Origin: Caldilineales bacterium | GTDB taxonomy: Bacteria; Chloroflexota; Anaerolineae; J102 | Reading direction: 5' to 3' | DNA: 33,013 nt | Assembly (NCBI GenBank): GCA_019695115.1 | Contig: JAIBAP010000064.1 | Coordinates: 1 to 33,013 of the forward strand | In this document: in pieces, positions 1 through 33,013 of the stretch | Numbering within the stretch: the stretch's first letter is position 1 | How the letters are laid out: every line of letters begins with the position of its first letter | The notes under the pieces: model-generated | The model's input: only the letters and a program-made list of their open reading frames with translations | Databases searched by the model: none | Told to the model about the DNA's origin: nothing | Program-made: the position numbers and the translations under genes

Positions 1-1
1 T

Positions 2-916
2 CAACAGTGCCTCCGTCCCAGCCTGCCTTCTCTTTCGGCGCCACTTCAAAAACTCATCCGCACCCTGCTGCCTTCGAACCAAAACTGGCTGCTTGAGCAC
101 TTCCCAACTGGTTTAGGACGCACCCAATGGATTTCCACCACCTACACCCTGCTCCTGCTCCGACACCTCGGCCTGCCCCCGGCAAGCGCGCAGGCGCAGC
201 AGGGGGCATTCCTGTTGCTTGAAAAGGGTTTCTACCGCGATGGCGGCATCAACCTCTTCAAATCGTTCCAACACAGCGAAACCTGCGTCACCGGCATGAC
301 GCTGGCGCTGCTGTGCTATTTTCACCTGTCCGACGACGGGCGCATCCACAGGATCGTCGAACACCTGTTGGGCCAGCAGATGGCGGACGGCGGCTGGAAC
401 TGTGAGCGCCCCAAAGGCGCCACTCATGGTTCCTTTCACACCACGATTTCCGTGCTGGAAGGGCTGCACGAATACAGCCTGACTTTCTCCGACCGGGCGA
501 CCGCGCTCGCCCCGGCCATCGCCGCTGCCCACGAGTTCCTGCTGCTGCACCGGCTGTATCACTCGCACCGCACCGGACAGGTGGCCGACCCGGCCATGGC
601 CCGCATCTACTTCCCGCCGCGCTGGCACTATGACTTTCTGCGCGTCCTGGACTACTTCCAGTGGCTGGAGACGCCGCCCGACGAGCGCATGAGCGACGCC
701 ATCGACTTGTTGCGCAGCAAGCGCCTGGCCGCTGGCCGCTGGAAGCAGGGTCAGAACTGGGCCGGGCGGGTGTTTTTCGAGATGGAGCCGGTGGGCCAGC
801 CGGGGCGCTGGAATACACTGCGGGCGCTGCGGGTGCTGCGCTGGTGGGAGGGTGGGCATACCAGCCGTGCCCCACGCTCTCCAGTTGCAGCGTCAGGCCG
901 GCGCCCTCCACCCTGA
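2..916 (+). CDS. Terpenoid cyclase/prenyltransferase-fold protein, 5'-partial and probably 3'-disrupted
   Basis: The reading frame is open from the first bases of the window, so the N-terminus lies outside. The visible ~305 residues are helix-rich and contain the repeat signature QMADGGWNC (about 375-400), typical of the alpha/alpha-toroid fold shared by squalene-hopene cyclases and prenyltransferases. No cyclase DxDD motif is visible in this part, so the reaction cannot be named. The family-like sequence stops at RALRVLRWWEGG (about 860). The last ~20 residues (HTSRAPRSPVAA...) are only the antisense of a lipoprotein gene on the other strand. The natural C-terminus therefore appears lost or replaced at a rearrangement junction. 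The fold is fairly secure; the function is not. Confidence 0.6.
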   Translation, partial: QQCLRPSLPSLSAPLQKLIRTLLPSNQNWLLEHFPTGLGRTQWISTTYTLLLLRHLGLPPASAQAQQGAFLLLEKGFYRDGGINLFKSFQHSETCVTGMTLALLCYFHLSDDGRIHRIVEHLLGQQMADGGWNCERPKGATHGSFHTTISVLEGLHEYSLTFSDRATALAPAIAAAHEFLLLHRLYHSHRTGQVADPAMARIYFPPRWHYDFLRVLDYFQWLETPPDERMSDAIDLLRSKRLAAGRWKQGQNWAGRVFFEMEPVGQPGRWNTLRALRVLRWWEGGHTSRAPRSPVAASGRRPPP

Positions 917-1025
917 CCGCTTGCTGCAGCAACAGGGTGAATTCCTCGCCCACGGCGACGGCTGGCGTCTGCCGGCCGCACCCGCTCAGAGTCGCCAGCA
1001 GAACGATGAACAGGCGTCGTGACAT
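866..1025 (-). pseudogene. Truncated small lipoprotein gene (5' part only)
   Basis: A strong ribosome binding site (GGAGGAGGG) lies 5-6 bases before the ATG at 1025. The product starts MSRRLFIVLLATLSGCGR, a lipoprotein signal peptide with lipobox LSGC. It continues with GEEFTLLLQQAVRVEGAGLTLQLESV, the pattern of small secreted beta-rich lipoproteins that normally continue with a conserved Cys/Trp-rich segment. Here the frame instead runs into the antisense of the cyclase-fold gene after about residue 48 and becomes Pro/Ala-rich nonsense. The gene sits 73 bases downstream of the hydrogenase-like operon on the same strand. I infer a 3' truncation. The family assignment is from memory of the pattern and is tentative. 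Confidence 0.5.
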
Positions 1026-1098
1026 CTGCGTCCCTCCTCCCGTTTGGCGTCCCAAGTTGGGTGATCGCCTGGCTCCACTAACCGCCGCACGCCTCCGG

Positions 1099-2685
1099 CT
1101 ACAGGTCGTTCCCCGCATACGACTGGTTGAAGCTCTTGTTGCACAGGGGAAAGTCGGGCACGATGTTCTTGAGCAGGGCAAAGGAGAGCGCCGGCCAGTT
1201 GGCGAACGAGGGGTCTTTGACTTTGACCCGGTGCAGCCGCCCATCGTCCCCGGCCATGACCCAGTGCAGCACGGCCCCGCGCCAGCCCTCGACCAGGCCG
1301 AAGGCCGCTTCCCAGGCCGGCAACGCGCCCAACGGCGCGGTCAACGGCCCGGCGGGCAGGGCGGCCAGCACCGCCTTGATCAGGCCCACCGCGGCGCGGA
1401 ACTCTTCGACGCGCACCAGCGTGCGGGCGTAGACATCGCCAGAGGTGTAGACCGGCGGCGTCAGCGGCAGGTCGCCGTAGGCTGCAAAGGGGTGGTCGCG
1501 GCGCACGTCGGCGTCGATGCCCGACGCCCGCGCCACATAGCCCAACACGCCGTGGTCAAGTGCGATCTTGTGCGACAATGTCCCGGCGCCGTGCAAACGA
1601 TCGAGCAGCATGGTGTTGCCCAGGCTGATGGCCACCACCTCCTCGAAGTCGGCCAGCACGGCGTCCAGTTCGGCGGCCAGGTTCAGGCCCGCCGGCAGGT
1701 CATGGCCGACGCCGCCGGGGACGATGCCGCCGCGCAGCAGGCGGTTGCCGGTGAGCTGTTTGTTCAGGCGCAGCAGCCGCTCGCGCAGGCGAAAGCACTG
1801 CGCATGGGCAAAGGCGAAACCGGTGTCATTGCAGATGGCGCCGAAGTCGGCCACGTGGTTGTAGAGACGCTCCATCTCCAACAGCGCCAGGCGCAGGGAA
1901 CGGGCGCGCGGCGGAACCTGGCAGCCGGCCAGCGCCTCCAACGCCTGGCAGTAGGCCAGCGCGTGGCCGATGGTGGTGTCGCCGGAGATGCGCTCGGCCA
2001 GCTCGACGCCCTCGGCGGGCAGCCGGCCCTCGAACAGCTTCTCCGTGCCCTTGTGCGTGAAGTAGAGGCGAATCTTGAGGTCAATCACTGTCTCGCCCAC
2101 CACGCTGAAGCGGAAGTGCCCCGGCTCGATGACGCCGGCGTGCACCGGCCCCACCGGAATCTCGTAGACGCCCTCGCCGCCCACCGGCAGGAAGGGAAAG
2201 CCCGTGCCGTCGTCCTTGAAATCGCCCGGCGGCGGAGCATCCTTGCGCAGGGGATAGTAGGTCTCCGGCCAGAAGCCGTGGCGCACCAGCGGTCGTGTGT
2301 CGGGTTGCCCCAGCGCCTCGATGCCGAAGAGGTCCTTGATCTCGCGCTCGAAGCGCGAGGCCGGGTAGTAGAACGTGGCCATGGAGGGGATGGTCGCGTC
2401 GTCGGCGGGCAGCTGCTCGACGGCGTGCAGGAACCAGTTGTGGGCGTCGTTGGCGAACAGGTAGACGACCTCGAACAGGCCCAGGTCGGCGCGGCGGTCG
2501 TTGGCGACCATCAGCGCCAGTTCGGTTTGGAATTGGTTGCGCAGCAGCTGCGCCAGTTGCGGCGCGGCGCCGCGCGCCAGCCGGCAGTGCAGTTCGTTGC
2601 CGCGGCGCACCTGCATGTCCTGGCAACGGTCGGCCAGGGTGGTCAGCAGGGCAGTTTGGAGCGCTGAGAAGTCGGTCATCGGCAT
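1099..2685 (-). CDS. Hydrogenase-4/Ehr-type large subunit (NuoC-NuoD fusion), lacking NiFe ligands
   Basis: This 528-residue protein has an N-terminal NuoC-like domain (about 1-160; FYYPASRFEREIKDLFGIE at 105-123) fused to a NuoD/hydrogenase large-subunit domain, the HyfG/HycE architecture. Catalytic group 4 NiFe hydrogenases carry a CGxC motif after the first conserved helix and a C-terminal DPCxSC motif. Here the first site reads ERISGDTTIGHALAYC (231-246), and the C-terminus reads DFPLCNKSFNQSYAGNDL. No CxxC pair is present at either place, so a NiFe centre should not form. This matches the Ehr group described between complex I and membrane-bound hydrogenases. It is the last gene of the operon, 33 bases after hyfF-like. 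ATG 2685 is chosen; ATG 2679 is also possible. Confidence 0.85.
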   Translation of the reverse strand: MPMTDFSALQTALLTTLADRCQDMQVRRGNELHCRLARGAAPQLAQLLRNQFQTELALMVANDRRADLGLFEVVYLFANDAHNWFLHAVEQLPADDATIPSMATFYYPASRFEREIKDLFGIEALGQPDTRPLVRHGFWPETYYPLRKDAPPPGDFKDDGTGFPFLPVGGEGVYEIPVGPVHAGVIEPGHFRFSVVGETVIDLKIRLYFTHKGTEKLFEGRLPAEGVELAERISGDTTIGHALAYCQALEALAGCQVPPRARSLRLALLEMERLYNHVADFGAICNDTGFAFAHAQCFRLRERLLRLNKQLTGNRLLRGGIVPGGVGHDLPAGLNLAAELDAVLADFEEVVAISLGNTMLLDRLHGAGTLSHKIALDHGVLGYVARASGIDADVRRDHPFAAYGDLPLTPPVYTSGDVYARTLVRVEEFRAAVGLIKAVLAALPAGPLTAPLGALPAWEAAFGLVEGWRGAVLHWVMAGDDGRLHRVKVKDPSFANWPALSFALLKNIVPDFPLCNKSFNQSYAGNDL

Positions 2686-2718
2686 CACCTGAAGGGCGTC
2701 ATGTTGTCTCAGGGGCGG

Positions 2719-4221
2719 TCAGCGGGCCACGAGGCGGGCGCTGGCGGTGAGCAGCGCCTGCAGCGGGCCGGGCAGCGTCAGGCCAAGCGCCAGCAGGACG
2801 ATCAGGCCGGGCAGCAGCAGCCCGATGCGCCAGGTGAACCGCTCGCCCACGGCTCGACTGAGTTCGCCGAAGTCGGCTACACTGGCCGGCGGGGCGCCGT
2901 ACAGCAGGCGGTGCAGATGGTGGATGAAAGAAACGAAAACGATGGCCAGCAGCGCCAGCGTCGCCGCCATCAGCCAGGGCCGGCCGGCCACGAAGCCGGC
3001 GCGCAGGATGCTGTATTCGCTGACGAACATGGCGCCCGGCGGCAGGCCCAGCAGGATCAACAGCCCGGCCGCAAAGAGGGCGCCGGTCCAGGGCAGGGCC
3101 TTCGCCAGCCCGCGCGTGTGGGCGATCAACGGCGAGGGGAAGCGGCTCTCGATGTTGTCCACCAGAAAGAACATCAGCGACTTGGCCAGGGTGTGGTTGA
3201 CCAGGTGCAGCAGGGCGGCAAAGGCGCCCAGCGGCCCCAGGGCCAGGCCCAGGCAGACCAGGCCGGTGTGCTCGATGCTGGAATAGGCCAGCATGCGCTT
3301 GTAGTTGGTGGCCAGGACGACGCTGAAAGCGGCGATCGCCAACGACAACATGCCGAGCACAATCAGCAGGTTGTCGGTGAAATGGCCGGCCAGGGTGGCG
3401 TCGGCCACGGCCTTCCAACGCATGATGGCGTACATGGCCACGCCAAAGAGGGCCGAAGACACCAGCGCCGTCAGCGTGGGCGGAGCTTCGCCGTAGGCGT
3501 CGGGCTTCCAGGTGTGCATGGGCGCAATGCCGGCCTTGGCGCCGTAGCCGACCAGCAGGAAGATGAAGGCCAGCTTCATCACCTCCGGCTGCAGGGTGGG
3601 CGCAATGCTGCGCAGCACCGTCCAGTTGAGGGCGTTTTCGACGCGGCCCGCCAGCACCACGAAGTCGAAGTAGGCCAGGACGGTGCCGGCAAAGGCCAGG
3701 GCGATGCCGACCGAGCCGATGATGATGTACTTCCACGACGCTTCGACCGACCCCTTGTTCAGCTTGAGCGGGATGATAAAGGCCGAGAAGATGGTCGTCG
3801 CCTCGATGGCGATCCACATCACGCCGACGTTGTTGGCGGTCACGGCCAGCAGCATCATGGCGATGAAGAGGTTGATGAAGACCTGGTAGCGCCGCAGTTG
3901 TTTGTCGCGATAGGCGGCGGCTTGCCCCAGGCCGGGGCTGAGAAACAGGGTCAGCGCAGCGACCACGCTGATGCAGAGCAGCAGCAGGGCCGACAGGCTG
4001 TCAATGCGCAGCACATCCGTCAGGGCGAGCGGACCGGCGGCCAGGCTGCCGGTCAGCGCAGGTTGCCCGGCCGCCAACCCCGCGGCAGAAATCAGCGCCG
4101 CAGTCAGCGGGCCGAGGGCGAGCAGCGCGCTGGCCCAGCCGACCCAGGGCCGATAGGGGCGGACGGCGAAAGCGAGCAGGGCAGCCAGCAGCGGCGGCAA
4201 GAGCAATAACAAGAAGATCAT
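2719..4221 (-). CDS. Proton-pumping antiporter-like subunit (HyfF/NuoN-like)
   Basis: This 500-residue polytopic membrane protein has about 14 predicted hydrophobic helices. It belongs to the proton-conducting NuoL/M/N-Mrp antiporter family, closest in style to HyfF. Visible landmarks are the helix-5 glutamate region MWIAIEATTIFSAFII and the lysine-bearing segments FIFLLVGYGAKAGIAPMHTW and YKRMLAYSSIEHTGLVCLG, which hold the charged residues thought to form the half-channels. It lies 9 bases after hyfE-like and 33 bases before the large subunit, so it is translated from the same mRNA. It should couple electron transfer in the peripheral arm to ion translocation. Confidence 0.9.
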   Translation of the reverse strand: MIFLLLLLPPLLAALLAFAVRPYRPWVGWASALLALGPLTAALISAAGLAAGQPALTGSLAAGPLALTDVLRIDSLSALLLLCISVVAALTLFLSPGLGQAAAYRDKQLRRYQVFINLFIAMMLLAVTANNVGVMWIAIEATTIFSAFIIPLKLNKGSVEASWKYIIIGSVGIALAFAGTVLAYFDFVVLAGRVENALNWTVLRSIAPTLQPEVMKLAFIFLLVGYGAKAGIAPMHTWKPDAYGEAPPTLTALVSSALFGVAMYAIMRWKAVADATLAGHFTDNLLIVLGMLSLAIAAFSVVLATNYKRMLAYSSIEHTGLVCLGLALGPLGAFAALLHLVNHTLAKSLMFFLVDNIESRFPSPLIAHTRGLAKALPWTGALFAAGLLILLGLPPGAMFVSEYSILRAGFVAGRPWLMAATLALLAIVFVSFIHHLHRLLYGAPPASVADFGELSRAVGERFTWRIGLLLPGLIVLLALGLTLPGPLQALLTASARLVAR

Positions 4222-4230
4222 GGCTATCGT

Positions 4231-4890
4231 TCAGTCTCGCAGTTGGCTCAGTCGGTCTACATCGAGCGACTCGAAAGTGCCGTGAATGTGATAGACAAAC
4301 ACTTGCATCACCAGGAAGCCCATGAGGACATCCAGGAAGACGCCCATTTCGATGATGAGGGGGACGCCAAACGTGCCGAGCGCGGCCAGCAGGGCAATGC
4401 CGTTCTCCAGCACCAGGAAGCCGACGATCTGCGTCAGCGCCTTCTTGCGGGTGACGACCACGAGCAGGCCGACGAAGATCAGCCCCATGGCCAGCGGCAA
4501 GGCGTTGCGGGTCGGCAGCGTGCTGACCTGCACCAGCGGCAGGGTGATGGCGTAGGCGAACAGCACCAGCAGGCCGGCCAGGATCAGCGAGGCGGCCACG
4601 TTGACGTAGGGTTCGATCTCGCTCACGGCGCCAACCTGCTGCTGCAAGCGCCGCAGGTAGCCGGGCAGGATCATCACCTTGAGCACAACGAAGAAGGCGG
4701 CGACGAAGTAGAGTTCGGGATCGTCGCCAAAGTAGCCGATGGCGACGAAGAGCAGGGCCAGCGCCGCCGATTGCCAGCGAAAGGCGCTGACGTAGGCCGC
4801 CAGGCTGCGCCGCCACAGGAGCAGGATCCCCAACAGCAGCGCCGTGCTGGAAAGCAGCGTGGCGATTTGGGCAAGGAGCGCTGAGGTCAT
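4231..4890 (-). CDS. Small membrane subunit (HyfE-like, NuoK/MrpC-related)
   Basis: This 219-residue protein has about six hydrophobic helices. Its size and position between HyfC-like and HyfF-like proteins match HyfE of hydrogenase-4. The C-terminal half, with helices around NALPLAMGLIFVGLLVVVT and ENGIALLAALGTFGVP, contains the buried glutamate expected of NuoK/MrpC-like subunits. It starts at ATG 4890, 12 bases after the stop of hyfC-like. The role in ion translocation is inferred from family and context. Confidence 0.85.
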   Translation of the reverse strand: MTSALLAQIATLLSSTALLLGILLLWRRSLAAYVSAFRWQSAALALLFVAIGYFGDDPELYFVAAFFVVLKVMILPGYLRRLQQQVGAVSEIEPYVNVAASLILAGLLVLFAYAITLPLVQVSTLPTRNALPLAMGLIFVGLLVVVTRKKALTQIVGFLVLENGIALLAALGTFGVPLIIEMGVFLDVLMGFLVMQVFVYHIHGTFESLDVDRLSQLRD

Positions 4891-4902
4891 GGCTGGTCCG
4901 TC

Positions 4903-5844
4903 CTATTTGAACAAAAACGACGAGGTGGTGGCCAGCAGCGCCAGCACGAAGGAGACGCTGAGCAGCTCGGGGACGCGGAAGAGACGCAGCTTGGCCACCC
5001 GCGTCTCGACCACGGCGATGACAACGCCCAGCGCGACCAGCTTGAGCGCCCAGGCGCCCAATGCCACCAGCAGCGCCGTCGGCGTGACGGCGACGGCGAC
5101 GCCCCAGGGCACGAAGAGGTTGGCCAGCAGGCTGGCGAAGATGGTCAGCTTGAGCCAGGACGCCCACTCCACCAGGGCCAGGTAGCGACCGGAGTACTCC
5201 AACACCATCGCTTCGTGGATCATGGTCAGCTCCAGGTGCGTGGAGGGGTTGTCCACCGGCAGCCGTCCGGTTTCGGCCAGGGTGACGATGAAGAGGGCGG
5301 CGAAGGCGAGCAGGTGGCCAGGGCTGACGGCGACGGTTGGGTCGCTCAGCACGCCGGCAACGATGCGGCCCAGGTTGGTGGAGCCGGCGGTCAGGGCCAG
5401 GGCAAAGATGGCCAGGGCCACGGCCGGCTCGGCGATGGCGGCCACCGTCATCTCGCGGCTGGCGCCCATGCCGCCGAAGGCCGTGCCCGGGTCGAGGCCG
5501 GCCAGCGCCAGGAAGAAGGTGCCCAGGAGCAGCAGGTAAACCACCACCAGCAGGTCGCCGCCCCAGTCGAAGGGCAGCGGCGTCACCAGCACCGGCACGA
5601 ACAGGGCGACGGCGGCGCTGCTGGCGAAGATGAGGTAGGGCGCCAGGCGGAACAGCCAGGAGGCGTTGCGCGACATCACCACCTCTTTGCCGAACAGCTT
5701 GCGCAGCTCGAAATAGGGCTGCCAGGGCGGCGCGCCGCGGCGATTTTGCAGCCGCGCCTTGAGCCAGCGCACCAGGCCCACCAGCCCCGGCGCCAGGGCC
5801 AGGGTCAACGCCAATTGCAGAGCTTCCAGGAGATAACCGGTCAT
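4903..5844 (-). CDS. Membrane anchor subunit (HyfC/NuoH-like)
   Basis: This 313-residue protein has about eight membrane helices and belongs to the NuoH/HycD/HyfC family. Diagnostic segments are RGAPPWQPYFELRKLFGKE near the N-terminus, the acidic loop PVDNPSTHLELTMIHEAM and the following VLEYSGRYLAL. These are standard NuoH-family signatures at the interface with the NuoD/NuoB-like subunits, where coupling starts. The start MTGYLLEALQ at 5844 is preferred. A longer frame upstream to 5958 would overlap the hyfB-like gene by over 100 bases and its extra residues are not family-like. One base separates it from the hyfB-like stop, consistent with translational coupling. Confidence 0.9.
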   Translation of the reverse strand: MTGYLLEALQLALTLALAPGLVGLVRWLKARLQNRRGAPPWQPYFELRKLFGKEVVMSRNASWLFRLAPYLIFASSAAVALFVPVLVTPLPFDWGGDLLVVVYLLLLGTFFLALAGLDPGTAFGGMGASREMTVAAIAEPAVALAIFALALTAGSTNLGRIVAGVLSDPTVAVSPGHLLAFAALFIVTLAETGRLPVDNPSTHLELTMIHEAMVLEYSGRYLALVEWASWLKLTIFASLLANLFVPWGVAVAVTPTALLVALGAWALKLVALGVVIAVVETRVAKLRLFRVPELLSVSFVLALLATTSSFLFK

Positions 5845-5845
5845 G

Positions 5846-7867
5846 TCAGAACCACCTTGCGGCCAGCAGCAGCGCCAGCAGGATGCCGGCGACGTAGGCC
5901 AGGTAGAGGTGCACGGAGCCAGCCTGGATGCGCCGCACCTGGCGCGCCGTCCAACCAACGGCCCCGATCAGCGGCTCGTACAGCCAGCGTTCGAACAGGG
6001 GCGTGATGTCGCTCTTGTAGGCGATGGACTGTACGAAATACTTCGATTCGGGGTGAAAGTCAATCGTCACTTCCTGCGCCGGGCGGTACAGTTCGGCGAA
6101 GATGCGCCGCAGCGGCTCGGCGAAGGCGGTGGCGGTGTATTCCATGCGCGGCGTCTGGCCGATGCGGCCGCAGCCCCAGGTGTCGCCCACGCGCAGGCGG
6201 CGGTTGACCCACGGGCTGCGCAGGGCCAGCGCGGCCAGGCCGAGCAGCGTCAGCAGGCCGACAGCGATCCAGGTTGGCGAGATGACGCCGAACCCCTCCG
6301 GCGTGCCCACGAAGAGGCCCAGGGTGAACGCTGTCCCCGTGTCGGGCAAGCCGCCCAGCCCGGCCAGCGCCTGTCCGAGCAGCGGCACAATCACGAAGGG
6401 CAGCACGCCCAGCGCCACGCAGGCCAGCGCCAGCAGCGCCATGCCAGCCAGCATCGAGCGCGGGGCTTCGTGCGCCTGTTCGGCCTCGTGCGAGCGGGGA
6501 ATGGCCAGGAAGGTGATGCCAAAGGCCTTGACGAAGCAGGCCGCCGCCAGTCCGCTGGTCAGCGCCAGCGCGCCCACGGCCAGCGGCATCGCCAGCGTCA
6601 CCTCGGCGGTGGGGATGGCAAAGCCCGCCAGCAGCGATTGGAAGACGATCCATTCGGACACGAAGCCGTTGAGCGGCGGCAGGGCCGAGATGGCAACGGC
6701 GCCCACCAGGAAGAAGGCGGCGGTCCAGGGCATGCGCTTGATCAGCCCGCCCATCTCCTCCATGTTGCGCGTGTGTGTGGCGTGCAGCACCGCGCCGGCG
6801 CCCAGGAAGAGCAGCCCCTTGAAGCTGGCGTGGTTGATGGTGTGGTACAGCCCGCCAATCAGACCGAGCGCCGCCAGCGCCGGCATGGCGTAGCTGTGGA
6901 AGATCAAGCCGGCCCCGACGCCGATCAGGATGATGCCGATGTTCTCCACCGAGTGATAGGCCAGCAGCCGCTTGAGGTCGTGCTCCATCAGGGCGTAGAG
7001 CACGCCGAGCAGGGCCGAGATGGCGCCGACGGCCAGCACGACGCCGCCCCACCAGGCCGGCCCGCCGCCCAGCAGGTCGAGCGCCACGCGCACCAGGCCG
7101 TAGATGCCCATCTTGATCACCACGCCCGACATCAGCGCCGAGACGTGGCTGGGCGCCACCGGGTGCGCCATGGGCAGCCAGACGTGCAGCGGGATGACCC
7201 CGGCTTTGGAGCCAAACCCGACCAGCGCCAGCAGAAACAGCACGTTGCGCGTCGTCGCCGCCAGCGTGGCGGCGTTGCCGCGCATGGCCTGAAACGAGGC
7301 GGTCAGGTCGCCGCCCGCCAGCAGCAGGAAGAGGGCCATCAGCGCCGCAAAGCCGACATGGGTCACGCCGACGTACCAGCCGGCGGAGCGCACGGCGCCC
7401 TCCTGATCGGCCTCGGTCAACACCAGCCCGTAAGCTGCCAGCGACATCGCTTCCCACAGGAAGAGGAAGGTGAAGGCGTTGTCGGCCATCACCTGCAGGC
7501 AGAGCGTGAGCAGCAGCAGGTTGAAGAGCGCGCCCAGGCGGCGCAGCGAGTAGCGGCCGTGATAGGCGGCGCTGTAGCTGAAACCGTAGACCGCCGCGGC
7601 CAGCCCCACCAGCCCGACGACGATGAGGAAGAAGGCGCCCAACCCGTCCAGGCGCAGCGCCGGGGCGATGAACCCGCCGCCGCTCCAGGCCAGCGACCAG
7701 GGCTTGGGCGTCAGCAAGGCGGCCAGGCCGAGCGTGAGCGCCGCTGCCGAGCCAACGCCGGCGCCGAGCGCCGTCAGCCAGCGGTTCAGGGCGCCGTTGC
7801 CGGCGAGCAGCGCGCCCAGCGCGCCGCCGAGGAAGGCGCCAATGATGAGTAACAGTAGGCTAAGCAT
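5846..7867 (-). CDS. Large antiporter-like subunit (HyfB/NuoL-like)
   Basis: This 673-residue polytopic membrane protein is of the NuoL/HyfB type. It has the antiporter core with FLFLWEAMSLAAYGLVLTE (helix-5 glutamate), LVGFGSKAGVIPLHVWLPMA (key lysine) and LKRLLAYHSVENIGIILIG. The C-terminal extension ends with the hydrogenase-4 style segment DTWGCGRIGQTPRMEYTA and a final hydrophobic helix. Its length fits HyfB/HycC. It lies 36 bases after the hyfI-like gene. It is expected to be the second ion-translocating unit of the complex. Confidence 0.9.
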   Translation of the reverse strand: MLSLLLLIIGAFLGGALGALLAGNGALNRWLTALGAGVGSAAALTLGLAALLTPKPWSLAWSGGGFIAPALRLDGLGAFFLIVVGLVGLAAAVYGFSYSAAYHGRYSLRRLGALFNLLLLTLCLQVMADNAFTFLFLWEAMSLAAYGLVLTEADQEGAVRSAGWYVGVTHVGFAALMALFLLLAGGDLTASFQAMRGNAATLAATTRNVLFLLALVGFGSKAGVIPLHVWLPMAHPVAPSHVSALMSGVVIKMGIYGLVRVALDLLGGGPAWWGGVVLAVGAISALLGVLYALMEHDLKRLLAYHSVENIGIILIGVGAGLIFHSYAMPALAALGLIGGLYHTINHASFKGLLFLGAGAVLHATHTRNMEEMGGLIKRMPWTAAFFLVGAVAISALPPLNGFVSEWIVFQSLLAGFAIPTAEVTLAMPLAVGALALTSGLAAACFVKAFGITFLAIPRSHEAEQAHEAPRSMLAGMALLALACVALGVLPFVIVPLLGQALAGLGGLPDTGTAFTLGLFVGTPEGFGVISPTWIAVGLLTLLGLAALALRSPWVNRRLRVGDTWGCGRIGQTPRMEYTATAFAEPLRRIFAELYRPAQEVTIDFHPESKYFVQSIAYKSDITPLFERWLYEPLIGAVGWTARQVRRIQAGSVHLYLAYVAGILLALLLAARWF

Positions 7868-7903
7868 GGTTGTATGTGCGCTCCGACCAGTGAATGAAAC
7901 GTC

Positions 7904-8422
7904 TCAGCGCCGCGGCAGGCGGTCGAGCGCGGTCAGGATGCCGCGCAGAATGGCGGCTGGCTCTGGGGGGCAGCCAGGCACAAAAACGTCCACCGGGATG
8001 ACCTGGTCCACGCTGCCGACGACGGCGTAGCCGCCGCGAAACACGCCGCACGTTTGGGCGCAGTCGCCGACCGCCACCACCAGCTTGGGGTGGGGCGTGG
8101 CCTCGTAGGTTTTGAGCAGGGGGATTTCCATGTTGCGCGTGACCGGGCCGGTGACCAGCAGCAGGTCGGCGTGGCGGGGCGAGGCGACGAAGTGGATGCC
8201 GAAGCGTTCGCTGTCGTAGACGGGGCTGGTCAGGCCGCCGATCTCGATCTCGCAGCCGTTGCACGAGCCGGCGTCCACCTCGCGGATGGCCAGGGCGCGG
8301 CCGAGCAGGCGGCGCGTGCGGGCGTCCACCTCCCGGACCAGCGCCAGCGTCTCGTCCGCCGGGCGCTCCAGGTCCTCGGTGACGATGCCGGTGTTGAAGA
8401 TTTTGCGAAATAGTCCAGGCAT
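7904..8422 (-). CDS. Small FeS subunit (HyfI/NuoB-like)
   Basis: This 172-residue protein belongs to the NuoB/hydrogenase small-subunit family. SCNGCEIEI gives Cys54 and Cys57, VGDCAQTCG gives Cys121 and Cys125, and VPGCPP gives Cys151, enough to ligate the proximal 4Fe-4S cluster. The first gene of the operon, it starts at ATG 8422. The frame is open further upstream, but those residues come from an inverted repeat and look non-coding. The Shine-Dalgarno match is weak (AAGGAAG about 15 bases upstream). The cluster is intact although the partner large subunit has no NiFe site, so the complex can probably still pass electrons to an unknown acceptor. Confidence 0.88.
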   Translation of the reverse strand: MPGLFRKIFNTGIVTEDLERPADETLALVREVDARTRRLLGRALAIREVDAGSCNGCEIEIGGLTSPVYDSERFGIHFVASPRHADLLLVTGPVTRNMEIPLLKTYEATPHPKLVVAVGDCAQTCGVFRGGYAVVGSVDQVIPVDVFVPGCPPEPAAILRGILTALDRLPRR

Positions 8423-8491
8423 AAGGGTGTGCGTGATCTTCCTTGCATCAGTGCCGTTTAAGGCTAGAACCGCACTTGGGGAGAAAAGGAA

Positions 8492-8583
8492 AACACAAAG
8501 GCTCGAAGACCACAAAGATGACACAAAGACGGCGATAAACATCATCGCTTTGTGTTTTCTTCGTGCTCTTCGTGTCTTTGTGT
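8492..8583. repeat. 92-bp inverted repeat with CACAAAG/ACGAAG core
   Basis: The left arm (8492-8536) and the reverse complement of the right arm (8544-8583) share AACACAAAG, CGAAGA, CAC(A/G)AAGA and ACACAAAG in the same order and end with CGAT/ATCG around a short loop (AAACATC). The arms can pair over about 40 bases with few mismatches. The CACAAAG-type words resemble intergenic repeats seen in many bacterial genomes. No transposase is nearby. It may be a MITE/REP-like element or a structured leader of the hydrogenase-like operon. Confidence 0.75.
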
Positions 8584-8625
8584 TAAGTACGGTTGTAGTA
8601 TTAAGGCAGTTCAGTCGCGCGCGGT

Positions 8626-8844
8626 TCAGTCTCGGGCGCGGGGCCAGCGGGGAGGTGCGGCGTCACGCTTGTTCAAGCTCCGGCAATTTCGAATGGCTGT
8701 CGCGCGGGTGATGGTTGACAATGGTGCGGCGGCGTCCAGCAGGTTGAACCAGGCCGGAGCGCGCACGCGGTAGAAGCCGTTGACCCCCACTCTGCGCATC
8801 TCGACGATGTTCTTGCTGCGCAGCACCGCCAACTGCTGGGGTGC
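8626..8844 (-). pseudogene. ArsR-family HTH regulator remnant (C-terminal part)
   Basis: The minus-strand frame contains QQLAVLRSKNIVEMRRVGVN followed by GFYRVRAPAWFNLLDAA (about 8728-8840). This is the recognition helix, wing and C-terminal helix of an ArsR-type winged-helix regulator. The N-terminal dimerisation and first DNA-contact helices are missing: upstream the frame runs straight into the 33-bp palindrome at 8888-8920. No start codon or ribosome site fits. I read it as a regulator truncated at its 5' end. Confidence 0.55.
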
Positions 8845-8887
8845 AGGTGAGTGTATGCAAAAACCGATCTTCGTCAAATCTGGAAGC

Positions 8888-8920
8888 AGAGTTGCCAACC
8901 TTTGGAAAGTTGGCAACTCT
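8888..8920. repeat. 33-bp palindrome, copy 1
   Basis: Arms AGAGTTGCCAAC (8888-8899) and GTTGGCAACTCT (8909-8920) are perfect inverted repeats with a partly self-complementary centre. It lies 15 bases after the stop codon of the GNAT gene, so it can act as a terminator or mRNA-end hairpin. No T-run follows. A second copy lies at 9829-9861. Confidence 0.85.
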
Positions 8921-8935
8921 TCGTTCCCCGCAGCT

Positions 8936-9463
8936 TCAAAGTTTCCCCGTCGCTTCCAGCGCCGCCTTGATGGTCGCTAGCGACAGGAGGAGGGTCAGTG
9001 GGGCATCGAGAAGGCGCAACGCGCCATAGCCGGCGTACCAACCTGCCACGGACTCGTTTTTGGCGTCAATGAGCAGAGCGACGCCGCCCACCTCCTGGCT
9101 GGCGCGCAGACAGCGCCGGCCGGCTGCCAGCAGCAATTGGCCGCCCAGCCCCAACCCCTGCACCGGGCGATCCACGGTCAGCCGGCCCAGGCGAAAGGTG
9201 GGGACGTCATAGCGGTCCAACCCGCGGCGGATTACCTCCGGTGTGCGGGCAAAGGCCACCGAGGCGGGGCTGAGGGTGTAGAAACCCAGCACGCGCGTCT
9301 CCGCTTCAACGGGAACGGCGACGAAAGTCTTGGCGCTGCCGTGCTCGTGGGCCTGGCGGGCAAAGCGGCGCAGGAACTCGTTCAGCGCTGCGTCGCCGCA
9401 GTCGAAGGCGTCACGATCGTGGCCTTTGGCCATCGGCTCCTCGCTCCAGGGCGGCAGGGTCAT
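8936..9463 (-). CDS. GNAT-family toxin (TacT-like acetyltransferase)
   Basis: This 175-residue GNAT protein has the hallmarks of the TacT/AtaT toxin group. They are an N-terminal DRDAFDCGDAALNEFLRRFA (17-36), the acetyl-CoA loop QGLGLGGQLL (102-111) and a late tyrosine in AGWYAGYGA (Tyr146), the position of the catalytic Tyr in these toxins. Known members acetylate the amino acid on charged tRNA and stop translation. The start overlaps the antitoxin stop by four bases (ATGA), which favours coupled translation with antitoxin made first. The target tRNA cannot be told from sequence. Confidence 0.9.
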   Translation of the reverse strand: MTLPPWSEEPMAKGHDRDAFDCGDAALNEFLRRFARQAHEHGSAKTFVAVPVEAETRVLGFYTLSPASVAFARTPEVIRRGLDRYDVPTFRLGRLTVDRPVQGLGLGGQLLLAAGRRCLRASQEVGGVALLIDAKNESVAGWYAGYGALRLLDAPLTLLLSLATIKAALEATGKL

Positions 9464-9738
9464 GGCTGGCTCGGCAGGGCAGCGGCTGCCGCCATCAGCT
9501 TTGCGTTCGGCGGCGGCGGATTTTCCAGGGCGTCGAGCACGCGCAGGCTGTCCCGTTCTGAAAGGGCAAGCTGCTCCGCTTCGGCGATCACCGCCCTGGC
9601 CGCTTCCACGGCGTGGCGCACGACAAATGTGGTCAGGTCGGTCTGGCGATGGGTGGCGGCGCGCAGCAATAGCACCTTGTCTTCGGGGCGAATGCGGAAG
9701 GACATACGGCTGCTATCTTGCACAGCAACTCGTGGCAT
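9460..9738 (-). CDS. DUF1778/TacA-like RHH antitoxin
   Basis: This 92-residue protein has an N-terminal ribbon-helix-helix (MSFRIRPEDKVLLLRAAT, then LTTFVVRHAVEAARAVI) and a C-terminal tail (LSERDSLRVLDALENPPPPN), the layout of DUF1778 antitoxins that pair with GNAT toxins. The tail is the part that normally blocks the toxin active site. ATG 9738 is chosen because AGGAGG (complement of 9745-9750) sits at good spacing. A longer frame to 9795 would run through the promoter. Known pairs repress their own promoter through the RHH domain. Confidence 0.9.
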   Translation of the reverse strand: MPRVAVQDSSRMSFRIRPEDKVLLLRAATHRQTDLTTFVVRHAVEAARAVIAEAEQLALSERDSLRVLDALENPPPPNAKLMAAAAALPSQP

Positions 9739-9751
9739 ACTAAGCCTCCTT

Positions 9752-9795
9752 TTGTACACATTGAAATTGTACATCGACAGCCGTGGTGTTGTCAA
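9752..9795 (-). promoter_or_regulatory. Antitoxin-toxin promoter with twin TGTACA operator boxes
   Basis: On the minus strand TTGACA (complement of 9790-9795) and TACAAT (complement of 9766-9771) are spaced by 18 bases, close to the sigma-70 consensus. Two TTGTACA words (9752-9758 and 9767-9773), each with the palindrome TGTACA, are 15 bases apart. One overlaps the -10 box and the other lies at the start-site/leader region. This fits autorepression by the RHH antitoxin. Confidence 0.75.
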
Positions 9796-9828
9796 AGCCG
9801 GCAGCGCGGACTGATGCGCTGCGCCTGC

Positions 9829-9861
9829 AGAGTTGCCAACTTTTCAAAAGTTGGCAACTCT
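9829..9861. repeat. 33-bp palindrome, copy 2
   Basis: Arms AGAGTTGCCAACTTTT (9829-9844) and AAAAGTTGGCAACTCT (9846-9861) are a perfect 16-bp inverted repeat around a single C. The outer 12 bases of each arm are identical to those of 8888-8920, and flanks share GC before and nCGTTC after. It starts 5 bases beyond the stop codon of the epimerase gene and lies just upstream of the antitoxin promoter, so it could terminate epimerase transcripts. Confidence 0.88.
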
Positions 9862-9866
9862 GCGTT

Positions 9867-10808
9867 CTACTGCGGGTGCGCCCGATACCAGGCGACGGTT
9901 GTCTTGATCGCCTGCTCGATGGGCGTGGCCTTGACGCCAAACGCTCGCTCGAACTTGCTGCTGTCCACGATGAACGGCTTCTCGAACTCGTACAGCATCT
10001 CCACCGACTCGCGGGCGGCGGGGATGAAGAGGCCGCCGAGTTGCAGCATCAGCCTGCCCATGCCGCTGGCCTTGAGCGGATGCCCGGTCGCGGCGAAGAC
10101 CAGCTCGGCGAACTGGCGCTGGCTGATCCCGGGGCGGTCGTTGGGGACGTGCCAGGCCTGGCCCAGGGCCTCGTCGCGCTCGCCCAGGATGGCAAGCGCT
10201 TTGCCGAAGTCCTCGATGTAGGTGGCGGTGTGGGGAAGGTCCAGCTTGCCGCCGAAGCTGGCGGCCTTGCCGGTCAGGGCCGGGTAGAAGACGCGCTCGC
10301 CGTGAGAAGAACCGAGCGCCCACGGCCCGAAGAAGTCCGAGCCGCGGCCCAGGGCCACGCGTACTTTGCCGGCGCGGTGCGCGGCCAGCGCCGCCTCGCT
10401 CATCGCCGCCCGCACCTTGCCTTTACGGGTGTGGGCGGCGTGAGGCAGGTCTTCGGTCAGCGGCTTGCCATTCGTGTCGCCGTACATGTAAGTGTTCTCG
10501 GCGATGACCAGCTTCACGCCGGTTCCAGTCAACCCCTCGATGATGGCGGCCTGCAGGGGCGGGAACTTCTGCGGCCACTCGTGATAGGCCGGTTGGGCGC
10601 ACTGGTAGGCCACGGCCGCACCCTGGGTCAGCTGGCGCACGGCGCTGGCGTTGTAGAGGTCGCCGGCGACCAGCTCGACGCCCGCGGGCGCCTCGGCCAT
10701 TTTGCCGCTGCGACTGACGACGCGCACGGGCGCGCCGCGGCGGACGAGTTCATTGGCGACAGATCGGCCGAGGGGGCCGGTCCCGAAAACGACGTGCAGT
10801 TCAGACAT
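9867..10808 (-). CDS. NAD(P)-dependent epimerase/dehydratase (extended SDR)
   Basis: This 313-residue protein has an N-terminal Rossmann motif (VVFGTGPLGRSV, residues 6-17) and the layout of extended short-chain dehydrogenases. ENTYMYGD (about 104-111) carries a tyrosine near the usual catalytic region. The strict YxxxK pair is not obvious, so it may be an atypical SDR. The C-terminal part resembles nucleotide-sugar epimerase-like proteins of unknown substrate. It starts 57 bases after the TetR gene in the same direction, with AAAGGA upstream of the ATG, and is probably co-transcribed with and controlled by that regulator. Confidence 0.85.
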   Translation of the reverse strand: MSELHVVFGTGPLGRSVANELVRRGAPVRVVSRSGKMAEAPAGVELVAGDLYNASAVRQLTQGAAVAYQCAQPAYHEWPQKFPPLQAAIIEGLTGTGVKLVIAENTYMYGDTNGKPLTEDLPHAAHTRKGKVRAAMSEAALAAHRAGKVRVALGRGSDFFGPWALGSSHGERVFYPALTGKAASFGGKLDLPHTATYIEDFGKALAILGERDEALGQAWHVPNDRPGISQRQFAELVFAATGHPLKASGMGRLMLQLGGLFIPAARESVEMLYEFEKPFIVDSSKFERAFGVKATPIEQAIKTTVAWYRAHPQ

Positions 10809-10865
10809 TCTTCGAGAGTCCTTTGGCGGGTTGGATGGTGGATGGGATAATCGACGCGGCGATCG

Positions 10866-11576
10866 TCAGGCGTCGTTCGCCGGGGTGAGGCCGAGCTGGC
10901 CGAGAAAGGCGGTCATCTCGTAGCGGTACATGGCCGCAGGGTCGCCCACCAGCGGCTGCAGGTGGCCGTACATCTCCAGCGCGGTCAGGCCGTAGATGCG
11001 CGCCCAACCGCTCATCAGCAGCCCCATCAGCGGGTCGGCCACTTCGATCCCCGACAACTGCCGCCAGGCCGCCACCCCCGCCCCGATGGCCGGCGGCACG
11101 GTCGCGTAGGCGGCGGGGATGGTCAGCTCGCCGCTGGCGTGGGCGCGGATGAACCAGCGGAACAGCCCCAGGAACGGCCGCCGGGCCAGGGGAAGGGTCA
11201 GCTCCGCCGGGGCCTGGTAGCCGGAGATGGGGTTGCCGCCGATGAGTTGGAAGTCGGTGGGGTGCGCCATCGCCCACTGCCGGTAGGCCAGGCAGAGGGC
11301 CAGGATCTTGTCGAAGGCCCGCTCCGCCGGCTCGGCCGCCTCCGCCGCCTCCATGGCCTCGGCCAGGTCGGTGAAGGCATCCACGATCAGGGCGGTGATC
11401 AGGTCTTCCAGGCGGGGGAAGTAGTTGTAGATGGCCGGGGCAGTGATGCCCAGCGTGCGGGCGATGCCGCGCAGGGTGAGGCCGGCGGCGCCGTGCTCGA
11501 TCATTTGCTGGCGGGCGGCGGCCTTGATGCGCTGGCGCAGGTCGGTTGGTGGCTGGTTTCGTTTGGGTCGAGGCAT
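10866..11576 (-). CDS. TetR/AcrR-family regulator with WHG-type C-terminal domain
   Basis: This 236-residue protein has an N-terminal TetR helix-turn-helix: IKAAARQQMIEHGAAGLTLR then GIARTLGITAPAIYNYFP (about 35-52). The C-terminal region (AYRQWAMAHPTDFQLIGGNP) matches the TetR C-terminal domain often labelled WHG. The gene lies just downstream of a 33-bp palindrome and strong promoter and is followed by an SDR epimerase. It probably represses this two-gene unit and responds to an unknown ligand, perhaps a substrate of the epimerase. Confidence 0.9.
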   Translation of the reverse strand: MPRPKRNQPPTDLRQRIKAAARQQMIEHGAAGLTLRGIARTLGITAPAIYNYFPRLEDLITALIVDAFTDLAEAMEAAEAAEPAERAFDKILALCLAYRQWAMAHPTDFQLIGGNPISGYQAPAELTLPLARRPFLGLFRWFIRAHASGELTIPAAYATVPPAIGAGVAAWRQLSGIEVADPLMGLLMSGWARIYGLTALEMYGHLQPLVGDPAAMYRYEMTAFLGQLGLTPANDA

Positions 11577-11596
11577 GGTCGTTGGCCTGAATCTAT

Positions 11597-11646
11597 ACAG
11601 CGTAAATTTACACTGTAAATATACGCTGTTAATTTCAAGCTGTCAA
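11597..11646 (-). promoter_or_regulatory. TetR-unit promoter with 33-bp palindromic operator
   Basis: On the minus strand TTGACA (complement of 11641-11646) and TATATT (complement of 11618-11623) are 17 bases apart. A palindrome centred on 11613 has outer arms ACAGCGTA (11597-11604) and TACGCTGT (11622-11629) and inner arms ATTTACA (11606-11612) and TGTAAAT (11614-11620). Only the pair 11605/11621 mismatches. It overlaps the -10 box and start site, 20 bases before the TetR gene, as expected for autorepression. Confidence 0.85.
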
Positions 11647-11814
11647 GCCCTGGTGAGGACGAATTTCGGGCCAATTTCAGGCGTTGACGTGACCCCAGGC
11701 ATGACCTCCGGCACTACGGCACATGACCGGCCCAGCGCGATGCTACGATCATCATCTTTCAACCGCCACTCACCACATAAGGCCCCCATGCACCGCCTGC
11801 GCGCCCTGTAGGAT

Positions 11815-11953
11815 GGGCGGATTGCTGGGATGAGCGGATCACTGAACCCCCACCCTGTCGCTTCGATCCGCCAGTGAGGAATCCCTAAGCCGGAAGTTCG
11901 CAGGCAGGAGGGTGGGCGGATTGCTGGGTTGGGCGGATCACCGAACTCCCACC
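11815..11953. repeat. 40-bp imperfect direct repeat, two copies 99 bases apart
   Basis: Copy 1 (11815-11854) and copy 2 (11914-11953) agree at 36 of 40 positions. Both begin GGGCGGATTGCTGGG and contain GCGGATCAC and GAAC, ending CCCACC. The intervening segment has no coding signal. It may be a local duplication or a dispersed intergenic repeat. Confidence 0.75.
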
Positions 11954-12029
11954 GTCATAATGACATACAGGAGCAAAAACTTACTGATTTCGCAGCAAAT
12001 ACGTTCGTCCTGTTCATAGGAGGAATCTC

Positions 12030-13256
12030 ATGCAAAGCACAGTGGTTTCGGGTCAAAGCGCAGGCCGCACGGCCATGCCGGCGCGCCTGTACTATCTCGA
12101 CTGGTTGCGCGTGATCGCCATCATGGGAGTCTTTCTCTTCCATGCTGTGCATCCATTCGACCTCAACGATTGGCATATCAAGAACGAGGAGCTGAGCATG
12201 GCGGTGACTGTCGTCCTCGGTCTGTTCTTTCCCTGGGGGATGCCGTTTTTCTTCTTGATCGCGGGCACCGGGAGTTGGTTTGCCCTGCGGCGGCGCAGCG
12301 GACGGCAGTTTGTGGGCGAACGCGTCCGGCGGCTGCTCATCCCCTACATCGCCGGGACCATCCTGCTGTGGCCGCCCATGCTCTATTTCCAATGGCGGCA
12401 CATCATCGAGAGAGGGTTATGGGCCGGTTCGTTCCTCGACTTCGTGCTCATCCACCGCGCCGGCTTCAGCCCGATGTGGTTCGGCGAGGTGGGATTCCAC
12501 CTCTGGTTTCTCGGCTTCCTGTTCTCCTTCTCGGTGTTGGGGCTGCCGATCTTCCTGTGGTTGAAAGGGAAGTCGGGGCAGGCGGCGCTGGCGCGACTGG
12601 CGGGGTTCTGCAGGCATCGCGGCGGCATCCTGGTGTTCATCCTGCCGCTGGTGGCGGTGCGCCTGCTCCTGCAGCCGTTCTTTCCCCAGGAACACGACTG
12701 GGCCGATTTCTTCGTGCTGATGGCGCTGTTCGTCTGTGGCTTCGTCCTCTACGCGCACGAGGGCTTCGCCGCCGCCATCAAGCGCGATTGGCTCCTCCTG
12801 CTCGTGGGTGGGATCGTAACCTCGGCGGGGTGGGCCTACCTGGCCCTTACGACCCAGGATCTTCACATCGAGGCCCCGGCTCGCACCGCCCGGCAGCTGC
12901 TGATCTGGGTGTTCATCACCGCCAACGCCTGGTGTTGGTCGGCTTTCATGCTCTACGTCGGCATACGCTTCCTCGATTTCACCAGCAAGCGGCTGGTCTA
13001 TGCCCAGGAGGCTGTGCTGCCGTTCTTCCTGCTCCACCAACCGGTGATCATCGCCATCGCCTATTTCGTGGTGCAGTGGGATATGGGCGTCTTCCCCAAG
13101 CTGGTGACGGTCGTGGTCGCTTCGTTCCTGGTCACAGTGGCGCTCTACGAGTTGGTGATCCGGCGGGTCGGCTTGCTGCGCACGCTGTTTGGGATGAAAG
13201 CGCCGCCGGCGGCGCCTGCTCGCCCCGCCTTCTCCTCAGGCATGAAGAACGACTGA
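12030..13256 (+). CDS. Acyltransferase 3 family membrane protein
   Basis: This 408-residue polytopic protein has about ten hydrophobic helices. The N-terminal segment RLYYLDWLRVIAIMGVFLFH (19-38) matches the acyltransferase-3 (OafA/MdoC-like) family, with the family's conserved histidine at position 38 and a second at 41. Such enzymes move acyl groups onto cell-surface carbohydrates or exported metabolites. AGGAGG lies just before the ATG. It is monocistronic between the TetR operator region and the restriction operon, and its acceptor is unknown. Confidence 0.85.
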   Translation: MQSTVVSGQSAGRTAMPARLYYLDWLRVIAIMGVFLFHAVHPFDLNDWHIKNEELSMAVTVVLGLFFPWGMPFFFLIAGTGSWFALRRRSGRQFVGERVRRLLIPYIAGTILLWPPMLYFQWRHIIERGLWAGSFLDFVLIHRAGFSPMWFGEVGFHLWFLGFLFSFSVLGLPIFLWLKGKSGQAALARLAGFCRHRGGILVFILPLVAVRLLLQPFFPQEHDWADFFVLMALFVCGFVLYAHEGFAAAIKRDWLLLLVGGIVTSAGWAYLALTTQDLHIEAPARTARQLLIWVFITANAWCWSAFMLYVGIRFLDFTSKRLVYAQEAVLPFFLLHQPVIIAIAYFVVQWDMGVFPKLVTVVVASFLVTVALYELVIRRVGLLRTLFGMKAPPAAPARPAFSSGMKND

Positions 13257-13418
13257 AGTCGTTACTACAAGCTCCTCAGACCTCAATAACCCTGGCAGGA
13301 GTCAGTGGGCAAATGACCGCGGCGCGTGTATACTACCTCAGGCCTTTCTCGCCGGACAGGAAGCTGTCCTTCCTGAGCGTGCCATGGTTCCGCCGGCGAA
13401 GTCCCTCGCTATCAAGGC

Positions 13419-15794
13419 ATGAACGAAGCCGACACCTGCCGCATCCTGGTCGAACCGAAGCTACGAGCAGCAGGCTGGGAGACGCCGCCGCACCGGGTGG
13501 CCTCGCAGCCGTTGATTGCACCGGGCCGGATCGTGCCTTTGGGCCGGGGCGGGCGGCGGGAGCCGCAGCAGCGACCGGATTATCTGCTTTATTACGCGGC
13601 CAACCAGCCGCTGGCCGTGGTGGAGACCAAGCGCGATACGCTGCCCGCGGGCGAGGGCATGCAGCAGGCCAAAGCCTATGCCGAAAAGCTTGGCCTGACC
13701 TTTGCCTTTGCCACCAATGGCAAGCAGGTGCTCGAATTCGACTACGTTTTGGGCCGCGAGCGCACGCTGGAGGACTTCCCGGCGCCGGAGGAATTGTGGC
13801 AACGCCGGCATGGGAGCTTGACCCCATCGGTGCAGCAGCGTCTGCTGACGCCCTACCAGCGCCTGCCCGACAAAGAGCCGCGCTATTATCAGGAGATCGC
13901 CATCAACCGGGTCGTGCAGGCGATCCTGGCCGGGCGCAGGCGCAACCTGCTGACGCTGGCCACCGGCACCGGCAAGACCTTCGTCGCCTTCCAGATCTGC
14001 TGGCGGCTGTGGGAGATGCGCTGGAACCGGGCCGGCGAGCATCGTCGCCCCAAGATCCTCTTTCTCTCCGACCGCAACATCCTGGTGGATGACCCCAAAG
14101 ACAACATGTTCGCGCCTTTTGGCGACGCCCGGCACAAGATCGAGGGTGGGAAGGTCGTCAAGAGTCGGGACATGTACTTCGCCATCTATCAGGCCATTGC
14201 CCAGGACGAGAACCGTCCCGGCCTCTATCGCGGCTACGCGCCCGATTTCTTCGACCTGATCGTGGTGGACGAATGTCATCGCGGCAGCGCCCGCGATGAC
14301 AGCAACTGGCGGGAGATCCTGGAGTATTTCGAGCCAGCCTATCAGCTAGGCATGACGGCCACGCCGCTGCGCGAAGACAACCGCGACACCTATCGCTATT
14401 TCGGCAATCCACTCTACACCTACAGCCTGCGCCAGGGCATCGAGGATGGCTTTTTGGCGCCGTACCGCGTGCGGCAGGTGGTGTCGGAGTGGGATGCGAG
14501 CGGCTGGCGGCCGGACGAGGGGCAGCAAGACCGGTTCGGGCGAGAGGTGCCCGACGAGCTTTACCAGACCAAAGATTTCGAGCGGGTCGTGGCCCTGAAA
14601 GCGCGCACCGAGGCCATCGCCCGCCACCTGACCAATTTTCTGAACAAGAGCAACCGTTTCGACAAGACCATCGTCTTCTGCGTCGACCAGGAACACGCCG
14701 ACGCCATGCGCCACGCCCTGACCAACCTGAACGATGACCTGATGCGCGCTCATCCTGATTATGTGGTGCGGATCACGGCGGATGAAGGCGATATTGGCCG
14801 CGGGCATCTGGGCCGCTTCAAGGATCCGGAGGAGGAAACGCCCGTCATCGCCACCACCTCGCACCTGCTGACCACCGGCGTGGACATCCCCACCTGCACG
14901 AATGTCGTGCTGGCGCGGGTGATCGGCGCCACCACCGAGTTCAAGCAGATCATCGGCCGGGGCACGCGGGTGCGCGAGGATCACGGCAAGCTCTTTTTCA
15001 ACATCCTCGACTACACCGGCTCGGCCATGCAGCGCTTCGCCGACCCCGCCTTCGACGGCGAACCGGCCGAGATCACCGAGGAGGAGATCGACGAGGCAGG
15101 GAACACGATCACGGTCAGAAGCAAGCAGAGCTATGAGCAGCCGCAGGAGGGGGAAGGGGCTGCGGGCGAGGGCGGGTGGACGGTGGTCGGGCAAGGGGAG
15201 GAGGGCCAGGGGGAGGGCGCCCCGCGCAAATTCTATGTGGACGAGGGCCAGGTGGAGATCGTGGCCGAGATGGTCTACGACCTGGATGCGGACGGCCGCC
15301 GGCTGCGCGCCAGCAGTTTCAGCGATTACGCCGGCAAAACGGTGCGCACGCTCTATACCGCGCCGGAGGCGTTGCACGGTCATTGGGTCAGCGTCGAGCA
15401 GCGCCAACGGGTGGTCAAGGCCCTGGCCGAGCGCGGGATCGACCTGGACTATCTGCGTCAGGTGACGCAACAGCCCGAGGCCGATCCCTTCGATTTGCTG
15501 TGCTATCTGGCCTATGGCGCGCCGCTGCGCACGCGCCGCGAGCGGGCCGAGCGGTTGCGGGGACGCCAACGCGATTTCTTCGACGCTTACGGCCCAGAGG
15601 CGCGGGCCATCCTGGACGAGTTGCTGGACAAGTACATCGAGCACGGCGAACCGCTCTTGGCCATGCCCGACCTGCTGAAGGTGCCGCCCATCTCGCGGCA
15701 CGGCAATGTGATCGAGATCATGCGCCTGTTCGATGGGCCAGACAAGTTGGTCCAGGCGGTGGATCAAATGCAGGCGCTGTTGTACGCCGCTTAG
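13419..15794 (+). CDS. hsdR: Type I restriction enzyme R subunit (EcoEI-like)
   Basis: This 791-residue protein has an N-terminal PD-(D/E)xK nuclease of the HSDR_N type: Asp54 in QRPDYLLYY and Glu69-x-Lys71 in VVETKRD. An SF2 translocase follows, with Walker A ATGTGKT (181-187), DECH in VVDECHRG (284-287), motif III TAT in GMTATPL and motif VI QIIGRGTRV. The C-terminal ~200 residues match the EcoEI R-subunit C-terminal domain that contacts the methylase, preceded by an acidic/Gly-rich low-complexity linker (about 565-600). It cuts unmethylated DNA after translocation. First gene of the operon. A possible -10 box TATACT lies at about 13328, but its -35 is not clear. Confidence 0.95.
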   Translation: MNEADTCRILVEPKLRAAGWETPPHRVASQPLIAPGRIVPLGRGGRREPQQRPDYLLYYAANQPLAVVETKRDTLPAGEGMQQAKAYAEKLGLTFAFATNGKQVLEFDYVLGRERTLEDFPAPEELWQRRHGSLTPSVQQRLLTPYQRLPDKEPRYYQEIAINRVVQAILAGRRRNLLTLATGTGKTFVAFQICWRLWEMRWNRAGEHRRPKILFLSDRNILVDDPKDNMFAPFGDARHKIEGGKVVKSRDMYFAIYQAIAQDENRPGLYRGYAPDFFDLIVVDECHRGSARDDSNWREILEYFEPAYQLGMTATPLREDNRDTYRYFGNPLYTYSLRQGIEDGFLAPYRVRQVVSEWDASGWRPDEGQQDRFGREVPDELYQTKDFERVVALKARTEAIARHLTNFLNKSNRFDKTIVFCVDQEHADAMRHALTNLNDDLMRAHPDYVVRITADEGDIGRGHLGRFKDPEEETPVIATTSHLLTTGVDIPTCTNVVLARVIGATTEFKQIIGRGTRVREDHGKLFFNILDYTGSAMQRFADPAFDGEPAEITEEEIDEAGNTITVRSKQSYEQPQEGEGAAGEGGWTVVGQGEEGQGEGAPRKFYVDEGQVEIVAEMVYDLDADGRRLRASSFSDYAGKTVRTLYTAPEALHGHWVSVEQRQRVVKALAERGIDLDYLRQVTQQPEADPFDLLCYLAYGAPLRTRRERAERLRGRQRDFFDAYGPEARAILDELLDKYIEHGEPLLAMPDLLKVPPISRHGNVIEIMRLFDGPDKLVQAVDQMQALLYAA

Positions 15795-15820
15795 GCTCGC
15801 TTGTTTGCACGGAGAGTGCC

Positions 15821-17626
15821 ATGCTCACCCACATTCGCATCCGCAACTTCAAACGCTTCGGTGACGTCGAGTTCGATCTGGGCCAGGCAGTCGTACTGAT
15901 CGGGCCGAACAACTCGGGCAAGACCACCGCCCTGCAGGCGCTCGCCTTGTGGGACATCGGTCTGCGGCGCTGGAACGAGAAGTACGGCGGCAGAAAATCT
16001 CCAGAGGAAAGGCCGGGCGTTACCATCAACCGCCGCGATCTCAACGCCATTCCTATCCCTGACGCTAACTTGTTGTGGCGCGATCTGCGAGTGCGCAGCA
16101 TCGCCGCGCGTGGCACGGGCCAGCAGCGGACGCAGAACATCCGCATCGACATCGTCGTCGACGGCGTGACCGAAGGACGCGCCTGGTCGTGCGGATTGGA
16201 GTTCGACTACGCCAACGACGAATCGTTCTACTGCCGGCCGCTGCGCATGAGCGATGACGATCCCCCCAAGCGCATGGCGGTGCCACCGGAAGCTGCCACC
16301 ACTGGGTTTGCGTTCTTGCCGCCCATGTCCGGCCTGGCCGACCGCGAGTTCATCAAGCAAACCGGCGAGATCGGCGTGTTGGTCGGGCAGGGTCAGACCG
16401 CACAGGTTTTGCGCAATCTGTGTTATCAGGTCTACGGTGAGCTGGGCGCGCTACCCCCAGAGCCGCTGCAACTGAAAGAGGCGCGTGCGCCGTACGGCGA
16501 GCGCCAGCAGGAGTCCGCCGGCTCGGTGGAATGGCAGGAGCTGGTGCAGCACATTAGGCGGCTGTTTGGGGTGACGCTGTTGCCGCCGAAGTACATCAAA
16601 GAGCGCAGCGAGCTGACCATGGCCTACGTCGAGCCGGGCGGCACGACGCTCGATCTCTCGTCGGCCGGCCGCGGCTTGCACCAGACGCTGCTGCTGCTGG
16701 CCTATCTCTACGCCAACCCGCGCACGGTGCTGCTGTTGGACGAGCCCGACGCCCACCTGGAGGTGCTGCGCCAGCGCCAGACTTACCAGTTGATCACCGC
16801 GGTGGCGCAGAAACAAGGGTCGCAGATCATCGCCGCCAGCCACTCCGAGGTTGTGCTCAACGAGGCGGCCGGCCGCGACACGGTCATCGCCTTCGTGGGC
16901 GCGCCTCATCGCATGGACGACCGGGGCAGCCACGTGCTGAAGGCGTTGACCGCGATTGGCTCCGACCAGTACTACCAGGCGGAGCAAACCGGTTGGGCGC
17001 TGTACGTCGAGGGCAGCACCGACCTGGCCATCCTACAGGCTCTTGCCGCGACGCTGCAGCACCCGGCGGTCCAGGTGCTTGAGCGACCGTTCGTGGTTTA
17101 CGTCGGTTCCAACGTGCCGCAGAAGGCTCGCGACCATTTCTACGGACTGCGCGAGGCCAAGCCGGACTTCGCCGGCATTGCCATCTTCGACCGGCTGGAG
17201 CGCAAGCTGCAAGAGGGCCAGCCCCTGGTGGAGCTGATGTGGCAGCGGCGGGAGATCGAGAATTACGTGTGCCAGCGCGACGTGTTGCTGGCCTACGCAC
17301 GGCACGATGTGTCTGACAACCAGTCTGGCCTGGCCGAGCGCGAGCGTCGCGAGCAGGCCATGTCCGCGGCCATCGACGAGGTGATGCAAGCGCTGGAGAC
17401 GCTGAGCCGGCCCGGCCCATGGTCAACGGACATCAAAGCCAGCGACGATTTCCTCGATCCGGTCTTCGAGCGCTACTTCCGCAAGCTGGGCCTGCCCAAC
17501 CTGATGCGCAAGACCGACTACCACGTGTTGGCGGGATTGGTTCCACGTGAACAGATCGACGCCGAAGTCGGCGAGAAGCTGGATGCCGTGGTGCGTGTAG
17601 CCGGACAGGCGCGACCGCGACCTTGA
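15821..17626 (+). CDS. AAA/ABC-type ATPase with C-terminal TOPRIM-like domain (OLD/PARIS-like)
   Basis: This 601-residue protein starts MLTHIRIRNFKRFGDVEFDL and has Walker A GPNNSGKT (28-35), an ABC-like segment LDLSSAGRGLHQTLLLLAYL, Walker B LLLDEPDAHLE (about 304-314) and SHSEVVLNEA. After residue ~390 comes WALYVEGSTDLAIL with the E..D pair of a TOPRIM core, then GIAIFDRLE (about 455) and REIENYVCQRDVLLAYA. This order is that of OLD-family nucleases and of fused AriA-AriB (PARIS; AAA15 plus DUF4435) proteins. The ATG at 15821 follows GGAG and lies 26 bases after hsdR; its stop is 11 bases before hsdM. It is probably a defence effector or sensor tied to the restriction system. Confidence 0.8.
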   Translation: MLTHIRIRNFKRFGDVEFDLGQAVVLIGPNNSGKTTALQALALWDIGLRRWNEKYGGRKSPEERPGVTINRRDLNAIPIPDANLLWRDLRVRSIAARGTGQQRTQNIRIDIVVDGVTEGRAWSCGLEFDYANDESFYCRPLRMSDDDPPKRMAVPPEAATTGFAFLPPMSGLADREFIKQTGEIGVLVGQGQTAQVLRNLCYQVYGELGALPPEPLQLKEARAPYGERQQESAGSVEWQELVQHIRRLFGVTLLPPKYIKERSELTMAYVEPGGTTLDLSSAGRGLHQTLLLLAYLYANPRTVLLLDEPDAHLEVLRQRQTYQLITAVAQKQGSQIIAASHSEVVLNEAAGRDTVIAFVGAPHRMDDRGSHVLKALTAIGSDQYYQAEQTGWALYVEGSTDLAILQALAATLQHPAVQVLERPFVVYVGSNVPQKARDHFYGLREAKPDFAGIAIFDRLERKLQEGQPLVELMWQRREIENYVCQRDVLLAYARHDVSDNQSGLAERERREQAMSAAIDEVMQALETLSRPGPWSTDIKASDDFLDPVFERYFRKLGLPNLMRKTDYHVLAGLVPREQIDAEVGEKLDAVVRVAGQARPRP

Positions 17627-17637
17627 AAGGATTTCCC

Positions 17638-19191
17638 GTGCCCCGCACTCCCACTCCCTCCACCCCCCAACACCTGCGCAGCATCATCAAATCGGCGCGG
17701 GATGTGATGCGCAAGGACAAGGGCCTCAGCGGCGACCTCGACCGCCTGCCCATGCTCACCTGGATCATGTTCCTCAAGTTCCTGGATGACATGGAGCGGA
17801 TCCGTGAGGCCGAGGCGCAGTTGGCCCGCGTCGCCTATCACCCGCCCATCGCCCCGCCCTACCGCTGGCGCGATTGGGCCGCTCCCGAAGACGGCGTCAG
17901 CGGCGACGACCTCAAAGCCTTCATCAACCAGGATGAGGCCATGCGCCCGGACGGACGCCGCGGCCCGGGGCTGTTCGCCACTCTGCGCGGGCTGCAAAGC
18001 GAGAACGGCGCCGGGCGCGAGGAGATCATTGCCACCGTGTTCCGCGGGGTCAGCAACCGCATGGAGAGCGGCTATCTGTTGCGGGATGTGATCAACCTGG
18101 TCAACCGCATCCATTTCGATTCATCGGAGGAAACGCACACGCTCAGCCAGTTGTACGAGAGCATGTTGCAGGAGATGCGGGACGCGGCCGGCGACGCCGG
18201 CGAGTTCTACACCCCGCGGGCGGTGGTGCGCTTCATGGTCGAGGTGATCGACCCGATCTTAAGCGAGGTCGTGCTCGACCCGGCCTGCGGCACCGGCGGC
18301 TTCCTGGTCGAGGCCTACAAACATCTGGCCGGCCAGTGCCGCACCGCCGCCGACCGCCAGACGCTGGAGCACAGCATCGTGGGCAACGAGGCCAAGCCCC
18401 TGCCCTATCTGCTGGCCGAGATGAACCTGCTGCTGCACGGCATGGAATCGCCCAGCGTCGCCTATGGCAACAGCCTGGGCCAGCCGCTGACCGAGATCAG
18501 CGACGGCAAACGGGTGGATGTGATCCTGACCAACCCGCCCTTTGGCGGCGAGGAGGAGCGGGGCATCCTGGGCAATTTCCCCGAGGACAAGCAGACCAGC
18601 GAGACGGCGCTGCTGTTTTTGCAGCTGATCATGCGCAAGCTGCGGCGGGTGGGGCGGGATTCGAGCCGCGGGGGCCGGGCGGCGGTGGTGGTGCCCAACG
18701 GCACCCTGTTTGGCGATGGCGTGGCCGCGCGCATCAAAGAGGAATTGCTGAAGGACTTCAACCTGCACACGGTCGTGCGGCTGCCCAACGGCGTCTTCGC
18801 TCCCTACACCGCCATCCCCACCAACCTGCTCTTCTTCGACCGCAGCGGCCCCACGCGGGTGATCTGGTATTACGAGCTGCCGCTGCCGGAGGGCCGCAAG
18901 AACTACACCAAGACGCAGCCGCTGCGCTACGAGGAATTCGCCGGGCTGCTGGCATGGTGGGGCCAGCGCGAGGAGAACGACCACGCCTGGCAAGCGGCGG
19001 CGGCGGATGTGCTGAAGTACGACGCCGGCGGCCGGCTGCTCTCCGCCAACCTGGACCTCAAGAACCCGCGCGGGGGCGACGCCTTCGAGCATATGGCGCC
19101 GGAGCAGTTGGTGGAAGACATTTTGAAGAAGGAACAGCGAGTCATAGCGCTGATGAACGAGATCAAGACTCTTTTGGCGGGGGCTGTCTGA
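17638..19191 (+). CDS. hsdM: Type I restriction-modification DNA methyltransferase subunit M
   Basis: This 517-residue N6-adenine methyltransferase has an N-terminal helical HsdM_N domain (GDLDRLPMLTWIMFLKFLDD). GEFYTPRAVVRFMVEVIDP precedes the SAM-binding motif DPACGTGGFL (about 213-222), and the catalytic motif is NPPF in LTNPPFGGEE (about 298-301). GTG 17638 is preferred because AAAGGA lies 7 bases upstream. A TTG at 17623 in the same frame overlaps the previous stop. The stop overlaps the hsdS start (TGATG), so M and S are translationally coupled. Motifs are intact, so methylation depends on whether a working S subunit is made. Confidence 0.95.
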   Translation: MPRTPTPSTPQHLRSIIKSARDVMRKDKGLSGDLDRLPMLTWIMFLKFLDDMERIREAEAQLARVAYHPPIAPPYRWRDWAAPEDGVSGDDLKAFINQDEAMRPDGRRGPGLFATLRGLQSENGAGREEIIATVFRGVSNRMESGYLLRDVINLVNRIHFDSSEETHTLSQLYESMLQEMRDAAGDAGEFYTPRAVVRFMVEVIDPILSEVVLDPACGTGGFLVEAYKHLAGQCRTAADRQTLEHSIVGNEAKPLPYLLAEMNLLLHGMESPSVAYGNSLGQPLTEISDGKRVDVILTNPPFGGEEERGILGNFPEDKQTSETALLFLQLIMRKLRRVGRDSSRGGRAAVVVPNGTLFGDGVAARIKEELLKDFNLHTVVRLPNGVFAPYTAIPTNLLFFDRSGPTRVIWYYELPLPEGRKNYTKTQPLRYEEFAGLLAWWGQREENDHAWQAAAADVLKYDAGGRLLSANLDLKNPRGGDAFEHMAPEQLVEDILKKEQRVIALMNEIKTLLAGAV

Positions 19192-20392
19192 TGCACGGCT
19201 GGCAGCAGATGCGGATGGGCGATGCCCTTACCAAATCGGACGAGTGGATCGACATCGCGCCCGACCGAAAATACAGACAGGTGACGGTTAGGCTTTGGGG
19301 GAAGGGTGTGGTGCTGCGAACCGAAACCGATGGCAGCCAGATCGCCGCCTCCCGCCAGCATGTTGTGCGTTCCGGCCAATTCATTCTCTCGCGCATCGAC
19401 GCCAGAAACGGGGCCTTTGGTTTGGTGCCAGATGATCTCGATGGCGCTGTCGTCTCGAACGATTTTCCTTCCTTCGAGGTAAATCGAGATCGACTGCTGC
19501 CGGGCTTCTTGGATTGGATGAGCAAAACTCAGGATTTCGTGCAGCTTTGTGTGGCGGCAAGTGAAGGCACAACCAATCGCGTTCGGCTTCAAGAGGGGCG
19601 ATTCCTGGCGATGGAAATCCCCCTCCCCCGCTGGCCGAGCAGCAGCGGATCGTGGGCCGGATCGAGGCGCTGGCCGCGCGCATCGAGGAGGCGAAGGGGC
19701 TGCGGGCGCAGGCGATGGGGGAGGTGGAATTAGCGCCTCTCGCGACGGCGCGTCAGATACTCGGGTGGCTGCCTCAGAAACAAACTACTTTGGGTCAGTG
19801 GTTGACATCTCGCCGACAAGGCATCCAGACCGGACCATTTGGTGCTCAACTAGGATCAGAAGATTTCGTTGATTCCGGAGTCCCGGTAATTACGATTGGA
19901 AATGTTCAGTACTCAGGTCTTGAACGTGGCGCACTAAAATATGTGACATTGCAGAAAGCAAGATATCTGTCCCGTTATGATGTTCAAGAAGGTGATATTT
20001 TGTTTGCTCGAATGGGTACAGTTGGGAGATGCTGTGTCGTGCCGGAGTGGGCATCCGGCTGGCTGTATAACTATCACTTAATTCGCGTAGTTTTGGACAA
20101 GGAAGCACTCCTGCCACAATTCGCTCACTGGTCAATCCGGGCAAGTACCGATGTTGAGGAGTTTCTTGGTATAACGATCCGAGGAGCAACAAGACAGGGT
20201 GTCAACCAAGACATAGTCAGCAATCTCCCGATCCGTGTACCGCCGCTCGACGAACAACGCCACATCGTCGCCTACCTGGACGATCTGCAAGCGAAAGTGG
20301 AGGCGGTGAAGCGCCTGCAGGCGGAGACGCAGGCGGAGTTGGCGGCGCTGCTGCCGGCGGTGCTGGCGCGGGCGTTTCGGGGGGAGTTGTGA
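19191..20392 (+). pseudogene. hsdS: Type I specificity subunit S, frameshifted between the two recognition domains
   Basis: The first half (19191-19628) encodes target-recognition domain 1 up to MEIPLP. The frame then becomes RWPSSSGSW and ends at 19733. The second half continues in another frame from about 19634 as LAEQQRIVGRIEALAARIEE, a classic HsdS central helix, then recognition domain 2 and PPLDEQRHIVAYLDDLQAKV near the end. Adding one C to the five-C run at 19625-19629 would restore LPPLAEQQRIV and one ~400-residue HsdS of normal length. This may be a real mutation, slipped-strand phase variation or a base-calling error. The second half could be translated separately, since half-S proteins can sometimes dimerise. 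Confidence 0.88.
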
Positions 20393-20458
20393 TATAAAGG
20401 CGTGTAGAGAATCCTCTCAACCAGCGGTTGCACTCATTCTGAAACTTATTCAAGAAGT

Positions 20459-20908
20459 ATGGCCGACATCTTATTGACACAAGCCGAAGCAGATGCCTTG
20501 CTGGTACTCAAAAAGTATCGAATTGACGATACAATTTGGCCCTATCCTGGCCCCGGCGAGAAGATCATCGTACCCCTCGAATCGGCTGACAAGAAGGAAT
20601 CGTTTTTATTGGATATCAGCCGCGGAAGCATTAATCTAGCCAAAGGAACCTATCAGAATAGGGCGCACAAGGTGATCGTCCTGGTCAGACTTGATTTCAA
20701 CGGCCCCCCGCACAGAAATCCAGATGGTACCGATATCCTCTGTCCGCATCTTCACATCTACAGAGAAGGTTACGGCGATAAATGGGCGATTGCTCTCCCC
20801 AAAGCAAAATTTTCAAACGAAACCGATCCTTGGGTTATGCTTCAGGACTTCATGAATTACTGCAATATTGAAGAAAAACCCAATATTCAAAAAAACTTAT
20901 TAGTATGA
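20459..20908 (+). CDS. DUF6978-like protein
   Basis: This 149-residue protein resembles the DUF6978 family. Diagnostic stretches are the start [35 protein letters not shown] and the His-rich core [20 protein letters not shown]. The clustered histidines and cysteine (PHRNPDG...CPHLHIY) could bind metal, but no function is known. It begins 66 bases after the hsdS stop with no clear Shine-Dalgarno site and overlaps the next gene by four bases (ATGA). It is noticeably richer in A/T and in AAA/AAT codons than the hsd genes, a sign of separate acquisition. The family name is from recall of the pattern. Confidence 0.75.
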
Positions 20909-21669
20909 TGGATGACATTAGGCGACTCATTGAACAATATACGTCTTGGCTGAATGACAAAACTCATCTTCGTCAGATTGAAGATTGGGTAGAAATAACC
21001 ACGCCCTATCTTGATCGTCACAACGACTATCTACAGATTTTCGCCAAGCGTGCGGGAAGTCGAATAACACTTTCGGATGATGGGTATATTATTAACGATC
21101 TACGATTGTCTGGCTGCGATTTAGACACACCAAAAAGAAAACAGTTTCTCAAGATAGCATTAAACGGATTTGGAGTTCAATTAAAAGGCGACGTTCTAAC
21201 GGTCGACACTAGCGAAGGCAATTTTTCGCAACAAAAACATAACTTGATACAAGCGATGATTGCGATAAATGATATGTTCTATCTTGCGGTGCCGATGGTG
21301 AGAAGCGTATTTCTTGAAGACGTGACGGAATGGATGGATCTATCGGACATTCGCTATATTAGTCAGGTAAAATTTACAGGAGCCAGTGGTTATGATCATG
21401 TCTTCGATTTTGTTATTCCAAAATCGAGACAGATGCCGGAGCGTATTTTGAAGGCCATCAATCGACCGAGTCGTGAAACAGCGGAATCTTTTGCTTGGGG
21501 ATGGATAGATACACGCGAGGTACGTTCTCCTGATTCTCGAGCCTATGCTTTCCTCAATGATTCTGAACGAACAATTTCATCTGACGTTACAGATGCACTA
21601 ACCAGTTATGAAATTGTGCCCATTCCTTGGCAACAACGCGACCGGTATCGATCTGAACTGGCATTGTAG
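20905..21669 (+). CDS. DUF1828/DUF1829-like protein
   Basis: This 254-residue protein has an N-terminal DUF1828-like region ([36 protein letters not shown]) and a helix [19 protein letters not shown] ending in [14 protein letters not shown]1829-like C-terminal half follows ([32 protein letters not shown]). It overlaps the DUF6978-like gene by four bases, so the two form a coupled pair. It is also AT-rich. A second, diverged relative is at 23043-23861. Function is unknown; context points to defence or a two-component toxin/antidote arrangement (inference). Confidence 0.75.
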
Positions 21670-21781
21670 AAGCAGTCAGTTGACAGCCAAACCGGGCTAT
21701 GTTAAGTTGGTCTCGCTTCATTCCAGCGACGCCGAACGATGAGCGGGCCGCCGCAGCGGCCACAAGGAGGAATCTTGAGAG

Positions 21782-22783
21782 ATGTCAGCCACCAATCTTT
21801 CCATTCCAACCGAACTGGCTGAGCCACGCTGCTTCGTGTTGCAGCCCATCATCAACGAGCCTCAGGCCTGGAGCCAGGCAGGAGCTTACAAGGGTAAGGT
21901 TTTTGGCCGGGATTGGGGCGCCATGCTGCCTGGTCGTCGTGATCGCACGCGCATCGAAGAGAAATTGCTGCATCGGCGCCTGGTGCCATTCTGGCACATT
22001 CGTTGTACTTCACATTTTGACTTCAGCCGGCTGAACGAGTATGAGATCAACGCACTTAATCCTGACGCAACTACGATTACCTTGATCGGGCAAGGGCAAC
22101 AACTTGATTTCAGGGTCGATCAAACCGGGCGTTCTATGCCGCGTATCTCCGTTTCTGGTTTTGAACGTTGTGTCACAAATCGCGAATTCGAGGAATATAT
22201 CGATTCGTACATCCGGCTTGAAAGCGCCACAACCCCGCAGATCAAACAACAGATTCAAAGGCGCCTGGATGGTTACACCAAGCAGAAGCCCGTACAAGTC
22301 CTTGACCTCGAAGCCTTTGCAAAGCGGCTCGAGGTTGATGGCAGACCTCTATTCGATGACGAACTCGAGACCCTGGTTGTGCCGCCCCTGGAAGGGGCAG
22401 ATACAGTGGTCAAGCGAGCAATGAAAGAAGTTATGGTATCTATCGATGCACAGACGATTCACGAATGGGGATTGCGTGCTGAAACAGTCGATCTATACTT
22501 CCGACCACTATTCGTTTTCGAATTCGAGAAATACGACGAGCGGAACAATCCACTAGACAGAAGACTTGAAGAACTGGACGCACTGGATAGGAATCACTGG
22601 ACAAATCTCGCCACAACCGAATTCCAGATGTCCAGCATGCCATGGGGCAAAATCCTCAAACTATCCTCAGATATTGGCATCATCTTGCTGCAAGATGTTC
22701 CTGTTTTGGGGCGTTCACTTGAGATTGGCAAAGCGATTGCAGAGCAAGGGCCTGGCATCGTCGATGACTTGAGAGGACGCTAG
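21782..22783 (+). CDS. Unrecognised 333-residue protein in the defence island
   Basis: I do not recognise this family. The N-terminal third carries a distinctive conserved-looking stretch YKGKVFGRDWGAMLPGRRD followed by IEEKLLHRRLVPFWHIRC. The middle is charged and helical (IKQQIQRRLDGYTKQ; FDDELETLVVPPLEGADTVV). The C-terminal ~50 residues contain an amphipathic to hydrophobic stretch (ILKLSSDIGIILLQDVPVLG) that might touch a membrane or form a partner interface. No signal peptide. AGGAGG lies 11 bases before ATG 21782. It follows the DUF1828-like gene by 112 bases and is followed by an hsdS fragment. Confidence 0.7.
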   Translation: MSATNLSIPTELAEPRCFVLQPIINEPQAWSQAGAYKGKVFGRDWGAMLPGRRDRTRIEEKLLHRRLVPFWHIRCTSHFDFSRLNEYEINALNPDATTITLIGQGQQLDFRVDQTGRSMPRISVSGFERCVTNREFEEYIDSYIRLESATTPQIKQQIQRRLDGYTKQKPVQVLDLEAFAKRLEVDGRPLFDDELETLVVPPLEGADTVVKRAMKEVMVSIDAQTIHEWGLRAETVDLYFRPLFVFEFEKYDERNNPLDRRLEELDALDRNHWTNLATTEFQMSSMPWGKILKLSSDIGIILLQDVPVLGRSLEIGKAIAEQGPGIVDDLRGR

Positions 22784-22842
22784 GCTGCGAGCGCGTTCGG
22801 CTTATCTGCCGCCGATTCACCTGCGTTGCATCCGTCTTCTTG

Positions 22843-22938
22843 GTGGAGGCGGTGAAGCGCCTGCAAGCAGAGACGCAAGCCGAGTTGGCGGTGCTGCTGC
22901 CGGCAGTGCTGGCGCGGGCGTTTCGGGGGGAGTTGTGA
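22843..22938 (+). pseudogene. Second copy of the hsdS 3' end (96 bp)
   Basis: This segment matches hsdS 20297-20392 at 90 of 96 positions without gaps and ends at the same TGA. It encodes VEAVKRLQAETQAELAVLLP then AVLARAFRGEL. Five of the six differences are silent and one gives Ala to Val. The similarity stops abruptly upstream of GTGGAGGCGG and after the stop. It is either a remnant of a second hsdS gene or a duplication boundary made when cargo genes were inserted. Confidence 0.9.
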
Positions 22939-23042
22939 GGCGTCTTGACGCGCCGACGATCATCTTCGCCATCTGCTTCTGAAGGTTGTACAATGCAGGG
23001 TAGCGAGTCATCCTGACGCAGATACAGTAACGCTATACAATC

Positions 23043-23861
23043 ATGGCAGAACTTCTGACCGACTCAGACATTCAGCTGCACAGCATGAATCCCGCCACGA
23101 TCGAACAGGATTTTCGCGAAAAAGTGTGCGCCCAAGTCTACCTGGAGCCAGCAGGAAGATCGCGTTATCGTGTGTTCACGCCGTTTCATTTCGACGATGG
23201 CGATCATTTGGTCATGGTGTTGCGCCGGCAGAATGGGCATTGGCTGCTCTCTGACGAGGGCCACACCTATATGCACCTCACCTATGATCTCGACGAAAAG
23301 AGCCTGCACCAGGGCACGCGGCAGGAGATCATCACCAACGCACTCAGCGCCTTTTCGGTTGACGATGTGGGCGGCGAATTGCAGACCGAGATCAGGGATG
23401 AGCGTTACGGCGAAGCCCTCTTCGATTTCATCCAGGCCATCCTGCGCATCAACGACGTCACCTATCTCTCCCGCGAGCGGGTGAAATCCACTTTCATGGA
23501 CGACTTTCGAGCCTTCATAGATCAACATGTCCCTGCCAGTCGCCGGGTCTTCGACTGGCATCATCCGCAGTATGATCCTGAAGGCACTTACCCGGTCGAT
23601 TGCCAAATCAACGGCATGACCCGACCGCTCCTCGTCTTCGCCCTGCCCAATGACAACAAGACCCGCGACGCCAACATCGCTTTGCATCAGTACGAGCGCT
23701 GGGGTTTAGATTTCAGATCTCTGAGCATCTTCGAGAATCAGGAAGAGATCAATCGCAAAGTACTTGCGCGTTTCAGCGATGTCTGCGAAAAGCAGTACTC
23801 CAATCTGCACGGCAATCGCGAGCGCATTGCACGGTTCCTGCGCGAAGTTATGGAAATCTAG
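23043..23861 (+). CDS. DUF1828-like protein, second copy
   Basis: This 272-residue protein shares the layout of the 254-residue DUF1828-like protein. YRVFTPFHFDDGDHLVMVLR and HWLLSDEGHTYMHL match the LSDDG segment of the other protein. FDFIQAILRINDVTYLSRER then VKSTFMDDFRAFID parallels [14 protein letters not shown]...VRSVFLEDV. The C-terminal half (PLLVFALPNDNKTRDANIAL; LSIFENQEEINRKVLARFSD) looks like DUF1829. It starts 104 bases after the hsdS fragment. There is no Shine-Dalgarno site, but TATACAAT ends just before the ATG, which may indicate a leaderless transcript. Its base composition is closer to the host than that of the first copy. Confidence 0.7.
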   Translation: MAELLTDSDIQLHSMNPATIEQDFREKVCAQVYLEPAGRSRYRVFTPFHFDDGDHLVMVLRRQNGHWLLSDEGHTYMHLTYDLDEKSLHQGTRQEIITNALSAFSVDDVGGELQTEIRDERYGEALFDFIQAILRINDVTYLSRERVKSTFMDDFRAFIDQHVPASRRVFDWHHPQYDPEGTYPVDCQINGMTRPLLVFALPNDNKTRDANIALHQYERWGLDFRSLSIFENQEEINRKVLARFSDVCEKQYSNLHGNRERIARFLREVMEI

Positions 23862-24126
23862 CCGGCAGTAGCATCTCCATGCCATTCATCTCGACCTCCA
23901 CTTCATCCACCTCGCCGGGCAGCACTAAACCCCACCCTCAGCCGATGTCCAGCGGCCTGGCAGCCATGCCGCACACACCCGCCAGACTCGCCTGACGCCA
24001 CATGGCAGTTGGGGCCGGCGCCTTCGGGGACAGCAGCGCCGCCTGGGGACAGTTCAGGGGATCGCCAGCAGCATGGCGCGCACGGCCCGCGCCTGGCAGC
24101 CGGCGCAAGCGAGCTTCTGCCCTTGC

Positions 24127-24888
24127 TCAGAGGGCCGCATCCGCGCCGAACACCACCTGGTGAATCTCGCGCGTGGCCGCCTGCGGGTCATCCGCCTGCC
24201 ACACGCGGCGACCGATGGCCACGCCTGCCGCGCCCGCCGCCATCGCCTGCTCCACCAGTTGCAGGGTCGAGATCGCCGGCGTACTCTTGGGGCCGCCGGC
24301 GACGATGATCGGCACGGGCACGGCCTGCACGATCTCGGCAAAGGCCGCCACCTCCCCGCCATAGTTGGTCTTGATCACATCGGCGCCGATCTCCATGCCG
24401 ATGCGGGCGGCGTGGGCGATGGCGGCGGCGTCGAAAGCCCGGTCTTCGGGCGGCATCATCTCGGCCACCACCGGCATCTCGTAAGGCGCGCAGGCCTGGA
24501 TCAGCCCGGCCAGCCAGCGGTAGATGTCGAGATCACCCTCCCGCCCGAAGAAGACCGACACCGCCACGGCGTCGGCATCCAGCCGCAGCGCCGTCTCCAC
24601 CGCCGCGATCGGCGTCTCCTGTGTTCCGCCGGCGCTGAGGCCGGCCGTGAGGCTGACCCGCAAGACCAGGCCCACCTGGGGCGGCAGGGCCGGGGCGGCA
24701 GCCCGCAAGAAGCCAGGCGAGGCCAGGATGGCGTTGGCGCCGCCGGCGATCACCTGCTCGACGATGGCGCGGGGGCGATCCAGGCCCTTCACCGGCCCCA
24801 ACCAGCCGCCGTGATCCAGCGGCGACAACAGACAACGCTTGCGGGGGCCGACGAACAGGCGGCTCATCCGTCTTTCTTTACCGATCAT
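24127..24888 (-). CDS. Class I aldolase (FbaB/LsrF/DeoC-like)
   Basis: This 253-residue TIM-barrel aldolase belongs to the FbaB/LsrF group. LSPLDHGGWLGPVKGLDRP near the start is the family's phosphate/substrate loop, and MEIGADVIKTNYGGE carries the Schiff-base lysine. VAGGPKSTPAISTLQLVEQA and AAGVAIGRRVWQ form the C-terminal phosphate-binding site. ATG 24888 is chosen, with AAGGAG 10 bases upstream; ATG 24867 (MSRLFVG) is the alternative. It lies 27 bases after the FGGY kinase and probably cleaves the phosphorylated ketose that kinase makes. The exact substrate is unknown. Last gene of the catabolic operon. Confidence 0.85.
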   Translation of the reverse strand: MIGKERRMSRLFVGPRKRCLLSPLDHGGWLGPVKGLDRPRAIVEQVIAGGANAILASPGFLRAAAPALPPQVGLVLRVSLTAGLSAGGTQETPIAAVETALRLDADAVAVSVFFGREGDLDIYRWLAGLIQACAPYEMPVVAEMMPPEDRAFDAAAIAHAARIGMEIGADVIKTNYGGEVAAFAEIVQAVPVPIIVAGGPKSTPAISTLQLVEQAMAAGAAGVAIGRRVWQADDPQAATREIHQVVFGADAAL

Positions 24889-24915
24889 GGCAGTTCGACT
24901 CCTTGACAATGACAG

Positions 24916-26412
24916 TCAGCCCGGCCCTGGCTCGCTTCTGGGGCGGGCGTGCGGGCTTGCGGACAGGGTGTGATGGGCGAAATCGGCCAGCAGGCCATAA
25001 CGGCGATAGATCTCGTCGTAAACCTGGCTGCCGGACTGGGGTTGAAGGACAACGGGGGCAGGGAAAGTACGGGCCAGCGCCTGCACGAACGGCTCACCGC
25101 CCAGCGCCTGGCAGGCAAAGGCATAGAGGCCGCGGGTCACCGTCTCGGCGCCGGTGTAGATGCGGACGGGCAGCCGGCAGACATCGGCGATGATCTGCGG
25201 CCAGCCGGGGGTGGCGCTGCCGCCGCCAGCCAGGGCGATGGCGTCCAGGTGCACGCCCAAGCCGGCGTAAAGGTCGAGCAGGTAGCGCAGGCTAAAAGCC
25301 ACGCCCTCCAGCACGGCCCGCAGCAGGTGGGGGCGGCGGTGGGCCAGGGTCAGACCGTAGAAGCTGCCGCGCAGCTGGTCGTTCCAGAACGGGCTGCGCT
25401 CACCCGCCAGAAAGGGCAGGAAGAACAGACCCTCCGCCCCGGCCGGGATGGCCAGCGCCTGGCGGATGGCATCTTCGATGGCGGTTTCCTCCCCAAACAG
25501 CGACTCCCAGGCCCATTGCAGCGCCGCGCCTGTGGTCGAGGAGACGCCGCCTAAGAGTGGATAGGGCAGGAGCGGGTAGATATAGAGGCGGTTGGTCGGG
25601 TCGGCGACCGGGTGATCGGGCGGCAAGGGCGCGAAGACCATCGAGGAACTGCCCAGGCTGCACGTCACCTGGCCGGGGAGGGGCGGCGCGGCGGTGATGA
25701 GGGCCAGCACATCGCCGGCGCCGACAAGGACGGCCCCATCGGCAGCCAGACCAAGCTCGGCGGCCATGGCCGGCAGCAGGCGGCCGGCGTGGTCGTGGGG
25801 CTGGCGCAAGGGTGGCAGCAGGCCGGGGTCGAGGCCGGCCATCTCCAGGCGCTCGCCCGCCCAGGCCAGCGTCTGCCAATCCAGCAGCGCCGCCCCGCCC
25901 GCCTCGGTGACATCCGTCAGCTGCTCGCCCGTGAGCCGGAAGCGCAGATAGTCCTTGGGCCACAGCACGGTGGCGATGCGCGGGAGGATGTCGGGGCGAT
26001 GGCGGGCGAGCCACAGGAGTTTGGGCAGGGTGTAGGTGGAGTTGAGTTGGTGGGGCGGGAGTCCGAGCCGGGCTTGCAGTTCCGCGGTTTCGGCCACGGC
26101 GCGACGGTCGAGCCAGAGGATGGTGGGCGGGATGGTCGCCCCGGCCTCGTCCAGCAGCACGGCCGTGTGCATCTGCCCCGTGAAGGCCAGGGCCTGCGTT
26201 TGTGGCAGCGACGGAACCTGCCGGTGGAGGATGGCGAGCGTCTGCCGAAAGGCTTGCCACCACTGTTCGGGGTCGGCTTCGGCCCAGCCCGGCTGTGGCG
26301 TGGCGTAGCCGTAGCGCGCGGCGGCATGGGCCAGGATCTGCCCATCGCGGGCGTAGACGACGGTCTTCAGGGCCGAGGTGCCGACATCGACGGCAAGGAG
26401 AAACGGGGGCAT
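24916..26412 (-). CDS. FGGY-family carbohydrate kinase (xylulokinase-like)
   Basis: This 498-residue kinase has the N-terminal ATPase motif FLLAVDVGTSALKTVVYA, a substrate segment FTGQMHTAVLLDEAG typical of xylulokinases, and the second-domain motifs GAGDVLALITAA and ALAGGGSATPGWPQIIADV. Length fits XylB-like enzymes. It should phosphorylate a ketose with ATP. It starts 15 bases after the alcohol dehydrogenase stop and precedes an aldolase. The C-terminal ~20 residues are Pro/Arg/Ser-rich and unlike the family. Sugar specificity cannot be read from the sequence. Confidence 0.88.
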   Translation of the reverse strand: MPPFLLAVDVGTSALKTVVYARDGQILAHAAARYGYATPQPGWAEADPEQWWQAFRQTLAILHRQVPSLPQTQALAFTGQMHTAVLLDEAGATIPPTILWLDRRAVAETAELQARLGLPPHQLNSTYTLPKLLWLARHRPDILPRIATVLWPKDYLRFRLTGEQLTDVTEAGGAALLDWQTLAWAGERLEMAGLDPGLLPPLRQPHDHAGRLLPAMAAELGLAADGAVLVGAGDVLALITAAPPLPGQVTCSLGSSSMVFAPLPPDHPVADPTNRLYIYPLLPYPLLGGVSSTTGAALQWAWESLFGEETAIEDAIRQALAIPAGAEGLFFLPFLAGERSPFWNDQLRGSFYGLTLAHRRPHLLRAVLEGVAFSLRYLLDLYAGLGVHLDAIALAGGGSATPGWPQIIADVCRLPVRIYTGAETVTRGLYAFACQALGGEPFVQALARTFPAPVVLQPQSGSQVYDEIYRRYGLLADFAHHTLSASPHARPRSEPGPG

Positions 26413-26427
26413 GGGCGGCGCCGGCGC

Positions 26428-27462
26428 TCAGAGTTCGCCGTTGACCTCGATCATGATCTTGTGGCCGACGCGGTTCTTCACCAGCTCGAAACCCTGGGCC
26501 AGCTCCTCCAGCGGCAGGATGTGGCTGACCAGAGCTGCGGTCTGCACCCGGCCGGCGGCGATGAGGCCGAGGGCGCGGCTCATATTTTCGGGCGTGCTGT
26601 CGGCCGAGCCAGTGATCACCCATTCGCCGTAATGGATCTGGTTGGGGTCGAGGTGCACCTGGTCCTTGGGATAGATGCCGGCGAAGATGTTGAGCCGGCC
26701 GCCAGGGGCCAGCGAGCGCGTCGCCTCTTCGACCATGCGGGCGGAGCCGACTGTGAGGGCGATGGCATCGGCGCCCCAGCCGCCGGTGACGTCGCGCACG
26801 AAGGCGGCCAGGTCGGTGGCGGTGGGGTTGACCGTCCAGGTGGCGCCCAGGTCGCGGGCGATGTCCAGGCGGGCGTCGATCGGGTCTGAGGCGATGACCT
26901 GGGCGCCGAAAGCCCGCGCCACTTGCAGGTGCATGGCGCCGATGGGGCCGAGGCCGATGACCAGTTCGACTTCGCCGGGATAGAGGCGGAGCATATCCTG
27001 CCCGCGCAGCACGCAGGCCAGCGGCTCCATCAGGGCCGCGGCCTTGAGGCTGACGCCGGCCGGGATGGCGTGGATGTTGCGCTGGGGCGCGACCACGTAG
27101 TCGGCGTAGCCGCCGCCGAACTGCTGGAAGGTCGGTCGCTGGCAACGATTGCTGCGCCCGCTGCGGCAGGCGCGGCAAACGCCGCACTTGACGATCATAT
27201 CGGGCGCCACCGCCTGGCCGATCTGCAGATGGCTGACGTTTTTGCCCACCGCCGCCACCCTGCCCGCCACCTCGTGCCCCAGCAGCCGGGGGAAGGGGAC
27301 AGAGGAGAGGCCGGAGAAGGCGCGCACATCCCAGGGACAGATGGCGGCAAAAGCGACTTCGACCAGGACATCGTCATCGCCAACGGCGGGAAGAGGAAGG
27401 CGCCGCAGTTCCACTTCCTGCGGGCGTTCGCACCACATGGCGCGCATGGTTTCGGGGAGCAT
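26428..27462 (-). CDS. Zinc-dependent medium-chain alcohol (polyol) dehydrogenase
   Basis: This 344-residue medium-chain dehydrogenase has catalytic zinc ligands in AAICPWDVRAF and LLGHEVAGRV, and the structural-zinc cysteines in KCGVCRACRSGRSNRC. The Rossmann motif is VIGLGPIGAMHLQVARAFGA, followed by IASDP, whose Asp favours NAD over NADP. It resembles sorbitol/threonine dehydrogenase-like enzymes that oxidise a polyol to a ketose, and it sits directly before an FGGY kinase. AAAGGA precedes ATG 27462, immediately next to a heptamer repeat. The upstream amidohydrolase frame overlaps its first 268 bases in another frame. Confidence 0.9.
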   Translation of the reverse strand: MLPETMRAMWCERPQEVELRRLPLPAVGDDDVLVEVAFAAICPWDVRAFSGLSSVPFPRLLGHEVAGRVAAVGKNVSHLQIGQAVAPDMIVKCGVCRACRSGRSNRCQRPTFQQFGGGYADYVVAPQRNIHAIPAGVSLKAAALMEPLACVLRGQDMLRLYPGEVELVIGLGPIGAMHLQVARAFGAQVIASDPIDARLDIARDLGATWTVNPTATDLAAFVRDVTGGWGADAIALTVGSARMVEEATRSLAPGGRLNIFAGIYPKDQVHLDPNQIHYGEWVITGSADSTPENMSRALGLIAAGRVQTAALVSHILPLEELAQGFELVKNRVGHKIMIEVNGEL

Positions 27463-28727
27463 GGGGTTCCTTTGGGGGATTGGAGATTGGGGATTGGGGA
27501 TTGGAGATTGATGACGCGACTACCAATCTCCAATCCCCAATCTCTAACAACCCGCCCGCGCACGTAGATGGCGGCGATGTCGGCGCGGCCGGCGCGGTGG
27601 ACGACGGCGCTGATCGGGTCGTGCTGGTAGCGCAGGTGGGGGCGGTCGAGGTCGAAGACGAGGAAGCTGGCCTCTTTGCCGGGGGTCAGGCTGCCCAGGT
27701 CGGCATCGAGTCTCAGGGCGCGGGCGCCGTGCAGGCTGGCGGCCTGGAGCAGATCACGGGCGTCGAGGGCGGCGGGGTCGGCGGCCAGTCCCCGGCCCAG
27801 CCGCGAGGCGAAATCCATCTCGCGCAGCATGTCCGGGGCTGCGAACATGACGTTGTCGGTGCCGAGGGCGAAGCGCAGACCGGCCCGCCGCCACGCCGCC
27901 AGATCGGGGAAGCCGTTGCCCAGCACGCCATTGCAGCGCGGGCAACTGACCACGGTCACATTCGCCCTCGCCGCCAGTTCCAGGTCCGCGGGCGTGGCGT
28001 GGGTCAGGTGCACGAGCAGGTCGGGCTGCCAATCGAGGGCGCGGGCCACCTGGGTGCGCCCGCAGCGCCGCACCGAGTCCGCCTGGGCGGCGCGGCTTTC
28101 GGCGGCATGGACGGCGAAGATCTTGTCGGGGTAGCGCTGGCGCAGGCGGCGGAGCAGGTCGGGCGGGTAGGCCCCGACATCGCGCACGCCCAGGCCGTCG
28201 GCCTCGGCCAGGAGGGCATGGGCCTCGGCCTCGATGGCGCCGGCCTCTGCCTGCCCGCTCTCGGCCATGCGGCCCAGGATGACGGCCCGCAGGGGCAGGC
28301 CGTCCGCGGCCTGGCGGAGGGCGCGCACACCCGCCAGCCCCTGCTCGCGGAAATCGCCGCAAGCAATGACGCCGGCGTGCAGCATGTCGAGCAGGGCGCA
28401 GCGCATCGTCGCGGCCAGGGTTTCAGGGTCGAGGCCGGCCAGATAGCGGTGTTTGAGGCCGTGCGGGGGGATGACGGCCTGCTCCAGGCTGAGGCCGATG
28501 CCCATCTCCTTGGCCCCGGCATCGCCCAGGTGGGTGTGGGCGTCGATGAACAGTGGGCTGAGGAGGACGCTGGGCAGGTCGATGCGGCGGGCGCCGGGGA
28601 TGGCCTCGCCGATGGAGTGGATGCGGCCGCCTTGCACGTTCAGGCAGACGCCGCTGAGCACTTGCATCTCGTCGCCGGCGATGATCTGGGCGCCGCTAAA
28701 ACAGAGAAGCTCCTCGTCCTGGTGCAT
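27195..28727 (-). CDS. Amidohydrolase (COG0402 deaminase/chlorohydrolase-like) with repeat-extended C-terminus
   Basis: The family-like part is about 395 residues. Metal ligands are visible as HTH in IDAHTHLGDAG (His64, His66), a His in FAVHAAES, LVHLTHATP, and Asp in ALGTDNVMFA. This is the amidohydrolase superfamily group that includes guanine, cytosine and SAH deaminases and triazine hydrolases. After IYVRGRVVRD (about 27550) the frame enters a heptamer repeat (WGLEIGSRVINLQSPIPN) and then runs out of frame through the dehydrogenase gene to 27195. These ~115 extra residues look accidental. ATG 28727 lies 5 bases after the permease stop, with AAGGGG upstream. The native substrate is unknown. 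Confidence 0.82.
   Translation of the reverse strand: MHQDEELLCFSGAQIIAGDEMQVLSGVCLNVQGGRIHSIGEAIPGARRIDLPSVLLSPLFIDAHTHLGDAGAKEMGIGLSLEQAVIPPHGLKHRYLAGLDPETLAATMRCALLDMLHAGVIACGDFREQGLAGVRALRQAADGLPLRAVILGRMAESGQAEAGAIEAEAHALLAEADGLGVRDVGAYPPDLLRRLRQRYPDKIFAVHAAESRAAQADSVRRCGRTQVARALDWQPDLLVHLTHATPADLELAARANVTVVSCPRCNGVLGNGFPDLAAWRRAGLRFALGTDNVMFAAPDMLREMDFASRLGRGLAADPAALDARDLLQAASLHGARALRLDADLGSLTPGKEASFLVFDLDRPHLRYQHDPISAVVHRAGRADIAAIYVRGRVVRDWGLEIGSRVINLQSPIPNLQSPKGTPCSPKPCAPCGANARRKWNCGAFLFPPLAMTMSWSKSLLPPSVPGMCAPSPASPLSPSPGCWGTRWRAGWRRWAKTSAICRSARRWRPI
27478..27548. repeat. Inverted array of GATTGGR heptamers
   Basis: Bases 27478-27510 are 4.7 tandem 7-bp units of GATTGGA or GATTGGG. 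Bases 27524-27548 are the inverted form (CAATCTC, CAATCCC, CAATCTC). The two arms can pair across a 13-base loop. It resembles short tandem heptamer repeats known from cyanobacteria and other phyla. It sits between the amidohydrolase and dehydrogenase genes, and the amidohydrolase frame passes through it without a stop. Confidence 0.88.
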
Positions 28728-28732
28728 CCGTC

Positions 28733-29563
28733 TCACCCCTTGGTCGCGCCCATGGTGATGCCCCGGATGAAGAAGCGGTTGAGGAAGAGGGAGATGATCA
28801 GGGCCGGGATGATGGCAAACAGACTCATCGCCGCCATCTTGCCCCAGTTCACGCCCACGGCGCTGAACGAGGCCAGGATGCCGAGGGGGATGGTCTTGGT
28901 GCGGGGCGAGGTGAGCATGAGGGCGAAGAGGAAGTCGTTCCAACTGAAGATGAAGACATAGATGGCCGCGGCGACGATGCCGGGGACAGAAAGCGGCAGG
29001 GCCACGCGCCAGAAGGCGCCGAAATGCGAGGCCCCATCCACCAGCGATGCCTCTTCCATCTCCTTGGGCACATCGGCGAAATAGCTGCGCATCATCCACA
29101 CCACAAAGGCGGCGTCGAAGACGGTGTCGAGGATGATCAGCGAGGTGTAGGAGCCGAGCAGGTGCAGATCCCGCATGATCAGATAGAAGGGGATGAGCAT
29201 GGCCACGGGCGGCACCATCAGCAGCAGCAGGAAGAAGTAGGAGGAGAGATTGAGCAGCCGCGAGCCGGAGCGGGCGATGGCATAGCCGGCGGGCACGCCC
29301 AAGACCAGCGAGAGCGCCGTGGCGCCGGCGCTGACGATGACGCTGTTGAGCAGGAAGCGCCCGGTCGGCGTGGCGGACAGCACCTCGCGGAAGTTGCGCA
29401 GGGTGAAATCGAAGAACAGCCAGCGGGGAGGGATGGCAAAGGCATCGCGGCCATACTTGAAGGCAGTGGTCAGCAGCCAGTAGACGGGCAGCATGAAGAA
29501 AAGCACCGTCAGGATGACCAGAACGGTGAGGAGGATGCGCTCGAACCGGCTCTTTTTGTGCAT
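28733..29563 (-). CDS. ABC sugar transporter permease (MalG-like)
   Basis: This 276-residue inner-membrane permease has six hydrophobic segments. Its EAA loop EASLVDGASHFGAFWRVALP (about 172-191) contacts the ABC ATPase. The C-terminus is of MalG type (NRFFIRGITMGATKG). It starts 5 bases after the partner permease stop. No ATPase gene lies in the cluster, so a shared MsmX/UgpC-like ATPase elsewhere is likely, as is common for CUT1 transporters. Confidence 0.92.
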   Translation of the reverse strand: MHKKSRFERILLTVLVILTVLFFMLPVYWLLTTAFKYGRDAFAIPPRWLFFDFTLRNFREVLSATPTGRFLLNSVIVSAGATALSLVLGVPAGYAIARSGSRLLNLSSYFFLLLLMVPPVAMLIPFYLIMRDLHLLGSYTSLIILDTVFDAAFVVWMMRSYFADVPKEMEEASLVDGASHFGAFWRVALPLSVPGIVAAAIYVFIFSWNDFLFALMLTSPRTKTIPLGILASFSAVGVNWGKMAAMSLFAIIPALIISLFLNRFFIRGITMGATKG

Positions 29564-29568
29564 GGCGC

Positions 29569-30504
29569 TTACAGTTGTTGGCGCTCCAGCACCATGATGT
29601 AGAGGATGGAGAGGATGGCGATGACCACCAGCAGGATGTTGGCCAGGGCCGCGGCGTAGCCCATATCGAAAAAGGTCATGCCCACGGTGTAGATGTGGAA
29701 GTTGAGCACGGTGGTGACGGAACCAGGGCCGCCGGCGGTGGTGGCGTAGATGGTGTCGAAGACCTTGAACGATTGCATGGTGCGCAACAGCAGCGCCACC
29801 AACATCGTCGGCCGCAGCAGGGGCAGGGTGATGTAGAGGAAACTCTGCCAGCGGCTGGCCCCATCCACATACGCGGCCTCATACGGCTCCACCGGCAGGC
29901 TCTTCAGCCCGGCCAGGAAGATGACCATCAGCAAGGGCGTCCACTGCCAGACGTCGATCAGGATCACGGCCGGCATGGCCCACTTCAACTCGGCCAGCGG
30001 CCCACGGCCCACGTTCACCCCCACTTGCTTGAGATAGAAGGGGATGACGCCGAAATCGGCGTTGTAGAGCGATTTCCACACCAGCCCCACCACCAGCGGC
30101 GGCAGCGCCATGGGGATGAGCAGCGTCGCCCGGATCGTGCGCATCAGCCGCATCTCCGAGGAGAGCAACAGCGCCAGGGCCAGCCCGAACAAGATCTCGA
30201 ACACCACCGTGCCGGCCACATAGACCAGCGTCACCCGCAATGATTGCAGCACCACCGGGTCGGCCAGCGCCCGGGCATAGTTGGCCAGGCCAAGGAAGGT
30301 CTGCGTCTGGTTGGGGTCGGTCAGCCGGTATTTGAACAGGCTGATGCGAAAGGAGAAGAAGAGCGGGTAAATGGCGATGAAGGCCACGAACACCAGCAGC
30401 GGCGCCAACATGCCGGCGTACGCGCCCTCTCGGCGCAGGAAGCGCCGCAGGGAGGCGAGCCGCTGCGGGCGGGAGCGGACAGGGTGGCCGGGGGTGGCGA
30501 TCAT
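29569..30504 (-). CDS. ABC sugar transporter permease (MalF-like)
   Basis: This 311-residue permease has six hydrophobic segments after a basic N-terminus (GHPVRSRPQRLASLRRFLRR). The EAA loop is EAAYVDGASRWQSFLYITLP, a CUT1 family hallmark. It lies 76 bases after the solute-binding protein gene, with a strong hairpin in between, and 5 bases before the second permease. Together the two form the membrane channel. Confidence 0.92.
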   Translation of the reverse strand: MIATPGHPVRSRPQRLASLRRFLRREGAYAGMLAPLLVFVAFIAIYPLFFSFRISLFKYRLTDPNQTQTFLGLANYARALADPVVLQSLRVTLVYVAGTVVFEILFGLALALLLSSEMRLMRTIRATLLIPMALPPLVVGLVWKSLYNADFGVIPFYLKQVGVNVGRGPLAELKWAMPAVILIDVWQWTPLLMVIFLAGLKSLPVEPYEAAYVDGASRWQSFLYITLPLLRPTMLVALLLRTMQSFKVFDTIYATTAGGPGSVTTVLNFHIYTVGMTFFDMGYAAALANILLVVIAILSILYIMVLERQQL

Positions 30505-30525
30505 GCTGGCACGCAGAAGGAAAGG

Positions 30526-30559
30526 GCGAGGTCGCCTCGCCTGGGCAAGGCGACCTCGC
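30526..30559 (-). promoter_or_regulatory. Intercistronic 12-bp perfect hairpin between binding protein and permease genes
   Basis: Arms GCGAGGTCGCCT (30526-30537) and AGGCGACCTCGC (30548-30559) pair perfectly over a 10-base loop. No T-run follows on the minus strand. Such hairpins after binding-protein genes commonly protect the upstream mRNA or partly terminate, giving more binding protein than permease. Confidence 0.75.
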
Positions 30560-30580
30560 TGGGGGAGGGTGGGCTGGCCG

Positions 30581-31945
30581 TTATTGCCAGTTCTCTTCGA
30601 CCTGCTTCTGCGCTGCTTCTAGGGCTTGCTCGGCCGTTTCCTGACCGACCAGGAAAGCGTTGACGTGCGTGCCCAGGGCATCCTGGATGATGCTGTACTG
30701 CGGGATGCGCGGGCGGTAGTCGCCGTCGCCCTTCTCGAACGACTCCAACAGGGTGGGCAGCCAGGGATACATGGCCACCAATTCGGGGTCGGTCATGGTG
30801 CTGCGGCGGATGGGCGCGCCATCGCTCTTCAGCCAGTCCTTCTGGATCTCAGGCGAGGTCAGCCACTTGATGAACTGCCAGCCGCATTCCTGCTCCTGGG
30901 GCGTCGAGTCGGCGTTGATGCCGATGCCCCAGCCGCCAAAGCCATATTTCGGCTCCATCCCGGCTTTCACCGGGGCGACGGCGATATCGACCTTGCCGAC
31001 GACGCTGCTGATCTCGGAGTCTTCATAGCCGGCGCGGGCGATGCTCCAGCCTTCCATCATCGCCACCTGGCCGCTGCGGAAGGCCGTCTCGCGCTGGTCC
31101 CACCAGTAATCGGTGGCCCCGGGCGGCGCGTACTTGAACAACTCACCGAAGAACTCCAGGATCGCCGCATTCTCGGCGGTGTTGAGGGCGGGCTTGCCGG
31201 CATCGTCGAGGATGCGGCCGCCGTGCTGCTGCACCCAGGCCATGTAATCCTGCGCCACGGCCGGGCCTTTGGCCCCCAGCAGCGCGATGCCGAACATGTT
31301 CTTGCCGGCGTCGGTCAGCTTCGTCGCCGCCTCCAGCAACTCCTCCTGCGTCTTGGGCGGCTCGATCCCGGCCGCTGCCAACACGTCCTTGCGGTAGTTC
31401 AACACGTTGGCGTAGCCGGCCAGGGGGTAGGCGGGGTGCGTGCCCTGCCATTCGCCCAGCGTCCAGGAAACGGGCAGGATGTCATCGAGCTGCAACTCGG
31501 CCTTGTCGCGCTCCATGTACTCGTCCAGCAGTTTGGTGTATTTGTTGGCGCCAAACTCGCCCGACCAGACGATGTCCACCGTCATCAGGTCGTAGCTGCC
31601 GGTGTGGCCGACGAAATCGGCGATCAGCTTCTGGTAGAGATCGACGTAGCCCAACTCGTCCAGGGTGATCGTAGCCCCGGAGGCCTGGTTGAATTGGGGC
31701 ACGAGGACGCGGAAGGCGGCCACGTACTGGTCGGTCATCGAGGCCAGGGTCAGGTTCTGGCCCTGGCAGACTTCCAGGCCAACGGTCTTTTCTGCTTCGG
31801 CCGGCGGTGCTGCGGTGGCAGCCGGGGCCTCGGTGGCGGCGGGGGCGGTGGTGGGGGCCGGGGCCGGCGCGGCGCAGGCTGCCAGAGCCAGAACCACGGC
31901 CAGGGTGATAAACAGTGCGATGAACTTCCTGCCTTCGATGTTCAT
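30581..31945 (-). CDS. ABC transporter solute-binding lipoprotein (family 1, MalE-like)
   Basis: This 454-residue lipoprotein has lipobox LAAC (Cys24), then an Ala/Pro/Thr linker (PAPAPTTAPAATEAPAAT) typical of Chloroflexota binding proteins. The body follows the family-1 pattern: YDLMTVDIVWSGEFGANKY, YAPPGATDYWWDQRETAFRS and EQECGWQFIKWLTSPEIQKD. ATG 31945 is chosen because AAGGAG lies 7 bases upstream; an earlier in-frame start lacks this. It captures a sugar or similar solute for the two permeases. It lies 102 bases downstream of the GntR gene. Ligand unknown. Confidence 0.92.
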   Translation of the reverse strand: MNIEGRKFIALFITLAVVLALAACAAPAPAPTTAPAATEAPAATAAPPAEAEKTVGLEVCQGQNLTLASMTDQYVAAFRVLVPQFNQASGATITLDELGYVDLYQKLIADFVGHTGSYDLMTVDIVWSGEFGANKYTKLLDEYMERDKAELQLDDILPVSWTLGEWQGTHPAYPLAGYANVLNYRKDVLAAAGIEPPKTQEELLEAATKLTDAGKNMFGIALLGAKGPAVAQDYMAWVQQHGGRILDDAGKPALNTAENAAILEFFGELFKYAPPGATDYWWDQRETAFRSGQVAMMEGWSIARAGYEDSEISSVVGKVDIAVAPVKAGMEPKYGFGGWGIGINADSTPQEQECGWQFIKWLTSPEIQKDWLKSDGAPIRRSTMTDPELVAMYPWLPTLLESFEKGDGDYRPRIPQYSIIQDALGTHVNAFLVGQETAEQALEAAQKQVEENWQ

Positions 31946-32047
31946 GGTGATGCTCCTTGCATCCAAGCGAGTGAGGAAAGAAAGTGGGTGAGGCGGATTC
32001 GGCGCCGGCGGAGGCGCCGGCAGGAACGGAGGGGAGGCGGCGACGGC

Positions 32048-32797
32048 TTAGCGGTTTACATGGATGGCATATTTGTATCGTTCTCCGGCGCTGATGACCT
32101 GGTGGTATTCGATGGCCACATGGTCGAAGGTGTAGGCCACGCCTTCGACCAGCAAGAGCGGCGAGCCAGGGGCCACGGCCAGCAGCCGCGCCTGTTCGTC
32201 ATTGGCGGCGATGGCCTCGATCGTGCGGTCGGCTTCGAGGACGGGCGCATTCTGGCGTTCGAGCAGGGCATAGAGCGAGCCGAGGCGCTCGATGTCGGCG
32301 CGGCTGATGCCGGCGCCGCCGGGCAGATGGATATAGGAGGTGGTGATGGCGATGGGCGCGCTGTTGGCGCACCGCAGCCGGTGCAGATAGATCACGGGGG
32401 TCCCCGGCGCCAGGTGGAGCTTTTCGGCCAGGAAGGGCGCGGCGGCGAGCATCTCGAAGGCGAGAAGTTGGCTGTTGACCTTCTGGCTGCGTTGGAGCAT
32501 GTCCTCGCTGAAACTGGTCAGACGGGTGAGACCACGACTGATCTTGGTGCGCAACACGGTGGTGCCGCGCCCCCGCGCCCGCTGGATGTAGCCATCATAC
32601 TCCAATTCCTGCATCGCCCGCCGCACCGTCTGCCGGCTGACCCCCAACACGCTCACCAATTCGACCTCCGGCGGCAGGGTGGCGCCCACCGGCAGGTCGC
32701 CGCCCTCCACCCCGGCGATGATCTGCGTCTTGAGCTGGTGGTAGAGCGGAATCGGCGAACGATGATCGAGGGGGTGGAGATCCAGGGACGGCGACAT
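32048..32797 (-). CDS. GntR-family regulator (HutC/UTRA subfamily)
   Basis: This 249-residue protein has an N-terminal winged HTH (IPLYHQLKTQIIAGVEGGDL, then VLGVSRQTVRRAMQELEYDG). The C-terminal UTRA ligand domain is seen in the HRLRCANSAPIAITTSYIHL segment and AIEYHQVISAGERYKYAIHV. UTRA regulators of sugar clusters usually repress until a pathway metabolite, often a phosphorylated sugar, binds. It is the first gene of the minus-strand catabolic cluster and has a 16-bp perfect palindrome at its own start site. Confidence 0.92.
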   Translation of the reverse strand: MSPSLDLHPLDHRSPIPLYHQLKTQIIAGVEGGDLPVGATLPPEVELVSVLGVSRQTVRRAMQELEYDGYIQRARGRGTTVLRTKISRGLTRLTSFSEDMLQRSQKVNSQLLAFEMLAAAPFLAEKLHLAPGTPVIYLHRLRCANSAPIAITTSYIHLPGGAGISRADIERLGSLYALLERQNAPVLEADRTIEAIAANDEQARLLAVAPGSPLLLVEGVAYTFDHVAIEYHQVISAGERYKYAIHVNR

Positions 32798-32827
32798 GGA
32801 CGGCCAGAGGACAACGGCAATTTGTGC

Positions 32828-32873
32828 GAATGTACGTACATTCTGATTGTAGCAGAAGCGCGGCGAAAGTCAA
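32828..32873 (-). promoter_or_regulatory. GntR promoter and palindromic operator
   Basis: On the minus strand TTGACT (complement of 32868-32873) and TACAAT (complement of 32846-32851) are 16 bases apart. Immediately downstream lies the perfect 16-bp palindrome GAATGTACGTACATTC (32828-32843), covering the expected start site. GntR/HutC regulators bind GT-N-TA-N-AC-like palindromes, so autorepression is likely. The leader to ATG 32797 is about 42 bases. Confidence 0.85.
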
Positions 32874-33013
32874 GCCAGGTCGCGGGGCGGGGTGGGCGTC
32901 AAAGTTTCCCGAAGAGAGGGAGATGAGTTAAAGTAGGCGGAACTCACATAATCCAGGCAGGGGCGCAAACGCCGGCTCGGCCGAGCAGTCGACACCTGGC
33001 ATCAAAGTAGGCT

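Follow-up and report, generated by a model that had tools for sequence, protein, structure and literature searches.

Recurrent orphan 3' ends of hsdS behind type I restriction-modification operons of Anaerolineae, probable remnants of lost operons

Orphan 3' ends of the specificity gene hsdS recur in relatives of the Caldilineales bacterium analyzed here, often standing in series with defence-like genes between them; the gene fragments involved are mostly terminal, their divergence is of the coding type, and deletions of operons accompany them. We consider it probable that type I restriction-modification (RM) operons with their cargo genes were stacked at one locus and that redundant operons were deleted, the cargo and a short tail remaining. 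The 33,013-nucleotide stretch analyzed (the window) is contig 64 (JAIBAP010000064.1) of a 6.0-Mb genome in 135 contigs (GCA_019695115.1), and relatives carrying this operon type are catalogued as Caldilineales and Anaerolineae. In the window, the second copy of a repeated hsdS end (copy 2) is most likely the left-over 3' terminus of an additional hsdS allele that has been lost. The relevant features are as follows.

13419..15794, plus strand: hsdR, 791 aa, EcoEI-type restriction subunit (Pfam ResIII and EcoEI_R_C)
17623..19191, plus strand: hsdM, 522 aa (Pfam N6_Mtase and HsdM_N)
19192..20392, plus strand: hsdS, final gene of the operon, with a frame shift near 19620-19640 (open reading frames; Pfam Methylase_S in the second half; comparison with genomes G008 and G142)
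20297..20392, plus strand: copy 1, the 3' end of hsdS, VEAVKRLQAETQAELAALLPAVLARAFRGEL followed by the stop (repeat search, codon alignment)
20459..20908, plus strand: DUF6978 protein, candidate defence protein PDC-M24A of PADLOC (Pfam, PADLOC)
20905..21669, plus strand: DUF1828+DUF1829 protein, candidate defence protein PDC-M24B of PADLOC (Pfam, PADLOC)
21782..22783, plus strand: third cargo gene, encoding a 333-aa protein of unknown family (other genomes of the class have homologues)
22843..22938, plus strand: copy 2, orphan hsdS 3' end (repeat, codon comparison, silent-site analysis)
23043..23861, plus strand: DUF1828 protein with partial likeness to PDC-M24B (Pfam, PADLOC, homologue in G008)

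The resident hsdS is frame-broken in the assembly, being one C short near 19620-19640 relative to G008 and G142, which may reflect a sequencing error, a pseudogene or a switch; the missing C falls in a C-rich stretch (19600-19660). The 333-aa protein had no Pfam and no PADLOC match, and no hsdS tail was found near its homologues in the short stretches searched.

A direct repeat search of the window recovered the 96-nucleotide repeat as the earlier note had described it, with 90 of 96 positions (94%) identical between 20297-20392 and 22843-22938, no gap, the same TGA stop and a spacing of 2546; chance can be set aside, since self-comparison of the window gave the repeat an E value of 5e-36. The flanks are unlike to the left of copy 2 and to the right of both copies, and copy 2 comprises 96 bases without a recognition domain. 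The longest identical runs measure 33 and 23 bases, the former being the final 33 bases of the copies. Within this genome, the AFRGEL-stop motif with a CG-type arginine occurs at these two sites only. Rfam gave no RNA family match at E<=0.1 for positions 19000-24000. Codon-by-codon alignment bore out that five of the six changes are silent (CAG/CAA, GCG/GCA, CAG/CAA, GCG/GCC, GCG/GTG and GCG/GCA), the single replacement being GCG/GTG (A to V).

Under drift, at least five silent changes out of six would arise with a probability between 0.008 and 0.047 according to the mutation model assumed; the proposal that a dead duplicate would not favour silent sites is thus of modest force in the window alone but becomes strong with the other loci. 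Across 13 tail pairs, which are partly non-independent and come from a motif search biased to conserved ends, 108 differences at 279 silent sites and 65 at 783 replacement sites were counted (pS 0.39, pN 0.08), silent-site divergence being five times replacement-site divergence. The simplest reading of these sequences is that, during their divergence, the tail copies each belonged to a working hsdS gene, and the same silent pattern at many loci upholds the claim that both window copies were once coding.

The recurrence of such tails emerged from a DNA search over 41 genomes, which led to an hsdS in G005, of another genus of the family, with two further tails downstream, and from a pattern search that covered 396 genomes of the class, together with one GTDB contig scan for the tail motif; tails were found partly by the AFRGEL motif, which favours copies conserved there. 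Many are free-standing, with in-frame stops shortly upstream. Orphan tails with differing genes or spacers between them were present in G005 (two), G008 (two), G237 (two), G066 (four), G045 (four), maxbin.031 (two) and G105 (two tails and two fusions), and one was found outside the phylum, in a Chitinispirillaceae-labelled genome. They represent the last 40-170 bases of hsdS in direct orientation, with 5' limits ranging from ~40 to >150 bases. In G005 the order is hsdS, DUF6978, DUF1829, tail, two genes, tail and another gene, and in G008 it is hsdS, gene, tail, DUF1828 gene, tail and gene. In G045 (locus L075), a single 4.40-Mb contig, four orphan tails lie 3' of hsdS with a different gene after each, all starting a few bases from the tail stop; one of these cargo genes sits behind an intact hsdS in G040, with 62% identity. 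At L129 (2328-3000), four orphan tails follow one another and represent two hsdS classes.

Orphan ends are roughly tenfold commoner for hsdS than for other genes at these loci. At loci fetched by hsdM alone, an orphan 3' end lay downstream of 4 of 30 hsdS genes that had 1 kb or more of downstream sequence, the window itself being among the four, versus 5 of 320 other ORFs that measured 250 aa or more, one of the five being an hsdM (odds ratio 9.7, Fisher p=0.004). RM-gene fragments are mostly terminal, hsdS ends lying downstream and hsdM or hsdR starts upstream or fused, and some internal hsdR fragments are also present. In addition, a copy of the hsdM 3' part lies between hsdM and hsdS at L079 (9108-9335), so hsdM ends can also be left behind.

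Collapsed operons were found at L128, L136, L137 and L121, where the intervening operon is gone and the downstream gene is kept. The first ~21 hsdR codons are joined to the last ~20 hsdS codons at L137 and L136, ~100 hsdR codons to an hsdS tail at L128, and the first 38 hsdM codons to an hsdS tail in two fusions at L121, both with junctions at CGCCG, which is common to hsdM and hsdS. According to match coordinates, all five fusions are in frame, that of L136 having later gained a stop; two share a junction and two others nearly do, leaving about three independent events. Moreover, G142 carries an intact hsdM-hsdS-gene X arrangement on one contig (L066) and, on another (L136), gene X preceded by a fusion scar, the two gene X copies being 92% identical. 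G105 retains a single copy each of hsdR, hsdS and hsdM. Four scars separate hsdS from hsdM, in the order hsdR, hsdS, cargo, scar, cargo, tail, cargo, tail, cargo, scar, cargo, hsdM. Its array at L121 (12200-19335, minus strand) has six modules, with two in-frame fusions of an hsdM start to an hsdS end and two orphan tails. L140 resembles a decaying operon.

A plausible course of events can be outlined. In RM operons of this kind, hsdS is the last gene and is directly followed by one or more cargo genes. A new operon-plus-cargo unit would enter a locus already holding one, by a route that we infer to be recombination within the hsd genes common to both; redundant hsd copies would then be lost and the cargo kept, together with the short hsdS tail before it, giving an end state of intact RM, cargo A, tail B and cargo B. 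In the window, cargo A would comprise the DUF6978, DUF1829 and 333-aa genes, and cargo B the DUF1828 gene at 23043. Where cargo starts a few bases from the hsdS stop, the ribosome-binding site of that cargo would lie within the tail, and the tail would thereby be shielded from deletion. Starts within ~15 bases of the tail stop were seen at copy 3 of G005, copy 3 of G008, both tails of maxbin.031, four of G045 and three of G105. A role as ribosome-binding leader in every case was rejected, fitting about half of the orphan tails and not the window, where copy 2 is probably a passive relic because the next start is at least 104 bases away.

The earlier note had proposed that a second hsdS allele either stood here or was brought in with the cargo. 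The first option is favoured by the many loci and the visible head-tail fusions, while the second is less likely, because in G005 the same cargo pair lies directly behind a copy-1-type tail. Between the window and G005, which belongs to another genus, the tail, the intergenic stretch and the DUF6978-DUF1829 pair are all 74-87% alike, versus 48% for the second target-recognition domain (TRD2) and 40% beyond DUF1829. Given that G005 shares tail, intergenic stretch and both genes, copy 1 belongs with this pair, and copy 2 therefore goes with the DNA to its right. The likeness of copy 2 to the G005 tail is 82% and to copy 1 94%, indicating a second allele from the same operon lineage. Judged from sequence, the DUF1828 gene at 23043 is probably the retained cargo of the lost operon; its homologue in G008, encoding an 80% identical protein, stands behind hsdS sequence only in the form of another orphan tail. 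We infer the assignment of copy 2 to this cargo, and likewise the order of events in the window. Beside copy 2, the window holds no full second hsdS and no leftover hsdR or hsdM head; a close strain with this operon was not found, and neither of the other two genomes of the genus has a close hsdM. Recombination between the 96-base repeats, by which the cargo could be deleted as also suggested previously, would be possible with identical runs of 33 and 23 bases, but such a deletion was not found in any genome.

Among other explanations, the one that survives best, although unlikely, is that the hsdS tail serves as an insertion site, at which cassettes recombine through RecA or an unknown recombinase, replacing the tail and pushing the old one to the far side. 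The hsdS-cargo-tail geometry, the presence of a tail at every joint of cassette-like arrays and the identity of the last 33 bases in the window would all suit it. However, the identifiable cargo genes contain no integrase domain (one of the three window cargo genes is without a known family), the varying 5' limits of the tails offer no constant crossover point, unlike hsdS classes lie side by side at L129, and hsdR and hsdM heads also occur where entire operons were lost. Integration at a fixed site was rejected on account of the varying limits. A quite unlikely view is that hsdS tails are working joints of a cassette platform, with RM operons as docking sites on which defence genes would be added, moved and lost via the conserved hsdS 3' end, without an integrase of their own, in integron-like arrays. 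Local duplication of the hsdS end at cargo insertion, by long target duplication or template switching and with subsequent drift, would account for the identity (94%) and the exact limits of the window copies and for palindromic elements between the copies at L069 and L113, but we judge it very improbable in view of the silent bias across the 13 pairs, the different hsdS classes among copies of one locus, and head-tail fusions that are deletions rather than duplications. An assembly artefact or strain mixture in this metagenome-derived genome hardly deserves credence. In its favour, contigs of this sample often stop at hsdM or within hsdS, and the reading frame of hsdS is broken in the window; against it, six sites distinguish the copies, their flanks are unlike, and a genome in a single contig, with four orphan tails, has the same architecture.

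Several known systems resemble the tails in part. Islands that insert at gene 3' ends via tyrosine recombinases leave the gene end duplicated on the far side of the inserted DNA, a feature shared by the present loci, in which, unlike in such islands, no integrase was seen, the crossover point is not fixed and other gene ends are left over. In phase-variable hsdS loci, the extra copies carry target-recognition domains, commonly lie in inverted repeats and are often accompanied by a recombinase, whereas here just the last 40-170 bases are present, in direct orientation and without a recognition domain. Phase-variable type I RM systems with duplicated hsdS, such as SpnIII (REBASE survey, PMC7394358), likewise possess an extra adjoining hsdS and repeats able to recombine. 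Defence islands with RM operon replacement (PMC12707154) likewise turn over their RM operons and accumulate further defence genes at a single locus; a series of left-over hsdS ends is absent from that review, the words "remnant" and "scar" not occurring in its text. The match of the DUF6978 and DUF1828/1829 pair to PDC-M24A and B in PADLOC concerns the cargo only, not the repeat. No description of an orphan hsdS tail series was found in the open-access literature, and the new part is the recurrence of these ends across loci. Turnover of defence loci is usually inferred from strain comparison; if orphan hsdS ends mark each lost RM operon, a single genome would offer a readable record of the RM units gained and lost and of the cargo that each brought, the left-over ends recording how defence loci are rebuilt. 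Candidate defence genes could also be found cheaply by searching directly behind stand-alone hsdS tails, and the head-tail fusions, being in frame, suggest that the cargo may need translation from the old operon for its expression.

Palindromic or repeated elements, which are not genes, lie between copies at L069, L113, L129 and L074, and the simple operon-loss model leaves them unexplained; some tail copies may have moved along with palindromic elements. Those of L069 and L113 have the terminal repeats AGACCTGACAGGTTT / AAACCTGTCAGGTCT, and the same element parts hsdM starts in one genome and hsdS ends in another (L113, 12438-12880; L069, 7390-7800). Target-site duplication by these elements was rejected, as the flanking copies at L069 differ and their limits differ. 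At L129, the spacers between orphan tails are palindromic and ~100 bp long (TTTGAATCACGAA...TTCGTGTTTCAAA), and at L074 arrays of ~120-base repeats flank the RM operon (5103-6955 and 10628-11106), one member overlapping the hsdS end. Within the window, the gene between hsdR and hsdM (15833-17626) has an ATPase-like start, GPNNSGKT, and is perhaps a candidate OLD-type nuclease set within the RM operon. A 45-base intergenic direct repeat with 89% identity was also observed at 11810-11854 and 11909-11953.
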